Shown: positions 1-64,000 of the stretch, one piece after another
Position numbering within the stretch: the stretch's first letter is position 1
Layout: every line of letters starts with the position of its first letter
Assembly (NCBI RefSeq): GCF_000238255.3
Contig: NZ_CP011040.1
Location: 372,001-436,000, forward strand
DNA from: Pseudoalteromonas spongiae UST010723-006
GTDB taxonomy: Bacteria; Pseudomonadota; Gammaproteobacteria; Enterobacterales; Alteromonadaceae
Length of the DNA stretch: 64,000 nt
Direction: 5' to 3'
Notes under the pieces: model-generated
What the model was told of the DNA's origin: nothing
The model's database searches: none
Seen by the model: only the letters and a program-made list of their open reading frames with translations
Position numbers and translations under genes: made by a program

Positions 1-291
1 TATATTGCTAAAGATGATGACGACTCGGAAGAAAGAGTTGTATCAGTTGATTTGCAATGGCGCTTTCAAGTATTTGATGTAAAAGCAACGTCTAAACGTA
101 AGCGCCAATGGAGCTTTAGTAAAAACCAGTTAAAAAACCGTTTAACTAAGTTAGATGAAAATAATAAAGGTACAGAGATTAAAACAACTTTAAAAAAGAA
201 AGAAATTGATTCTGCAAAGTTTGCTAAGATGGATGATATTTCTGCCTGGTTAGTCAGTTCTGGTGCTGCAATTTTAGAATCATTACAATAG
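1..291 (+). CDS. C-terminal end of an unrecognised protein (5' truncated by window)
   Basis: The frame is open from base 1 to a TAG stop at 289-291, so this is the last 96 residues of a longer protein. The visible part has a very acidic stretch (DDDDSEE) at the window edge, then a Lys/Arg-rich region and a final helix-like segment. I recognise no domain. It lies 9 bases upstream of the next gene, which has a GGGGAG ribosome binding site overlapping this stop, so the two are very probably co-transcribed. The region is more AT-rich than the rest of the window. The function is unknown. Confidence 0.75.
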   Translation, partial: YIAKDDDDSEERVVSVDLQWRFQVFDVKATSKRKRQWSFSKNQLKNRLTKLDENNKGTEIKTTLKKKEIDSAKFAKMDDISAWLVSSGAAILESLQ

Positions 292-300
292 GGGAGTGAC

Positions 301-1785
301 ATGGCAAAATTTTCATTTCATAAAGAACAATTCAAAACTAATGATCCGGTATGGAAAGCAGAACGCGAAGCCTTATTTGAAAAGCTCTTACCCATAATTG
401 GCAGTAGTAAAACAAAAAAAAATGCCACCTTAAGAAGGTACTTTTTGAAAGGTGAATGGACATTACACAGTGAACATGACCTGAGTTTTGTATCCAAATT
501 GTTTTTTTTACCTGAGTTAAAAAAAGAACATTTCTACCAAGTGTTGAATGAAGTACCTTGGGAAGAAGGCAAGCTAGGTTTCAGAAAAGGTTTCTTTTCA
601 AGGCTATTAACTGGAAGATTAATGAATGAGTTAGCAATAACTGATGGGTTAATTGAAGATTTTTACGAACTTGCTGTCGATGGTTTAGCACAATACAGCG
701 AAGAAAGCATTGAAATAAAAGGTATAAAACATGCTCGCTTCCCTTGGCATGTTGATCAGAGGCAGCATAATGGTTTTTTTATGTTTTATTTAACGATTGC
801 GCATGAATGGTTAACTAATAAACAGAACCAAGACAAGAGCGGATTAACTCACTTTATGCCCCATTGGTTTTCATCACTATCGTATTTAAAGTGGAATGGC
901 TACAGCATGGGAGGGATTAGAGAGACCATTTTAGAGTTGTTTACAGCTATTCAGCACTATATCCCAGAACATAAAAGTAACCCTGCGGCAACGCAAAAAC
1001 AGTTATTTGTTGATGAGTTTAAGCGCTGCGTTTTAGAGCATGGGCTCGTAAAATCAGAATTGATTGAAATCTGGCAAGAAGCAAGCGAAAACACCGAAGA
1101 AACTTGGGTTGAACATATTTATGAAAGCAACAAAAAAGATGACCCAGAAGCATGGTTAAGTTATGAATCAGGTGCCTTCACACCTTTATGCATTAGAGAC
1201 AAAAAAAGCATAGATAATCCTTGTGAAAAGATAGTATCAATCTTAACATCAAATAACTTCGTCGATGCGAACGATGTTTTCTCTGCTAAGCGTATTGAAC
1301 TTACCCACTTGCTCACTCCTGAGTGTTTAGCAGAATATCGCTCCTTTGGTATTAATACTGTTGAGGGTGAATTGACTCGGATTAAATTGAATGATCGTTT
1401 TGTAGGCACAGACAAAGCTGAAATCTATTTTGACATAATTAAAGTCACTAACTTGCCTAATGAAACAGCTACTGAAGTCCCAAGAGTTTGGTTGTTAGAA
1501 AGACCAGATAATCACTACGTAACTTTTATTGCTAGAAAATATTGTGCTAATAGAAGTTATCTGGTTGATGCCCTTAAATATGAAACAGGGTATCAACTAG
1601 TAAGGTATTTTGGTTATACCTTTGACCCTATTCGCCCTAGAGCATTACCTGTAGAACCTGGAGACTACGCAAAATACTCAGAGCTTATGGTTCAACCTTT
1701 TTATAATTGCGATTATTTGCCCTTTGTTTTTGGTACAACAGCATTTCTTATTAACGCTAATGATGATTATGTTTATCTAAACTGA
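301..1785 (+). CDS. hypothetical protein, 494 aa, second gene of an unrecognised two-gene unit
   Basis: ATG start with a GGGGAG Shine-Dalgarno at 291-296. The protein has no signal peptide and no membrane segment, so it should be cytoplasmic. It is rich in Lys, Glu, Phe, Tyr and Trp. I see no Walker motif, zinc finger or nuclease motif that I can name. The gene follows the truncated gene at 1-291 by 9 bases, in the same AT-rich stretch, and is followed by a 500-base gap without genes. Large unknown cytoplasmic proteins in AT-rich pairs at such borders are often parts of defence or mobile modules, but nothing in the sequence proves that here. Function unassigned. Confidence 0.8.
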   Translation: MAKFSFHKEQFKTNDPVWKAEREALFEKLLPIIGSSKTKKNATLRRYFLKGEWTLHSEHDLSFVSKLFFLPELKKEHFYQVLNEVPWEEGKLGFRKGFFSRLLTGRLMNELAITDGLIEDFYELAVDGLAQYSEESIEIKGIKHARFPWHVDQRQHNGFFMFYLTIAHEWLTNKQNQDKSGLTHFMPHWFSSLSYLKWNGYSMGGIRETILELFTAIQHYIPEHKSNPAATQKQLFVDEFKRCVLEHGLVKSELIEIWQEASENTEETWVEHIYESNKKDDPEAWLSYESGAFTPLCIRDKKSIDNPCEKIVSILTSNNFVDANDVFSAKRIELTHLLTPECLAEYRSFGINTVEGELTRIKLNDRFVGTDKAEIYFDIIKVTNLPNETATEVPRVWLLERPDNHYVTFIARKYCANRSYLVDALKYETGYQLVRYFGYTFDPIRPRALPVEPGDYAKYSELMVQPFYNCDYLPFVFGTTAFLINANDDYVYLN

Positions 1786-1835
1786 ATCAATGCTGTCCGA
1801 GTCGTTGAAAACTAAGTTGTAGAAACTTATCTAGT

Positions 1836-1895
1836 TCCCAGAATTAAAGTGATTGAACCGATGCGTTCTGGGATTAGTTAGATAGTTAATCTAAC
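1836..1895. repeat. two adjacent inverted repeats after the left-edge gene pair
   Basis: TCCCAGAA at 1836-1843 pairs perfectly with TTCTGGGA at 1866-1873. Immediately next to it GTTAGAT at 1877-1883 pairs with ATCTAAC at 1889-1895. The flanking CTAGTT and AACTAG could also pair around the whole structure. There is no T-run, so a simple Rho-independent terminator is not supported. It could be a transcript-end hairpin or a recombination-type site. Confidence 0.5.
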
Positions 1896-2197
1896 TAGGC
1901 ATAAATAGAAACAAATTAGATTTACCCTCATATTTAGAAAGGAAGCGAATATGATCAAGTTTACGTTTTGCCAGCTTCTGCTGTAGAGACATGATAGTCG
2001 CAAAACTTACCTTTGATGATGTTGTGATTGGTAAAAGAACATCAGCATTTCAGTGGTAATAGCGCGCCTTTTTAAGCGAGAAAGACATACTTAAAAGTTG
2101 GGGGTCGATTATTAGCCCTAATCGTAACTATGCTCCTCCATACATAAGTTAATCACTATAGCGTATTGTTTCTTAAAATAGCTTTTAGTCATAGATG

Positions 2198-2234
2198 TAC
2201 GCATTCATATCAAGGGGTTTAATTAGAATGCGTA
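2198..2234. repeat. 9-bp perfect inverted repeat in the AT-rich gap
   Basis: TACGCATTC at 2198-2206 is the exact reverse complement of GAATGCGTA at 2226-2234, with a 19-base loop. No T-run follows on the plus strand. It lies about 50 bases past the end of the minus-strand gene that stops at 2288 and might help end that transcript. Role unproven. Confidence 0.4.
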
Positions 2235-2287
2235 TGTGATTTTAATGAAAAGCCAACAGCGTAGAACTGGTATTACACTTTTCCCTC

Positions 2288-3391
2288 TTACTTTTGATTC
2301 GCTACAACCACCGCTGTTTTAAGACGTTGGCTGCCAAAGGCGGCCATTGATTGAAATGCCTCAATGGCAACAGGTAAATGTTGGCAGTCAATATCGCTTT
2401 GAATTGGTTCGTTTACATCGGGGTCGTGCACATAAACGCATTCATCGTCGATGCCTGTAACCAATACCCAATGGGGCGCTTTCATACCATCGAAACGGTA
2501 GGTGCTAATGAGTACAATCACCGCGTGTCCTTTTAGTAATTGTGCTTGTAACCACTCAAGATTGAGCTCTTGATAGCTTATATTAATGCCTAATTGTTGG
2601 CAGTTGCTTAGCATTTCATAGTGAACCCGTTCAATCACCTGTTTTTTTGTAGCGTCCCGTACACTGTCAATAAATAGCGGCGTATCGGTATTCACCATAA
2701 CTTGGCTGGTAAACCCGCGTTTATGTGCCGCAAGCGCTAAACCAAATGGGTGGCAGCCGCCATGGCCTGAGGTCATAAAAATGGTGGTGGCTTCACGCCA
2801 AATTGCCAGCTCTTGCTCGACCCAATTTTTGTTTTTGGGCGCCAGCGCTGACATTGCCATAATTAGGCTTGCTGGGCCGCAAGTAAACTCTGTGGTTTGT
2901 CTAAACCAAGGCGCAGCTAAGTGCGCCCCTTGCTCGGTATTGGCGCGAATGCGTTTTTGCATTCTGAGTGCATCACTGCTGTCGGCATAATAGGCTGCAA
3001 AACGGCCAAAAACACGGTAGCCAAGCTTTTCATACAAATTAATAGCCGCTTGGTTCTTTGCTGCAACTTCAAGGCGAATGTAAAAGCGCTTGTGTGCCTT
3101 AGCAACGCTTTCAATCGCCGTTAATAATTGCTCAGCAATGCCTTTCCCGCGCATTTCAGGTAATACCGCTAACGAATAAATGCGCCCGAGGCGGGTGCCT
3201 TTGTGTAGCCAAATTAATACGTAGCCAACGACTAAGTCGTCGTTTTCGGCCACCAATAATTTACTGTGCTCCGACACTAAATAGCGTTTAAAGCTGCGCC
3301 GACTAATTTTATCACTATGAAAACAGCGGTTTTCAATGGCAAGTAATGCGGTTAGGTCGTTACTTACTGCATCACGAATACGGCATGCCAT
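2288..3391 (-). CDS. GNAT N-acetyltransferase fused to a C39-like cysteine peptidase domain
   Basis: 367 aa in two domains. Residues 1-150 are a GNAT fold: the acetyl-CoA loop is seen as RGKGIAEQLL near 81-90 and the late GNAT motif as NLYEKLGY near 118-125. Residues 160-360 look like a papain-type C39/DUF3335 domain, with Cys171 in TCGPAS, His307 in PHWVLVTG and Asp323 in HDPD placed as a catalytic triad. There is no signal peptide, so it is cytoplasmic. The gene starts 2 bases after the stop of the RimK-like ligase upstream and is certainly in the same operon. The family is known to travel with RLAN-type ATP-grasp ligases. By inference, the pair makes and trims or acetylates a peptide or amino-acid conjugate; the substrate is unknown. 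Confidence 0.85.
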   Translation of the reverse strand: MACRIRDAVSNDLTALLAIENRCFHSDKISRRSFKRYLVSEHSKLLVAENDDLVVGYVLIWLHKGTRLGRIYSLAVLPEMRGKGIAEQLLTAIESVAKAHKRFYIRLEVAAKNQAAINLYEKLGYRVFGRFAAYYADSSDALRMQKRIRANTEQGAHLAAPWFRQTTEFTCGPASLIMAMSALAPKNKNWVEQELAIWREATTIFMTSGHGGCHPFGLALAAHKRGFTSQVMVNTDTPLFIDSVRDATKKQVIERVHYEMLSNCQQLGINISYQELNLEWLQAQLLKGHAVIVLISTYRFDGMKAPHWVLVTGIDDECVYVHDPDVNEPIQSDIDCQHLPVAIEAFQSMAAFGSQRLKTAVVVANQK

Positions 3392-3393
3392 GG

Positions 3394-4836
3394 TTATTTG
3401 CCTCGGCTCTCTAAACGGCGTAAAAACTCCGACATAATTTGCATATATAACTCTTCGCCCAGGTATTTATCTTCCACACCATGGTCGATACTTGGATTGT
3501 CGTTTACTTCAAGTACAAAGGCTTTGCCGTCGACTTCTTTAATATCAATGCCATAAAAACCATCGCCAATTACCGCAGCTGCTTTTAATGCGCTACTTAG
3601 CACCGCTTTAGGCACTTCAAATGTTGGTAAGCTATCAAACGCGCCTGAAAAGTTGCGTTTTGATTTATGGTTATAAATTTGCCAGTGATTGCGCGCCATA
3701 TAATAGCGGCAAGCATACAGTGCTCGGCCATTAATTACGCCAATACGCCAATCGTAATCGGTAAACATAAACTCTTGCGCCAGCACTAGCGCTGATTCTG
3801 CAAATAATTCGGCTAAACGTGTTTTTAGCTCCTCACGGGTTTTAACTTTAAACACCCCTTTAGAAAACGAACCTTCAGGCATTTTAAGCACTAACGGGTA
3901 GCCAAAGCTGCTCTCGAGCATAGCGATGGTATCAGGGCTTTGATCTGCCAAAATATGTGTTTTTAAGCTTGGCACTTTTTGGTAGTTAAATGCATCGTGT
4001 AAAAACACTTTATTGCAGCAACGTAAAATTGACGTTGGGTCGTCCATTACCACAAGGCCAAGCTTTTCGGCGTGTTGCGCTAAGCGATAAGTATGGTGAT
4101 CAATACCTGTGGTTTCACGAATAAATAAGCCATCGTAATGTGCTAAATTCACGCCGCTACTTGCTTCCACTATATGTACTGCAATGCCGAGCTTTTCCCC
4201 TGCTTTAATAAAACGACTCAACGCACCTTTATTACTCGGCGCTGATGCTTCTTGTTGATTAACCAACATAGCAACATCCCAACGCATTTTTTTAATGCCT
4301 TGGCGTTTTTTCCACGCAGTGTTTGCAAGCTCGCTTACCACGCTATTAAAAAACTCTTTTTCTGTGTCGCTTAAAACGGAAAAGCTCAGCATTTCAATAG
4401 TGAGTGTGAGCTGTTCTAGGTCACATTTTATTGCGACTCGTAATACCGGTACCGGGTATTCTTGATAAACCAACGCTGCCAGTTTTTGCATTTTTTCATC
4501 TTGCACACGACCAAAACACATTAGTACTGAACAGGTTTCGCCGTCGTTACATACGGTTTTATCAAGGTACTTTCTCGATACTAAAATTTGGGCTGGCGTG
4601 CGCAAGTTATTAAGCGTTTTTACACTTGGTAAAACGTCGTGGCCACGGGCTTCTGCTAATAATGAGCAGTAGTAGCCTTGGCTTAAATAGCGGCTGCTTT
4701 CGCAAAGGTTTATAACACGCGTTTTAGGCTCATCACGCTTCGGATAGTCTTTTAGGTAAGTTGCAAAATCAATTGCTTTAATATCGTTATGTGATGTGGT
4801 TTGAGTGTCATCAACCACAATTAAGGTTTTCACCAT
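3394..4836 (-). CDS. RimK-like ATP-grasp ligase with N-terminal RLAN domain
   Basis: 480 aa. The first 160 residues match the pattern of the RLAN domain (RimK-like ATP-grasp N-terminal). The C-terminal half is an ATP-grasp ligase, with the ATP lysine and loop in PLVLKMPEGSFSKGVFKV and the metal-binding LEVNDNPSIDHGVE near the C-terminus. RimK relatives ligate glutamate or other amino acids to a carboxylate using ATP. The length is well above that of ribosomal-protein RimK (about 300 aa) because of the RLAN part. It is the first gene of a two-gene operon with the GNAT/C39 fusion. The natural substrate is not known. Confidence 0.88.
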   Translation of the reverse strand: MVKTLIVVDDTQTTSHNDIKAIDFATYLKDYPKRDEPKTRVINLCESSRYLSQGYYCSLLAEARGHDVLPSVKTLNNLRTPAQILVSRKYLDKTVCNDGETCSVLMCFGRVQDEKMQKLAALVYQEYPVPVLRVAIKCDLEQLTLTIEMLSFSVLSDTEKEFFNSVVSELANTAWKKRQGIKKMRWDVAMLVNQQEASAPSNKGALSRFIKAGEKLGIAVHIVEASSGVNLAHYDGLFIRETTGIDHHTYRLAQHAEKLGLVVMDDPTSILRCCNKVFLHDAFNYQKVPSLKTHILADQSPDTIAMLESSFGYPLVLKMPEGSFSKGVFKVKTREELKTRLAELFAESALVLAQEFMFTDYDWRIGVINGRALYACRYYMARNHWQIYNHKSKRNFSGAFDSLPTFEVPKAVLSSALKAAAVIGDGFYGIDIKEVDGKAFVLEVNDNPSIDHGVEDKYLGEELYMQIMSEFLRRLESRGK

Positions 4837-5160
4837 GGATCATTCCAAGTAGTGTGGATGATGCTTTGGCACATCAAAACTGACGGTTGCAGCACACCAC
4901 TTATTTTAAAAAATAGGGTGCGAATAGGATTATTTATGCGCACTGAAGTCTTGCAAAAATTTTCGTGAGTGTGTCATGGCAAAGGGGGCTCAGCAAGCAA
5001 TATAGGTGGGATTTATCACGATTTATTTTTGTTGTAATGACAAACATTTTTATTGGAATATCAAAAGCGTAAAGGTCAACATTCGCTAGCTGTTTTTGAT
5101 GAAAAACCGCTCTTACATTCTCTTAATTCGTGCTGCCAAATTAAACCCAATTGCTAATAG
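4837..5160. other. intergenic region between ligase operon and AraC regulator
   Basis: 324 bases holding the promoter region of the minus-strand ligase operon and the 3' end of the minus-strand regulator gene. I see no ORF, strong terminator or recognisable operator here. Confidence 0.4.
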
Positions 5161-6357
5161 TTAAGCGATGGCGTTTTGCTTTCGAAATTCACTTGGTGTT
5201 ACCCCAGTTTGTTGTTTGAATGCTTTGTAAAAAGAAGAACGCGCGTTAAACCCCGCAGCCAAGGCAATTTCAAGCACCGAACTTTGGTTTGCAATAATGT
5301 GTGGTTTGGCAGCCTCAATGCGACATTGGTTTACATAATCAAAAAAATTAAGCCCTAATGTTTCATTCAATGTTTGTGAAATGTAATTGGGGGAAATAGC
5401 AGTATGCTTGGCTAGCTTTTGTAAAGATAAGCTTGAGTCTAAGTAAAGCTGCTCATTTTCCATTACCGCATTTATTTTTTCGGCAATACGTGCTGATTGC
5501 GCTTGGCTAAGTGCAGAGCGCTGGTATTTTTGCTGCCAGTTAATACCATTATGTTGTTTTTGGCTTTGTTGGTCTTTGATTTCTGTTTTGGCATCGCCTA
5601 ACAAAAACGCGTTTTCACCTATCAGCGCGGGTTTTTGTTGTAAGCCAAAGTGCGCCAAACTCCAAAGTAAAAGGAGCGATAACAACACTTCAACTCTGGC
5701 ATTAAACAGCACATTATTAAATAAGCTTGATGCAAATAATGTGGTGAGAGAAACAAGCCAAACGCACAGTGCGCTAAAGAGCAGCCAATTTACCCATTTT
5801 AACTCTTTGTTTTCATTATTAGAAAAAACATTTTTTAACTCTTTTCGATAATCGCTCAAACGGCGAATAATACGATACAAGGTATAAACGCACTGCAATA
5901 GCCAAAGCACCATCATAATCAACATGGTGGTAAACAATGTGCCAACAAGCGGGTGATTTGCAGTTACATCGTCAATAAAAATAGCGTGGTGAACATCGCT
6001 TGGCAGCATTAATATCATCACTGAAACCACCAGTGCGGGAATAACTAACACACCGTGCACAGCATGTTTTTTAGTGAATTTCCACGGGGTATTGGAGGTG
6101 ATCCCCTCAATGTAAAACCAAAGTGATGGGCAAAGTACAAACAGGGTGGGAAATACCAATGCGGTATAAATCAAATACGCACTTTCAAACAGGGTTGCCA
6201 CAATAGAATTCATAGCAAGTAATCCGCATGCTAATAAAAATACTGCTAAAGGCATAAACGTGGCGTTAGCGTGACAGCGAGAAACTAATAGTGGCACGCT
6301 TAAGCTAATTTGCCCCACCATTATGATAGTGAGCACTAGTACTATTGGGTCGGTCAC
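5161..6357 (-). CDS. membrane-bound AraC-family transcriptional regulator
   Basis: 398 aa. The N-terminal 245 residues hold about seven hydrophobic helices. The C-terminal 100 residues are an AraC/XylS double helix-turn-helix (first HTH around LQKLAKHTAISPNYIS, second around VLEIALAAGFNARSSFYKAFKQ). This layout is known for membrane-anchored AraC regulators that sense a signal at the membrane and bind DNA in the cytoplasm. The gene is divergent from the DUF6326 gene at 6539, and the 180-base space between them holds a palindrome, so it probably controls itself and that neighbour. The ligand is unknown. Confidence 0.88.
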   Translation of the reverse strand: MTDPIVLVLTIIMVGQISLSVPLLVSRCHANATFMPLAVFLLACGLLAMNSIVATLFESAYLIYTALVFPTLFVLCPSLWFYIEGITSNTPWKFTKKHAVHGVLVIPALVVSVMILMLPSDVHHAIFIDDVTANHPLVGTLFTTMLIMMVLWLLQCVYTLYRIIRRLSDYRKELKNVFSNNENKELKWVNWLLFSALCVWLVSLTTLFASSLFNNVLFNARVEVLLSLLLLWSLAHFGLQQKPALIGENAFLLGDAKTEIKDQQSQKQHNGINWQQKYQRSALSQAQSARIAEKINAVMENEQLYLDSSLSLQKLAKHTAISPNYISQTLNETLGLNFFDYVNQCRIEAAKPHIIANQSSVLEIALAAGFNARSSFYKAFKQQTGVTPSEFRKQNAIA

Positions 6358-6401
6358 TGCTTACTTCCTTTTATTGAAAAATATCCATTTTTACAGCAAA
6401 A

Positions 6402-6432
6402 AAGTGTCCGCGCTTTTAGTCTCGGACGACTT
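6402..6432. promoter_or_regulatory. palindrome between AraC regulator and DUF6326 gene, candidate operator
   Basis: AAGTGTCCG at 6402-6410 faces CGGACGACTT at 6423-6432: the core GTCCG/CGGAC is exact and the outer AAGT/ACTT also pairs after a small offset. A TATAAATTATATT stretch follows at about 6440-6452 and could supply the -10 of the plus-strand gene. The position in a divergent regulator promoter suggests an operator; this is an inference. Confidence 0.4.
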
Positions 6433-6538
6433 AACCCTTTATAAATTATATTGTTTATTTCAGTCAAGCGAGGGGCAACGCAACAAGAACAACACGCTCA
6501 CATAAAAATGGGCGCAATAAATTAATAATGGAGTAAGC

Positions 6539-6970
6539 ATGAGTCAAACTAACCAGATGCCAAGTGATTTGGTAAACGACACCATAAATGTAAAGCTTAA
6601 ATTAGCAGCACTTTGGGCTGCTGTGATGTTTTGTTATGTTTATGGTGATTACATCGAGGTGTATGTGCCCGGGGTTATGTCTAACGCGATGGCGGTAAGT
6701 GCCAATAGTGAAGGGCTACAAGCAAAATTTTTTGCAGTAGCGTTTTTAATGTCTATTCCAAGTTTGATGGTATTTTTATCGTTAGTCTTAAAACCCACTG
6801 TTAACCGCTGGTTAAATATTATTATTCCCGCATTATTTGTGCTTTTGTTAATAGGGCTAAACCTAGAAACTACGTGGATTTTTTACCTTTATTTAACAGC
6901 GTTAGAAATTATATTGTCGCTTGCCACCATTTGGTTTGCATGGCGATGGCCTAAAAATGACGCGTCTTGA
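6539..6970 (+). CDS. DUF6326 family membrane protein
   Basis: 143 aa with four hydrophobic helices after a short polar N-terminus. The early segment LKLAALWAAVMFCYVYGDYIEVYVPG is the typical opening of the DUF6326 family. ATG start with TGGAG at 6529-6533. It is an inner-membrane protein of unknown function. It stands alone, divergent from the membrane AraC regulator, which is the likely controller. Confidence 0.8.
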   Translation: MSQTNQMPSDLVNDTINVKLKLAALWAAVMFCYVYGDYIEVYVPGVMSNAMAVSANSEGLQAKFFAVAFLMSIPSLMVFLSLVLKPTVNRWLNIIIPALFVLLLIGLNLETTWIFYLYLTALEIILSLATIWFAWRWPKNDAS

Positions 6971-7357
6971 TCTGCTTTAAATTGATTGCTGTGGCGCCAA
7001 TTAACTTGTTTTTCATAATCGTTTTGGCGCTATTTGCTACACAAAAAAGCATCCGTTTTATAGATAACCCATCCTAATGGCGAGAAATAATCACGAAATT
7101 TATTTAACTTTTGCGATATTTTTATGAAATAAATGCTAATATTGCTTTTTGTGTATTAATCGTTTGGTAACGCAGTTGTTAACTGTTTGATTTACCAAGA
7201 TTACATATTAATTCGATATTGCAAAGTAATGATGTGGTTAAAATACAACCCCTTGTTGTTGCGCAAAATTGAAGCGAAACGATTATAAATTACCGATTAA
7301 CTGTCATGCTAATCCATTACTAGCAATTACTCGGTATGAGCAAAAAGGCGCTACTTA
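6971..7357. other. intergenic region before the TonB receptor, with one hairpin
   Basis: 387 bases. GCGCCAA at 6994-7000 pairs with TTGGCGC at 7024-7030, a possible transcript end for the DUF6326 gene but without a clean T-run. The remainder is AT-rich leader and promoter region of the receptor gene. I saw no Fur box I would defend and no second gene. Confidence 0.4.
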
Positions 7358-9553
7358 ATGACAACATCCAATTCTTTCTTGCGTTTTAGCAAGTTAAATT
7401 CAATCACCTTTTCTTTGATTGCAGCTTCAAGCTTTGCCACTGTGGCGAATGAAGCAAACGAAACGCAAACAGCTAAAAAAGATATCGAAGCGATTACGGT
7501 AACAGCTACCAAGCGCTCGCAGGTTATTTATGAAGTGCCTATCGCGATGAGTGCGTTTAGTGGCGATAAACTAGCTGAACAAGGTATTTCTGAAATTACT
7601 GATGTAGGTAAATTTGTTCCTAACCTAAATATCACTGGTTTTTCAGCAGGTCATAACTCATCGGCTAACCCGTTTATTCGCGGTATTGGTTTGCAAGATC
7701 ACCTGATCACAACGGATCCTGGTGTAAGTGTTTATGTAGATGGTGTTTATTTAGGTCGCCAAGTAGGTCAAAACTGGAACCTAGCAAACATTGAGCGTAT
7801 TGAGGTATTACGCGGTCCGCAGGGTACGCTTTATGGCCGTAACTCAATTGGCGGTGCGATTAATATCATTACCAAACAAGCAAACAGCGAGTCGGTTACT
7901 AAACTTTCGGCTGAAGTGGGCACGCGCGAACGTGTTAAAGGTGATGTATTTATTAACCGTGGTCTTACTGACAACTTAGCTTTTAACTTTAACGCAGGCT
8001 ACAACCAACGCGGTGGCTTAGGTGAGTTTATTAATTTACCAGAAGCAAAATACGATGTAGGTGAAAACCGCGAGTTCCACGGACGTGTATCGGTTAAGTA
8101 CGATGCAACCGATGATTTAAGCTTTGTGGTAACAGCTGATGCAAATGATGCAGAAGGCGGCCTTCGCCCGTACACGACATTAATTGATGAAATGCCAAAT
8201 GGCGCATATTACACAGGCATGCGTTTTGGCAGCCCAACACCAACGGGTCCATTACGTAACTCTGATGTAGCAGCAGACCCATACGACAACGCAACAGGCT
8301 CGATTGAAGTAACAGAAGTAACCAACAAAGCAAACGGCGTGTCGCTTACCACTAATTACGACATTTCAAACGACCTTGGTGCGAAATTTATTTTAAGCAA
8401 ACGCTCGTCTGAATATAAAGCGGGCCTTGATGATGACAGTACAATTTATGCACTTGATCATTACCCAGAGCGCGGTGAAGCTGACCAAACATCTGTTGAG
8501 CTACAGCTAAATGGTTATTTAGGTCAGTTTGATTTTGTATCGGGCCTATATTGGTTTGAAGAAGAAGGTAGCAACCGTCAAGGTGCTGATTCACGCTTCA
8601 ATGGCGGTGCAAACTTACTTGAGCTAGACCAAACAACAACAAGTAAAGCGGTATTTGTGAATGTTGGCTACGACATGACAGACGATTTACGTGTATCGGG
8701 CGGTTTGCGCTATACCCAAGATGAAAAAGAAGCAACGGCAAACGTAGGTATTGGTCCAACGTATGCGGAAGATGATTGGAGCCAAGTAAGCTACGATTTA
8801 TCGGCTAATTACACCCTTGAAAATGGCTTAAATGTGTACGGTAGCATTCAAAGTGGTTACCAAGGTGGTCAGTTCCCAGCACGTCCTTACTGTTTATTCG
8901 GTGATGCAAGCTGTTTTGTTGCGACTGACAATATTACTGCGGTTAACTACGAAGTGGGTTTAAAAGGTCAAGTTACAAGCAACTTTAGCATGAGTGTTGC
9001 GTTATTTAACACTAACTACGACGACTTACCTTACCAAGTTAGCACGACATCAGAAGGTGGTTTTGATACGCGTAACTTAGTGGTTTCACAAACGTCACGC
9101 GGTATCGAGTGGGAAGGTACCGCTTATATCACTGATAACTTTAGCGTACACACTAGCTTAGGTTATATGGATGTTGATGTTGATGAACAAGACCGTGTGA
9201 AACCTGTTGCACCACTTACACCTGATTTAACGGCGTCAATTAGCCCAAGCTATGAGTTTGCGCTGTCTGATGGGTCAATTATCAATACACGTATTGATTA
9301 CTCTTACCGCAGCGACATGTATGGTGAGCCGAGCTCAGATCCAAATCGTTTAACTGAAGTTGAAGCGCGCAGCCTAGTTAACTTTACCGTGGGTTACTCT
9401 CCGGCAAATGCAAACTGGCGCGTTGACCTATATGGTCGTAACATCTTTGACGAACGTTACGATGATGCGCGTTTAAATACTGGCGATTACGTATTAGTAA
9501 TTAAGAGTAATGACGCAAGCGAATTTGGTGTACGTTACTCAATGACATTCTAA
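7358..9553 (+). CDS. TonB-dependent outer-membrane receptor
   Basis: 731 aa. Signal peptide to about residue 30, a TonB box (EAITVTATKR near 44-53), a plug domain with NPFIRGIG, VYVDGVYLGR and the IERIEVLRGPQGTLYGRNS signature, then a beta-barrel ending in a C-terminal Phe as needed for outer-membrane assembly. It imports a scarce ligand using the proton motive force through TonB. The short plug signature and the absence of siderophore genes nearby leave the ligand open; carbohydrate, peptide and iron chelate are all possible. It is a single gene followed by a strong terminator. Confidence 0.92.
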   Translation: MTTSNSFLRFSKLNSITFSLIAASSFATVANEANETQTAKKDIEAITVTATKRSQVIYEVPIAMSAFSGDKLAEQGISEITDVGKFVPNLNITGFSAGHNSSANPFIRGIGLQDHLITTDPGVSVYVDGVYLGRQVGQNWNLANIERIEVLRGPQGTLYGRNSIGGAINIITKQANSESVTKLSAEVGTRERVKGDVFINRGLTDNLAFNFNAGYNQRGGLGEFINLPEAKYDVGENREFHGRVSVKYDATDDLSFVVTADANDAEGGLRPYTTLIDEMPNGAYYTGMRFGSPTPTGPLRNSDVAADPYDNATGSIEVTEVTNKANGVSLTTNYDISNDLGAKFILSKRSSEYKAGLDDDSTIYALDHYPERGEADQTSVELQLNGYLGQFDFVSGLYWFEEEGSNRQGADSRFNGGANLLELDQTTTSKAVFVNVGYDMTDDLRVSGGLRYTQDEKEATANVGIGPTYAEDDWSQVSYDLSANYTLENGLNVYGSIQSGYQGGQFPARPYCLFGDASCFVATDNITAVNYEVGLKGQVTSNFSMSVALFNTNYDDLPYQVSTTSEGGFDTRNLVVSQTSRGIEWEGTAYITDNFSVHTSLGYMDVDVDEQDRVKPVAPLTPDLTASISPSYEFALSDGSIINTRIDYSYRSDMYGEPSSDPNRLTEVEARSLVNFTVGYSPANANWRVDLYGRNIFDERYDDARLNTGDYVLVIKSNDASEFGVRYSMTF

Positions 9554-9678
9554 TTATTACGTGATTAACCTTTTGGTTAGAAATATTGGTTGTGCTTACG
9601 CTGTAACGCAAACTCGGTAACGGCGCATTGCGAAAAGTACTTCTAACCCAAACCTGAGGTTACGTAAAATGTAAAAAT

Positions 9679-9702
9679 AAAAGGCGCTTAGGCGCCTTTT
9701 TT
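9679..9702 (+). terminator. Rho-independent terminator after TonB receptor
   Basis: AAAAGGCGC at 9679-9687, loop TTAG, GCGCCTTTT at 9692-9700 and a T-run through 9702. It lies 125 bases after the receptor stop. Confidence 0.9.
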
Positions 9703-10374
9703 GTGTTGATACATCAATAAATACACTTAACCACATCATTTAGCTACGCTGTTTAGAGCAGCCGCTTTCGCTTTTATTACAAGCAAAAACAACAGGCATG
9801 GATCAATCAAAATTAACAAGACCTACAGTTACGTACTTTTTGTGATTTGAATAATGCGTGAGTGAATATAAGGGGTTATAAACTAAAGTTCATGTTTACT
9901 TGCTTGAATACATAAACACGCATATGAAATGATTATTTAGCTTATTTACATTTTGTTTACATTTGGGTGTTAATTGATTTGCAAAAAATGGGCGCTGCAT
10001 ATCGCAATATAAATGTGGTTTTCAACTTGATCAGCAATGTAAGGCAAAATCGGGGTTTTTAGTTAACCTTACTGCATCGTAAATTTATAAAGCAAAAGGT
10101 ATTGTTTTTTAAGTTTTTTCACTCATTCTTTTTTATTATTTTAGTTTCTCGGTTACAAACTTTTACAAAGCATAAACTATTTAGAAATAATTACCATTTA
10201 GATTTTTGTATCTAATATTTGTGATTAGTAATCTTATTTAAGTATAAATAATTCATCATGCAACACCCTTTTATCGGTACAAATGTTAATAAAATGAAAA
10301 TGAAGCTTTGATGTGTTTATTTTTTGAGCTAGGTTTTTTAGCAGTACTTAACCCCAAAGCAACAAGGAAACGTC
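9703..10374. other. long AT-rich leader region upstream of the S8 protease
   Basis: 672 bases without a credible ORF on either strand. It is AT-rich, with many T- and A-tracts, as expected for a regulated promoter region. The protease ribosome binding site is AAGGAA just before 10375. No named regulatory motif could be assigned. Confidence 0.4.
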
Positions 10375-12231
10375 ATGTTTAAATATTCAAAAACAATGTT
10401 ACTCATCGCAACGGTGTGTTCTGCTAATTTTGCCCATGCAAATAGCGATAAGTTGATTCAAGTAAATGCCAGTAAACAAGTACCAAACAAGTATGTTGTA
10501 GTATTTAACTCAGTACCAAAAAGTCTAGCGAGTGGCAGTATCGCTGAACAAGCTAAAGAAAATGTCGACAAAATTCGTGGTAAATATGGCGTTAATGCCA
10601 ATAAATTGTTTGGTAATACCCTAAACGGCGCACAGTATACGCTGTCGAAAGGTCAGCTAAAACAGCTATTAAAAGAAGATCTCGTTCAATTTATCGAACC
10701 TGAGCAAATCATCTCGGTTGACCCAATCGTATCTAGCAATGCAAACCAATCAAATGCGATTTGGGGTTTAGATCGCATTGACCAGCGTGATTTACCATTG
10801 GATAGCAATTATTCATACAACTTTGATGGTTCTGGTGTGACTGCTTACGTAATTGATACTGGTGTTCGTAATACTCATAACGAATTTGGTAACCGTGCAA
10901 GCAGTGGTTGGGACTTTGTAGATAATGACTCGGATGCATCTGATTGTAATGGTCATGGTACGCACGTAGCTGGCACCATCGGTGGTCAAAACTATGGTGT
11001 TGCGAAGAACGTTAACATTGTGGGTGTTCGCGTATTAGGCTGTAACGGCTCAGGTAGTACGTCGGGCGTTATTGATGGTATTAACTGGGTGAAAAACAAC
11101 GCTAGCGGCCCGTCGGTTGCGAATATGAGTTTAGGTGGCGGGGCATCATCGGCAATTGACCAAGCGGTTGAGGCGGCAGTGGCTTCGGGCGTAAGCTTTG
11201 TGGTTGCAGCGGGTAATGATAACAGCAATGCCTGTAACTATTCGCCTGCACGTGCAACAACGGCGATTACTGTTGGCTCGACGACGTCAAGTGATAGTCG
11301 TTCAAGTTTCTCAAACTATGGCACATGCTTAGATATTTATGCGCCGGGTTCGAGTATCAAATCAGCGTGGTATAACTCAGACTCATCTGAAAATACTATC
11401 AGTGGTACATCAATGGCATCGCCACATGTTGCGGGTGTGGTGGCACTTTACCTTGATGAAGACAATAGCTTAACGCCAGCGCAAATCGACAGTAAACTCT
11501 CAGCTGGTGCTAGCAAAAACAAAGTATCGGATGCTAAATCGGGTTCACCTAACGAGTTGTTATATGCGCTTGAAGGCACAGTTGACCCAGAGCCGCCGGT
11601 TGTAACAGAATTGATTAAAGATCAAGCCGTATCGGCTGCAGGTGCTGCGGGCAGTGAAACCAGTTATTTTGTTGACGTGCCAGCGGGACAATCGAGTTTA
11701 TCTATTTCACTTTCGGGTGGTCAGGGCGATGCAGATCTCTATGTGAAACAAGGCTCAGCTGCCACCACAGGTAACTATGATTGTCGTCCATATAAAAACG
11801 GCAATAACGAAAGCTGTGAGTTTAATACCCCGGCGGCCGGCAAATATTACGTGATGCTTCAAGGTTACTCTGCATATTCAGGCGCAAGTCTAGTCGCAAC
11901 GTACAGTGCTGATGGTGGTTGTACGGATTGTCTAGATAACGGCGTACCGATGGCAAACTTGTCGGGCGATGCTAACAGTCAAGTATTCTTCAAAATTGAC
12001 GTACCAGCAAACCAAACACTTACGGTAACCACAGCAGATGGTAGCGGCGACGTAGATCTGTACGTGAAAAAAGGTGCTCAACCGACGACAACTGATTATG
12101 AATGTCGTCCTTATCGCTGGGGCAATAATGAGTCATGTAGTCTAAGCAGTGGTGCAACGGGTGGAACCTACCACATCTTACTTAACGCTTATTCTGCGTA
12201 CGCAGGTGTTACGCTAACAGCAAGTTATTAA
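10375..12231 (+). CDS. secreted S8 (subtilisin-like) serine protease with two PPC domains
   Basis: 618 aa. Signal peptide ending near HAN (21-23), an I9 inhibitor propeptide (about 37-117), then the S8 catalytic domain with Asp161 (VIDTGVR), His194 (GHGTHVAG) and Ser346 (GTSMASPH). Two pre-peptidase C-terminal (PPC) domains follow at about 417-510 and 527-618, each with a DADLYVK or DVDLYVK strand and a paired-Cys CRPY...ESC loop. PPC domains are usually removed after secretion. This is the common layout of marine proteases that digest extracellular protein. Monocistronic, with a terminator behind it. Confidence 0.95.
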   Translation: MFKYSKTMLLIATVCSANFAHANSDKLIQVNASKQVPNKYVVVFNSVPKSLASGSIAEQAKENVDKIRGKYGVNANKLFGNTLNGAQYTLSKGQLKQLLKEDLVQFIEPEQIISVDPIVSSNANQSNAIWGLDRIDQRDLPLDSNYSYNFDGSGVTAYVIDTGVRNTHNEFGNRASSGWDFVDNDSDASDCNGHGTHVAGTIGGQNYGVAKNVNIVGVRVLGCNGSGSTSGVIDGINWVKNNASGPSVANMSLGGGASSAIDQAVEAAVASGVSFVVAAGNDNSNACNYSPARATTAITVGSTTSSDSRSSFSNYGTCLDIYAPGSSIKSAWYNSDSSENTISGTSMASPHVAGVVALYLDEDNSLTPAQIDSKLSAGASKNKVSDAKSGSPNELLYALEGTVDPEPPVVTELIKDQAVSAAGAAGSETSYFVDVPAGQSSLSISLSGGQGDADLYVKQGSAATTGNYDCRPYKNGNNESCEFNTPAAGKYYVMLQGYSAYSGASLVATYSADGGCTDCLDNGVPMANLSGDANSQVFFKIDVPANQTLTVTTADGSGDVDLYVKKGAQPTTTDYECRPYRWGNNESCSLSSGATGGTYHILLNAYSAYAGVTLTASY

Positions 12232-12251
12232 ACATTAAGTTCTCTGAAGTT

Positions 12252-12277
12252 AAGCCAGCGTATTCGCTGGCTTTTTT
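12252..12277 (+). terminator. Rho-independent terminator after S8 protease
   Basis: AAGCCAGCG at 12252-12260, loop TATT, CGCTGGCTT at 12265-12273, T-run to 12277. Confidence 0.92.
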
Positions 12278-12415
12278 ATGAGCTGACGTTTTAGATGAAG
12301 ACACTGTAACTGGTTTGTGTTTATCGGAGTATATGAAATAAATAGTTGTTTATATTGTAATTAGCCTTATATCTTGCCAGTATAATTCTCTTCACATTAA
12401 CACGTTACTGTATGG

Positions 12416-12661
12416 ATGCAGATGCCACCGCTTATTAAAAACGCAAAAGCGCCAACACTCGGCTGGGTGATTATCATTATGTTGCTCTTTCTCATTCCCA
12501 CTATTTTATATATTGAAAGCGGCGTTATTCCTGCGGGGCGAAGCGGTGAGGCAATTTTACGAGAAGAGTCTCCGGTATCATTTTGGTTCCATATAATTGG
12601 TGCGAATACGATTTGGCTATTTATGCTTTATCTTTATATAAAAGCACGTAAAAAATCGTAG
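12416..12661 (+). CDS. small membrane protein, 81 aa
   Basis: Two hydrophobic helices (about 17-33 and 56-74) separated by a polar loop, with a basic KARKKS tail that should stay in the cytoplasm. ATG start chosen; the next in-frame Met is two codons on. No recognised family and no clear operon partner: it lies about 100 bases before a binding-protein gene on the same strand. Function unknown. Confidence 0.6.
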   Translation: MQMPPLIKNAKAPTLGWVIIIMLLFLIPTILYIESGVIPAGRSGEAILREESPVSFWFHIIGANTIWLFMLYLYIKARKKS

Positions 12662-12758
12662 ATTTAAATCATCTCAGCTTGCCTATAAAGGCGATTAGGG
12701 TTACCGTTTTGTACCTATTTTGGTTTTTATGGTTCAGGCGTGCTAGCTTGATAAAAAT

Positions 12759-13553
12759 GTGAACACTTCTTTAAAACTGATAGTGTGTATATTGACTGCC
12801 ATGTGCTTGTTGGCTATGCCATGCCAAGCAAAAATGGTGAGCATTGCTATCGGCGAATATCCGCCTTATTCAACCCGTGGCAAAGGTGAGTTTAATTTCG
12901 TACCTGCGGTTATTCGCGCCGCATTTCAAACACAAGGTTATCGCGTAAAATTTAGTTATTTCCCGTGGGGACGCAGTTTTGTAGAAGTGCAAAAAGGCCA
13001 TTTCGATGTCGCTGCCTATTGGTTTTGTACCGAGGAAAAACAACAAGAATTTTATTGCAGTGAAGCACTTTACACCGAAACGACCTACCTTTTTTACAAT
13101 ACCAAAAATCCGCTGGTGGATTGGCAAAACATTGATGATTTGGCAGGCAAATTGATTGGCGTTACAACTGGCTATAGCTATACCAAAGAATTATTAGCCG
13201 CGGGAAATGAATCAAAGCTCACACTCGATTGGCTGAATACCGATAAACAAAATTTAGCGCGATTAATAAAAGGTCGGATTGATGCTTTTCCAATGTCGCT
13301 TATTCCCGCTAACTACATGTTGAAAAAAGAGTTTTCTAAACGTCAACGTAAGCGACTGGCCTATCGCAAAAAACCGCTGCGCAGCGACACCACCCATTTA
13401 CTGTTTAAAAAAGATCGCGAAGCGTCATCCGAGTATCTAAACGCATTTAATAAAGGCTTGGCTGAAATAAAACGAAATGGGGTCTTTGATAAGTTAGTCA
13501 GTCAATTGCCGTCAAACAGCAAACAATCAACTGACAAACAGGGTATGAATTAA
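12759..13553 (+). CDS. periplasmic solute-binding protein, SBP_bac_3 type
   Basis: 264 aa. Signal peptide ending at CQA-K (about residue 24). The start of the mature chain, VSIAIGEYPPYS, and later segments FDVAAYWFCTEEKQQEFYCSE, LIGVTTGYSY and GRIDAFPM follow the two-lobe pattern of amino-acid-type binding proteins. No ABC permease or ATPase lies next to it, so it may be an orphan receptor-type binding protein of the kind common in Alteromonadales. The start is GTG with a weak ribosome site. The ligand is unknown; a small amino-acid-like molecule is the family expectation. Confidence 0.8.
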   Translation: MNTSLKLIVCILTAMCLLAMPCQAKMVSIAIGEYPPYSTRGKGEFNFVPAVIRAAFQTQGYRVKFSYFPWGRSFVEVQKGHFDVAAYWFCTEEKQQEFYCSEALYTETTYLFYNTKNPLVDWQNIDDLAGKLIGVTTGYSYTKELLAAGNESKLTLDWLNTDKQNLARLIKGRIDAFPMSLIPANYMLKKEFSKRQRKRLAYRKKPLRSDTTHLLFKKDREASSEYLNAFNKGLAEIKRNGVFDKLVSQLPSNSKQSTDKQGMN

Positions 13554-13569
13554 ACACTATTTATCGCTG

Positions 13570-13608
13570 TTTGTTATTCAAGCGCGCAGTGCGCCCTTAA
13601 ATAACAAA
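13570..13608. terminator. hairpin between convergent genes
   Basis: TTTGTTATT at 13570-13578 pairs with AATAACAAA at 13600-13608, with a further GC-rich inner helix around GCGCGCAGTGCGC. It sits exactly between two converging genes and may end both transcripts. T-runs are poor. Confidence 0.45.
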
Positions 13609-13618
13609 GCATCACAGT

Positions 13619-14746
13619 TTAGTTCGTTGCAACGAGAGTTGTTGGCTTGGTAGATGGCATATAATCTTGCCACCATGCATGTGTATTTGCCGCTTGTCCG
13701 AGCTGCTGAATTTCACCCACTATTGGCGTGTTTAAACTAACAGCATGCTGTGTTGCTTGGGTTAAGATCCGCTCTAGTGGTTCGTACCATGCGTGAAACG
13801 CTAAGTCGAATGTGCCATTATGGATTGGCGTCATTACCTTGCCGTTTAAATCAAGGTGTGCTTGCAGACTTTGCTCTGGTGTCATGTGCACATCTGGCCA
13901 ATCTTTATCGTAGGCACCGGTTTCAATAAAGGTCATATCAAATGGGCCATAGCGCTCGCCAATGTCTTTAAAGCCAGAGAAATAACCAGAGTCACCGCTA
14001 AAATATAAGGTTTTAGCGTTAGCAGAAATTACCCAAGAACCCCATAAGCTTTTGTTGCCATCATTCAGTGCTCTGCCTGAAAAATGCTTTGTGGGCGTAA
14101 AGGCAATAAAACCGTGTGTCGTTGCTAACTCTTGCCACCAATCAAACTCTTTTACTTTTGTTGGGTTGATCCCCCATTTTGCTAAATCACCCGCAACACC
14201 CATCGGCACTAAAAATTGTTTAGTTTTATCTGCAAGCAGTTTCACACTGTGTTTATCGAGATGATCGTAATGATTATGGGAAATTAGTACTTTATCGATA
14301 GGAGGAAGCGCTTCTATCGAAATTGGTGTTGGGTGAAAACGCTTTGGCCCCATAAATTTAAAGGGTGATGCGCGCTCTGCAAATACAGGGTCGAGTAGCC
14401 AAAATTCACCATATACTTTAAGCAAAATAGATGAGTGACCAAGTTTTACAATATGGATCTCGTTATCGTCCAGCAATTCAAGCTGTTCGCGCGAAACGGT
14501 GTTCATCGGTAGTGACTGTTCTGGTATTGCATTGAGCTTTTTCTCCGTAAAGTAACGGACAAAAATACCGGCAACTTTGCGTAAACTATTAGGCGCCATG
14601 GTGTCGGCGTTATAGAACTTACCATTTTTGTATAGGCTTTGATTGGGCGCTTTTTTCGTGCCCTCAGTTGCTAAGTTATTGTTCACAGTGCAGGCTCCAA
14701 TAAATAAAATAATGAGTAAAAGGCTTAACCACTTAATCGTTTTCAT
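13619..14746 (-). CDS. lipoprotein metallo-beta-lactamase-fold hydrolase (NAPE-PLD/RomA-like)
   Basis: 375 aa. Lipoprotein signal with lipobox IGAC and Cys19. The metal site is HNHYDH at 157-162. Further motifs are GHSSILLK, FWLLDP, YFSGDSGY and PIHNGTFDLAFHAW, which are characteristic of the NAPE-PLD/RomA branch of the MBL fold (Lactamase_B_2). These proteins hydrolyse phosphodiester or related lipids; the bacterial substrates are mostly unknown. It should be anchored in the envelope. It is divergent from a TetR gene, and two repeated boxes lie between them, so repression by TetR is likely. Confidence 0.85.
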   Translation of the reverse strand: MKTIKWLSLLLIILFIGACTVNNNLATEGTKKAPNQSLYKNGKFYNADTMAPNSLRKVAGIFVRYFTEKKLNAIPEQSLPMNTVSREQLELLDDNEIHIVKLGHSSILLKVYGEFWLLDPVFAERASPFKFMGPKRFHPTPISIEALPPIDKVLISHNHYDHLDKHSVKLLADKTKQFLVPMGVAGDLAKWGINPTKVKEFDWWQELATTHGFIAFTPTKHFSGRALNDGNKSLWGSWVISANAKTLYFSGDSGYFSGFKDIGERYGPFDMTFIETGAYDKDWPDVHMTPEQSLQAHLDLNGKVMTPIHNGTFDLAFHAWYEPLERILTQATQHAVSLNTPIVGEIQQLGQAANTHAWWQDYMPSTKPTTLVATN

Positions 14747-14763
14747 CGAGTTTCTCTAAAAAT

Positions 14764-14824
14764 GTAAACTACACGGTGTAGTTTTTCATTAAATGATAAA
14801 AAAGTAAACTGTGTAGTGCAGTAT
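14764..14824. promoter_or_regulatory. two operator-like boxes between the hydrolase and TetR genes
   Basis: AAACTACAC-G-GTGTAGTTT at 14766-14784 is a perfect 19-base palindrome. A second related box starts with the same GTAAACT at 14804 and continues GTGTAGTGCAGT to 14822. The two GTAAACT starts are 40 bases apart, close to four helical turns. This is the pattern expected for a TetR dimer controlling a divergent pair. Confidence 0.75.
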
Positions 14825-14842
14825 TTTTTAATTAAGTTTAAA

Positions 14843-15466
14843 ATGAGCGAGACTGTTAATGAGAAAACTATGAAATTATCTGAGCAAAAACGCGTTCATA
14901 TTCTGGATGCTGCAGAGCAGCTGTTTTTTGAAAATGGGGTAGCGAATACCAGTATGGATGAAGTGGCTAAAACGGCTGCGGTATCTAAACGTACTGTGTA
15001 CAACCATTTTGAAACAAAAGATGCGCTTTTTTACGCCATTATTGAACGCATGATGGGGCAACTTAATAATATTAAAACAGTTATATTTGATGAAAATAAG
15101 TCGCTCAAAGAACAGCTTTTAACTATCGCAGAGCATGAAGTTTCGCTGTTTCGTTCCGACAATTTTTTACGTGTTGCTAAAATCGCTTTTTTGCAAATGT
15201 TGCAAGTGCCCGAATTTGCTAAGCAACTGAGCGCCAATTCAATTGGCTGTATGACGTATTTAGAGCAGTTTTTAACTGATGCAGTGTCAGCACATAAAAT
15301 GCAGGTTGATGACAAAGAACTCGCGGCGAAGCAGTTTGTTTATCAGCTGAAATCTCATATCTTTTATCCACGCTTATACGGTTTCGATGTGCCCAGTGAA
15401 AAACAAGAAGCCTATTTAATTGAACAAACGGTTGAACTGTTTTTAGCGCGTTATGGTTCTTCCTAG
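14843..15466 (+). CDS. TetR-family transcriptional repressor
   Basis: About 207 aa from the ATG at 14843; a start at the ATG at 14870 (MKLSEQKR) is equally possible. A GTG at 14816 is also in frame but lies inside the second operator box and is unlikely. The N-terminal HTH reads VANTSMDEVAKTAAVSKRTVYNHFETKDALF, a classic TetR recognition unit. The C-terminal half is a helical ligand/dimer domain resembling TetR_C_7. Divergent from the MBL lipoprotein, with shared operators; it probably represses both genes until a hydrophobic ligand binds. Confidence 0.88.
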   Translation: MSETVNEKTMKLSEQKRVHILDAAEQLFFENGVANTSMDEVAKTAAVSKRTVYNHFETKDALFYAIIERMMGQLNNIKTVIFDENKSLKEQLLTIAEHEVSLFRSDNFLRVAKIAFLQMLQVPEFAKQLSANSIGCMTYLEQFLTDAVSAHKMQVDDKELAAKQFVYQLKSHIFYPRLYGFDVPSEKQEAYLIEQTVELFLARYGSS

Positions 15467-15563
15467 ACAATATTTATGCGATTTTTTAGCTAAATAAACC
15501 TTTTATTAATGCTGATATCAAAAAAAGATAAATAGACGCTAATCCAATTTCAATTCTGTTGCA

Positions 15564-15569
15564 TATAAT
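15564..15569 (+). promoter_or_regulatory. candidate -10 box for the gene at 15599
   Basis: A perfect TATAAT 30 bases before the GTG start. No good -35 hexamer is seen at the usual distance. Ribosome site AGAGAAG follows. Confidence 0.4.
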
Positions 15570-15598
15570 CGTTAAAAGTTAATTAAGAGAAGTAATAC

Positions 15599-15904
15599 GT
15601 GTCATTAGGTCGCCCTCGCAAGGAAAAAGCACATCCGCAACAGCAGCAATATTTAAAAGCGGTGATCGCCGCGCTGCAAGCTGAGCCCGAGAAACTCAAT
15701 ATCATTAAGCAGAATATTGCGCATTATCAAAGCCAAGCATATTTAAAACGTGGTTTTTTGTGCGCACTGGAGCGAATGGAATGGCTTTTTGAAGCAAACC
15801 TAACCATTGATGAGTTTTGCCAACAAATAATGGCAGATGATTACATTGGTCACCGCATAAGACGTTACCCATTAATCTTTAAAGGGGTATTAGATAAGGC
15901 GTAA
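15599..15904 (+). CDS. hypothetical protein, 101 aa
   Basis: GTG start with AGAGAAG upstream. It begins MSLGRPRKEKAHPQQQQ, a basic segment resembling an AT-hook (GRPRK), followed by a helical region with conserved-looking Trp and Cys residues. No membrane segment. I do not recognise the family. It stands alone between a TetR gene and a convergent dipeptidase gene. DNA binding through the GRPRK motif is only a possibility. Confidence 0.65.
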   Translation: MSLGRPRKEKAHPQQQQYLKAVIAALQAEPEKLNIIKQNIAHYQSQAYLKRGFLCALERMEWLFEANLTIDEFCQQIMADDYIGHRIRRYPLIFKGVLDKA

Positions 15905-16069
15905 ATACGAATGGTATTTGGGTATCAAGGTTATCCCCAGAAATGGTGTGTAAGTCTGTTTAAAAGTGCTACTTTCTAAATGTAATCAAGGTACTAAGGA
16001 ACGTCATACTTTTGTCACAAAGCATAACGTTGCCTCATTATAAATTATGGTTGTTCTAAATTTGGCCGT

Positions 16070-17560
16070 TTACATATTGCCAAGTTTTACCATCATGGCG
16101 GTATACATTTTTAAGTTTAGCGCCATTTGCTCTGGTGTTAAATACTCGTGCTCAGAATGACCTGTGTATTTTTTGCCAGGCATAGATGGACCAAACGACA
16201 CAGCGTTATCAAATAGCTTAGCATTAGTGCCTCCACCAATCGAAACAAAGCTTGCATCTTCATCGCCAGTAAAATGCTTAAAGATGTCTAAAAGCGCTTC
16301 AGCGTGCGGTGCATCATCAAGCAGCATTGGCGTGCCAATATGAATTTCCACATTGTTTAACGTCACATTGTTGTTAGCTTGCCAATTGTTAAGCGTGGTA
16401 TCAATTTGTGATTTTAATAGTGCCTCTGTTTTGCCAACTGGGCGACGTAAATTAACCGATAATTTAAGACCCTCTTCGTTGCGTTTTAGCAGTGTTGGCG
16501 CGACAGTCATTGGCCCCATAAAATCGTGACGGTAGGCAATATCACCAAATTTCGCGCCGTATAAATCAAGGCCGATAAGTTGATTAATAAATTCGATGGC
16601 CTGACCATCGCTGTTATTCTCTAGATCAATACCTTTGAACACTTCTGCCAAGTGAGCAATGGCATTGTGTCCTGCTTCTGGCTCAGATGAGTGCGCTGAT
16701 TCCCCTTTAACACTAACAAGCACGCTATCGCCTTTTGTCGTAAGTGTTACTTGCACATCTTTCAGTGCATTTATGTTTTGCTTAAGTATGTTAAGCGCTT
16801 GCGCATCCGCATTATGCAGTACCACACTGGCATCTTCAGGTATTTGGCTAACAAATGCACCGCCTTTTAATTCGCTAACATAAACACCGGTTTGTGGTGA
16901 TGAACCTGTAAATGTCGGGGCAATTAAGCTCCAGCCTTTTTCGGCAACAACCACAGGGTAAGATGCATCAATAGTTATTGCATACTTTGGCTGCTGGTAG
17001 GTTTTCATAAAGCGCTTTAGTGGTTCCCAGTCTGATTCTTCAGCAAGGTACACCATAAGTTCAATACGATTGTTTAGCGTAATATTTTTATCTTTTAGCG
17101 CTTTCATGGCATAAAGTGCTGTTGAAATTGCGCCTTTGTCGTCTTCGGTACCTCGGCCAATTAATTTACCTGGCTCTGAGGTGCTATCAAGTACAAATGG
17201 GCTTTGCTGCCATTTTGTTGGGTCTGCCGGTTGCACATCGCCATGGGTCACTATGGTTACTTTGTCTTGTTGCTCACCCATGCCAATTAATACGGTGTGC
17301 CCAAAATCTTGATAATCAAAACCAAGCTCCGCCGCTTTAATTTTTAATAGCGATTTAAAGCCAATAAAGTCCGGATTTTGCGGTGTATCGATGTCTTTCT
17401 TATTAACGGTTGGAAACGACACCATATTGGCTAACGTATGTATTTGCGCATTTTGGTATTCTGCTACGGCGTATTTTGCCAACTCATCGGTTGATGGGCT
17501 AACAGATGCAAACGCATGGCTTGCCAGTAACGCGGCGCATGGAAGAAGAGCGAATTTCAA
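16070..17560 (-). CDS. M20 family metallo-dipeptidase, exported
   Basis: 496 aa with a signal peptide (cleavage near AFA-S, residue 18). Metal ligands of the M20 family are seen: His106 and Asp108 in THGDVQ, Asp140 in GTEDDKGA, the catalytic Glu174 and metal Glu175 in LAEESD, and a late His in GHSEHEYL near 468-471. The length and the GTEDDKG/HSEHE motifs fit the PepV/dipeptidase branch. It would cleave dipeptides in the periplasm. Single gene, 78 bases after the lipoate-ligase-like gene on the same strand. Confidence 0.88.
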   Translation of the reverse strand: MKFALLPCAALLASHAFASVSPSTDELAKYAVAEYQNAQIHTLANMVSFPTVNKKDIDTPQNPDFIGFKSLLKIKAAELGFDYQDFGHTVLIGMGEQQDKVTIVTHGDVQPADPTKWQQSPFVLDSTSEPGKLIGRGTEDDKGAISTALYAMKALKDKNITLNNRIELMVYLAEESDWEPLKRFMKTYQQPKYAITIDASYPVVVAEKGWSLIAPTFTGSSPQTGVYVSELKGGAFVSQIPEDASVVLHNADAQALNILKQNINALKDVQVTLTTKGDSVLVSVKGESAHSSEPEAGHNAIAHLAEVFKGIDLENNSDGQAIEFINQLIGLDLYGAKFGDIAYRHDFMGPMTVAPTLLKRNEEGLKLSVNLRRPVGKTEALLKSQIDTTLNNWQANNNVTLNNVEIHIGTPMLLDDAPHAEALLDIFKHFTGDEDASFVSIGGGTNAKLFDNAVSFGPSMPGKKYTGHSEHEYLTPEQMALNLKMYTAMMVKLGNM

Positions 17561-17638
17561 GGGAGCACTCCAAGGTAATTAAAGGTGAAATAAGTCCCAA
17601 GTGTAACACCACTGAACACTAAAAAAAGGGTTTTACGG

Positions 17639-18358
17639 TCAGCTCGATTTATGTTTTTGATGATTTATAAAACTGGTAAATATGCGCTGAAATAATTCGT
17701 CGATATCGGGTCGCTCTTGGGTGTGTTCAAACAAGCTGGTATGCACATCGGCTATTGCACGGTCATCTTGCTGATGATGTTCGTAACATAAATTTACAGG
17801 TGCAACTAAGGTTGGCATATTTGCATTTACTAAAATGCAGGCCTGCGCCAATACAATTTTACCACCGCCTTTTTTTAGTAATACACGCTGGGCTGTGCCG
17901 ACGATTTTCTTACTTTTAATATTAAGATTGTAATCACCATCGCAATAGCTGCCGGGGGTGGTGTGGGTTTCAACCTTAATATTAAACTGCTCAAAAAAAG
18001 AAGATAAAATAGCGCAAAAGTCTTTGTATGCGTTTGGAATCGAGTAGGGAATATGTTCTTCTAACACATACATATAAGATACATTAATTACCCCTTCACA
18101 TTGTGGCACAGGGGCGCCACCAGTTTTGCGGGCGTGTAGTTGCCAACCGGTTTTCTTTAGCTTTGATTCGAGCGCTTCAGTTTTTTGCCATTTATTACCT
18201 GACGGTAAAACCAAAGTTGGCTTATCGCTTTGCCAAAGTAACAGTGCTTGGTTTAAATTGCCGTTTTGCAGTTGGCTAATTAATTCATTTTCTTTTTCAA
18301 AAACTGCTTCAACTGAGATTTGCTTGAAACGAAGTACTTTGGCTTTTACTTTTGACAT
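17639..18358 (-). CDS. lipoate-protein ligase A-like protein (BPL/LplA/LipB fold)
   Basis: 239 aa. RKTGGAPVPQCEGVINVSY matches the RRTGGG(A)V...LN motif of lipoyl ligases, and DGDYNLNIKSKKIVGTAQR matches the substrate-lysine loop. Shorter than LplA (about 340 aa) because the C-terminal accessory domain is missing. Cytoplasmic. Such short members transfer or ligate lipoyl or octanoyl groups, or serve as unassigned acyl ligases. No lipoyl-domain protein lies next to it. Confidence 0.78.
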   Translation of the reverse strand: MSKVKAKVLRFKQISVEAVFEKENELISQLQNGNLNQALLLWQSDKPTLVLPSGNKWQKTEALESKLKKTGWQLHARKTGGAPVPQCEGVINVSYMYVLEEHIPYSIPNAYKDFCAILSSFFEQFNIKVETHTTPGSYCDGDYNLNIKSKKIVGTAQRVLLKKGGGKIVLAQACILVNANMPTLVAPVNLCYEHHQQDDRAIADVHTSLFEHTQERPDIDELFQRIFTSFINHQKHKSS

Positions 18359-18509
18359 TGCTAATTAAAGATTAACTTTTTGCTTAGCATACCGCAGTTT
18401 GTAATTTTTGGCAGTGCCTCGTTATATCAACAAACAAAAAGTTTTAATAAGAATAATGTCTTAGCTTGATTTAACAATGCTAGCTGACATATATTTGCGT
18501 TGTAATTAG

Positions 18510-18671
18510 GTGACTATTGTTTTTTTATAAACAATGTTTAAACGGGAATCCAGTTAAAATCTGGAACTGCCCCCGCAACGGTAACTGTGAGCGACAACCA
18601 CCACTGTCTGTTTATGATGGGAAGGTGCTGTCAAAGCGATGATCAGGAGTCCGGAGACCGGCCTAGTTCAC
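18510..18671 (+). promoter_or_regulatory. cobalamin riboswitch (AdoCbl aptamer)
   Basis: Conserved elements appear in order: P1 5' strand GTGACTA at 18510, AACGGGAATCCAGT, CTGGAACTGCCCCCGCAACGGTAA, GTGAGCGA, CCACTG, GGGAAGG, CAGGAGTCCGGAGACCGGCC, and P1 3' strand TAGTTCAC at 18664-18671. This is the full B12 box architecture. It precedes the cobalamin operon (18865-21659) and should turn it off when adenosylcobalamin is abundant. Confidence 0.95.
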
Positions 18672-18864
18672 TCGAGTACTGCGGTGGGCGGTGAGCAACG
18701 AGAATACAATCGCTTTTATATCAATTACAGTAATGTGTGGTCGCGAACATGGATCATCTAATTACCTGAATGATATTGTTATTCCTTGCTGTAACAAGCA
18801 AAGGCGTGTGCCTTGTATCTTGTCATTTCCCTTCGCATTAGTTCTAGTATGCGGAAACATTATA

Positions 18865-19491
18865 ATGACAGATCGTTCAAGTTTATTTACCCCAATTAAA
18901 GTACAGCAATTCTCGTTGCTGATTTATGCGTTGTTAGCGCTATTGATGATAGCCACCCGCCCGTATCATTTTGCGTCTGCGCTCCATTTGCCAAGTGCCA
19001 GTACAGCAATTTTCTTTATTTTAGGTTTGCTGGCATCTAAGCACCGTACTTTTGCCGTATTTGTGGTACTAAGTGTGTCGATTGATTTAACCAGCAGCTA
19101 TTATCGCGGTGATTTTGGCGATTGTATTACGCGTTCATACCCATTTTTATTTGTTGGCTACTATGTGCTGTGGTGGGCGGGTCATAAAAGTTTGCAACTA
19201 AAGCTTGATGAAACAAAGTTTGCGGTTGCAGCAAAAACGGCAATGGCACTGGTTAACTTATGGCTTGCAAGCTCAATTGCATTTTTAACCTCAAACGCGA
19301 GCTATTATTGGCTATCAGGTAAATTTAGCGATATGTCGTTAAGTACTTACTCAGAGCGTGTAGCACAGTATTACGCGCCATATGTTACTAGCCCGTTTGG
19401 CTACGTGGCGATTGCGTTGGCATTGTACCTTGCCTGTTATTACTTAAAACCACACACCAGCATTTTAAAAACAACCCATCATGGCCGTTAA
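18865..19491 (+). CDS. B12-riboswitch-controlled membrane protein, possible corrinoid transport component
   Basis: 208 aa from the ATG at 18865 (GGAA about 9 bases upstream). The frame is open back to a GTG at 18691, but the extra 58 residues are not protein-like and lie next to the riboswitch, so the ATG is preferred. It has about five to six hydrophobic helices. Being first gene of a B12-repressed operon, ahead of a corrin amidating enzyme and a BtuF-like protein, it is probably an inner-membrane transporter for a corrinoid or its precursor. I cannot name the family. Confidence 0.75.
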   Translation: MTDRSSLFTPIKVQQFSLLIYALLALLMIATRPYHFASALHLPSASTAIFFILGLLASKHRTFAVFVVLSVSIDLTSSYYRGDFGDCITRSYPFLFVGYYVLWWAGHKSLQLKLDETKFAVAAKTAMALVNLWLASSIAFLTSNASYYWLSGKFSDMSLSTYSERVAQYYAPYVTSPFGYVAIALALYLACYYLKPHTSILKTTHHGR

Positions 19492-20848
19492 TTCTCCGGT
19501 ATTTTGCACTGCACTTGTAATTAGTGCGCCAAATTCGGGGGCGGGCAAAACCACAGTAACCGCCGCTATGGCACGCTATTTTACCAATATGGGCAAAACG
19601 GTTCAGGTATTTAAAACTGGGCCCGATTTTATTGATCCCATGATTTTAGAAGCGGCATCAAACCGTCCTGTATATCAATTGGATCTGTGGATGGTGGGTG
19701 AAAGTGAATGTCAGCGCATGCTTTACCAAGCAGCTATCGTTGCAGATCTTATTTTGATTGAAGGCGTAATGGGGCTGTTTGATGGCACACCAAATACTGC
19801 CGATTTAAGCGACCTATTTGGTATTCCGATTTTGGCGGTGATTGATGGCTCAGCCATGGCACAAAGTTTTGGTGCCTTGGTTCATGGCTTAGTAAATTAC
19901 CAACCAAGCCTTAATTTTTACGGTGTGATAGCCAATAAGATCGCAGGTAAAGGACATGGCGAAATGGTTTTGCAATCCATAAACGAAAAGGCATTAACGC
20001 AAGACTATTTTTTACGAAATTCCCATATTAGTTTGCCTGAGCGCCACCTTGGTATTATGCAAGCAGGTGAGTTACAAAATATCGACGTGTATTTAGAACA
20101 AGCCGCACAGCAATTTGCTAACTCACACTTTAATCAACTACCCAAAGATGTGGTGTTTTGGCCCTCAAAAGAGGGAGATGATGCAAAGCAATACGCAGAT
20201 TTTAAACGTGCTAAACCACTTAAAGGGCAACGTATTTTGGTTGCCAAAGACAATGCATTTTCGTTTTTGTATCGTGCCAATTTGGCTATGTTGGCAGATT
20301 TTGGCGCAGAGCTAAGCTACATTTCGCCATTACAGGATAAAACCTTGCCAGAGGGAGGTGCGCTCTATATTCCAGGTGGGTACCCTGAGCTTTATGCGCA
20401 GCAATTAAGCCAAAATAATGCGTTTAAACAAGCCGTAAAACAGTTTGCTAAAAGCAATAAACCGGTCTTAGCGGAGTGTGGCGGTATGCTCTACTTATTG
20501 GATGAATTAATAAGTGAAAACACACACTTCACTATGTGTGGCGTGTTAAACGGCAAAGACACAATGAATAAAACTCTCTCTAGCATTGGTCAACAATATG
20601 TCGATTTAAGTGCTGTTTATCCAAATATTGCTGCACCTTGTGAAGTGCGAGGGCACAGCTTTCATTATTCTAGCGCCGAAATTAACCTTACCGCTTTAGC
20701 GTATTCACAGTTTTACCCGCGTCACACGCAAGCTGAGGCAATTTATGCATGTGACAAAATACTCGCATCTTATATGCATTGGTATTTTCCTAGCAATATG
20801 GCGTTTTTTGTTACGTTTTTTAATGGAGAAGTAACACGGGATGAGTAA
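19481..20848 (+). CDS. cbiA: cobyrinate a,c-diamide synthase
   Basis: 455 aa. The N-terminal P-loop SAPNSGAGKTT (15-25) and GPDFIDP belong to the DTBS-like ATPase half. The C-terminal half is a class I glutamine amidotransferase with PGGYPEL (298-304) and nucleophile Cys333 in AECGGMLYL; a late GHSFHYS matches the family. It amidates the a and c side chains of cobyrinate using ATP and glutamine. It overlaps the upstream gene by 11 bases and the downstream gene by 8. Finding it without the rest of the corrin pathway suggests corrinoid salvage. Confidence 0.92.
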   Translation: MAVNSPVFCTALVISAPNSGAGKTTVTAAMARYFTNMGKTVQVFKTGPDFIDPMILEAASNRPVYQLDLWMVGESECQRMLYQAAIVADLILIEGVMGLFDGTPNTADLSDLFGIPILAVIDGSAMAQSFGALVHGLVNYQPSLNFYGVIANKIAGKGHGEMVLQSINEKALTQDYFLRNSHISLPERHLGIMQAGELQNIDVYLEQAAQQFANSHFNQLPKDVVFWPSKEGDDAKQYADFKRAKPLKGQRILVAKDNAFSFLYRANLAMLADFGAELSYISPLQDKTLPEGGALYIPGGYPELYAQQLSQNNAFKQAVKQFAKSNKPVLAECGGMLYLLDELISENTHFTMCGVLNGKDTMNKTLSSIGQQYVDLSAVYPNIAAPCEVRGHSFHYSSAEINLTALAYSQFYPRHTQAEAIYACDKILASYMHWYFPSNMAFFVTFFNGEVTRDE

Positions 20849-21659
20849 TTTCAAAACAGCAAAATGGCCTGAGCGCATAATTTGTTTAACGGAAGAAACC
20901 ACAGAAGCACTTTATTTAATGGGCGAGCAACACCGTATTGTTGGCATCTCTGCTTATACTGTGCGCCCCGAAAGAGCCAAACGTGAAAAGCCTAAAGTCT
21001 CGGCGTTTGTTAGCGCTCGCATTGATAAAATTATGTCGTTAGAGCCCGATCTAGTATTGGCGTTTTCTGATCTTCAAGCTGATATTGTGCGTGATTTAAT
21101 AAAGCAAGGCGTCAATGTGCACTGTTTTAATCACCGCAGTATTCAAGAGGTGTTGCAAATGATCCGAACGCTGTCGGCATTGATTGGCGAGCCACAAAAA
21201 GGCGAAAAACTAGTTAACCAATTGGTGGATAATCTAAACACGATTAAAGCAAGTGCAGCTCAGCTTACAGTAAAACCTAAGGTGTATTTTGAAGAGTGGT
21301 TTGATCCACTTATTACTGGCATTACTTGGGTCAGTGAATTGGTAGAAATCGCCGGTGGCATTGATTGTTACAATGAATTTGCCAGTGAAAGCCTTGCCAA
21401 AAATCGCATTATTAAAGACCCATGCGACGTAATCGAAAAAGCGCCAGATATTATTTTTGCAGCCTGGTGTGGTCGCCCTTTTGTGCCTGAGAAAATGTTA
21501 TCGCGCGACGGCTGGCAAACCATTCCAGCAGTGATAAACAAGCATGTTTATGAAATTAATTCGAGCGATATTCTACAGCCAGGTCCGGCCGCGTTAACGG
21601 ATGGCATAAATCAAATTCATCGTATTATTAAAAACTGGAGCACACAGCACTCAACTTAA
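20841..21659 (+). CDS. BtuF-like cobalamin-binding protein without signal peptide
   Basis: 272 aa. PERIICLTEETTEALYLMGEQHRIVGIS, EPDLVLAFSD and the C-terminal PGPAALTDGINQIHRIIK are typical of the class III binding-protein fold (BtuF/COG0614). The chain starts directly with MSNFKTAKWPER and has no hydrophobic export signal; no upstream in-frame start could add one, because the frame overlaps the end of cbiA. It is therefore probably cytoplasmic, unlike BtuF. It is the last gene of the riboswitch operon. It may hold corrinoids inside the cell. Confidence 0.85.
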   Translation: MSNFKTAKWPERIICLTEETTEALYLMGEQHRIVGISAYTVRPERAKREKPKVSAFVSARIDKIMSLEPDLVLAFSDLQADIVRDLIKQGVNVHCFNHRSIQEVLQMIRTLSALIGEPQKGEKLVNQLVDNLNTIKASAAQLTVKPKVYFEEWFDPLITGITWVSELVEIAGGIDCYNEFASESLAKNRIIKDPCDVIEKAPDIIFAAWCGRPFVPEKMLSRDGWQTIPAVINKHVYEINSSDILQPGPAALTDGINQIHRIIKNWSTQHST

Positions 21660-21771
21660 TTTTTAGTATCTGGCATGTATTTAGCAACTTAGCTTTGTAT
21701 TCACGTTTTTTCGGTTTTAAACACGAAAAACGCCTAATAAAAGTGCAACCTTGCACTAAAAGGATGCAAAG

Positions 21772-23109
21772 ATGACAGTGTACGAAGTAAATTTTGATGG
21801 GTTGGTTGGTCCAACCCATAACTACAGCGGCTTATCGTTTGGTAACGTCGCATCTAAAAATAACGCAAAGCAAATCGCCAATCCGAAAAAAGCTGCGCTA
21901 CAAGGCCTTGAAAAAATGCTGGCGATGACAAAGCTTGGCTTAAAGCAGGGTATTTTACCGCCTCAGGTTCGCCCAGATACTTACACATTACGAAAGTTGG
22001 GTTTCTCAGGTAGCGATAAAGACGTAATTACAAAAGCAGCCAAAAACGCGCCACAGTTTTTAAAAGCCTGTTATTCGGCGTCTTCAATGTGGTCGGCAAA
22101 TGCGGCAACAGTATCGAACAGTTTGGATTGTGACGATGGCAAAGTGCACTTCACACCCGCCAATTTAAGTAACAAACTACACCGCGCCATAGAAGCTGAG
22201 CAAACAAGCCGTACCTTTAAAGCCATTTTTAATAATACAAAGTATTTTACCCATCATCAGCCACTTCCACATCATCCATTATTGGGCGATGAAGGAGCGG
22301 CAAATCACACCCGTTTAGCCAATTCTCATAGCAAAAAAGGACTATCGCTCTTTGTTTATGGTGAAGATGCGTTATCAGAAATCAAACCAAAGATTTACCC
22401 TGCAAGGCAAACCTTAGCTGCCAGCGAGGCCGTTGCTCGCGCACATGGTTTGAGCGAAGCAAATTGCTTATTTGTGCAGCAAAACCCAAATGTTATCGAC
22501 CAAGGGGTATTTCATAATGACGTGATTGCGATTGGTAACGAAAATGTACTGCTTTACCATGAAATGGCATTTTATCAATGCGCACGCGCGGTTGATGCTA
22601 TAAATGCAAAATACCAAGGTGATAAACCACTTCACTTAATTGAAGTCAGTAACGACTATGTGAGTGTTGAAGATGCAGTTTCAAGCTACATTTTTAACAG
22701 CCAGTTAATTACATTACCAAATGGCACTATGGCCATTGTGGCCCCCACTGAATGCCAAAATAACGATAAAGTGGCGACTTATCTTGCGACCCTTTGCGAG
22801 GCGAGTAATCCTATTTCTAAAGTGATCTATTTTGACTTGCAACAAAGCATGAAAAACGGTGGTGGCCCTGCGTGTTTGCGCCTTCGCGTACCACTTAATG
22901 AGTTGGAATTAAGCGCCGTTGCCCCTGAATGTTTAATGGATGAAGCGAAATACCACACCTTAACAGCCTGGGTTGAAAAGCATTATCGAGATGCGATTTC
23001 AGAAGATGATTTAGCCGACCCAAGCTTACTTGTAGAAAGCCAAACAGCCCTTGACGAACTAAGCCAAATTTTAAAGCTTGGTTCAATTTACCCATTTCAA
23101 ATGGACTGA
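21772..23109 (+). CDS. astB: N-succinylarginine dihydrolase
   Basis: 445 aa, the usual length. It opens with EVNFDGLVGPTHNYSGLSFGN, a signature of AstB, and the catalytic Cys368 lies in GGGPACLRLRVPL. It converts N2-succinylarginine to N2-succinylornithine, CO2 and ammonia in arginine catabolism (AST pathway) in the cytoplasm. Good ribosome site AAAGGA. None of the other ast genes lies beside it. A strong terminator shared with the convergent ppc gene follows. Confidence 0.95.
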   Translation: MTVYEVNFDGLVGPTHNYSGLSFGNVASKNNAKQIANPKKAALQGLEKMLAMTKLGLKQGILPPQVRPDTYTLRKLGFSGSDKDVITKAAKNAPQFLKACYSASSMWSANAATVSNSLDCDDGKVHFTPANLSNKLHRAIEAEQTSRTFKAIFNNTKYFTHHQPLPHHPLLGDEGAANHTRLANSHSKKGLSLFVYGEDALSEIKPKIYPARQTLAASEAVARAHGLSEANCLFVQQNPNVIDQGVFHNDVIAIGNENVLLYHEMAFYQCARAVDAINAKYQGDKPLHLIEVSNDYVSVEDAVSSYIFNSQLITLPNGTMAIVAPTECQNNDKVATYLATLCEASNPISKVIYFDLQQSMKNGGGPACLRLRVPLNELELSAVAPECLMDEAKYHTLTAWVEKHYRDAISEDDLADPSLLVESQTALDELSQILKLGSIYPFQMD

Positions 23110-23123
23110 ACGTGAGAAGAAAC

Positions 23124-23155
23124 AAAAAGGCGAGGGTAACCTCGCCTTTTTTTTT
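23124..23155. terminator. bidirectional Rho-independent terminator between astB and ppc
   Basis: AAAAAGGCGAGG at 23124-23135, loop GTAA, CCTCGCCTTTTT at 23140-23151 and T-run to 23155. The A-run on the other side gives a T-run for the minus strand. Confidence 0.94.
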
Positions 23156-23178
23156 GCACTAAATAGTTAGCATCGACA

Positions 23179-25740
23179 TTACCCTGTATTTCGCATTCCC
23201 GTAGCAATACCTGCCATGGTGACCATAAGCACTTGCTCGCTTTCAGGGTGCTCAGGCTTATTGCGTAAGCGTTTTAACGCCTCAATTTGCAGTAAATGCA
23301 GAGGTACTAAATAAGGCTGACGCAATCTAAATGAGCTTAAGTTCCAAGGGTCACTCTCGAGCGTGTGAGCTTGGTTAAGCAAAGTCAGTACTGCTTGCTC
23401 ATCTTGCTGTAATTGGCTGCGCAGTTGTTCTCCTAAACCTTGTAGCTCAGGTTCAACAAGGGCTGCGTCATAAAGTGCTGATAGCTCTGGATCGGACTTT
23501 AAATACACCATTTCAGTCAATGAAATACGGGCTTTAAAGTACGGCCAGTTTTCCAGCATTTCGTTCATCAGCGCGGCATTTTCTTGATAAAATGCTTTAA
23601 TCGCCTGGCCTAGGCCCAACCAACTTGGTAAAACTAAACGGTTTTGGCTCCACGCAAATATCCATGGAATAGCGCGCAGTGATTCAATGCCACCATCTGA
23701 GCGGCGCTTGCTTGGGCGTGAGCCAAGTGGCAACGATGATAACTCTTGCTCTGGCGTTGCTTGACGGAAATAGCGCACAAAATTTGGTTCTTCGCGGATA
23801 TAACCGCGGTAAATTTCACAACTAAGCGATGCCATGTTGTTCATAAGCTCTCGCCATGTTGCGGGTGGCACAGGTTTTGGGTGAATTAAGCTTTCTAAAA
23901 TTGCACTGGCATACAAGTGTAAACTGCGCACAGCAAGGTTTGGCAAGCCAAACTTGTAGCGAATGGTTTCACCTTGTTCGGTGACACGTAAGCCACCATC
24001 GAGTGTGCCCGGCGGTTGTGATGCAATCGCATCGTGTGCAGGACCGCCCCCGCGACCAATGGTACCGCCACGGCCGTGGAATAATTTTAGCTCGACCTCA
24101 AATTGTTTAAATACTTGCACTAGAGCTTCTTGCGCTTGGTATTGCGCCCATGTGGCCGCTAACACACCGGCATCTTTTGCCGAATCACTGTAGCCTATCA
24201 TTACATATTGCTGCTTTTTACAGCGCGTTAAATATTGCTCTATGTTTAGCAAGTCGCCCATGACTTTTGGCGCGTTGTTTAAATCATCCAATGTTTCAAA
24301 GAGCGGTGCAATGGGCATATCCCAACTAAACCCTGTCGCTTTCATCAACAGGTTTACCGCTAGTACATCGCTTACTTTACTCGCCATTGAGATAATATAA
24401 ATACCCAGCACTTCGCGCGGTTGCTTAGCCACCATAGCAAAGGTATCGAGCACTTCTTGGGTGTTTTCACTCCAAGTGACATTCGGTAATAACGGGCGTG
24501 GGTTATTTATTTCGCCGAGTAAGAACTCAACACGGCGGGCTTCATCCCAAGTGGCGTAATCGCCTAAATCGAGCGCGCTAACAATCTCGCCAATGGCTTC
24601 ATCGTGGCGTTCACTGTGCTGGCGAATGTCCAGTTTTACCAGTGAAATACCGAAACATTGCACCTTGCGAATTAAGTCGAGCACTTGTGAATTAGCAACG
24701 CGGGTAAGACCGACTGCTAATAAGCTGTTGCGGCATGCTTTTAATGGTGTAAGTAAATCTTCTGAAGATGAAATTGCACCTTTAGTTTTGCCATCACGCA
24801 ATAGAGCGATTGATTCTTTAAGTTCGCTAATTAACTGTGTGATCACCGCGCGATATGGGCCAATACTATTAATATCCGCTTCAATTAAATCATCGGTTGC
24901 TTTGTGCATCGATAATTCTAAATAAAGTGATTCAAAGTCAGTTAAGTAGAGCTCTGTGGCAATTAATCGCGCTTGTAAAATGGCTTGTTTACTGAGTTTG
25001 GCGGTAACAAACGGGTTACCGTCTCTGTCGCCTGCCATCCAGCTGGCCATGGTAATAGGCACAATATCTTCAGCCAGCGGCTCGCCAATCAGGGTTTGTG
25101 AAAGCTCATCTAATTCGCGTACAAATTGTGGTACCGCATGCCATAAACTATCGGTAATGGCATGTAAGCCCCAACGCGATTCATCAAGCGGTGTGGGGCG
25201 CTGCTGCCTAATTTCATTGGTATGCCATGCTTGTTCAATGATTTCTTGCACACGTTCGCTCAGTGGTGCTTCACCTTTACTGAGTTCATCGGCCACTTCG
25301 TTGTATTTATGAATAAAGGTGCGGCGGTTAACTTCGGTTGGGTGCGCAGTTAGCACCAACTCGATATGTAGTTTTTTAAGCGCTTGTTTAAACGCGTTTG
25401 CATCAATACCGGTTAATTTTTCTGACAGTGAATCAAGCGGGTGCGGCAAATCAAGCTCTGCTAAGCCTTGCTCACTGGTGGTGTGTTGTTGCTCTGCCAC
25501 ATTAGCAAGGTTTAAAAACTGGCTAAATGCGCGGGCATGAATTAATAAATCTTGCTCGGTAGTATTTGCAAAAATTGTTTGTAGGTCTTCAACGGCATGG
25601 TTTTCACCTGCCACAATGCGCTTACCTAAAAGGCGTACCTCTTCAATTTTATCAACCCAACCATCGCCTTTGTCTTCGGCAATTGTTTGGCCAAGTACTT
25701 CACCTAAAGCACGCACATTATTTGATATGGTTTCTAACAT
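23179..25740 (-). CDS. ppc: phosphoenolpyruvate carboxylase
   Basis: 853 aa from the ATG at 25740 (MLETISNN), which has GAGGAA just upstream; an in-frame TTG 18 bases earlier is less likely. Signatures present: LTAHPTEVNRRT with the catalytic His, GYSDSAKDAG, FHGRGGTIGRGGGP, QPPGTLDGGLRVTEQGE, and the invariant C-terminal MRNTG. It adds bicarbonate to phosphoenolpyruvate to make oxaloacetate, refilling the TCA cycle. Divergent from a LysR gene; a shared promoter region lies between them. Confidence 0.97.
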   Translation of the reverse strand: MLETISNNVRALGEVLGQTIAEDKGDGWVDKIEEVRLLGKRIVAGENHAVEDLQTIFANTTEQDLLIHARAFSQFLNLANVAEQQHTTSEQGLAELDLPHPLDSLSEKLTGIDANAFKQALKKLHIELVLTAHPTEVNRRTFIHKYNEVADELSKGEAPLSERVQEIIEQAWHTNEIRQQRPTPLDESRWGLHAITDSLWHAVPQFVRELDELSQTLIGEPLAEDIVPITMASWMAGDRDGNPFVTAKLSKQAILQARLIATELYLTDFESLYLELSMHKATDDLIEADINSIGPYRAVITQLISELKESIALLRDGKTKGAISSSEDLLTPLKACRNSLLAVGLTRVANSQVLDLIRKVQCFGISLVKLDIRQHSERHDEAIGEIVSALDLGDYATWDEARRVEFLLGEINNPRPLLPNVTWSENTQEVLDTFAMVAKQPREVLGIYIISMASKVSDVLAVNLLMKATGFSWDMPIAPLFETLDDLNNAPKVMGDLLNIEQYLTRCKKQQYVMIGYSDSAKDAGVLAATWAQYQAQEALVQVFKQFEVELKLFHGRGGTIGRGGGPAHDAIASQPPGTLDGGLRVTEQGETIRYKFGLPNLAVRSLHLYASAILESLIHPKPVPPATWRELMNNMASLSCEIYRGYIREEPNFVRYFRQATPEQELSSLPLGSRPSKRRSDGGIESLRAIPWIFAWSQNRLVLPSWLGLGQAIKAFYQENAALMNEMLENWPYFKARISLTEMVYLKSDPELSALYDAALVEPELQGLGEQLRSQLQQDEQAVLTLLNQAHTLESDPWNLSSFRLRQPYLVPLHLLQIEALKRLRNKPEHPESEQVLMVTMAGIATGMRNTG

Positions 25741-25816
25741 AACTTCCTCATTCCCCAATACAAAGCATCACCACCTGCGTTGTTGTTTTGAGATGCAGGT
25801 TGTATTTTATGCATTT

Positions 25817-25837
25817 ATAAGACAAAAATTAGTCTAT
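25817..25837. promoter_or_regulatory. LysR-type inverted repeat between ppc and LysR gene
   Basis: ATAAGAC at 25817-25823 faces GTCTAT at 25832-25837, with an AT-rich centre. This fits the general T-N11-A binding pattern of LysR regulators and sits in the divergent promoter region. Confidence 0.45.
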
Positions 25838-25902
25838 GCGCGCAGTTAAATAAACGCTAATATATATTTTTATAAATATGTATAAATAAAAATCTATACC
25901 TT

Positions 25903-26838
25903 ATGCGGCTACCCTCAGTTAGGCAGTTACAGCTTTTAAAAGCGCTCGAGCAACACAAAAGTATTTCTTTGGTGGCGCAGCAGTTACATGTATCGCAGCC
26001 CTCGGTATCGATTCAGTTAAAGCAATTAAGCGAAACGGTGGATATGCCGGTGTATCGCCAGCATGGCAAAACCATTGTGCTTACCGATGCAGGAAAAGCG
26101 CTACTAACATGCGCCAATGAGGTATTTACTAGCTTTCATAATTTGTCGGTATCGATTGATGAGCTTAAAAGCGTGACATCGGGCTCGCTTAATTTATGTG
26201 TAGTTTCAACTGCTAAGTATTTCTTGCCATTGATTTTAGGGGCGTTTTGTAAAAAACACCCAAAAGTCGATATCAATTTAAAAATAGGTAACCGCCAAGA
26301 AGTAAAAGAGCGCATAGAAGCCAACGAAGATGATTTTTACTTTTTTAGTCAGTGCCCTGAGCGCCCCGAAATTATTAAAACACCGTTACTCGATAACGAA
26401 CTGGTGGTAATTGCTCCGGCAAGGCATGAATTGCATTTACAACAAGAAGTCAGCCTAAACCGTTTATCGCATTACCCATTTATAATGCGTGAAAAAGGTT
26501 CGGGTACGCGTAATTTAATTGAGCAATTTTGCAAAGAGCAACAATTAACCTTGAATGAAAAAATGACCATCGAAAGTAACGAAGCGATAAAATACGCTGT
26601 TGCCTCAGGTTTAGGCTTATCTATTTTAAGCCGTCATGCGCTCGATTATGGCGAAGTGCCGGGATTGGTAAAATTAGATGTAAAAGGGTTTCCTATTCGT
26701 AGTACGTGGTTTTTAGCTAAACGCCAAGACAGAAAGCAAAGTTTGCTTGCTAGTGCGTTTGAAGCCTTTATGAAAGAGCAAGGTGTGGCCATTTTAGAGC
26801 GCTCGCAAGTGAGTGCTAAAAGTGCATTATCAAGCTAG
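25903..26838 (+). CDS. LysR-family transcriptional regulator
   Basis: 311 aa. N-terminal winged HTH (LVAQQLHVSQPSVSIQLKQLSE about 24-45) and a LysR substrate-binding domain (about 92-295). VRQLQLLKALEQHKSISLVAQQL is typical of the CbbR/CysB-like branch. Divergent from ppc with an inverted repeat between them, so control of ppc or its own gene is likely. The effector is unknown. Confidence 0.88.
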   Translation: MRLPSVRQLQLLKALEQHKSISLVAQQLHVSQPSVSIQLKQLSETVDMPVYRQHGKTIVLTDAGKALLTCANEVFTSFHNLSVSIDELKSVTSGSLNLCVVSTAKYFLPLILGAFCKKHPKVDINLKIGNRQEVKERIEANEDDFYFFSQCPERPEIIKTPLLDNELVVIAPARHELHLQQEVSLNRLSHYPFIMREKGSGTRNLIEQFCKEQQLTLNEKMTIESNEAIKYAVASGLGLSILSRHALDYGEVPGLVKLDVKGFPIRSTWFLAKRQDRKQSLLASAFEAFMKEQGVAILERSQVSAKSALSS

Positions 26839-26910
26839 AGTTTTAGTGGTTTTTTCTGCTACTATCCGGCTCAGAATAAATAATTAGAATTAATGGATTT
26901 GAGGCAGTAG

Positions 26911-27825
26911 GTGTCTGAATTTGATAAGGAAAATAGTAATCCTTTTAGTGGATTAAGCACGGCGCAAAGTAAGCAGTTACATACTTGGTATCTTAACGAG
27001 ATAAATACTCAATTAACAACGCTGCTAAAAGGTAGCCAGTCAGGCCAAATTTTAGAAAAAAAATTAAACCAAGCGCTTACCAAAGCAGCCAAACCTTTAG
27101 TAACTCAAACCACAAAGCACAGTACGCAGAATTTTAATTTCAAGATTAAAAATGGCAGTGTGCTACAAGAGCTTAAAGACACCCGCGATGTATTACAAAG
27201 CGCCCAACTGCGTATTGCTCAATTGCAAAAACAGCAGCTTGAAAAAGGCGAAAATGAACTTGCGTTAGAAGCCGAAGTGAGCCGTTTAAAAGCAGAGAAC
27301 CGCAGTTATCGTAAGCGTTTAAGTAATTTGCTACAAAGCGCAGATAACCAAGGTGGCAGCTATTTAAAAGTACATTTTGTTGGGCGCATTTTTGTCCATG
27401 CGCTTAAATCAAGCTTTGCCGATTGGCAGCAAACCGAAAAAGGCAAAGCGTTTCAAAATAAAGATTTTTACAGCTTATTTCCACGCGTATTGTATCGCGG
27501 ATTATTGAAAGAATTAGAGTTGCTTATTGGTCAAAGCGACTATTCTCGGATCAACCAAACTCTTTCTAATTATGTATATCAAACCAAAGGCGTACCTGTA
27601 GAAAACTGGCCTGATGAAGACCCAATTTATAACACACGACTCATAAACCAAAAGCAAAATGAACTATTGTTTACGCTTCGCACTCATCACGATAAGCGAA
27701 AGAACTTTGCTAATTACCTTGAGAAAAAGCTCGAAAAAACCGGTTTTACCCCAATGCATGGTCGGTTATTGGTTAATTTAATTCAGCATGCCACCGACAA
27801 ACAGGCACTTGACCAAAGGCAATGA
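26911..27825 (+). CDS. hypothetical coiled-coil protein, 304 aa
   Basis: GTG start with GAGG 7 bases upstream. No signal peptide or membrane segment. Residues about 88-145 form a long coiled coil (heptad-like LQELKDTRDVLQSAQ through RLKAENRSYRKRL). The C-terminal half is helical and rich in Lys, Tyr and Phe. It overlaps rimJ by 4 bases (ATGA) and is translationally coupled to it. I do not recognise the family. The operon partner suggests, weakly, a ribosome- or cell-surface-related role. Confidence 0.7.
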   Translation: MSEFDKENSNPFSGLSTAQSKQLHTWYLNEINTQLTTLLKGSQSGQILEKKLNQALTKAAKPLVTQTTKHSTQNFNFKIKNGSVLQELKDTRDVLQSAQLRIAQLQKQQLEKGENELALEAEVSRLKAENRSYRKRLSNLLQSADNQGGSYLKVHFVGRIFVHALKSSFADWQQTEKGKAFQNKDFYSLFPRVLYRGLLKELELLIGQSDYSRINQTLSNYVYQTKGVPVENWPDEDPIYNTRLINQKQNELLFTLRTHHDKRKNFANYLEKKLEKTGFTPMHGRLLVNLIQHATDKQALDQRQ

Positions 27826-28373
27826 TACTCAAAACCAAACGTACACTGATTGACGTGCCAAACAGTGATGATACTGAATCACTGCTCTCGTTTATTACCG
27901 AGAACAAAGCACACTTAGCACCGTGGGAGCCAACGCGCGATAAGCACTATTACACTAAAGTGAATGTGCAGAATCTAACTAATGGTTATCAAACGCACCT
28001 TAATAATCAAAGTGCGTATCATTTTGCCGCTTTTGATTTTGAGCGCCGCGAAATAATGGCAATGTGTAATTTTACTAATGTGGTGCGTGGGCCATTTCAA
28101 GCGTGCTATCTAGGTTATTGTGTTGCTGAAAAATATCAAGGGCAGGGCATTATGACTGAGGTAGTAGAGGCTGGGCTCGATTATGTCTTTAACGAGTTAA
28201 AGTTGCACCGTGTGATGGCAAACTATATGCCACATAATACAAAAAGTGCCCAGTTATTAACGCGTTTAGGTTTTGAAAAAGAAGGGCTGGCTAAACGCTA
28301 TCTAAAAATAAGCGGCACATGGCAAGATCACGTTCTGACCGCCAAAATTAATCCTCACTTTATTGATGACTAA
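27822..28373 (+). CDS. rimJ: ribosomal protein S5 alanine N-acetyltransferase RimJ
   Basis: 183 aa GNAT protein. The segments APWEP, NFTNVVRGPFQACYLGY, KYQGQGIM and HRVMANYMPHNTKSAQLLTRLGFEKEG follow E. coli RimJ almost word for word. RimJ acetylates the N-terminal alanine of ribosomal protein S5 and has other reported roles. Cytoplasmic. Translationally coupled to the coiled-coil gene upstream. Confidence 0.9.
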   Translation: MILKTKRTLIDVPNSDDTESLLSFITENKAHLAPWEPTRDKHYYTKVNVQNLTNGYQTHLNNQSAYHFAAFDFERREIMAMCNFTNVVRGPFQACYLGYCVAEKYQGQGIMTEVVEAGLDYVFNELKLHRVMANYMPHNTKSAQLLTRLGFEKEGLAKRYLKISGTWQDHVLTAKINPHFIDD

Positions 28374-28376
28374 AGT

Positions 28377-28781
28377 TTACTTCCAAGGTGTTGCGGGGGC
28401 TTTTAGGTAATGGGTTATTAAATAACCCCATGGCAGAACGAGTGGTGTAAGAATCACCCCCATAGCACACGCAAGTACAAGCTCTTGTGCGTATTCATCT
28501 AGAGAGTGATTTAAATACATAGGTAAGGCATAAACTAAAAGCCAAAATACTTTCCAAACAAGCTCCAGTAAAAGTACTGGTAACATTTTAAGTGGGTACT
28601 TTACGCCGATCAGTGAGAGAAGACAAAACCCCATTAATATGGCATTTATAACAGTGTCTGAATCGGCAGATTGACCTGAACCAGAAACTATATCGGGCAA
28701 AGTGGTGACACCTAAACCAAACGCAATAAATGCATACATTACCCTTAACAGGAAAATTCTAACTTTACCGACTTCATCCAT
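28377..28781 (-). CDS. hypothetical membrane protein, 134 aa
   Basis: Four hydrophobic helices. The stop lies 3 bases from the convergent rimJ stop. The loop after helix 1 (SGSGQSADSDTV) and the PLVLPWGYLITHYL near the C-terminus are distinctive, but I cannot assign a family. It stands alone with its own promoter region. Function unknown. Confidence 0.72.
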   Translation of the reverse strand: MDEVGKVRIFLLRVMYAFIAFGLGVTTLPDIVSGSGQSADSDTVINAILMGFCLLSLIGVKYPLKMLPVLLLELVWKVFWLLVYALPMYLNHSLDEYAQELVLACAMGVILTPLVLPWGYLITHYLKAPATPWK

Positions 28782-29042
28782 AATTTTAGTTTCCTAGTTT
28801 TTTATGCCGAATTTAGGTTACTTAATATCGTTATCTCAGTTTTATTTGTAACAGATATTTTATAATAGAACCATTACAGTTCTTGTGTAATTGGTTTAAT
28901 TATAACAACAACGAAAATAGTAAAATTAACGCCTTGTTCCTTAAACTTACAAACCAGATAAAACATTCACCCACCTTAAAGCACTATGATTTTAAACGTG
29001 TTTATGATTAAGATGGGGCAACAATCAAAAAAGGGACAAATC

Positions 29043-29591
29043 ATGTTGAAACAAATTATAGGCGGTACTTTATTGTTATCAGCCGCGCAACTTTGGGCTA
29101 ACACCTTTACACTTACCAGTAATGATATTGCGAACGGTGAAATGCTTTCAACTAAGCATGTTTTTAATGGCTTTGGTTGTGAAGGGGAAAATATCTCGCC
29201 GCATTTAGCGTGGAGCGGTGCACCTAAAGAAACCAAAGCGTTTGCTGTTTTTGCCTATGATCCTGATGCGCCAACTGGCAGCGGCTGGTGGCATTGGCAG
29301 GTTACAGATCTACCCGCGAACACTTCTGAACTAGCTGCTGGTGCGGGCAATAGTTCAAGTTCAAAACTGCCAGAAGGTGCAGTACAAATTAATAACGATT
29401 TTGGGGTAAATGGCTTTGGTGGCGCGTGTCCACCAAAAGGGCATGGTATTCATCGTTATCAATTTACGGTGTTTGCGTTAGCAAAGCCGCTTGGTTTAAA
29501 AGAAAATACCAAAAGCGCGGTGGCAGGGTATATGGTGAATGCCAATACATTGGCAAAAGCAACGATTGAGGCGGTGTATAAACGCGATTAA
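29043..29591 (+). CDS. YbhB/YbcL-type PEBP-like protein, exported
   Basis: 182 aa from the ATG at 29043, which has AGGGA 8 bases upstream and directly begins a signal peptide (cleavage near WAN-T). An upstream in-frame ATG at 28986 would bury the signal and is rejected. The fold motifs SPHLAWSGAPKETKAFAV, YDPDAPTGSGWWHWQV and GIHRYQFTVFALA are those of the phosphatidylethanolamine-binding protein family. It is a periplasmic protein whose role in bacteria is not settled. Followed by a strong terminator. Confidence 0.9.
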   Translation: MLKQIIGGTLLLSAAQLWANTFTLTSNDIANGEMLSTKHVFNGFGCEGENISPHLAWSGAPKETKAFAVFAYDPDAPTGSGWWHWQVTDLPANTSELAAGAGNSSSSKLPEGAVQINNDFGVNGFGGACPPKGHGIHRYQFTVFALAKPLGLKENTKSAVAGYMVNANTLAKATIEAVYKRD

Positions 29592-29610
29592 TTTATTTAA
29601 ATTATTCAGT

Positions 29611-29642
29611 AAAAAGCCAGCATGTGAATGCTGGCTTTTTTG
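29611..29642. terminator. Rho-independent terminator between convergent genes
   Basis: AAAAAGCCAGCAT at 29611-29623, loop GTGA, ATGCTGGCTTTTT at 29628-29640, further T. The symmetric A- and T-runs allow it to work for both strands. Confidence 0.94.
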
Positions 29643-29680
29643 TTTTGATTGTAAAAAAACAAAACTTCAAACTAAAAAAT

Positions 29681-30976
29681 TTACGCTGTTTTAGCCGTTT
29701 GTTCAGATGCAAGCTGCTCTGTGATAAATGCAGGGCGCTTTAATTTATCCATAATGAGGTAAAGTAAAAATACCACCACAGCAATAGCACTACACACTAA
29801 AAATAGGGTTCGCCCGTCATACATATCAAGTAGTAAGCCGCCGCCTATTGGCGCAAAGGCATAGCCTAAATCGTAAAATGCGGTTGCGCCAAAATATGCG
29901 CCGCGAAGGTTAGTTGGCGCAATGCGGTCAACATGTACGCTCATGGTAGGGAATAAAATGGCCTCGGCAAGGCTCATAATTACTACCGCACCTAACCAAC
30001 CTGCAAAAAAGGTAAGTGGATTAAAAGCAAACCAGATTTGCGAGATGATAAGTAGTACCAAGCCAAAGCGAATACGTACTAAAATTGGCCGCGACGCCAT
30101 TAGTTTAAGCAGTAAAAATTGGCAGGTAATGATCACTAACGCGTTGGTAAAGATCATTGATGAAATAAGTTCGAGCAAGTTATTTGCGCCCGCACGGGTG
30201 AGGTATTGCACCAGTGAACTATCCATTTGACCATAAATAAAAAAGCACAAAATGTTCGCCAAAATAAGGCACTGTAACAGTTTATCTTGTACTAGCACGC
30301 TGAAGGTTTGTTTAAAGCCCGTTTTAGTTTCAGGTGTTTCGGTGCTTGGCGTGCTTTGTGCGTCTTCTATATCCACTTTTGATTGGATTTTATCATGATG
30401 TTTAAACCCCCAGGTTAGTAACACAAGTAAAAAGGCAAAGGCGTAAACAGTAATAAAAAAGCTCGATTGCTCGCCAGTTAAGCCAAGCCAAACCCCTAGC
30501 ATTGGGCCTACCGCACAACCAACATTAACTGCAAAATAGAGCGATTGCATCGCAAGTTCGCGAGTTGCTTTATCAACAATAATATCGCCGATTAAAGCCG
30601 ATGCCAGCGGCCGCCAAAGTGAAGTGGCAATAGAGCAGAGCGTTATCACAATGGTAAACATTAAGATTGTGTCGGCGATGGCAAGTAAACTAAACGAGAC
30701 AATATAAAGCACACCTGTGGCGTACATCATAGGCTTGCGACCAAGTTTATCTGAAAGGGTGCTGCCAACAAAACTGACAAACACCGAAATAACCGCAGCG
30801 AGCGACAATACCGAGCCGACTTCGGTTGCTGAAAGGGCAAACTTTTTATACAGAATCACTGCCAAAAATGGCCACACCATATAAAAGCTACCGCGCGTTA
30901 TAAATGAGCCAAATAACATAATCCACATTAATGGCGGAAACTGCTTTAAGCGAGAAGTTGAAATATCACTGTTCAT
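29681..30976 (-). CDS. MFS transporter, drug-exporter type
   Basis: 431 aa, 12 predicted helices. MFS motif A is seen as GSTLSDKLGRKPMM between helices 2 and 3, with a shorter counterpart in the second half, and a long central loop (DIEDAQSTPSTETPETKT) between helices 6 and 7. It resembles DHA1-type multidrug exporters. Inner membrane, proton-driven. Substrate not predictable. Single gene, convergent with the PEBP-like gene. Confidence 0.85.
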   Translation of the reverse strand: MNSDISTSRLKQFPPLMWIMLFGSFITRGSFYMVWPFLAVILYKKFALSATEVGSVLSLAAVISVFVSFVGSTLSDKLGRKPMMYATGVLYIVSFSLLAIADTILMFTIVITLCSIATSLWRPLASALIGDIIVDKATRELAMQSLYFAVNVGCAVGPMLGVWLGLTGEQSSFFITVYAFAFLLVLLTWGFKHHDKIQSKVDIEDAQSTPSTETPETKTGFKQTFSVLVQDKLLQCLILANILCFFIYGQMDSSLVQYLTRAGANNLLELISSMIFTNALVIITCQFLLLKLMASRPILVRIRFGLVLLIISQIWFAFNPLTFFAGWLGAVVIMSLAEAILFPTMSVHVDRIAPTNLRGAYFGATAFYDLGYAFAPIGGGLLLDMYDGRTLFLVCSAIAVVVFLLYLIMDKLKRPAFITEQLASEQTAKTA

Positions 30977-31445
30977 TATTTTGTTCTTATTGCTGTGAAA
31001 AATGGCATGCTAAAACCTCAAGTTTGGTTTAGGTCAAGCCGGTTTTTAATAAACCTTGCATTATTGTGCTGGTTATATTTAACGCGCAGGCTTATTGTTT
31101 CGCTCGAGCTCAGTGGATAACGTAAAATTACATGGGCAATGCTCAATACTTAATAATACGTGTTTAGCGGTTGTATCGCATTGGCTTTTTTTGAATAAAA
31201 AAACGTCAGCGGGTTAGTAGTAATACGTAGCGTAATTTACTGTGCTTGTTCCTTATTTTCTTGTAAGGTAGAAATTGAAAAATGCTTGTAAAGTGAGCAT
31301 TTAATCTTGGTTAGTTACAAAAATGGTGTTTATTTTTGGATGTTAAACATCTGCCCATGCTGGCTTTTCGTAATCAAGGTTTGCTGTGTGAGTGCTTTTA
31401 AGAAACAAATTCAACTTATACTTCAATAATCTACAAGGAGAAGTA
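30977..31445. other. divergent promoter region of MFS and sulfatase genes
   Basis: 469 bases. No credible ORF. It contains AT-rich segments and the sulfatase ribosome site AAGGAG. No known operator was recognised. Confidence 0.4.
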
Positions 31446-32939
31446 ATGAAATTACCATTAGTCAGTGTGTTAGCTGGGCTACTTTCGTTGTCAGCCCATG
31501 CGAAAGACCCAAACGTTCTCGCCATTATGGTGGATGATGTGGCGCAGGTTTCTTTAAGTGCCTATTCACATGGCATGACCTACAACACCCCCAATATCGA
31601 CCGAATTGCCAACGAAGGTGCCTTATTTACCGACCATTATGCCCAGCCAAGTTGTACCGCAGGGCGTGCTGCGTTTTTAATGGGGCAGTTACCAGTGCGC
31701 ACAGGGCTGACAACTGTGGGTCAGCCCGGCAACCCTTTGGGCATTAAAGAAGCCGACCCAACGATTGCTGAGTTTTTAAAAGACAAAGGCTACATGACAG
31801 CGCAATTTGGTAAAAACCATTTAGGCGACCTTGATGAACACTTGCCAACGCGCCATGGTTTTGATGAGTTTTATGGCAATTTGTATCATCTGAATGTGTC
31901 AGAAGAGCCAGAGCAGGAAGATTACCCAAAAACTAAAGAGTTTAAGAAAAAATTTGGCCCGCGCGGTGTGATTGAAGCCTATGCAGATGGCCGCATCATT
32001 GATACAGGCCCGCTAACGCGTAAACGCATGGAAACATTTGATGAAGAAGTGTTGGCGCGTAGCCTAGATTTTATGGAGCGCGCGGTTAAAGCAGATAAAC
32101 CTTTCTTTATTTGGCATGCGCCAAGCCGTATGCATGTTTACACGCGCTTGAAACCAGAGAGCCGTCATCTTGCGACTCATATTAGTTCTGAAGAAGATGT
32201 TTTTGGTAGTGGTTTATTAGAGCACGATGGTCATGTAGGGCAGCTTCTCGATAAACTCGATGAGCTAAAAATTGCCGACAATACGATTGTAATCTACACC
32301 ACAGACAATGGCCCTGAGCAAAGTTCATGGCCTGATGCGGGTACAACCAAATTCCGCGGCGAAAAAATGACGACATGGGAAGGCGGTGTGCGTGTGCCGT
32401 TTATGGTGCGTTGGCCGAAAAAAATTCCAGCAGGGTTAAAGCTTAACGGTATTTCCTCGCATGAAGATGTATTCCCAACTATTGCTGCAGCAGTGGGTGA
32501 GAAAAACTTACGTAAAGCAATGGAAAAAGAGTTTAAAGTATATATCGATGGTGAAAACAACCTTGATTATTGGCGTGGCAAAAGCAAAAAATCTGCACGT
32601 AATCACTTCTTTTATTATTACGAGTCGCAGTTAACTGCAATTCGTGTAGGCCCTTGGAAAATGCACTTTGCATCAAAACCAGGTGGTCGTTATTACGAAG
32701 ATTTGGTTACCCATACCATGCCTAAACTGTTTAACTTACGTAAAGATCCAATGGAACATTACGATGGCGTAACAGGCTTTCATCAAATCATGAAAAAGAG
32801 CTGGGTATTTCAACCAGCAATTGCGATGCTGACGGAGCATATTAAAACATTTGAAAAGTTCCCACCGCGCCAAGAAGCAGCGTCGCTAAATATTAATGAA
32901 GCGATTAAAAAAGCGAAATCGGTATCGACAACACGATAA
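31446..32939 (+). CDS. secreted type I sulfatase (arylsulfatase family)
   Basis: 497 aa from the ATG at 31446 (AAGGAG 8 bases before). Signal peptide ending at AHA-K (about 19). Metal aspartates at 30-31 (MVDD). The sulfatase signature is Cys70-T-A-G-R, where the Cys must be converted to formylglycine. IYTTDNGPE and the GEKMTTWEGGVRVPF stretch are also typical. It removes sulfate from a sulfated substrate, possibly an algal or animal glycan, in the periplasm. No formylglycine-generating enzyme is next to it. Confidence 0.92.
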   Translation: MKLPLVSVLAGLLSLSAHAKDPNVLAIMVDDVAQVSLSAYSHGMTYNTPNIDRIANEGALFTDHYAQPSCTAGRAAFLMGQLPVRTGLTTVGQPGNPLGIKEADPTIAEFLKDKGYMTAQFGKNHLGDLDEHLPTRHGFDEFYGNLYHLNVSEEPEQEDYPKTKEFKKKFGPRGVIEAYADGRIIDTGPLTRKRMETFDEEVLARSLDFMERAVKADKPFFIWHAPSRMHVYTRLKPESRHLATHISSEEDVFGSGLLEHDGHVGQLLDKLDELKIADNTIVIYTTDNGPEQSSWPDAGTTKFRGEKMTTWEGGVRVPFMVRWPKKIPAGLKLNGISSHEDVFPTIAAAVGEKNLRKAMEKEFKVYIDGENNLDYWRGKSKKSARNHFFYYYESQLTAIRVGPWKMHFASKPGGRYYEDLVTHTMPKLFNLRKDPMEHYDGVTGFHQIMKKSWVFQPAIAMLTEHIKTFEKFPPRQEAASLNINEAIKKAKSVSTTR

Positions 32940-32944
32940 TCGAA

Positions 32945-32976
32945 TAAACCCACTTGGCGTTTGCTAAGTGGGTTTA
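32945..32976 (+). terminator. hairpin terminator after sulfatase
   Basis: TAAACCCACTT at 32945-32955 pairs with AAGTGGGTTTA at 32966-32976 over a 10-base loop; a CCTTTT tail follows. Confidence 0.8.
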
Positions 32977-33035
32977 CCTTTTCGATATAATCGTAATGCG
33001 CAAGTCTAGCGTGCGGTAAAAGTGACGGTTAGCAG

Positions 33036-33341
33036 TTATTCTCTCGCCTTTTCATAACCGGCAATAATCGTGGTATGCGCAACAGAAGAATCAAAATATT
33101 CGGCTTTTACCGCTAAGTACGAGTCGTCCGAGAAGAACCTATCAGCGTTTTGTTTTGTTGGAAACACAATGGTAAACACGCGATTAATCGGCACATCTAC
33201 TGCGGACTTTAAAACCTCAGATACCACAAAGTCGTAACCAAACCCGCCGCCATACTGCTCAAGTATGGGCGTCATCGCATTTCGATACTGCGTATATATT
33301 TGGTTGTTAGTTACTTCTAATCCAACTAAATATTCGAACAT
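33036..33341 (-). CDS. DUF1330 family protein
   Basis: 101 aa, a short ferredoxin-like alpha/beta protein of the dimeric DUF1330 type, opening MFEYLVGLEVTNNQIYTQYRNAMTPILEQYGG, and with FPTKQNADRFFSDDSYLAVKAE in the usual place of FPS.EAA..FY.S.EY. Cytoplasmic, function unknown. AGGAG-like site precedes the ATG. It lies 45 bases downstream of the next minus-strand gene and may be in the same transcript. Confidence 0.82.
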   Translation of the reverse strand: MFEYLVGLEVTNNQIYTQYRNAMTPILEQYGGGFGYDFVVSEVLKSAVDVPINRVFTIVFPTKQNADRFFSDDSYLAVKAEYFDSSVAHTTIIAGYEKARE

Positions 33342-33386
33342 CTAATAACTCCTTTTGCTATGGGCCGATAAAAAAATACGCGAATA

Positions 33387-34238
33387 TCATAGCTGATGTT
33401 GGATAGATACAATGCGTATGTGCACGGGTTCCATCGCAGGTACTGTGTACTTTTCACGTTTCATTAAGGTAAGTGCACTTTGCCAATCTGCAATATTATT
33501 ATTGTGAATACCGCTAATCAGCTTTGCTGTAATTTCTGTTGGTGTTGTGAACGGTGGGTTACTTTCAACTGTGGCAATAAAGCTGTCGAGATCGCTTTTG
33601 TCTTGGCTGTTCACCGTAATTTTAATGGCTTTCTCGTCGTTTGATTCGTAATATTCAAACCCCGATTTACTGCGAATGATCACTGCATTGCGATTTTTAA
33701 TTTTTATCGCACCAATCACATCTTCTGGCATCATAAACGACTTAATTGTCAGTAATGTTGACCATGAAACTTGTTCATTTAAGTTTTTACGTAAGTCCTT
33801 TGGAGAGCTAGTGTCATAGTTGCATTTAATGCTTTCTGGTGACAAATCGAGCGATTCTTTTAATACAGTCACTATATCTGGCTGTTTAGTAACGTCGGTA
33901 TGTTGTTGGTAAGTTTTGTGAGCGTATAGGTCGACTTTTTGCCACGTGTTTGCTTGTTCTTCCTCAGCGTAGTTGAACACTAACAATGGATGCAGGCCCA
34001 ATAGGTCAACGGTAACTTGTTTATCATTTTTAAGCACAACGGGCGCGCCAAAACCGTTTGCGTTTATTTGCTTAAAGGGGGTTGCAGCGCCGGCTGAGTA
34101 GTTTTGCCACGTTGTTGCAGTGTGAGGTTGCTTGTTGAAGATTTCTTTCACTTTTAAGCATTTGGCGGTTAAATCAAAGGCCAAGCTAGTGTGAGTAGTC
34201 GTCAATAACGCTAGTGCTAAGATGTAATTTCGTTTCAT
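33387..34238 (-). CDS. exported hypothetical protein downstream of an S1 protease
   Basis: 283 aa from the ATG at 34238 (GAGGGA site just before), which begins a clean signal peptide ending near LAF-D. An ATG 42 bases upstream would mask the signal. The mature part is soluble, with few Cys, and I cannot assign a fold. It follows the trypsin-like protease gene by 67 bases on the same strand and is probably co-transcribed. It may be a partner, inhibitor or substrate; nothing in the sequence decides this. Confidence 0.72.
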   Translation of the reverse strand: MKRNYILALALLTTTHTSLAFDLTAKCLKVKEIFNKQPHTATTWQNYSAGAATPFKQINANGFGAPVVLKNDKQVTVDLLGLHPLLVFNYAEEEQANTWQKVDLYAHKTYQQHTDVTKQPDIVTVLKESLDLSPESIKCNYDTSSPKDLRKNLNEQVSWSTLLTIKSFMMPEDVIGAIKIKNRNAVIIRSKSGFEYYESNDEKAIKITVNSQDKSDLDSFIATVESNPPFTTPTEITAKLISGIHNNNIADWQSALTLMKREKYTVPAMEPVHIRIVSIQHQL

Positions 34239-34305
34239 AAGATCCCTCTTTTGTTTGAAATGTAAGGTGATACGGCACATTTATATGTGCCGTACTAGAG
34301 TTGTT

Positions 34306-35130
34306 TTATTTAATACTAATGTCGTTACAGACACGTGGCAAAATGTCTTCTGTTAACCCTGCAGGCAACTGCTTCAACTTGGCGTCTGAAAGCGCGTCTA
34401 TATTCTTCCCATTTATAATCTTGTTTATCCAAGGCGCAAAAAATGATATTCGGCTGTAAACCTCACTAACACCGTATTTGCCAATGTTACCGCCCTCGAC
34501 ACGTGAACTAATACCATAAATAACGCCTGTATCATTTTGAAATGTGTATGCGGGGCCGCCGCTGTCACCACCACCGGATACGCCCTCAAGGGCCAGCGCG
34601 TTATCGCCTTTATCGAAGGTGAACTTTAACAGCGGACCTTGTGCCAATGCTACTTTGTTTTGTGCTTTGCGCATTTGGCCTTTGTTTTCAAAATTATCAA
34701 CTGTTTGACCCGTTAGCCCATTTCCTGTGCCGCCGATACCAATAAACCACAGGTTTTTGTTTAACTCATCAGATTTTGTGTTGAGTGAGAAAGGCGTTAC
34801 GCCTAAAACAGGTTGCTGTAATTCAATTAAGGCAATATCGTGGCTTTGCCCAGGAGTGTAATCTTTATGAACATAAACACGCTTAACCGTGTGGTGTTTT
34901 GCGTTAAGGCGTATTGAGGAGTTAGGCTTTACGCAAAATGTCGCATGGGCTGCTGTTAATACCCAAGTTGGCGCTATAAGCGTGCCGTGTGCGCCGTCAA
35001 AATAAAATGTTGCTAATTGAGGTAACTCAGTGCTTGGTACTTTGTATTGTGCATCAGCAACATCGTGCCTAATGATTATTGCTTGAGCGGAAACGGATAT
35101 GCTTAAAAGTAAGGTTAACAGGTATTTCAT
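34306..35130 (-). CDS. exported trypsin-like (S1) serine protease
   Basis: 274 aa from the ATG at 35130 (AAGGAG 7 bases before). Signal peptide to about AQA (17). The catalytic triad is His62 in TAAHA, Asp98 in HDIALIEL and Ser190 in GGGDSGGP. Chain start LIAPTWVLTAAH is a typical S1A element. Unlike many marine trypsin-like proteases it has no C-terminal GlyGly-CTERM or PPC domain. It acts in the periplasm or outside. First gene of a likely pair with 33387-34238. Confidence 0.9.
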   Translation of the reverse strand: MKYLLTLLLSISVSAQAIIIRHDVADAQYKVPSTELPQLATFYFDGAHGTLIAPTWVLTAAHATFCVKPNSSIRLNAKHHTVKRVYVHKDYTPGQSHDIALIELQQPVLGVTPFSLNTKSDELNKNLWFIGIGGTGNGLTGQTVDNFENKGQMRKAQNKVALAQGPLLKFTFDKGDNALALEGVSGGGDSGGPAYTFQNDTGVIYGISSRVEGGNIGKYGVSEVYSRISFFAPWINKIINGKNIDALSDAKLKQLPAGLTEDILPRVCNDISIK

Positions 35131-35530
35131 TCGCGCTCCTTGCAAGTATTGCGTTACAAACAATGATTCAAATGCCGTTGTGCTTTTTACACTGTGTAAA
35201 TGGCAGCAATCCCTGTGTAATTAGCTAGCTTTAACAATTTATAGTTGTACCAGATATTGCAACGTACTGCTACCGCTCAACTTTATCGCTTTTGTAAGAG
35301 ATTGTAAGCTTGCGTTAAAGTGCATTTTATACTTAGCAAATTCTTGTATTCGAATACTTCTAGGGGTGTATTAAATTAAAGGCTAAGTGTTTAATTTCGG
35401 TACTATGTTTACTGGTTTTTATTGATCTAGAATAATCACGTAAATGTGCTCAACGGTTAAACTTGCTTCGAATTGATGATTATTGCGTCAACATTATTTG
35501 GCGTTGTAATAGACGTAAGTGAGACTAAGT
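35131..35530. other. divergent promoter region of S1 protease and diguanylate cyclase
   Basis: 400 bases, AT-rich, no credible ORF. No recognisable operator or riboswitch was found. Confidence 0.4.
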
Positions 35531-36697
35531 ATGAAGCCAACCGCACTAAGCGAGCCGTATAGTGACAAAAAAGAGCCCTTATCTAAGTTTAAATCGCTAC
35601 AACTCAAAACCTACCTTCGTTTAGAAAACAATCCTCTCGTCGAGCTTATTTCATCGCATTCCCATTCAACTGATTTTACGCATAAACGGTCGGATTATAT
35701 TCGTAGACGTTTATGGATTATGTGTTTGTTTTTCGCGTTTTCGGTGCCCTTATTTGGCTTTTTTGATTTTCTAACACTCCCGCAAGCACATGCACAAACC
35801 TTACTTGTGGCGCGTATTTCGCTCTCGGTGGCACTGTTTATTATGGCTTATCGCGTAAAACGCTCGTCTTCGGTGAGTTTAATAAAACATGTGATTGCAC
35901 TGTCGTTTTTGTGCCCGTCGTTGTTTTATTTGTACATTATGCTGACGTTTAACAGCCTTGATAGTGTGCCGTTAATTTTCACCATGATGCCGTATTTAAC
36001 ATTGGCAATGATCGGGTTATTTCCACTGACTATTCGCGGTGGTGTGATTTTAATTAGCCTGATTTTTATTCCATTTATGCTCGTACAAGCGCACTTTTTT
36101 AACGGTGATTATTGGCATTTTTTTAATGGCGTTTGGCTATTTGGTTTGTTTGCCGGTATTAGCCTGTGGCTGCAAATTGCACAGCTTTCAATGTTGATGA
36201 ATTTGTATCGTGAATCAACGGTTGATCCGCTAACAAAACTGATTAATCGGCGTGTCATGTTGCGTCGTATTGAACAACTTAAACAGCAAAATATTGGCTT
36301 TAGTGTGGTGATGTTTGACCTCGACCGCTTTAAACGAATTAACGATACCTATGGGCATCTTGCAGGCGATAATGTGTTAAAGGTGGCGTCGCACATTATT
36401 AAAAGCAAATTAACACGTAATGATATTGTTGCACGTTATGGCGGCGAAGAGTTTGTGGCAATTTTACCGAATACACAAACCAGACAAGCAATTAGATGTG
36501 CTGAGCAAATTGCATTGGCGCTAAAAGCTGAGCCGATAAAAATGAGTGATGAAAACAGCATTACAATCACATCGAGTATTGGTGTTACCCAATACCAACG
36601 TGGTGAAGCAATTGAAATGATGTTTAAACGTGTTGACGATTTGCTTTACGACGCCAAAGAACTTGGGCGAGACAGAGTAGTATCGGACATAACGTAA
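35531..36697 (+). CDS. membrane diguanylate cyclase (GGDEF)
   Basis: 388 aa from the ATG at 35531; a GTG four codons earlier is also in frame. About six hydrophobic helices lie between residues 60 and 215, followed by a GGDEF domain (about 230-385) with the active motif GGEEF at 304-308 and the substrate loop VMFDLDRFKRINDTYGH. The inhibitory RxxD site is absent: the expected Arg is replaced by Thr295. It should make cyclic di-GMP at the membrane, without that product inhibition. The input signal is unknown. c-di-GMP commonly favours biofilm, and a curli locus is in the window, but no direct link is visible. Confidence 0.9.
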   Translation: MKPTALSEPYSDKKEPLSKFKSLQLKTYLRLENNPLVELISSHSHSTDFTHKRSDYIRRRLWIMCLFFAFSVPLFGFFDFLTLPQAHAQTLLVARISLSVALFIMAYRVKRSSSVSLIKHVIALSFLCPSLFYLYIMLTFNSLDSVPLIFTMMPYLTLAMIGLFPLTIRGGVILISLIFIPFMLVQAHFFNGDYWHFFNGVWLFGLFAGISLWLQIAQLSMLMNLYRESTVDPLTKLINRRVMLRRIEQLKQQNIGFSVVMFDLDRFKRINDTYGHLAGDNVLKVASHIIKSKLTRNDIVARYGGEEFVAILPNTQTRQAIRCAEQIALALKAEPIKMSDENSITITSSIGVTQYQRGEAIEMMFKRVDDLLYDAKELGRDRVVSDIT

Positions 36698-36734
36698 CCC
36701 CACTGTTATTCGAAGGGTTACGTTACTAAGCAAT

Positions 36735-36996
36735 TTATGCGTGTTGCGCTTTAATTGCTTTGGCGAGACTCAATAAGTCAAATCCTTTACCTATATCTAG
36801 CTGCATAAACGCCAATATTGCATGCATCACAACTAATATTTGTTGGTGTGCTTTTGGGTTATTTGCGATATCTGCTTTTGCTGCGGCTAAGCCATTTTGT
36901 TGATAGGTTTTTAACAGCCTAACGGAGTGCTCCTCACCAGTGAGTACTCTTGGTTTGGGTGTATAACCTAGTTCAGCAACATTAATGACTAATCAT
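36735..36996 (-). pseudogene. small gene with frame break near its start (about 85 codons)
   Basis: A coding-like frame on the minus strand runs from about 36992 to a TAA at 36735-36737 and reads NVAELGYTPKPRVLTGEEHS ... ending LLSLAKAIKAQHA. This frame has no ATG, GTG or TTG at its beginning. A well-placed ATG at 36994-36996, with AGGA upstream, is in another frame and stops after four codons. Loss or gain of one base between 36984 and 36996 would join them into a protein of about 86 residues. So it is either a recent frameshift, a sequencing error, or a gene with an unusual start. The product is helical and of unknown function. Confidence 0.6.
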
Positions 36997-37127
36997 AGTT
37001 TCAGTTCCTGTTGCGTTGTTTGTCGTTACACTAACGTGGCAGATGTGAAAAAAGCGTGAAGGAAGATCGATTCAGATTTTTAAATTCTCTATACTGGCGG
37101 CAGTCTAAAGCCAAATAAGCAAGAACT

Positions 37128-37562
37128 ATGTATACAATTGAAATTGGGCAACTTGAGCAAATGGTGCAAATCGAGCAGGCGATTCCTGAATTTTCATCGC
37201 CAAAAAAACTCGCCGATATTAAATTACGCCTTGCTGATAAACGCCATTTATTGCTTATCGCCTATCACGATGGCGAACCGATAGGTTATAAACTCGGTTA
37301 TGCATTAAACGATACAACGTTTTACAGCTGGTTAGGTGCTGTGGTGCCAAATCATCGCGGTCAAGGTCTTGCTCAAAAAATGCTATTGCAGCAAGAGAGT
37401 TGGCTACAACAACATGGGTTTACTGCTGTTCAGGTAAAAACCATGAATCGTTTTCGTGCGATGTTGGCAATGCTTGTCAAAAACAACTATGCAATAATTG
37501 ATCTTGAAAAAGCGCCAAGTTTTCAAGATCATAAAATTCGATTTGAAAAATTACTTGGCTAA
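37128..37562 (+). CDS. GNAT family N-acetyltransferase
   Basis: 144 aa. The acetyl-CoA binding segment is AVVPNHRGQGLAQKMLLQQ (about 77-95) with the RGQGLA loop. The C-terminal segment MNRFRAMLAMLVKNNYAIIDLEK fits the end of the fold. Cytoplasmic. It lies 23 bases before a small membrane gene and is probably co-transcribed with it. Acceptor substrate unknown. Confidence 0.85.
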   Translation: MYTIEIGQLEQMVQIEQAIPEFSSPKKLADIKLRLADKRHLLLIAYHDGEPIGYKLGYALNDTTFYSWLGAVVPNHRGQGLAQKMLLQQESWLQQHGFTAVQVKTMNRFRAMLAMLVKNNYAIIDLEKAPSFQDHKIRFEKLLG

Positions 37563-37585
37563 AAAAAATATGCACGGAGGCAAAG

Positions 37586-37894
37586 ATGTATAAAATCGTA
37601 ATCGGGTTGGTAATAGCGCTTTCTTTAGTAGTTGGGGTGATTGCTGCTGCGGCGTTTACGCCAGCGCTTGGTTTTACCTTTTTGTTTTTGATATTTGCCG
37701 GTGTAATTGGCTATCAAGGCTATTTACTCTCTGCGTTGATGTTAGTATTTATTAACACATTAGCCATTTTGGCAAGTCCGGGCATCGCTGACGCCACGCT
37801 ATCGTCGTTGGCAATGCTGGCAGGCATTTTTAGCGTGGCATTTGGTGGTGTGATGCTCGGTGTTAAAAAGCAGTTAGCACTTGGTTCATCGTAA
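37586..37894 (+). CDS. small membrane protein, 102 aa
   Basis: ATG with an excellent GGAGG site. Three hydrophobic helices rich in Ala, Gly and Leu, with a short polar C-terminus (KKQLALGSS). No recognised family. Stop is directly next to the stop of the convergent lipoprotein gene. Confidence 0.72.
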   Translation: MYKIVIGLVIALSLVVGVIAAAAFTPALGFTFLFLIFAGVIGYQGYLLSALMLVFINTLAILASPGIADATLSSLAMLAGIFSVAFGGVMLGVKKQLALGSS

Positions 37895-38422
37895 CTAAAA
37901 TACGACTTGGTAAATGACTTGTGGAATGCGCAAACGATCAATTTCGCGTTCTAAATCACGAATATCATGGCGAATTTCGCGCTTAATATCATCGTTTGTT
38001 TCATTGCGATATTGCTCTTTTAGGCGGTATAAGCGGTCTTCTAGCTGTTTGATTTCCTCGTCGATATCATATTGTCGTTTACCTTTGTTGTAGTTTTTAA
38101 CGAACGACTCGTTTAAACACACTCCGTTGTATGTTTGTCCGGCGCGACCAATGCGATAACCGTTTTCTGGCGTGCAGTACACTTGGTTGCCTTGTTCGTA
38201 CCCTTGTTGCCATTTTTTGGTATTTACATCTATGTTTACTTCCGCGCAGGCTTGGCGGTATTCATTGACCCGGCTGCGCTTATAGCCGCTCTGACCGTCA
38301 CTGTACCCGAGGTTATACCAATCAGCGGTTTTACATTTTTCTGGTGAAATAGCTGCGCAAGCGCTAAGTGATAAATAAATAACGGCGAGACTCGCTGTTT
38401 TATAAAGTGTTGATAAGGTCAT
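37895..38422 (-). CDS. DUF2799 family lipoprotein
   Basis: 175 aa. Lipoprotein signal with lipobox LSAC at Cys22. The mature part has repeated short motifs with Gly and Tyr (WYNLGYSDGQSGY, WQQGYEQGNQVYC, GYRIGRAGQTYNGVC) that define DUF2799, then a charged coiled coil (about 120-168). Outer-membrane or periplasmic lipoprotein of unknown function. No operon partner. Confidence 0.85.
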   Translation of the reverse strand: MTLSTLYKTASLAVIYLSLSACAAISPEKCKTADWYNLGYSDGQSGYKRSRVNEYRQACAEVNIDVNTKKWQQGYEQGNQVYCTPENGYRIGRAGQTYNGVCLNESFVKNYNKGKRQYDIDEEIKQLEDRLYRLKEQYRNETNDDIKREIRHDIRDLEREIDRLRIPQVIYQVVF

Positions 38423-38696
38423 AATCTTTCACAGTTTTGGGTAATTGTTTCAAACATAGAAAATACGCCATGAATATTAACTGAATACGCTGTCACGCGT
38501 ACGACATATTTTGCAATACTTTATGGCTTTCACTTAGGTACGTTGCGGCGTAACATAAAGATATTGTGTCAGGTTATAATGACCTGAATGCCTGATGATA
38601 CCCATTTTTATTGATTATGCGGCTCTGATAGCCAACCTAATAACCACGATAAAAATTTATGTATTCAGCTCTTTATAACTTTTAAAGGGCACAATT

Positions 38697-40016
38697 ATGA
38701 TTAACACACATCCTAATATCGTTATTATTGGCGGTGGCGCAGGCGGTCTTGAGCTTGCAAGTAAGTTAGGACAAAAATTAGGAAAGTCACAACGCGCAAA
38801 CATTACGTTAATTGATAAAAACCGCACACACATATGGAAACCCTTGCTACACGAAGTAGCAACAGGCTCGCTCGACACCAGTTTAGATGGCGTGTCGTAT
38901 TCAGCTCACGCAGCAACTCATGGTTTTCAATTCATTTTGGGCGAGTTTATAAAACTCGATACCAACGACCAAGCTATCAGTTTAAAACAACACAATGATG
39001 ATAACGGCAAAGTATTATTGCCTGAACGCGCACTTCACTACGATAAACTCATTATTGCAATTGGCAGCATTAGTAATGATTTTAATACCCCAGGTGTTGC
39101 CGAACATTGCTACTTTCTGGACTCTCAACAGCAAGCAGAACGTTTTCAGCATGCGCTGCTAAATAGCTTTACGCGCGTTCATCAAAACTCAAGTGGTGAA
39201 CAAAGCTCCCAGTCAAACTCACTTTCAATTGCTATTGTCGGTGGTGGCGCAACTGGAGTTGAGTTGAGCGCTGAACTTATTCATGTTTCTGGTTTGTTAA
39301 AGCACTATGGCTTAAGCGAATTTAAAAGTACGCAGTTACGCATTCATCTAATCGAAGCTGGGCCAACTATTTTACCCGCGCTGCCAAAACGCATCAGTGA
39401 TGCAGCGAGGCGTGAACTACTCAATTTAGGCATTCAGGTGCTTGAAAATACACGTATTAGCGAAGCCAATCAGCATGGTTTTGTCACCGCTGAGGGCGAG
39501 GAGATTGCGGCTGATCTAATGCTGTGGGCAGCGGGTGTAAAAGTGGCTGATTTTATAAAAAGCATCGACGGACTAGAATTTAATCGCAGCAACCAAGTGC
39601 TGGTTGACCCGTATTTGCAAGCCAAAGGAGTAGAGCATGTTTATGTACTTGGGGATGCGTCGGCATGTGAGCAATCTGATGGTAGTTTTGTGCCGCCGCG
39701 TGCACAAGCAGCACATCAAATGGCAAGTAATTTAGCGGTTAATATTCTTGCAGAGCTTAATGGCAAAGCCAAAACACCGTTTAAGTACAAAGATCATGGC
39801 TCGCTAGTGAATTTATCGCGCTTTAGTGCGGTAGGCAGTTTAATGGGTAATTTAACCAATAACAGTATGTTTATTGAGGGCAAATTAGCACGCTTAATGT
39901 ACGTGTCTTTGTATCGCATGCATCAAAATGCCATTCACGGACCTTTAAAAACTATGGCGCTTTGGCTGTGTGAAAAGCTAATGCGTAGCGTCAGGCCAAA
40001 AATGAAACTACATTAG
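38697..40016 (+). CDS. ndh: type II NADH dehydrogenase
   Basis: 439 aa flavoprotein. FAD fold GGGAGGLELA near residues 12-21, NAD fold VGGGATGVELSAEL near 181-194, and the second FAD motif VLGDASA near 318. The segment HIWKPLLHEVATGS is typical of NDH-2. It passes electrons from NADH to quinone without pumping protons and sits on the inner face of the membrane, held by the amphipathic C-terminal part. Length matches family norm. Single gene with its own 270-base promoter region. Confidence 0.9.
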   Translation: MINTHPNIVIIGGGAGGLELASKLGQKLGKSQRANITLIDKNRTHIWKPLLHEVATGSLDTSLDGVSYSAHAATHGFQFILGEFIKLDTNDQAISLKQHNDDNGKVLLPERALHYDKLIIAIGSISNDFNTPGVAEHCYFLDSQQQAERFQHALLNSFTRVHQNSSGEQSSQSNSLSIAIVGGGATGVELSAELIHVSGLLKHYGLSEFKSTQLRIHLIEAGPTILPALPKRISDAARRELLNLGIQVLENTRISEANQHGFVTAEGEEIAADLMLWAAGVKVADFIKSIDGLEFNRSNQVLVDPYLQAKGVEHVYVLGDASACEQSDGSFVPPRAQAAHQMASNLAVNILAELNGKAKTPFKYKDHGSLVNLSRFSAVGSLMGNLTNNSMFIEGKLARLMYVSLYRMHQNAIHGPLKTMALWLCEKLMRSVRPKMKLH

Positions 40017-40116
40017 AACAACAGCGCCGAGTCTATTAGATTTTTAGCTTGGTGATTAACAGCATGTTAATCACCTGCTACACTGCAACACAAATAATGT
40101 TATTCAAGGTAGTAGA

Positions 40117-40368
40117 ATGAATCCAATTATTGCACTGTTAAAAGAAAACAACATTAGCGATGAGCGTATTAATGAAATTTTTCAGGTGCTTACTGAAAAC
40201 CCAATGGCTGCAATGCTAACCATTAGTCAACTAGGCTTACCGCAAGATAAACTGCAACTAGTGATGGGGCAGGTGATGCAAAACCCTGCACTTATTAAAG
40301 AAGCGGTCGCAGAACTAGGCCTTGATTTTTCAAAGGTTGAAGCCGCAAAAGCGCAGCTTAACAAGTAA
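40117..40368 (+). CDS. DUF2999 family protein
   Basis: 83 aa, all-helical and acidic, opening MNPIIALLKENNISDERINEIFQ. The sequence fits DUF2999, a family of short proteins found in Alteromonadales and Vibrionales. Function unknown. ATG start; a good terminator follows. Confidence 0.8.
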   Translation: MNPIIALLKENNISDERINEIFQVLTENPMAAMLTISQLGLPQDKLQLVMGQVMQNPALIKEAVAELGLDFSKVEAAKAQLNK

Positions 40369-40431
40369 CAGAACAGTACTTATCAGTGGTTTCATCGCTG
40401 AGTTAATAGCTATGCCCAATAGCAAACGAAT

Positions 40432-40457
40432 AAAAGGCCAGAGTAATCTGGCCTTTT
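40432..40457 (+). terminator. Rho-independent terminator after DUF2999 gene
   Basis: AAAAGGCCAGA at 40432-40442, loop GTAA, TCTGGCCTTTT at 40447-40457. Confidence 0.92.
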
Positions 40458-40625
40458 TAATTTATCTTGTATTTTGCTAAGACAAACTCAGTTTGAGAGT
40501 TGATGATTCTGGCGAATTAAATACCCAGTTAATGGGAATAATATTTATTATTTTAGAACAACACGTTAAAAAGTATTTCTTGGCAATGCTTAATATATCT
40601 AGCACTATGATTGCCAATAGACTGA

Positions 40626-40952
40626 TTAAAATTGGGATTGTTTGATGGCGACCAGTTGGTTGTTGTTAAACGTAAATGTCGCAAACTCAGTGGTAATGGT
40701 ATTGTCACTTTCGCTAATCAACATATTGGGCTCGGCTTGCCTGAGCAAATGAAGTATATCGCTTTTACTGTATTGCGCGCTGCCTTTCACGATTAACTTG
40801 CTTAAGTGGTCAATAGTGTGGTTTGCATCTTGATATGATTGACTTAAATAGGTGTAGCTTACACCTTGATCAATCACCACATAGAGCCAAAACAGGTTGC
40901 TTGTAAATAGCACGAACAAGGTTGTAAAAAACAGCACTTTCCATTTTTTCAT
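40626..40952 (-). CDS. small single-pass membrane protein, possibly Imm58-like
   Basis: 108 aa from the ATG at 40952 (MKKWKVLFF), which has AAGGA 7 bases upstream. An ATG further upstream lies inside the previous gene and is not supported by a ribosome site. One N-terminal transmembrane helix (about 6-26), then a soluble periplasmic part. The opening MKKWKVLFFTTLF and the following WLYVVIDQGVSYTYL remind me of immunity protein 58 family members, but I hold this loosely. It follows another small exported protein by 29 bases. Confidence 0.7.
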   Translation of the reverse strand: MKKWKVLFFTTLFVLFTSNLFWLYVVIDQGVSYTYLSQSYQDANHTIDHLSKLIVKGSAQYSKSDILHLLRQAEPNMLISESDNTITTEFATFTFNNNQLVAIKQSQF

Positions 40953-40981
40953 AAACACGTCCTTATGGTGAAGTTTGTGGT

Positions 40982-41380
40982 TTATTGTGAGTTGGGTTTT
41001 ACGGCCTCTGCATACCAAGTGAACTGGGTTGAATGCGTGATCACTTTACCGACCAGCCGATCATTGATGAGCTTTACCTTGTGCACTGGCATCCAAGAGT
41101 TGGCATGTTTAGTTACACCACAACCAATTAATAACAGCTCATTCCCAGCATTGATTAATTCGATTAAGGAAAAGTCGCACTCATAGCCATATTGGTCGTG
41201 ATATTGCCCGCTAAGTTGTCCGTTTTGCTGAGTTAACTCAAAGTGTTTAGGGTATTTAATTTCACCAAAGTAAGTGTTTGGTGTTTCAACTTTAGTAACA
41301 TGCCATTTGCCTATAAATGGGTTTGCATAAAGAGGGCTTGCAGCGAGTAATAGTGATGTAACGAGAAAGAAAAAACGCAT
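40982..41380 (-). CDS. small exported hypothetical protein, 132 aa
   Basis: Signal peptide (MRFFFLVTSLLLAASPLYA), mature part of about 113 residues with a lipocalin-like look (GKWHVTKVETPNTYFGEI near the start, repeated beta-strand pattern, two Cys). No family assigned. First of two small genes (next at 40952) that appear to form an operon. Confidence 0.72.
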   Translation of the reverse strand: MRFFFLVTSLLLAASPLYANPFIGKWHVTKVETPNTYFGEIKYPKHFELTQQNGQLSGQYHDQYGYECDFSLIELINAGNELLLIGCGVTKHANSWMPVHKVKLINDRLVGKVITHSTQFTWYAEAVKPNSQ

Positions 41381-41511
41381 GATTGTCCTTATTCAGCATT
41401 GTTTGTAATACAAAAACCTCACCTAAGTGAAGTTTTTGTATGTTACATCAATATGATGCGGCGTTATAGCAATAAGCCACACGGCCTTTAAAAACGCGTC
41501 GTTGGCTTTGA

Positions 41512-42993
41512 TTATTGTGCGTGTTTTTGTAACACCAGTTCATTTAAGCAATGTACCACATTGCCACTTGCAACTTCCGCTTGCTCGAAATGATGTATGA
41601 TGCCGTCAAAAATACCATCGTCTCTAAGCCAGTCTTGCTGCACCAGTTCTATCGCTTGGCGTACATGCTGATGCACTGTTTTATGGTGTTTATCAAGCGC
41701 TTTAAATGAAGCTAGACGCGAGAATACAGCGTTGCCTTCTCCGTGATGATACCACTGACCAAGACGGCACTCAGTGTGAGATTCTTGCACGGCATCAGAT
41801 TCTGCACCAAGCCCGCCTTTTTCGGCGCCAATGTAGCCATTTTGCATGTAGATGATGTGATCAATTTTAACCAGTGAGGCGAATGCACGATCTTTGGTTT
41901 GGCCCACAACATTGATAGTGCGCTCGGCCGATGTGGCTATAGTGTCAAATTCGGCCGAGAAGATCGTCATTTCATCGCCAATTTGTTTCGCGCTGTTGCT
42001 CACTTCATAGGTCTGTTGCACCATGCTTTCTACGCGTGACGTTAGCCCTGAAATAATTGCTGTAATTTCGTCGGTTGATTCACGTGTTTTTACCGCTAAA
42101 TGACGCACTTCGTCGGCAACTACGGCAAACCCGCGGCCTGATTCACCAGCACGTGCGGCTTCAATTGCTGCGTTTAACGCCAATAAGTTGGTTTGTTCAG
42201 AAATATCGCTAATTAATCGTATGGTTTGCTCGATACGGTTACTGTCGTTCGCTAATACATTGGCGGTTTCTTCTACCGTATGCATGCGCTCGTTAACTTG
42301 CTCAATGGCATGCTTTAATTCGGCTACGGTTTTATGGCTAAAATCAGCGCCTTGCTTACTTTCCATAGCCATCGCCGCAACATCGTCCATATCGGTTGAT
42401 AATGCCGCCATTTGGTGTTGCGTATCTTTTAAGTTATCAAGTAAATTGCTGGTGTTAAGGTGGTGCATTTCGCTTAGCAGGCGATTTTGTCGAGCAAAGT
42501 TATCGGCTTGTTCCATTGCTTCAATCGCCACATTAACGTTATTCATGATGTAAGCGAATTCTCCGGGCAAGCCTTGCACTAATCCCTTGCGATGAAATTC
42601 GCGTTTTCCGGCGCGCGAAAAACTGTTCGAAAACTCTTTAAAATTGGTCTCTACGATATCGAGAAAATCATTTAGCTGCCATGCAACTTGACCAATTTCA
42701 CCAAGCCCTTTGGTGCGGGTTACTCGCACATGTGTTTTGCCTGCAATTGCTTCAGTGAGAGTAAGGTGTATTGCTTTTAGCGCGTTAAGTGGGCGTTTTT
42801 GGTCTTGGTAAGCAAAAAAGGCAAACACCATGGCCAGTAGCGGCGATAAGATATTTATTAAGCTGATGCCACTGGTGACTATGCTATTAATGGCAACCAG
42901 TAAATTTAAGGCGACAAAGGTTACGCAGGCAATAAATAGTTTTTGGCTTAAAAAAGGGATGTTTTTGCTTACATTGCTTGTATGATTTGGCAT
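41512..42993 (-). CDS. chemoreceptor with CZB zinc-binding domain, partner of a separate PAS protein
   Basis: 493 aa. Two close hydrophobic helices (about 14-62) without a periplasmic domain, a HAMP-like linker, the MCP signalling hairpin ([23 protein letters not shown] near 272), and a C-terminal CZB domain with [14 protein letters not shown] and HHKTVHQH as Zn ligands. The layout is that of Aer without its PAS domain. The gene 10 bases upstream encodes an Aer-type PAS protein, so the two probably act together as an energy or redox taxis receptor. Confidence 0.9.
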
Positions 42994-43003
42994 AAAAATC
43001 TCC

Positions 43004-43564
43004 TTATTCTGCAGCGTAAAGATCTAATACAAAGGCTTCATAACTGGTGTTGTGATGGGTTTGCAAATACTCATTTAACCAACACCATGCGCCGTTTGCC
43101 CCATCACGTTTGCCGTGTTGTGCTTCTACTTGCTGCATTTTTTGATACACCTCGCTAATTGTTTTTATTGCGGCGTCAGGCGGAGAACGCCTTACAGAAA
43201 AGAAGCCTTGTATTTCGCCGTTAACCAGATCAGGTGTGACATTTGCAAATACCCAATAATAATCGCCATCGGCGGTGAGGTTTTTAACAAAACCAAAGAA
43301 CTCTTGCTTGGCTTTTAGGGTTTTCCACATGCCGTAATACACACCTCTTGGCATATCTGGGTGACGAATAATGTTATGTGGTTGGCCAATGAGTTTTGAT
43401 TCAGGAAAGTTACTTACCCGCATAAAGGTGCGATTGGCGTAAGTAATATTTCCACGTATATCGGTTTTGCTAATGATAAGTTCGTCTTCAGCAAAATGAA
43501 TTTGCTGTGAAGCGCTTGCTAATTTGGTCACGACGGGTGTTCCAACAAATTGATTTAATGACAA
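43004..43564 (-). CDS. Aer-type PAS domain protein
   Basis: 186 aa, soluble. One PAS domain (about 25-130) with the Aer marker [20 protein letters not shown] and [11 protein letters not shown]; in Aer this domain binds FAD. The rest is a short helical tail. No membrane segment or kinase domain. It precedes the CZB chemoreceptor by 10 bases and almost certainly supplies the sensory domain for it. FAD binding is inferred from the family. Confidence 0.9.
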
Positions 43565-43832
43565 TATTTTATGTTTGTTGGCAAGCGCTAAAACTGCACT
43601 AAATCAAAAAATTACTGCATTTATAAAACTTTGATTGTGAAAAGCGTATTTTTTATGTGTTTGATCAATTTATTCCCACATAATTATTTTAACTAATTTT
43701 TTAAATGAGAATTATTATTCTAAAGCGGGGTGGCATTAGCTAAAAAAAACTTAAATGTTAATTAAAAGCCCCTCGCTTAATAGGGTTAAATCAATTAAAA
43801 TATCGCAAATTTTTTCGCAGTAGTGAGTTGTT

Positions 43833-44168
43833 ATGTCGTTACCTCCATGTCCTAGTTGTAAATCAGAATATGTATATCAAGATCAAGATAATCTTGTTTG
43901 TCCAGAATGCGCGTTTGAGTGGAATCCTGAGGAGCAAGCAAAAGAGGACCTTATTGAGGTAAAAGATGCGAACGGCGCATTATTGGTTGAAGGTGATAAA
44001 GTTACCGTAATTAAAGACCTAAAAATCAAAGGTAGTTCGCAAGTGATTAAAATTGGCACCAAAGCACAAGTTCGTCGCGTGTTCGATAAAAAGGATCACG
44101 AGCTTGACTGTAAAGTTGATGGTGTTGGCGAAATGATGGTAACCGCGAAGTTCGTTAAAAAAGCATAA
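43833..44168 (+). CDS. yjdM: YjdM/PhnA family zinc-ribbon protein
   Basis: 111 aa. N-terminal zinc ribbon (CPSC at 6-9, CPEC at 27-30) and a C-terminal SH3-like half with KDANGALLVEGDKVTVIKDLKIKGSSQVIK, the standard YjdM layout and length. Once called alkylphosphonate uptake protein PhnA; true role unclear. Cytoplasmic single gene with a terminator. Confidence 0.92.
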   Translation: MSLPPCPSCKSEYVYQDQDNLVCPECAFEWNPEEQAKEDLIEVKDANGALLVEGDKVTVIKDLKIKGSSQVIKIGTKAQVRRVFDKKDHELDCKVDGVGEMMVTAKFVKKA

Positions 44169-44188
44169 TCGCGTTTCACAATATTCAT

Positions 44189-44222
44189 AAAAAACGGCAG
44201 GCGTAACAGCTTGCCGTTTTTT
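44189..44222 (+). terminator. Rho-independent terminator after yjdM
   Basis: AAAACGGCAGGC from 44191 pairs with GCTTGCCGTTTT to 44220 with one G-U pair; T-run follows. Confidence 0.88.
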
Positions 44223-44306
44223 TATAGCGTTTCAATTCAGTTTGAGCAATTTTTCTCTAGCCTCTTAAACGGTACTCTTTCATTCGCCTTTGCTTGAGAT
44301 CAAAAG

Positions 44307-46577
44307 TTAGTTAACCCCTTGCATCATTCTTAGCTGATTAACCATTTGCGCTATTTGCCGGTCGTTCGGCAGTAAACGTGCAAGATTTTCGGCATAAAAT
44401 AACGCTTGCTTAAACTGGTTTAATGCAATGTAACTTTGCGTCAGGCTATAACTAATATCCGGATTTGTTGGGGTAATCGCATAGGCCTTTTCAAAATAAC
44501 GAATTGCTTGGTGAATATTCTTTTGGTCTTGCAGCAATAACGCGTAAGTGTATAAGTAACTTGCATTTTCAGGGGCAAACAGAGTGGCATTTTCTAGGCT
44601 TTTAAGTGCATTTTGTTTTTCATTACTGCGTATTTGGCTCATTGCTAATGCGTAGTACACATCGCTTGCCTCATGATTGACACTGAGTGCCTGCTTAAGA
44701 ATATTTTGAGCTTTTGATTCATCACCTTGCTGGCGATATAAATCCGCAAGGTTAACATACGCTGGCATAAAAATAGGCTCAACTTTTATCGCATCGAAAT
44801 AGTGCATTTCTGCGGCTTTAGGCTCGGCCATCTCAAGCGCTAACAAAGCTAGGTTAGTGTGTGAAAATCCACGTTCTGCGTTAAACTCTTGGCTTTTTTT
44901 GTAATCGTTTAGTGCGGCGTTTAAACGTGTCTTATCTTGCTTTGACAGCTCATTTGGAAAGGGCGCGTTCAACATGCCGGCTAGTGAGCGAGCAGCCTCA
45001 ATTCGCACACTATGGTGAGTTGAATCTAATAAAACATTAAAAAGACGCCAGCGGTCGGTCACTGGATAGGGCGTTGCAGCATTAATTGCGGCGATGTGTT
45101 TGAGTGGCGATGGGTCTTTTATTGCCCGCGCAATCGCAACTAACGCGTTATTGCCGGGTGTATTGCGCATACGTGTGAGTGCTGAAGCACTGACGATAGT
45201 CGAGTACTGTTTATCTTGCGCTATACGGGTCAGTAATTCAGCTGCGTTTGGCGCACGCTCATCGGCGCGATGAAAGCTGGTGGCAAAGTGTGCTTTGCCA
45301 ATATGTTTACTATTTGGGTGCCACGTTTTAATTTGCGAAACGGCCCAGCTTGCCGTTTGATCTTGGTGACATTGGTTACACGCATTACTGACACCCGTTT
45401 TAATCGTTAAATCGGGTCTTGGCACTTTAAAACTATGGTCGCGACGGGCATCAACTTGCATGTAAGTCGTGGTGGGCATATGGCAATCTACACATTGGCT
45501 GCCAATTTCATTTGTTGTGTGGCCATGATGTTTTGGTGTATCAAAAGTGGTGCTTGCATGGCATTGGGTGCAGGTTAAATTATCTTGAAGTTTTAACTTA
45601 CCACTGTGCGGGTTATGGCAGTTAGTGCAGGTGACACCTGCTTGGTACATTTTACTTTGCACAAATGAGCCCCAAACATAATTTTCATCCCATACTTGAC
45701 CATCTACTTGGTAGAGTTCTGGGGTTAATAATGCGGGTTGAAATGCATTGAAAAAGTCATGGGGTCCTTGGCGGTCAGCCAAATTTGAACGTCGGCCGTG
45801 GCAGGTGGCACACATAGTAACTTGTTTGGATTCTTTTAAAGGCGACACGCTTTTCATTGTGCCATCAGCCTGGCTTTGAAATAGCGGGGTTTTTTGCCCA
45901 ATAGCATGGGTAAAGCCTTTGTTTTTGATTTTGTTATTACCACTCGCCCACTTTAAGTGTTGCTCACTGTCGCCGTGACATGCGTTGCAGCTAACATTAA
46001 TAGCGGAAAACGTTGAGTTAAAGGTGTTACTTTTAAAGTCGAAGTTCTTTTGAAAGTCAGTGGAGTGACAATCGGCGCACATATGGTTCCAATTTTGCCC
46101 TTTTTGGCTCCAGTGAAAGGCGTCTGTTTCAGTTTGCTCAGGATGAAGCACAAACCAGCGTTGTCCCCCTTGCTGTTTACTTCGGCTGTCCCATGCAAAT
46201 GGAAAAAACTGGTAATGACCGTTACCAAAATCAAACATATATTGTTGCAAAGGGTGATAGCCAAAGGTATATGTCACCGCGTAAGTTGTTAATTCGCCAG
46301 TAAGGTTTGGCATTTCAATATATAAACCACTGTCTTTTTTAAAAAAGCGTGCTGTTTGGTTTTGATACGCTAAGCTTGCGTTGTCAAAGTTACCTAAAAT
46401 TGACGAGTCGCTTGCGACTTCCATGGCATGAAAGTGGTGTGAAGTCTGCCAATCTGCAACTTGGCTTTGGTGGCACGTTGCACATACCTGTTCGGGCTTT
46501 TGCGTTGGTAACGCAAGGGCAAAGGTACAAAATACGCTGTAACTTAGAATAAAAAAAGCGAGCCAAGCCTTAGACAT
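44307..46577 (-). CDS. octaheme c-type cytochrome with C-terminal TPR domain
   Basis: 756 aa. Signal peptide (about 1-23). Eight CXXCH haem motifs in the first 410 residues: CATCH, CADCH, CNACH, CATCH, CTNCH, CTQCH, CVDCH, CNQCH. Several CHNP/CHMP loops recall the cytochrome c554/multihaem nitrite-reductase fold. The C-terminal 330 residues are helical, with HEAT-like then at least four TPR repeats. Periplasmic. It probably transfers electrons, with the TPRs as docking surface; no known reductase partner lies beside it. Single gene. Confidence 0.88.
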   Translation of the reverse strand: MSKAWLAFFILSYSVFCTFALALPTQKPEQVCATCHQSQVADWQTSHHFHAMEVASDSSILGNFDNASLAYQNQTARFFKKDSGLYIEMPNLTGELTTYAVTYTFGYHPLQQYMFDFGNGHYQFFPFAWDSRSKQQGGQRWFVLHPEQTETDAFHWSQKGQNWNHMCADCHSTDFQKNFDFKSNTFNSTFSAINVSCNACHGDSEQHLKWASGNNKIKNKGFTHAIGQKTPLFQSQADGTMKSVSPLKESKQVTMCATCHGRRSNLADRQGPHDFFNAFQPALLTPELYQVDGQVWDENYVWGSFVQSKMYQAGVTCTNCHNPHSGKLKLQDNLTCTQCHASTTFDTPKHHGHTTNEIGSQCVDCHMPTTTYMQVDARRDHSFKVPRPDLTIKTGVSNACNQCHQDQTASWAVSQIKTWHPNSKHIGKAHFATSFHRADERAPNAAELLTRIAQDKQYSTIVSASALTRMRNTPGNNALVAIARAIKDPSPLKHIAAINAATPYPVTDRWRLFNVLLDSTHHSVRIEAARSLAGMLNAPFPNELSKQDKTRLNAALNDYKKSQEFNAERGFSHTNLALLALEMAEPKAAEMHYFDAIKVEPIFMPAYVNLADLYRQQGDESKAQNILKQALSVNHEASDVYYALAMSQIRSNEKQNALKSLENATLFAPENASYLYTYALLLQDQKNIHQAIRYFEKAYAITPTNPDISYSLTQSYIALNQFKQALFYAENLARLLPNDRQIAQMVNQLRMMQGVN

Positions 46578-46867
46578 AATCCATTATCTTTTTATTGTTT
46601 TTCAACCTTATAACAAGTTGTAGGTTTAAACGCAAAGGCTTAGGCTGCTGTGAGCCGCTTGTTTTTAGAACAATTTAACCTGCACTCGGGTTAAGGTGTT
46701 ACGCCCACAGGCACCTATGAGCTATGTTGTTTTATAGCGCTAGCTTGATAGTTTTTCTTAGCAAAAGGCAAATTTGTGCGTCAAAAGCGAGTCTATTGCA
46801 TCAAGTTTAATGCAGTAATATGTAAAAAGTGCTGCTAGAGAGTAATTTGTGATTTCGAGCTTAGGAC

Positions 46868-47152
46868 TTAATGTTTCAAACAACATTGTTTGCTTTTAAA
46901 GCGTGAGAGTAATGGAGCATGTGTGAATTTAAGTGTTGTTTTTTTTAATAGCGATTGTTTGCGTCGCGCGGCGTAAAAGTCGACTACTTTACTATCAAAG
47001 TAAATCGCTAAAACCAGTGCAACTATCGTTAAAGAAGGGGCATACACAAGTGATGCAATCACATCACCTTTAATGGTTAAGTTGATCATTAATGGCGTTA
47101 AAACGACCAATGTAGCAAGTAAACGATAGAAAATTAGAAATATCTGAAACAT
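46868..47152 (-). CDS. small membrane protein, 94 aa
   Basis: Two hydrophobic helices (about 5-25 and 33-52), then a basic cytoplasmic tail of about 40 residues with many Lys and Arg. No family recognised. It lies between the cytochrome gene and a LysR gene, each with its own spacing. Confidence 0.6.
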   Translation of the reverse strand: MFQIFLIFYRLLATLVVLTPLMINLTIKGDVIASLVYAPSLTIVALVLAIYFDSKVVDFYAARRKQSLLKKTTLKFTHAPLLSRFKSKQCCLKH

Positions 47153-47251
47153 GGTAATGGCTCTGTGTATAGCTGTTTGCGTAATTGCTACTTTAGAGCC
47201 AAAAAATGATCATGACAAAAGGATAATATTCACTCTATAGGTGAATATCAT

Positions 47252-48163
47252 TCATCTATTTTCGGCGTAGAGCTCAGGTGATGCAGTTAGCCAATTTATA
47301 AAGCACTGAATATCGTGACGACCTTCGTCTTCTTCTCGGTACACGGCGTAAAGACCACGTTCAAAAGGAACAAATTCATTAAACGGTGCAATCAATGATT
47401 GGTTTTCCAGCCGTTGATTTTCAAGTGGGAAAATCGCCAACGCCATACCTAATCCCTGAGTTGCCGCATTAATTGAAGAGTCGTAATCATTAAAGGTAAG
47501 CACGCGTTTTGTGTTGGATAAAGTAATGCCTACAGCGCGAGACCATTGCAGCCAAACATCGTCCATGTAGGCTAAGTCAATTAACGGTAACTGGTTAACA
47601 TGTTTTAATTTACTGATTTTATGTTGAGCAAAAAATGGCACCGAGCAAACCGCAGATACTGATAGGTCAAGTAGCTTTTGGTGTGTGGTATTGGGCCAAT
47701 TACCTTGGCCAATGCGAATTGCTAAGTCAATGTCGTCGTAGCGTAAATCAGCGACGTGATTACCGGTTTCTATTCTAAGTTCAATGTCTGGGTGTTTTGT
47801 TTGAAATGCGCCTAATTTTGGAATAATGATGCTACTTGCTAGGGTTGTAAAACACGAGATTTTTAATGCTTGCGATGAAAACCGGTTGCGGGTTTTACGC
47901 GTACCAAGTTCAAAGCAATCAAGCCCTTGTTGCACGTAATTTAAGTACATTTCTCCAGCAGCGTTTAGTTCAACACCACGACTTTTGCGTTGAAATAAAC
48001 TAAACCCTAATTGCTGCTCAAGCGCTTTTATTTGATGGCTTACCGCAGAGGGCGTAATGCATAGCTCATTACTGGCCGCTTTAAAGTTTTGGTGACGTGC
48101 CGCTGCTTCAAAAATACTCAGTAGATGAAGCGGCGGGTATTTATGTTTCATCGAAAACACCAT
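47252..48163 (-). CDS. GcvA-like LysR-family regulator
   Basis: 303 aa; a Met at residue 5 is an alternative start. HTH in FKAASNELCITPSAVSHQIKALE and the opening PPLHLLSIFEAAARHQNF are typical of the GcvA group. The C-terminal substrate-binding domain contains RYDDIDLAIRIGQGNWP, again GcvA-like. The controlled genes are unknown; the divergent neighbour at 48304 is a candidate. Confidence 0.88.
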   Translation of the reverse strand: MVFSMKHKYPPLHLLSIFEAAARHQNFKAASNELCITPSAVSHQIKALEQQLGFSLFQRKSRGVELNAAGEMYLNYVQQGLDCFELGTRKTRNRFSSQALKISCFTTLASSIIIPKLGAFQTKHPDIELRIETGNHVADLRYDDIDLAIRIGQGNWPNTTHQKLLDLSVSAVCSVPFFAQHKISKLKHVNQLPLIDLAYMDDVWLQWSRAVGITLSNTKRVLTFNDYDSSINAATQGLGMALAIFPLENQRLENQSLIAPFNEFVPFERGLYAVYREEDEGRHDIQCFINWLTASPELYAENR

Positions 48164-48303
48164 GTGAACGTATTGATTAGCACAATTAATTTACGCTTAA
48201 GGTGAATTGTATTCAACCTTTTAATTACAGTCTCTATTTCTTGCCTGAGCAAATCATGGCTTTAGTTTAAAAACTCGGTACAATAAAAACATGATAAATT
48301 TTA

Positions 48304-48951
48304 ATGAGTTGTAAAATGAGCGCTGTGAGAAAAATAATAAGTAAGGTGGCGTTTGAGTTAATTGTGATCACCTTAGGTGTATTGGTCGCACTTGGTATTA
48401 ACGCTTGGTACAACACTTATCAACAACGACAACAAGCTGAAGTGTTATTGGGTAAAATTGCTTATGAACTAACGCAAAACATAGAGCGATTAGAAAGTGC
48501 AGCAAGTGCTTATAACGATAACATTATTAAGTCGCAGCGTTATGTCGCTGAGCTCGAAGAAACCGGTGAATCGCCAAGGTTTGAGTTTGTATTAAAAATG
48601 CTCAACGTTGATCAAGGGGCATGGCGTTTTTCACAAAGTCGTGAGGAGTTAAATACCTTACCTGTTGAGCTGTTAATCGCACTTGATCTTGCCAATCGCA
48701 GTAATACTGAAGCCAAACACATGGTGAACACCTTTATTTTTGAAGGCCATGACGATTTGAGTGAATTCTCAGATAGCGATTTAAATGAACGTTACTTAGA
48801 CGGTGTAGAGCGCGAATTTAAACAAATTAAGTTTTATGTGGATTATGCGTTAATGAGTTCACAGCAAGCGCTTTCGCGCTTAAAAGAATACCGCGCTACT
48901 GGCAAATTAGTCGCTCGTAAAGAGAATGTAACCCTCTCGACAGAATTGTAA
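48304..48951 (+). CDS. membrane-anchored hypothetical protein (DUF6090-like)
   Basis: 215 aa (start at 48304 or at the Met four codons on). One N-terminal transmembrane helix (FELIVITLGVLVALGINAWY), then a helical periplasmic part. The opening pattern, a helix ending in LGVLVALGINxW followed by a charged coiled segment, is that of DUF6090-type proteins. Function unknown. It forms a run with the lipoprotein and GNAT genes that follow. Confidence 0.7.
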   Translation: MSCKMSAVRKIISKVAFELIVITLGVLVALGINAWYNTYQQRQQAEVLLGKIAYELTQNIERLESAASAYNDNIIKSQRYVAELEETGESPRFEFVLKMLNVDQGAWRFSQSREELNTLPVELLIALDLANRSNTEAKHMVNTFIFEGHDDLSEFSDSDLNERYLDGVEREFKQIKFYVDYALMSSQQALSRLKEYRATGKLVARKENVTLSTEL

Positions 48952-48990
48952 TACGTGAAAGTACTTTTCGATATTGATAAGGATATCACT

Positions 48991-49404
48991 TTGAAAAATT
49001 GGGTATGTGCATTGGCTGTCACTATGTTAGCTGGATGTGGTTATTTCGGAGCACCCGTGCGCGAATTTGATTCAACGGTTAAACAGCTTAATTTAGCCAA
49101 TGTCGTTGAAGGGTCTTGGCAGCGGGTTTGTTTTATTACGCCATACACTGATAATCAACGAGCTCGCAAGGTGTTAGGGTTTAGGTTTGATGTTGAAAAA
49201 CGAACCCGTATCAAAACTAATGACGGCGTGACACTGTTAGTTTTTATTAAGGACAACCAAGTAGAACACTATTTTGAAACACCACGCGGCAATATTGATT
49301 TTACGAGCGTTACGCCTACCTGCATTGATCGTGAAAATGCCTATTTAAAATTAGAAAGTAACAGCAACTGGACTCGAGCGGTTCATAGCGGCAAAAGAGA
49401 GTAA
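48991..49404 (+). CDS. small lipoprotein, TTG start
   Basis: 137 aa. The TTG at 48991 has AAGGA at 48979-48983 with 7-base spacing, and gives MKNWVCALAVTMLAGC, a compact lipoprotein signal with lipobox LAGC. An in-frame GTG at 48955 would put 12 extra residues, some acidic, before the signal and has no good ribosome site. The mature part is about 120 residues, soluble, with two Cys. Not assigned to a family. It is 40 bases after the previous gene and 6 before the next. Confidence 0.75.
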   Translation: MKNWVCALAVTMLAGCGYFGAPVREFDSTVKQLNLANVVEGSWQRVCFITPYTDNQRARKVLGFRFDVEKRTRIKTNDGVTLLVFIKDNQVEHYFETPRGNIDFTSVTPTCIDRENAYLKLESNSNWTRAVHSGKRE

Positions 49405-49410
49405 AGCCAA

Positions 49411-49878
49411 ATGGTTTCAATCGAAACGTTAAACCAAACCCATCTTAATCGACTTGCTAACGTAACATTGGCAAGTGAGCAATTAAAGTTTGCTTGCAGT
49501 GCTAAGGAGTTTATTCAAGAAGTAGATCCAGCGGTGCATTTACATGTAATTAAACAAGATGATGAGGTCATTGGCTTTTTTAAACTCGATACCCATTACG
49601 GTAAGCATTACGATTTTTGCCCAACTGACGGTTTAGGGCTGAGAACGTTTGTAATTGATGAAAAGCAACAAGGAAATGGCTTAGGTAAGCAGGCGATTGC
49701 TGCATTACTTAAGTATTTAACACAGTACTACGGCGATTATAATTGGCTTTACCTAACCGTTAATTGTAAAAATGCCATTGCACAACGATGCTATCAAAAA
49801 AGCGGTTTTACTGAGGCTGAATCCCTTTATTTAGGTGGTCCTGCTGGCCCGCAACACATTATGTATAAAGCGCTATAA
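49411..49878 (+). CDS. GNAT family N-acetyltransferase
   Basis: 155 aa. Acetyl-CoA motif VIDEKQQGNGLGKQAIAALLKYL (about 82-104), and NCKNAIAQRCYQKSGFTEAE at the end of the fold. Cytoplasmic. Starts 6 bases after the lipoprotein gene and is likely in the same transcript. Substrate unknown. Confidence 0.87.
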   Translation: MVSIETLNQTHLNRLANVTLASEQLKFACSAKEFIQEVDPAVHLHVIKQDDEVIGFFKLDTHYGKHYDFCPTDGLGLRTFVIDEKQQGNGLGKQAIAALLKYLTQYYGDYNWLYLTVNCKNAIAQRCYQKSGFTEAESLYLGGPAGPQHIMYKAL

Positions 49879-49996
49879 GCAACCAAAAATCAGTTTCACG
49901 TTAACGCGTTACAACAATATTTACAGATTAATCTGTAAAAATCGCTTTCTATTTTAACTGGTCAGATATACAGTAAAAAATAAAAGGAATGCGATT

Positions 49997-50350
49997 ATGA
50001 AATATACAGGTAGTTGTCACTGCAAAGCGGTGCAATTTGAATTTGAAAGTCCACCTATTACAGATGCGTTGCAATGCAATTGCTCAATTTGCATTCGTAA
50101 AAATGCGATAATGTCTAAACATTGCGTTAGCGCGCAGCAGTTTACATTGCTTTCTGGCAAGGATGATTTGAACACCTATCACTGGGGTGATCACGATGTA
50201 AATCATCATTTTTGTAAACACTGCGGCATTTATCCGTTCCACGACACCCTATACCAACCGGGCGAGTATCGTTTGAACTTGGGTTGTGTTGATAATCTTG
50301 AACCGCGTGAATTAACAATTACCTATTTTGATGGTCGCAATGAATTGTAG
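49997..50350 (+). CDS. GFA/CENP-V family protein
   Basis: 117 aa. Zinc-binding Cys pattern of the GFA family: GSCHCKAVQFE near 5-15, CNCSICIRK near 28-36, and HFCKHCGIYPFH near 72-83. The fold coordinates Zn and resembles glutathione-dependent formaldehyde-activating enzyme; most members have unproven activity. Cytoplasmic single gene. Confidence 0.9.
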   Translation: MKYTGSCHCKAVQFEFESPPITDALQCNCSICIRKNAIMSKHCVSAQQFTLLSGKDDLNTYHWGDHDVNHHFCKHCGIYPFHDTLYQPGEYRLNLGCVDNLEPRELTITYFDGRNEL

Positions 50351-50477
50351 CGAGACGGGTTGTTGAGTTTTATTTTTGATTGATAAAAGTGAACGTAAAG
50401 TTCGTATTAATTAATTTTATTGCTAGCGGCGAATTGCTCATAATAGCCTTGTTACTTAGATAACACTGGAGAACAAA

Positions 50478-50588
50478 ATGAGTACATTAATTAATTCGTT
50501 AAAACAAGCACTGACGCAACCAGCGACGGCACCAAAGCAGGTATGTAATTACCCGAACAATTACTACGGCGACCAATGTTGTAAATAA
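50478..50588 (+). CDS. 36-residue Cys-rich peptide
   Basis: ATG with a good GGAG site 8 bases upstream; 36 codons and TAA. The N-terminal half is helix-like and leader-like (MSTLINSLKQALTQPATAP); the C-terminal half has three Cys (23, 34, 35), three Tyr and an Asn-rich turn (CNYPNNYYGDQCCK). A strong hairpin terminator follows at 50620, so it is an independent transcript. Possibilities are a ribosomally made modified peptide precursor, a secreted or membrane-bound microprotein, or a metal-binding peptide. No modification enzyme is next to it. I do not recognise the family. Confidence 0.65.
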   Translation: MSTLINSLKQALTQPATAPKQVCNYPNNYYGDQCCK

Positions 50589-50619
50589 TCGCTTAACTGA
50601 AAATTGCGACAATATAATG

Positions 50620-50660
50620 CACTGCTTACGCTGGCAGCCAGCTGCAAAGCAGTGTATTTT
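50620..50660 (+). terminator. hairpin terminator between the small peptide gene and nth
   Basis: CACTGCTT at 50620-50627 pairs with AAGCAGTG at 50647-50654; an inner GCTGG/CCAGC helix (50630-50642) extends it. TATTTT follows. Confidence 0.8.
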
Positions 50661-50696
50661 ACCCTTTTATTTTAGATCGTTAGGGATGTTGTCATT

Positions 50697-51365
50697 GTGA
50701 CGCAAAAAAATTTATTAAAAGCTGAACGTGTCGCGTTTATTTTAGATGAACTTGAAACGCGTTACCCAAATCCTCCCATCCCACTTGATCACAGCGATCC
50801 TTATACCTTATTAGTTGCAGTTCTTTTGTCGGCACAATGTACTGATGAACGAGTTAATCAAGTCACGCCAAAACTATGGCAACTAGCCGATAATCCGTTT
50901 GATATGGCAATGCAAACGGTTGAGGATATTCAAGCAATTATAAGGCCTTGTGGGCTATCGCCGCAAAAGTCCAAAGCCATTAAAGTGCTGTCTGAAATGC
51001 TTGTCGCAAATCACAATGGGCAAGTGCCACAAGATATGGCTATTTTAGAAACGCTGCCAGGAGTGGGCCATAAAACAGCGGGGGTTGTAATGGCGCAGGC
51101 ATTTGGTGTTCCGTCGTTTCCAGTCGATACACATATTCACCGCCTTGCACAACGCTGGGGGCTAACCAATGGTAAAAATGTGGCGCAAACCGAAAAAGAT
51201 TTAAAACGACTTTTCCCGAAAGAGCGCTGGAACGATTTGCATCTGCAAATTATCTATTATGGACGTGAGTTTTGCACAGCCCGTGGATGCCACGGTTTAG
51301 TATGCCCGATCTGCACAACTTGTTATCCTAATCGAAAGCACGCGAAAGTGATTAAAAAGCCTTAA
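50697..51365 (+). CDS. nth: endonuclease III with non-canonical 4Fe-4S spacing
   Basis: 222 aa. Helix-hairpin-helix LPGVGHKTAG with catalytic Lys126, and Asp144 in PVDTHIHR. It removes oxidised pyrimidines and nicks at abasic sites. The iron-sulphur Cys pattern is Cys193, Cys203, Cys206, Cys209 (with one more at 198), not the usual C-x6-C-x2-C-x5-C of gammaproteobacterial Nth. The text YPNPPIPLDHSDPYTLLVAVLLSAQCTD and LHLQIIYYGREFCTARG matches a different branch that I associate with Bacteroidetes and Planctomycetes type enzymes. It may be an acquired second Nth. GTG start. Confidence 0.93.
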   Translation: MTQKNLLKAERVAFILDELETRYPNPPIPLDHSDPYTLLVAVLLSAQCTDERVNQVTPKLWQLADNPFDMAMQTVEDIQAIIRPCGLSPQKSKAIKVLSEMLVANHNGQVPQDMAILETLPGVGHKTAGVVMAQAFGVPSFPVDTHIHRLAQRWGLTNGKNVAQTEKDLKRLFPKERWNDLHLQIIYYGREFCTARGCHGLVCPICTTCYPNRKHAKVIKKP

Positions 51366-51719
51366 GGTACGTTGAATAGTGCATTTTCGCTCCTAAGGGC
51401 AATGGTGATTTTCTCCCTTGCCTGTATTGGAATTTCATTAATTTAGAGCAGCAAACCATACTCATTCTGTTTCGTTAATGAAATAAATAGTCAATGCTTA
51501 AAATATTAATAAAGATAACCAGTTCCCGAGTACTTCATATCAATTCGTATGCCGCATTGCTAATACATAAATCGTAATGCAATCGTTTGCTCTAATATTT
51601 ATTTATTGAATGTTATGTTCAGGTGTAAATATCGTTAACATTTTGAGTGTTAATACCGATACCAAATAGGTATATTAAATTTGTAACCTGTTATACAAAA
51701 CAATAATAAAGGCAGTATT
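51366..51719. other. intergenic region before the dCache chemoreceptor
   Basis: 354 bases, AT-rich, no credible ORF on either strand. Contains the promoter region of the chemoreceptor; no motif named. Confidence 0.4.
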
Positions 51720-53675
51720 ATGAAAATGCGCACTAAGTTAATTGCGGGATTCGCCATCACCGTAATTGTGCCTATTCTGGCAATCGCTATGCTCGCACTC
51801 TCGCAGGCGAAAAGTGATGGTTTCACTCGGTTTTTAGCAACAACCCATGCTGAGATCCGTCAAGTAGAAAAAGGCTTTAATCTATTTTTTCAACAAGTTA
51901 AACATAATGCTGACTTTTTAGCACAGGCCAATGTTGTAAAAAATGTGCCAACAGATGTCACCACATATATGGGCGCTGAAAAGTCGATGGACCCACTGGC
52001 AGCAGTGGCCGGCGAGGCGGATATTTTTACTCTGTATGAAACCTTTGGTAAAACCCATCAAGAGTTGCTGTTTGTTTATTTGGGCACAGAACAAGGCGGG
52101 TTTATTCAATACCCAGCAGAACCACTTGGAAATTACGACCCGCGCCAACGCCCGTGGTATAAATTAGCACAAAGCGCCAGAGGAAAAACCGTTATTACCG
52201 AACCTTATCAAGGCGTAACAGGGCAAGCCATGGTGTCAGTAGCTAAAGCGATTAGTAACGACAATGGACAATTTGTTGGTGTGCAATCCCTTGATGTGAC
52301 CTTAGCCACACTGACCGATATTGTATCGAGCATTAATATTGGGGAAACAGGCTATTTAATTTTGGTTGATGGCTCGGGCACTGTGCTTGCCGACCCAAAA
52401 AATGCTGATAACAATTTTAAAGCTATTTCTGAATTGTCGTCACCGATTTATACATCGCTTGCGGATAACCTATCAAGCAAATCATTTACCATCGAAACCA
52501 GTAATAACACGCTAGAAGCAACCACGTATTTTTCAGATGATCTAAATTGGCGTTTTGTGGCTGTAATAGAGCAAGATGAAATTCTGCAATCTGCATCAGA
52601 AATGAAGGTATTTATTGGCATTATCGCATTAATAATGATTGCATTATTTGTAGTGGTTGGCGTTATTTTAGCGAATCGCATTGTTTACCCAATCGAAAAA
52701 GTATCCGAAGGTCTTAAAGAAATAGCGCAAGGTGAAGGGGATTTATCGAAACGCCTTGATGTGATTGGCAATGATGAAATTAGCCAGTTAGCAAAGTGGT
52801 TTAATCAATTCCTATCTACAATTAACGATCTTGTTAAAGATATAAATCATAAATCACAAATTCTAAATGATGCGGCTACGGTGTCGGGCGCAAAAGTCAC
52901 AGAGATTATGAACGCAAGTCACGAACAAGAAGGCAGCAGTGAAGAAGCTGCAAAAGGCACGGCGACACTTGCTGACGTAGCAAAACAAGTCTCTGATGAT
53001 TGCACTATTGCTATGAGTGATATTGTGCAAGCAGAAAACTTTGCTGATGAAGGTAATAATGATGTTAGGCTCGCGGTGAATGAAGTAACTAGTTTAAACG
53101 ACTCGTTAAGCGAATCGTCACAGGCCATGACCCAACTTGAAAAAGAAAGTGAAAACATCACCAAGATACTTGATGTGATCCGTGGAATTGCGGAACAAAC
53201 TAACTTGTTGGCATTGAATGCGGCGATTGAAGCAGCGCGTGCAGGTGAGCAAGGCCGTGGCTTTGCGGTGGTTGCTGATGAAGTACGTACACTGGCAAAA
53301 CGCTCACACGAATCAACCGAAGAAATCGATAAAGTTCTCAACAGCTTAATTGAACAAACCCGCTTGATGTCAGATAAAATGGCAAGCAGTGTTACGCGCT
53401 CACAAGGCGCTATCGAAAAGGCAGAAAAAGCACATAACTCGTTTGATGACATTAGTAGTGCGGTTAGCAAAGTCAAGCAATTGATTTCACAAATTTCAGA
53501 TGCTGCGCAGTCTCAGTATGATGCCGCCGATGAGATTAACCGCGACATTACGGGCATTAGTGATTCGGTAAAACACACTGCTGGCTCTGCCGATGAATTA
53601 GCGGAAGGCTCTCAGCAACTCGTTGCATTGTCGGAAGATTTACGCAGCCTAGTAAATCGCTTTCATGTGAAGTAA
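51720..53675 (+). CDS. methyl-accepting chemotaxis protein with dCache domain
   Basis: 651 aa. TM1 about 7-28, a periplasmic dCache_1 domain (about 35-285; [16 protein letters not shown] and [19 protein letters not shown] are its signatures), TM2 about 296-318, HAMP, and the signalling hairpin [38 protein letters not shown]. No CheR-binding pentapeptide at the C-terminus. It senses a small molecule, often an amino acid or organic acid, and controls the flagellar motor through CheA/CheW. Ligand not known. Confidence 0.94.
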
Positions 53676-53825
53676 TACGGCTATTGGGCTTGTCAAATAC
53701 ACAGTTGCCAAGCCTTTATCTCCCTTTTAAAAAACCGTCAATCTACCTCTATACTTTACCTTTGTGCACATCATAGGGCGAAAAAGTGGTCTACACTTTA
53801 GATGGATCAGCCTTAGGTTAATGCT

Positions 53826-56588
53826 ATGTCACGTTGTGTATTCTGGTTATTTGTTATGTGTAGCTTAGCGTTTTTTGTGCATGCCAACGAGGTTTCGCTG
53901 CCAAAAAATAACGCCGATATTTCTGACGTGATCCATTTTCTTAAAAAGAATTCCATCAACAGTCCAAAAATAGTCATAAGTTATATAGAAGACAACAAGC
54001 TAACGCAAAAAGCGCTTAGCCATGAAGAGAAAATTAAAGTATTAAGCTATTACGCTCAGGCGAATCAATTTATAGGCGAAATTGAAAAAGCTAATGCCCT
54101 GCTAGCAGAAGCATTTACCATAATCAGTAATGGCTCAGTGTCAGCTGACACACAGGCAATTGCCTTGTTTGTGCGCGCTGTTATTAGCAGTGAAACGACA
54201 AAATATACACAAGCACTCAATGATTTAAATGCAGTTATTGCACTTTATCCCAAAGACAGTAATAACAAAAATATTGGTAAGGCTTATCAAACCCTCGCAG
54301 ATACGTATCTACTGATAAATGACTACAAAAATACCTTTGATGCGCTATACAAAAGCCAATTTGTTTTTAAGGCAATGAAAGATCAAACCATGCTCGCTGT
54401 GAGCTATGGTCGCCTTGGTTCGGTCTATCGTTCAATTGGGGATTTCGATAAAGCCCTAGAAAATATGCTTAAATCACTTAAAGCATTAGAGGGTACTCAG
54501 GCTGAAAGGCGAGTTGCAATTACTTACAACAATACCGCAATTATCTATAAAGACTTAGGCCGCTATGATGAAGCGATTAACTTACATAAACGATCGCTCA
54601 TTCTTAAAGAAAAAATTGGTTATCAGCGTGGCATGGTGTATTCCTACAACAACTTGGGCGAAACGTATCGACTAAAAGGCGATAAAGTACAAGCGCAGCG
54701 CTACTTAGATGAAGCACAAGCCCTTGCGGTAAAGCTTAATAATACCATGTTACTTGGTTCTACTTATTTGTATCGAGCACGCATAGCTAAACAAAACAAC
54801 CAGTTAGAGCAAGCGTTAACGCATCTAGACAATGCCATGACGATTTACCAAAAACGAAATTCAAAAGCACGTATATCGGAAGCATGGGTTGAATATGGCG
54901 ATATTTACTTCGCGCAAGGTGATTTTGTAAAAGCTGAAAATAGCTATCAACACGCAATTGAACTGAGTCAGGCTGTGCAAAAAAATGTCGTGACCTTTGC
55001 TGCCTATGAAGGCTTAGTGAACGCGTTAAAACAACAGCAAAATTACCAAAAAGCACTTAATGCATTAATCGTCTATCAAGGGTTGAAATCGGCCTTATTT
55101 GATAAACAAAGCCAACAGCGACTTGAATCCTTAATTGTAGAAAATCAATTATTTAACGCCCAGCAAAAACTAAAGTTTGCTCAGCAAGAGGGTAAGTTAA
55201 AGCAGGCCGAGTTAGAGCGGGTAGAAACACACCGAAACTGGAGCGCTTTTACCCTGGTTGTTATTTTTATTATTAGCTGGTTAATTTATCGAAAAGTGCA
55301 GCAGCATAATCGTATAAAAGTAGAGATCAAAGCGCGTAAAGCATTAGAAGAAAGCGAGCGAAGACTCAACCTCGCTCTTTGGGGCAGCGGCGATACGCTC
55401 TGGGACTGGGACTTAACTAGTGGCGAAATTACGCGCGAAAATTTACCGACACACTCGCGCTTTTCATCAAATGCATCCGGGCTTGATGCAAAAGCACTGA
55501 AAGAGTTTGTGCACCCCGACGACTATTCATCACTTACCGATGCGTTTGACGCCCATATTCGCAATAAAACGCCGTTTTTTGAAGCGAGTTATCGGGTGCT
55601 AGACAAACAAGGTGAATGGTGCTGGTTGCTTGATAGGGGCAAAGTAGTTGATACCGATGAGCATGGTAAAGCATTGCGCATTACCGGAACGCAACGAGAT
55701 ATTACCAAACTAAAGCAACAAGAAGTTGCGCTATTAGAGTTAAACAGTGAGCTTGAGCAGCGCGTTGCACAAAGAACGACTGAACTTGCAACAATGAACC
55801 AGCAACTGATGCATACAATTGAAAAATTAGAAGTTGCTCAAGAGTATATTATTGAAGCCGAAAAACACGCAGCGTTAGGCAGCATGGTTGCGGGGCTTGC
55901 CCATGAAATAAATACCCCGCTCGGCACTGCGATCACTGCCGTAAGCCATCTTAAAATGCAAACAGTGACTACAGAGTCGCAATTTAAAAGTAAAACCTTA
56001 TCAAGCCAAGCGTTTGAGAGTTTCTTAAATGATGTAAATAATAGTAGCGAATTGATTGAAAGTGGGGTTGGTAAGGCGGGTGAACTGGTAGAGCGCTTTA
56101 AACTACTTGCCGGTAAAAATAGCGCACAAAAGCCGACTGTGATAAACCTTGCGACCCTATTATTAGAAAGCTTTAAAGTGGCGTTAAACACGCTGCAACG
56201 TGACCCCGAAACCGCCAACTTAACCATCAGTGGTGATGCGGAGTTAGTTAGCTTTGCGGCAACATTAGCACAGGTATTTAATATTCTTGTAGAAAATGCG
56301 TTACTGCATGCTGATGTACCGTATGTAGAAATAACCTGTGAACTATCTAAAGTAGGCTCAGGTGTTGAAATAAATTTTTATGATAACGGTAAAAACATTC
56401 AGGTTGGCGATGAAAAACGGATATTTGAACCTTTCTATACTCGAAAACGGCAGCGCGGATATGCAGGGCTTGGTTTGCACATTGCGTACAATAACGTAAC
56501 CCAAGACCTTAATGGAAGTATTGAGTGTTACCGTGATGCGAGTAAAGGGCTCGGTTATAAAATAAAGTTACCCTCTATTGAAAGTTAA
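53826..56588 (+). CDS. hybrid-free sensor histidine kinase with periplasmic TPRs and PAS domain
   Basis: 920 aa. Signal peptide (1-20), seven or more TPR repeats in the periplasm (about 60-410), one transmembrane helix (about 472-490), a PAS_3-type PAS domain (about 515-630), a coiled coil, a dimerisation helix with His693 in GLAHEINTPLG, and an ATPase domain (ENALLHADVPYVEI and GLGLHIAYNN). No receiver domain and no response regulator next to it, so its partner is elsewhere. The TPRs probably sense a protein or peptide in the periplasm. Confidence 0.9.
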   Translation: MSRCVFWLFVMCSLAFFVHANEVSLPKNNADISDVIHFLKKNSINSPKIVISYIEDNKLTQKALSHEEKIKVLSYYAQANQFIGEIEKANALLAEAFTIISNGSVSADTQAIALFVRAVISSETTKYTQALNDLNAVIALYPKDSNNKNIGKAYQTLADTYLLINDYKNTFDALYKSQFVFKAMKDQTMLAVSYGRLGSVYRSIGDFDKALENMLKSLKALEGTQAERRVAITYNNTAIIYKDLGRYDEAINLHKRSLILKEKIGYQRGMVYSYNNLGETYRLKGDKVQAQRYLDEAQALAVKLNNTMLLGSTYLYRARIAKQNNQLEQALTHLDNAMTIYQKRNSKARISEAWVEYGDIYFAQGDFVKAENSYQHAIELSQAVQKNVVTFAAYEGLVNALKQQQNYQKALNALIVYQGLKSALFDKQSQQRLESLIVENQLFNAQQKLKFAQQEGKLKQAELERVETHRNWSAFTLVVIFIISWLIYRKVQQHNRIKVEIKARKALEESERRLNLALWGSGDTLWDWDLTSGEITRENLPTHSRFSSNASGLDAKALKEFVHPDDYSSLTDAFDAHIRNKTPFFEASYRVLDKQGEWCWLLDRGKVVDTDEHGKALRITGTQRDITKLKQQEVALLELNSELEQRVAQRTTELATMNQQLMHTIEKLEVAQEYIIEAEKHAALGSMVAGLAHEINTPLGTAITAVSHLKMQTVTTESQFKSKTLSSQAFESFLNDVNNSSELIESGVGKAGELVERFKLLAGKNSAQKPTVINLATLLLESFKVALNTLQRDPETANLTISGDAELVSFAATLAQVFNILVENALLHADVPYVEITCELSKVGSGVEINFYDNGKNIQVGDEKRIFEPFYTRKRQRGYAGLGLHIAYNNVTQDLNGSIECYRDASKGLGYKIKLPSIES

Positions 56589-56985
56589 AAATTTAGCTGG
56601 CCAGATGTTAAGAATTAATGATATCTAGACGTCTTGATTGCCTGCCTCAAGTACAAAATAAAACGCGAGAATACAAGTAACCTAAACAAAGAGTAAATAG
56701 TTAAGTTCTAATTTATCAAATGCTTACACCAAAGTTAACGAGGTGCTTTTATCATTTTTAAGCGTGATTAAATACGTTTAAATATCGACAATTTACAACT
56801 AACGTTTAATTGCGTTTTATGCCTTACGCTTTTCTAGTATAAAGTTGTTAATTTACTTCAATATGAAAAGAATTTTAGTACCCGTTTTAATTACATATTG
56901 TTATAACTTATTGTTTTACTTGCTGTGTAAAATCACATAATCTGGATATGGCATTCTTATGACAATTAACTAAAGGACGTTATAA
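56589..56985. other. promoter region upstream of csgD
   Basis: 397 bases, strongly AT-rich, with no ORF. In enterobacteria the csgD promoter is a long integration site for many regulators; the length and composition here fit such a role, but I can point to no specific protein site. Confidence 0.4.
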
Positions 56986-57684
56986 GTGACAAGGACGAAA
57001 TCTCAAGTTTACTTACAAGTTGCCGCTAATGCGCAACAACAAAACACAACGGAAATTCTACTTAAAGTACTCGAAACATTGTGCTTAAACGTAAAGGTAG
57101 AGTCGCTGTTCCCAGCATCAATCGATTCATCGGACAGTGCAGAACTGTATTTAATTTGCGCTAAAGATGCGCCGTGGAATGATATGTTGCCCAGCGCGCT
57201 TATTAATCTGGCGCGTCATCATAAAGTAGTGATTTATGACGCGCATAAAGATAATATTTGCGAGCAATTACTGCTGCTAGCTAATGTTAAAGGTGTTTTT
57301 TACCAAAACGATACACCTGATGTATTGTTTAAAGGCATACAAAAAGTACTGAATAGCGAGTTGTGGTTTCAACGTGGTGCAATTTGTGATGCATTTTCAA
57401 ATCTATTGGCGCTACAGTTGCAACGGCAAGATAGTAGCGGGCACAACGAAGCGTTAGATAAGCTTACTAACCGCGAACGCACAATTATTCGCTTGGTGTC
57501 GCAAGGCGCACAAAATAAAGACGTTGCTGAGCAGCTGCATATTAGTGATCATACGGTCAAAACCCACCTTTACAGTGCGTTTCGCAAAACTAAAGCGCGA
57601 AACCGCATTGAATTGGTTAACTGGGCACAGCAGTTTTTGCCTTCGCTGGTTAAAAGCGGCATTGATATTAGTCACCAAAGTTAA
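56986..57684 (+). CDS. csgD: CsgD-like LuxR-family regulator of curli
   Basis: 232 aa. N-terminal receiver-like domain without the phosphoacceptor pattern I would expect, and a C-terminal LuxR HTH (about 155-215): LTNRERTIIRLVSQGAQNKDVAEQLHISDHTVKTHLYSAFRKTKARNRIELVNWAQ. The VKTHLY and NRIELVNWA elements match E. coli CsgD (VKTHLYNLFKK...NRTQAVSWA). GTG start with AAGGACG. It is about 1 kb from the curli operon, in convergent orientation, so it is very likely its activator. Confidence 0.87.
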   Translation: MTRTKSQVYLQVAANAQQQNTTEILLKVLETLCLNVKVESLFPASIDSSDSAELYLICAKDAPWNDMLPSALINLARHHKVVIYDAHKDNICEQLLLLANVKGVFYQNDTPDVLFKGIQKVLNSELWFQRGAICDAFSNLLALQLQRQDSSGHNEALDKLTNRERTIIRLVSQGAQNKDVAEQLHISDHTVKTHLYSAFRKTKARNRIELVNWAQQFLPSLVKSGIDISHQS

Positions 57685-57745
57685 ATCCAAGAAATAGCGC
57701 TTTTGGATAGTTATGGCAATCGCTTAAGTGATTGACATTTAGCAT

Positions 57746-57799
57746 AAAACGAGCAAAATCCGATGAACTAACAGCATCGGATTTTTTTATGCTCGTTTT
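57746..57799 (+). terminator. long two-step hairpin terminator after csgD
   Basis: Outer stem AAAACGAGC at 57746-57754 with GCTCGTTTT at 57791-57799; inner stem AAATCCGATG at 57756-57765 with CATCGGATTT at 57775-57784, followed by a T-run. Confidence 0.9.
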
Positions 57800-57871
57800 T
57801 AGGGCAATACACCAACTTTATGATGTTAAAATTATTACTTGGAAACAAAAAAAGTGTTTAACGGAGGATAG

Positions 57872-58549
57872 ATGAGGTTATTTAAACTAGCGATGACCGC
57901 TACAGGTGTTTTGGTACTGTCATCTATGCTTTTTTACAATAAGCATGGGATTGCATGCGAGGCCGCGCCGCTGCTTGGATTTGAGCAAATTGATGCGGAA
58001 ATTTATGTTGATGCAACAGTAAGTCAAACAGAACGAGACGCCCTGATAACCTTTGTTGATAAAGCGAAAGAAAGAGTGAGTGCAGCTTTTGGTGATATGA
58101 GTTCAACACCTCGTTATATAGTGACAAAAAAGAGTGCTCAATTTGGCTTTAACCCAACAGGCATGGCCAGAAGCTCATTAACACGAGAGTGTGTTTTTAT
58201 TGGGCCTAAAGGCCTCAATGTCGATGTTATTGCCCACGAAACGTCTCATGCAGAAGTGTTTTATCGCGCAAATTTTATAACTCAAACCTTCAAAATAAAA
58301 CCATGGTTGTTGGAAGGGGCTGGCACATACGTTGATTACAGAGCCGCCCTAAAATTAGAAAATATTGCGCTTGATAATACGATAGTAGAAAAAGTAACAA
58401 TGTTATCCGATTTTTCGCCAAGTGACACAAGGGCTTATCAAGCATCACGAGTTGCATTTGAGAGCATAGACCCTAAAACGTTTTATAAAGGCATCGAGCG
58501 GTTAAACGAAGGTGAAAGTTTCGAATCGGTTTTTGGTTATTCCAACTAG
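57872..58549 (+). CDS. exported gluzincin-like protein between csgD and the curli operon
   Basis: 225 aa. N-terminal signal/anchor (about 6-22). HETSH at 122-126 is an HExxH zinc motif, and Glu148 in WLLEGAGTYVDYR is placed as the third ligand of a gluzincin. This arrangement is typical of peptidase-MA-like proteins. It would act in the periplasm or membrane. It follows the csgD terminator and converges with csgG. A link with curli assembly or turnover is suggested only by position. RBS GGAGG precedes the ATG. Confidence 0.8.
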   Translation: MRLFKLAMTATGVLVLSSMLFYNKHGIACEAAPLLGFEQIDAEIYVDATVSQTERDALITFVDKAKERVSAAFGDMSSTPRYIVTKKSAQFGFNPTGMARSSLTRECVFIGPKGLNVDVIAHETSHAEVFYRANFITQTFKIKPWLLEGAGTYVDYRAALKLENIALDNTIVEKVTMLSDFSPSDTRAYQASRVAFESIDPKTFYKGIERLNEGESFESVFGYSN

Positions 58550-58576
58550 TGCGTATTTAGGTTAAGTCAAAAAGTA

Positions 58577-58624
58577 ATCATGCCAACTTTTTACCTTGTT
58601 TAAGTCGGCATGATGCGTGTTAAT
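58577..58624 (-). terminator. hairpin terminator at the end of the curli operon
   Basis: ATCATGCCAACTT at 58577-58589 pairs with AAGTCGGCATGAT at 58612-58624 with one mismatch. On the minus strand the stem is followed by TACTTTTT, a suitable T-run for ending csgBAEFG. Confidence 0.65.
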
Positions 58625-58639
58625 TTTCACCTCGTGTAA

Positions 58640-59854
58640 TTAGCTTGACTTTAAATTGATAATCACACGTCTGTCGAAAAACAAGCCTTCGTTATCTGCT
58701 GTGTCGTAATGCGCATCATCATCACCACGGGCCATAATGCTTACGCGCTCTTTGGCTATGCCGTTAGTAATGAGGTAGTTGGCGATGGCATTTGAGCGAG
58801 CAAGCGAGAGCGCATGATTGCTTTGGTCGTCACCACGTTTGTCGGCGTAACCAAACAATTCAACGTGAGCTGATTTTTGCTGTGATAATAACGCTAATAC
58901 CTGTTCTAATTGGGTATTATACAGCGGCTCGATTTCAGCGGTTGCCGTTCTAAATTGCACCATAAATGAAATGCTTGGTGCGACGTTACGTTTTACACTT
59001 TGTGCTTTTTGCTGTTTTGCTTTTAATGCAGCAAGTTGCAGCTGTTTTTGTTGGCGGGTTTTAGCAAGTGCAATGCTTTGCTGTTTAGTTGTCCACACCC
59101 CTTTATCAATACCTTTATGCACCAATTCAGAGAGTGCTTTTTCAATCGCCTGTTTGACACAAATATGCATTGGCTCGTTTTCACTAAAGCCAGCCTCCGC
59201 TTCGGCTAAACGCTTGTAGCTTACATAACGGAAAAAGCCTGCACGCATTTCTACGCTGAGTACCTTTTTGGTGGTTGCAACGGAAAGCAACACTTGCCCG
59301 GTACGTACATCAACCGCGCGCAGGTAAATTGAAATAATGTCTTCGCGATATAACTCAGATGCACCAATACCAAAATATTCGGCACCTAAACCACCGGTTT
59401 TTACGTTTGAGTCATAGCTAATCACACCACCTTCAAGAATAATTTTTGCTGTGGTAAGTGGCGGTAATTGAGCAGCTTCATCTTCTTTGTTGGATAGCGC
59501 TGCACGCACAATTTTTCGTTCGGTGAGAATGTTTTGCAGGCCCTCACGTTCAACTGGAATAAACCAGTCTGACTCGTGCAATGCTTGTACTAAAATCGAG
59601 TTCGCCCCTTGCGTCACTGCGGTAGAAAATGAACTGACATTGGTTTGCGGTTTGTATTGTCCGGTTTGGTCGCGAAAAGAATAAACTGATACGGGAATGC
59701 TGCCAGCAGGCGCGGGAAGACCGCTTAGCTCACTGAAGGTTTTTGTTTGAGCAAGCTGCTGTGCCACCTCAAGTTCGGGTGGTAAGGTTTTTTTAATGGT
59801 GCTGCAACCGGCTAATAACACCAACACAATACTAATAAATACACGCCAAATCAT
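58640..59854 (-). CDS. csgG: CsgG curli secretion pore fused to a C-terminal OmpA-like domain
   Basis: 404 aa. Lipobox LAGC with Cys17. Residues about 18-257 match CsgG: TGQYKPQ..SSFSTAVTQGANSILVQAL, WFIPVEREGLQNILTERKIVRA, YDSNVKTGGLGAEYFGIGA and the end GIDKGVW. E. coli CsgG stops about 25 residues later; here a charged coiled coil (258-292) leads into an OmpA-type domain (294-402) with VELFGYADKRG and NHALSLARSNAIANYL. Asp338 and Arg353 are the usual peptidoglycan-binding pair. So the export pore is probably tied to the cell wall. Last gene of the operon; overlaps csgF by 4 bases. Confidence 0.92.
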   Translation of the reverse strand: MIWRVFISIVLVLLAGCSTIKKTLPPELEVAQQLAQTKTFSELSGLPAPAGSIPVSVYSFRDQTGQYKPQTNVSSFSTAVTQGANSILVQALHESDWFIPVEREGLQNILTERKIVRAALSNKEDEAAQLPPLTTAKIILEGGVISYDSNVKTGGLGAEYFGIGASELYREDIISIYLRAVDVRTGQVLLSVATTKKVLSVEMRAGFFRYVSYKRLAEAEAGFSENEPMHICVKQAIEKALSELVHKGIDKGVWTTKQQSIALAKTRQQKQLQLAALKAKQQKAQSVKRNVAPSISFMVQFRTATAEIEPLYNTQLEQVLALLSQQKSAHVELFGYADKRGDDQSNHALSLARSNAIANYLITNGIAKERVSIMARGDDDAHYDTADNEGLFFDRRVIINLKSS

Positions 59855-60288
59855 TCGCCAAACCTCGGTACTTCAACAACCACAACTTCGCCCGTAACCA
59901 TATTGGTAATTTGCACCGTTATGGTGTCGCTACCACTGGTTAAGATTTGAATTTCATAGTCACCGCTGGTGAAAATGGAGTCTTGATTGAACATGCTGTC
60001 TTCTACACCTTCACCAAACGCGAGATCGGTTATTTCGCGCACCATGCGGTTAATATAAGAACGCTCTAATGATTCTTGAAATTTTTCGGCGTAGGTTTTT
60101 TCGTTGATGGGCGCACGGTGTTTGTTTTGTGATTGTGCTTTGTTCAGCAGCATTGCGCCGTTGAGCGGGCTGCCACCAAAACTTGGATTAACCGGCGTAT
60201 ACACTAACTCGGTGCTGACAACACAGCTTGAAAATACCAATAAAACGCTGCTTACTATTATTTTATTTATCATTTTTATGGTTACCAT
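59851..60288 (-). CDS. csgF: curli assembly protein CsgF
   Basis: 145 aa from the ATG at 60288, or 140 aa from the ATG at 60273 (MINKIIVSS), which gives a neater signal peptide; neither has a strong ribosome site. The mature start LVYTPVNPSFGGSPLNGAMLLNKAQSQN is the CsgG-docking segment of CsgF. The C-terminal half (SGDYEIQILTSGSDTITVQITN) is the usual beta domain. CsgF goes through CsgG and holds CsgB at the surface. It overlaps csgE by up to 7 bases and csgG by 4. Confidence 0.92.
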   Translation of the reverse strand: MVTIKMINKIIVSSVLLVFSSCVVSTELVYTPVNPSFGGSPLNGAMLLNKAQSQNKHRAPINEKTYAEKFQESLERSYINRMVREITDLAFGEGVEDSMFNQDSIFTSGDYEIQILTSGSDTITVQITNMVTGEVVVVEVPRFGE

Positions 60289-60677
60289 CCACTGCTTGCT
60301 AAGTCTTCACTTTGCTCAGAAAACTTAGACTTGGCGATTGCGTCAATTGTCGCGAAAATCGCTTGTTCTACTTTATCTTTTACTGGCTCGATGCGACGAC
60401 CCATGTAAGTGGCATAAATTGCTTTGCTATTAACTTCAACAAACAATTTAGTACCAGCGCGCGGTACAACCGCTTCTTTTATTACGACATTAATGCCAGT
60501 AGTGCTTGGCATGTCTTGCCATAACAAACTGTACGAGTGGTAAAACTCTTTACCCGAGCGACTTAATGTTCTGTCGAGTAACAGGCCACTAATTTCAATA
60601 TCTTCGCCATTTGCTTGCGGGCTAAAAGAGGCGCCTAAAAGCGTTAGCGTTATGATTAGTTTTATAATTGAATGCAT
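60282..60677 (-). CDS. csgE: curli assembly protein CsgE
   Basis: 131 aa. Signal peptide ending near ANG-E. The mature protein contains LLLDRTLSRSGKEFYHSYSLLWQD, TGINVVIKEAVVPRAGTKLFVEVN and YATYMGRR, the main CsgE blocks. CsgE is the periplasmic adaptor that caps CsgG and gives specificity for CsgA. Start codon lies only 6 bases after a GC-rich hairpin, and no usual ribosome site is visible in front of it. Confidence 0.92.
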   Translation of the reverse strand: MHSIIKLIITLTLLGASFSPQANGEDIEISGLLLDRTLSRSGKEFYHSYSLLWQDMPSTTGINVVIKEAVVPRAGTKLFVEVNSKAIYATYMGRRIEPVKDKVEQAIFATIDAIAKSKFSEQSEDLASSGW

Positions 60678-60683
60678 TAGAAA

Positions 60684-60701
60684 AGGGCCGCGAACGGCCC
60701 T
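60684..60701 (-). terminator. intercistronic hairpin between csgA and csgE
   Basis: On the minus strand AGGGCCG, loop TTCG, CGGCCCT, then TTTC. Seven GC-rich pairs followed by a short T-run form an attenuator-like or RNA-end-protecting structure. It lies between the csgA stop (60711) and the csgE start (60677) and occupies the space where the csgE ribosome site should be. It should lower csgEFG expression relative to csgBA. Confidence 0.8.
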
Positions 60702-60710
60702 ACCATTTTG

Positions 60711-62219
60711 TTACTGCTGAATAATTGTTGCAGTGTTGTAATCACCCGTTTGCGTTACAGTTACGCTACCTGATGCACTGTAAATACCACCATCCACTAA
60801 GTTGCCGTCGCCAACTTGTGAAATTGATAGTTCAACATCAGAGCCTTGCACTACAAATCCGCCGGTACCCATACCGCCAATCATGTTGTAGTTACCTGTT
60901 TGCGCGATATTAAGCATGTTGCCACTGCCTTCAATTAGTAGATCAAGCGAGTTAATTTCGCCGTTTTGGGCAATATCAAGCGTGTTGTCATTGCTGTCTA
61001 CGGCTGTGCTAAATGTCACCGCTGATTCGTTTTGATTACCTAGCTGCTGCACGTTAATGTCGTTGTTGTAGCTAGTAAGTGATTGATCAGGGTAAGACGA
61101 TTGAACATAGCTGCTATTTTCGTTACCCACTTGCGTGATGTTAACGTCGTTATCGCTACCATTGAAATGTGCTAGATGACTTGCGTTAGCGTCACCGTCT
61201 TGGTGTACGATTAGTTCGTTGTTATCGCCAATTGCGCCAACATACGAGCTATTGTCATTGCCAAGTTGTGTTACTTGGAAATCATTGTTGTCACCAACAA
61301 TGTCACTGCTTGATTCGTTGCCGTCACCATTTTGTTCAACGATTAATTCGTTATCAGAGCCAATAATGTAAGTGCTATCAAACTTGTTGCCTGTGCCTTC
61401 TTGGTCGATTGAAACAGTGTTATCTGAACCTTCAACAATGGCTGCTGTGAAATCATTCTCAGCACCTTCTTGTACAATGCTGATGTCGTTATCGTCGCCC
61501 GTTACTGAGCCAATTACAACGCGCTGCACATCGCCTTGTTGATTTACGCTTAGTTCGTTATTGTGGCCAACCAATTCTTGAACGCCAAGCACGTTCCAAA
61601 AGCCAGACTGTTCAACTTCAATATCGTTTACATCGCCTTGCACGCTCTCTAGATTTGTTTCATTCCAAACGCCCGACTGATTAATGTAAACCGTATTGTC
61701 GTTGCCTTCCATTGCTTGGTTATAAGCCCAATGACCGCCGTCACCTTGCTCAATTGTGATATCGTTATTATCGCCTGTCACAATGTTTACCGCTTCATTA
61801 GAAATACCAAAAAAGCCTGCGCCAGACTGATTTACCGTAATTTGGTTTGCGTCGCCTGTTAGCTCAGTTAGTGCAATGTGTGATGAACCATTTTGGTCGT
61901 ACAATTCAAGGTTGTCGTTACCTTGTGTGTTTAACAGCAAGATATTAGAAGTGCCCACTTGCGTGGTTTGCGTGCTGTTCGCGCTACCTTGCGTTTCAGT
62001 TTTAAGGTAGTTCAAATCGCCTTCTTGCAGTGCAACTAAATCGTTACCAAAAGCAGCACCGGTCTCAGATGTTTGGTTGACAACCATAGTGTTTGCGACA
62101 TTTTGCACAGTGTTATTTGCTTTAACCGATTTACTGTCGTCTTTTGTACTTGCCATTGCCGAAGTAGAGCCAACAGCCAGTGCTACAGCTAAGGCTAGTA
62201 AAGATTTATTCTTATTCAC
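60711..62219 (-). CDS. csgA: large acidic CsgA-type curlin, major fibre subunit
   Basis: 502 aa from a GTG start with AGGAG 8 bases upstream. Signal peptide ending ASA-M or MAS-T (about 21-24). The rest is about 18-20 curlin half-repeats of the form Q-x-G-x2-N, for example NQSGVWN, DQEGTGN, EQNGDGN, TQVGNEN, AQTGNYN, TQTGDYN, spaced about 22-25 residues. E. coli CsgA has five repeats in 131 mature residues. The protein is rich in Asp, Asn, Gly and Glu, with few basic residues. It should form the amyloid fibre. Confidence 0.9.
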   Translation of the reverse strand: MNKNKSLLALAVALAVGSTSAMASTKDDSKSVKANNTVQNVANTMVVNQTSETGAAFGNDLVALQEGDLNYLKTETQGSANSTQTTQVGTSNILLLNTQGNDNLELYDQNGSSHIALTELTGDANQITVNQSGAGFFGISNEAVNIVTGDNNDITIEQGDGGHWAYNQAMEGNDNTVYINQSGVWNETNLESVQGDVNDIEVEQSGFWNVLGVQELVGHNNELSVNQQGDVQRVVIGSVTGDDNDISIVQEGAENDFTAAIVEGSDNTVSIDQEGTGNKFDSTYIIGSDNELIVEQNGDGNESSSDIVGDNNDFQVTQLGNDNSSYVGAIGDNNELIVHQDGDANASHLAHFNGSDNDVNITQVGNENSSYVQSSYPDQSLTSYNNDINVQQLGNQNESAVTFSTAVDSNDNTLDIAQNGEINSLDLLIEGSGNMLNIAQTGNYNMIGGMGTGGFVVQGSDVELSISQVGDGNLVDGGIYSASGSVTVTQTGDYNTATIIQQ

Positions 62220-62237
62220 GGAGTTTCTCCTGTAAAA

Positions 62238-62720
62238 TTATTGCTTGTAAAACGTCACATTCACTTCAATACCGTTACCTATTTGCTGAACTGTAAAGGT
62301 TTGTTCGCCAGCTTGAGAGATATTGGCGGTATTGCCGTCGCCTTGTTGCAGTATGTGTGCTTGGTTGTTATTTCCTTGTTGTAACAGGTTTACAACGTTA
62401 TTTGCGCCATACTGAAACAACGCAGCTTCGTTGTTAGTACCGTATTGGGTAACATGCGCTTGATTGGACGTTTCGTTTATTTGATTAACTGTTGCTTTGT
62501 TTAAAATCCCGTACTGAGTGATAACCACTTGATGCTGTTGCGCACCTACTCGGTATTGCAGGGAAGTATTTAGACTGAGAGAAAGAGGAGATTCTTGTAG
62601 GTCCTTCGCTAATGCTAAGTGAGAATTACTAAGCGCCGCTAAGTAAAATACAGAGGTGCGCAAAATCGTACCTAACGATTTGCATATACCAGATTGAGTT
62701 TTACAGAGTTTTGCTTTCAT
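62238..62720 (-). CDS. csgB: CsgB-type curlin nucleator
   Basis: 160 aa from the ATG at 62720. Unusually long signal region (about 40 residues, ending LALA-K). The mature part has five curlin-type units with QYGILNKA, QYGTNNEA, QYGANNVV, QQGNNNQA, QQGDGNTA and ends with the irregular FTVQQIGNGIEVNVTFYK, as in CsgB nucleators. First gene of csgBAEFG, 18 bases before csgA. Likely starts fibre growth at the cell surface together with CsgF. Confidence 0.85.
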   Translation of the reverse strand: MKAKLCKTQSGICKSLGTILRTSVFYLAALSNSHLALAKDLQESPLSLSLNTSLQYRVGAQQHQVVITQYGILNKATVNQINETSNQAHVTQYGTNNEAALFQYGANNVVNLLQQGNNNQAHILQQGDGNTANISQAGEQTFTVQQIGNGIEVNVTFYKQ

Positions 62721-63116
62721 CACAGAATTTTAGAGTAAGAACACGACAGCGATTAAATTACTATTTTTACGAAAGCGAGCGCTATCAGCCAAATTTGTGC
62801 TTCTTGAATTTCAGCTAATAAACAATAGCTTATGTTGTTTTTTACGGTGGCGTTAAATATTTGTGAAAGGCCAGCTACCAAAAAAGTGCTAGTCATAAAA
62901 CAGTCATATTTAATTGAACAAAAACACCCAAATGAAATTAATTCCAATAAAAATCAGCTGGTTAAAGGTTTTGTTGATTTTTATTTATATTAACGCTTGC
63001 GCCTTTGTTGGGAACTGTGTTTGATAAAAAGGTTGCTTAAAAATTTAGATTGAAGAGTTGTTGAGATAGGTGCTCGATTGTCGAGCGTACATTTTATAAA
63101 AAATGGAATTTCAATA
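62721..63116. other. divergent promoter region of the curli operon and a second S8 protease
   Basis: 396 bases. It must hold the csgB promoter on the minus strand and the protease promoter on the plus strand. No gene that I would accept is present. CsgD is expected to act here, but I can assign no site from the sequence alone. Confidence 0.45.
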
Positions 63117-64000
63117 ATGAAAGCGAAACTTTCTGCAATTTCACTTGCTTTGCTTCCTTTGGTGGCAAGCGCATCAGCAACAGCGACACCAGCGGTTAAA
63201 AGCGCTGACGGTTACAAAAATAACTCAGTTATTGTTGTGTACAAACAACATGCTCGCGCAGCAGATAAAGCAGCTGCACGTAAGCTTGTAGCTGCGACTA
63301 TTTCAGATGCAAACCTTGATGAAATAGATGATCGTTATAACCACATTCTTAAAGGTCGTATGGCGCAATACACGTTGAATGATAACGATGTAAAAGGCGC
63401 AATATCAAAACTGCAAAATCACCCAGCAGTAGAATATGTAGAGCCTGATCATATTGTGTCGATTAATGCACAACCTGATGATCCACAGTTCAGTGATTTA
63501 TGGGGCCTTCACAACACAGGTCAAACCGGTGGCACAAATGATGCCGATATTGATGCGCCAGAGGCTTGGGATATCTCAACCGGTAGTCGCGACGTTGTCG
63601 TGGGCATTATCGATACGGGTGTTGACCATACACACGAAGACATTCAAGCCAATGCGTGGGTTAACCCAAATGAAATCGCAGGCGATGGCATCGATAACGA
63701 TGGCAATGGCTACATTGACGATATTCACGGTATAAATGCAATTACCGATGTGGGCGACCCAATGGATGACCAAGGTCACGGTACCCACGTTGCGGGCACA
63801 ATTGGTGCAACGGGTAACAATAGCCAAGGTGTAGTGGGTGTTAACCACTCTGTATCTATGGTTGGTTGTAAGTTCTTATCAGCACAAGGCACGGGTTCAA
63901 CTTCAGATGCAATTAAATGTATCAACTACATGGTTGGCTTAAAAAATGCTGGTGTCGATATCAAGGTACTAAACAACAGCTGGGGTGGCGGTGGCTTTAG
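63117..64000 (+). CDS. secreted S8 serine protease (3' truncated by window)
   Basis: 294 codons visible from the ATG at 63117, open to the window end. Signal peptide ending near ASA-S (about 20), an I9-like propeptide (about 35-117), then the S8 domain with Asp166 (IIDTGVDH) and His221 (GHGTHVAG); the Ser would lie beyond the window. A calcium-binding loop DGIDNDGNGYIDD is at 190-202, typical of larger bacterial S8 enzymes. Different type from the 618-residue protease at 10375. Divergent from the curli operon. Confidence 0.93.
   Translation, partial: MKAKLSAISLALLPLVASASATATPAVKSADGYKNNSVIVVYKQHARAADKAAARKLVAATISDANLDEIDDRYNHILKGRMAQYTLNDNDVKGAISKLQNHPAVEYVEPDHIVSINAQPDDPQFSDLWGLHNTGQTGGTNDADIDAPEAWDISTGSRDVVVGIIDTGVDHTHEDIQANAWVNPNEIAGDGIDNDGNGYIDDIHGINAITDVGDPMDDQGHGTHVAGTIGATGNNSQGVVGVNHSVSMVGCKFLSAQGTGSTSDAIKCINYMVGLKNAGVDIKVLNNSWGGGGF

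Follow-up and report, generated by a model that had tools for sequence, protein, structure and literature searches.

A CsgG-OmpA fusion protein of Pseudoalteromonas as a probable wall-anchored curli export pore

Introduction

Escherichia coli CsgG is a nine-subunit outer membrane pore (PMC7304575, PMC4389571). The csgG gene of Pseudoalteromonas spongiae UST010723-006 raises the question of whether such a pore can carry its own cell wall anchor. The gene lies within a 64,000-nucleotide stretch of contig NZ_CP011040.1 (the window, to which all coordinates refer), and a sequence-only reading had proposed that its product is CsgG fused to an OmpA-type peptidoglycan-binding domain that ordinary CsgG lacks. 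The questions are whether this fusion is real, how it is distributed, how often it arose and what its tail is likely to do.

Results

An intact gene encodes CsgG joined to an OmpA-type domain

The fusion gene is an intact open reading frame encoding 404 residues. The sequence-only reading had located it exactly but left the strand unstated: it is the minus strand, and the plus-strand translation of the same interval is closed by many stops. The gene and its parts are as follows.

58640..59854, minus strand: csgG-ompA fusion gene, intact open reading frame matching PF03783 and PF00691; same fusion in five other Pseudoalteromonas genomes
59804..59854, minus strand: putative lipoprotein signal peptide, residues 1-17, lipobox LAGC with Cys17, read from the sequence
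59087..59716, minus strand: CsgG domain, residues 47-256, from PF03783, E. coli CsgG structures and Foldseek
58967..59083, minus strand: Q/K/A-rich linker, residues 258-296, poorly conserved as judged by identity between fused genomes; low-confidence model
58688..58954, minus strand: predicted OmpA-like peptidoglycan-binding domain, residues 301-389, PdsO-like by PF00691, TIGR03789 and tree
58841..58843, minus strand: codon of Asp338, equivalent of OmpA Asp271, present in 7 of 7 fusions
58796..58798, minus strand: codon of Arg353, equivalent of OmpA Arg286, present in 7 of 7 fusions

The N-terminal part is a curli-type CsgG. Pfam PF03783 matched residues 47-256 (E 2.7e-83, 278.9 bits against a cut-off of 20.8), and phmmer aligned residues 4-258 with E. 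coli CsgG 3x2r (E 3.6e-72), which bears out the earlier view that the translation tracks the E. coli protein to about residue 257. Like E. coli CsgG (4uv3, 4q79, 6l7a, 6lqh), the window protein has the CsgG domain over its full length (46% identity by tblastn) and a putative lipoprotein signal, and its gene adjoins csgE, csgF, csgA and csgB. Unlike E. coli CsgG, it has about 147 extra C-terminal residues with the OmpA-type domain and, in the alignment, one additional residue in the loop that forms the constriction of the E. coli pore. The lipidation signal is putative: L-A-G-C17, which we take to be a lipobox, was read by eye, and (L/I)(A/S)GC occurs in all seven fusions described below. The NCBIfam equivalog NF011731 (CsgG) gave the window protein 253.7 bits, below its cut-off of 505, which the G147, G103 and G102 fusion proteins likewise missed. 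This model is probably tuned to enterobacterial CsgG, such that the miss would bar the narrow equivalog name and not the assignment to curli-type CsgG. The model for HfaB, a holdfast-anchoring CsgG relative, gave 38.3 bits against a cut-off of 300 (NF037935), and in a CsgG tree the window CsgG part clustered with the curli CsgG proteins of Pseudoalteromonas.

The tail is recognized by sequence profiles as an OmpA-type domain. PF00691 matched residues 301-389 (E 5.1e-16, 59.3 bits against a cut-off of 27.2), and phmmer matched residues 298-402 to PA0833 (6jfw, E 1.6e-8) and residues 297-401 to Acinetobacter baumannii OmpA (3td3, E 8.6e-6); the tail also aligns with the YiaD and Pal domains. Both Pfam domains also scored above their cut-offs in the five other fusions scanned, and the sixth, G063, which lay outside the Pfam scan, is 99% identical to the window protein. 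The proposed two-domain architecture thus stands and is shared with other species. A. baumannii OmpA uses Asp271 and Arg286 to bind diaminopimelate (cited in PMC5974059). Asp338 and Arg353 of the window protein, found where the sequence-only reading had put them, are spaced 15 residues apart, and their equivalence to the A. baumannii pair is based on motif and spacing rather than superposed structures. Of 46 OmpA domains compared, all have the Arg and 41 the Asp; hence, the site is a feature of the family as a whole and not a mark of the fusion tails.

An AlphaFold2 model of the full-length protein was poor (pLDDT 52). Foldseek nevertheless matched it to CsgG structures (4uv2, E 1.8e-18) and, at rank 46, to the OmpA-diaminopimelate complex 3td4 (E 4.9e-4). 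A model of the tail by itself (pLDDT 55) had no Foldseek match reaching E 0.001; domains of translation factor IF3 ranked first, and no OmpA domain was among the best 50 matches listed. Given the poor models and the lack of OmpA support from the tail model, the fold assignment rests on the profiles. In the low-confidence model the linker is a single helix (residues 257-288). It had been described as a coiled coil, which is doubtful: the best heptad register of residues 258-297 has 45% I/L/M/V/F at the a and d positions in a crude count, and the linker is poorly conserved.

The fusion gene closes a normal curli operon

The gene is the last of a csgBAEFG operon, preceded on its strand by csgB, csgA, csgE and csgF, in agreement with the earlier statement that csgG is in its normal operon place. 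The csgF and csgG genes overlap in ATGA.

59851..60288, minus strand: csgF (PF10614, E 4.4e-26), four-base overlap with the csgG start
60282..60677, minus strand: csgE (PF10627, E 1.2e-29)
60711..62219, minus strand: csgA-like major curlin, 502 residues, curlin repeats (PF07012, nine stretches, E 8.4e-40)
62238..62723, minus strand: csgB-like curlin, 161 residues (PF07012, E 5.6e-13)
56986..57684, plus strand: csgD-like LuxR-type regulator with a VpsT-like receiver (PF00196, E 1.6e-17), divergent, downstream of csgG

This order, including the place of csgD, is that given for Alteromonas and Pseudoalteromonas (Dueholm et al. 2012, PMC3521004). Twelve Pseudoalteromonas genomes having plain CsgG showed the same operon order with an S8 protease gene upstream (csgB was not detected in six of these).

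Three other genes flank the operon. A TPR-PAS-histidine kinase of 920 residues (53826-56588, plus strand) lies beside csgD; within the stretches fetched it was at this place in four of the six fused Pseudoalteromonas genomes and in none of 13 plain genomes, and is possibly a curli regulator of the fused lineage. The plain genomes G030 and G038 have a 29% identical relative of this kinase on the opposite side of the operon. Between csgD and csgG, 57872-58549 (plus strand) encodes a 225-residue protein that had no Pfam match; its N-terminus is hydrophobic, and an HExxH motif (AHETSH) was read by eye. It was found at this place only in the window genome (G000) and G063 of the 20 genomes fetched; a relative with 50% identity lies near the G147 operon. 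Upstream of csgB and divergent from it, a subtilase (S8) with a propeptide begins at 63078 (63078-63998, plus strand, running past the window end); it was present at this place in 20 of 20 fetched genomes and is thus a constant neighbour of their curli operons. Scanning the region for repeats and promoters gave nothing useful.

The fusion is rare and sharply bounded

With a limit of E 1e-10, csgG was found in 86 of 108 Pseudoalteromonas genomes. Six of these (G000, G063, G097, G044, G103 and G102) encode the intact, stop-free fusion, whereas the other 80 have plain CsgG. The boundary is sharp: the plain proteins, which are 67-80% identical to the fusion over the matched part, stop 1-21 residues past the equivalent of residue 257. 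Outside the genus we counted 150 csgG-bearing genomes (66 from the family, 67 from the order and 17 from the class and phylum), one of which, G147 from another genus of the same family, has a fusion, its tail being of the Pal type. Fusions thus total 7 of 236 csgG-bearing genomes, counts that derive from samples drawn evenly out of larger groups and leave out 52 class-search genomes having mostly distant CsgG-family proteins. For genomes outside a 105-locus CsgG set, fused and plain were distinguished by the end of the match and the length of the open frame. The survey of CsgG homologues therefore found the fusion in five further genomes of the genus plus G147, and the remark that ordinary CsgG lacks an OmpA domain holds for 229 of the 236.

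That a sequencing or assembly error joined two genes has a negligible probability, since the same intact fusion occurs in six genomes and nothing was found in favour of an error; the five besides the window genome exclude a sequencing error. The sequence-only reading had already considered an assembly artefact unlikely. Read-through into a neighbouring ompA gene was also considered and rejected: no OmpA-like frame lay beside any of 73 plain csgG loci (about 1.5 kb of flank, blastp E 1e-4, frames of at least 50 residues).

Among 32 loci chosen for long frames or doubt, none had a C-terminal OmpA match, whereas two fused controls were positive; this check left out one long class-search frame (G809, 347 residues). 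In one of the 32, L282, residues 92-151 matched OmpA weakly (14.7 bits, E 5e-4); this stretch lies at and before the CsgG part. A different tail was seen at L274 (G1226, frame 1346-2794), a distant CsgG with a C-terminal extension of about 210 residues rich in Pro, Ala and Thr and lacking an OmpA domain.

Searches for phage or plasmid versions found no place covering 80% of the query, and a search of viral contigs with the tail gave no relative. CsgG-like proteins do occur in fifteen viral contigs (loci L190-L204), at about 42-46% identity to the window CsgG part and with no tail in the stretch that matched. Among phages, CsgG is known from those of Pelagibacter and Methylophilales.

The fusion has at least two independent origins

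In a tree of 105 CsgG domains (a set without L047, L053, L054 and the order-level loci L059-L081), the six Pseudoalteromonas fusions grouped as one clade (SH-aLRT 88, not starred), with G147 elsewhere in the tree, and starred branches forced two changes. The tails behaved likewise. In a tree of 46 OmpA domains, a selection from these genomes rather than all matches, the six tails formed a clade (100/99) inside a group with PdsO-like proteins (100/99), and the G147 tail joined Pal-like proteins (98/89); profiles were used to check three of the 11 domains labelled PdsO and three of the six Pal-like ones. TIGR03789 (PdsO) was the best OmpA-type model for all three window-type fusions scanned (108-118 bits), and TIGR02802 (Pal) was best for the G147 tail (110 bits against a cut-off of 125). 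By these trees the fusion has at least two independent origins, one with a PdsO-type tail in Pseudoalteromonas and one with a Pal-type tail in G147; a single origin for all seven is ruled out by the two changes forced in the CsgG tree together with the tail tree.

The relationship to PdsO is partial. The best relatives of the window tail in 12 genomes searched were PdsO-like (30-39% identity, three of them profile-confirmed). TIGR03789 scored the window protein at E 6.1e-31 and 107.9 bits, below the full-protein cut-off of 152.2; unlike PdsO, the tail matches only positions 100-242 of the 243-position profile, the first part being missing. A sortase-system neighbourhood is a feature of PdsO, whereas the fusion has curli genes, a regulator and a protease for neighbours. 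The tail shares the OmpA fold and Asp/Arg site with Pal (TIGR02802), the type found in the G147 tail, but Pal is not the nearest relative of the window tail. The window genome keeps a separate pdsO gene (contig C1, 581 kb), divergent from a response regulator; hence, the domain was copied and not moved.

A gyrB tree of 50 genomes, which took in 20 of the 80 plain Pseudoalteromonas genomes, placed the six fused genomes in one group (84/63, weak) at the base of the genus, against 42 other genomes of the genus (100/98). In a smaller tree of 28 genomes the two parts of the fused group were unresolved. Inheritance of the fusion within one lineage is the simplest reading. The CsgG tree differs: there the six fusions are next to ten plain genomes that form a clade (SH-aLRT 80), away from the base of the genus, and thus csgG may have been exchanged inside Pseudoalteromonas. 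Import of a special curli operon into the fused lineage was set aside, there being no clear sign of it: for csgE, csgF, csgD and csgA, fused and plain genomes differ by 2-7 points more than plain genomes differ from one another (plain set without G128 and G147), and gyrB also groups the six.

The 22 genomes of the genus in which csgG was not found are scattered over the gyrB tree, none of them among the fused group. These absences require at least nine changes, which suggests frequent loss or regain of curli in Pseudoalteromonas.

The tail is under purifying selection

Codon differences were counted between the near-identical pair formed by the window genome and G063. Of 106 codons in the OmpA part, nine differed synonymously and one nonsynonymously; the counts were 28 and zero in the CsgG part (238 codons) and six and three in the linker (39 codons). 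Hence, the tail is under purifying selection. For more distant fused pairs synonymous sites are near saturation, which makes dN/dS unreliable. Among the fused Pseudoalteromonas genomes, this pair left aside, identity was 87-95% for the CsgG part, 47-84% for the tail and 14-57% for the linker, and thus the tail changes faster than the pore part.

These figures bear on the view that the tail is a neutral passenger, fixed by chance in one lineage and having no selected role. The rarity of the fusion (7 of 236) and the lower conservation of the tail relative to the pore would suit such a passenger. However, the short-range excess of synonymous over nonsynonymous changes, the retention of an intact tail with both key residues in six genomes at tail identities down to 47% and the existence of a second origin all speak against it, and we regard a neutral passenger as very improbable.

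Discussion

We favour the reading that the window gene product is a wall-anchored curli export pore, to which we assign a probability of about 0.7. In this proposal the N-terminal CsgG part would be lipidated and build the outer membrane pore ring. The C-terminus of ordinary CsgG is on the periplasmic side of the membrane. In E. coli CsgG the last residues are disordered or cut by chymotrypsin, and the protein has been purified with C-terminal tags (PMC7304575, PMC4389571). The C-terminus being accessible and periplasmic, a tail added after residue 257 would hang in the periplasm. There the chain would run on through the helix-prone linker of about 40 residues, perhaps long enough for the tail to touch the wall, into the OmpA-type domain, which would grip peptidoglycan diaminopimelate through Asp338 and Arg353. 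Each pore would then be ringed by wall anchors, of which a nonamer would have nine. The ring would keep the pore from moving sideways, and the pull on curli fibres attached to surfaces would reach the wall and not only the outer membrane. Against an anchor it must be said that most curli-bearing relatives lack the domain, and hence that it is not needed for export.

The tail could instead be a protein-binding module that no longer anchors to the wall and either steers CsgE or CsgA into the vestibule or contacts a PdsO/sortase system. PdsO, its nearest relative, is sortase-associated by name and has no known function, and thus the conserved Asp and Arg may serve some other purpose. The tail would also sit at the periplasmic mouth, where CsgE caps CsgG in E. 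coli (PMC6957492), and could act on CsgE. However, both residues of the diaminopimelate site are kept in all seven fusions, and the second fusion used a Pal-type domain such that what the two tails have in common is the OmpA fold and this site. Moreover, CsgE is not strikingly diverged in the fused genomes (mean identity 48% between fused and plain genomes, 53% among 12 plain genomes). We therefore consider a binding module unlikely, although better placed than a neutral passenger, and prefer the wall anchor.

Wall anchoring has precedents in other machines. The OmpA-type domains of PorE and TagL have been proposed to anchor the T9SS (PMC7192894) and the T6SS (PMC8253398) to the wall, and the force computed for extracting the adhesin AtaA is roughly twice as high with a periplasmic partner (PMC13082670). 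The role proposed here for the curli fusion resembles that of PorE, TagL, GspB/OutB of the T2SS and TpgA of AtaA, a periplasmic reinforcement proposed in those systems to act mostly via peptidoglycan (PMC7192894, PMC13082670, PMC8253398, PMC9239104). Those anchors are separate proteins, whereas here the putative anchor is fused to every pore subunit. Our literature search, which covered the titles and abstract beginnings of open-licence papers, found no description of a CsgG-OmpA fusion. The main text of PMC3521004 has neither "OmpA" nor "peptidoglycan" and reports no effect of CsgA size on the size of CsgG. CsgG, the OmpA domain and the wall anchoring of secretion machines were already known; what appears to be new is the presence of both domains in one pore protein, twice.

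The PdsO-type and Pal-type fusions, both from one family and of at least two origins, may define a class of wall-tethered curli machines having an anchor on each subunit and a wall that bears the tension, a generalization we hold slightly more probable than its opposite. Curli attachment under shear and fixation of the pore in the envelope are not addressed in the parts of the literature consulted. CsgG is used in nanopore sensing, and the fusion is a natural design for wall-anchored CsgG pores. For the bacteria themselves, a natural fusion that has arisen twice, each time with another donor, suggests that a connection of the curli pore to the cell wall is selected.
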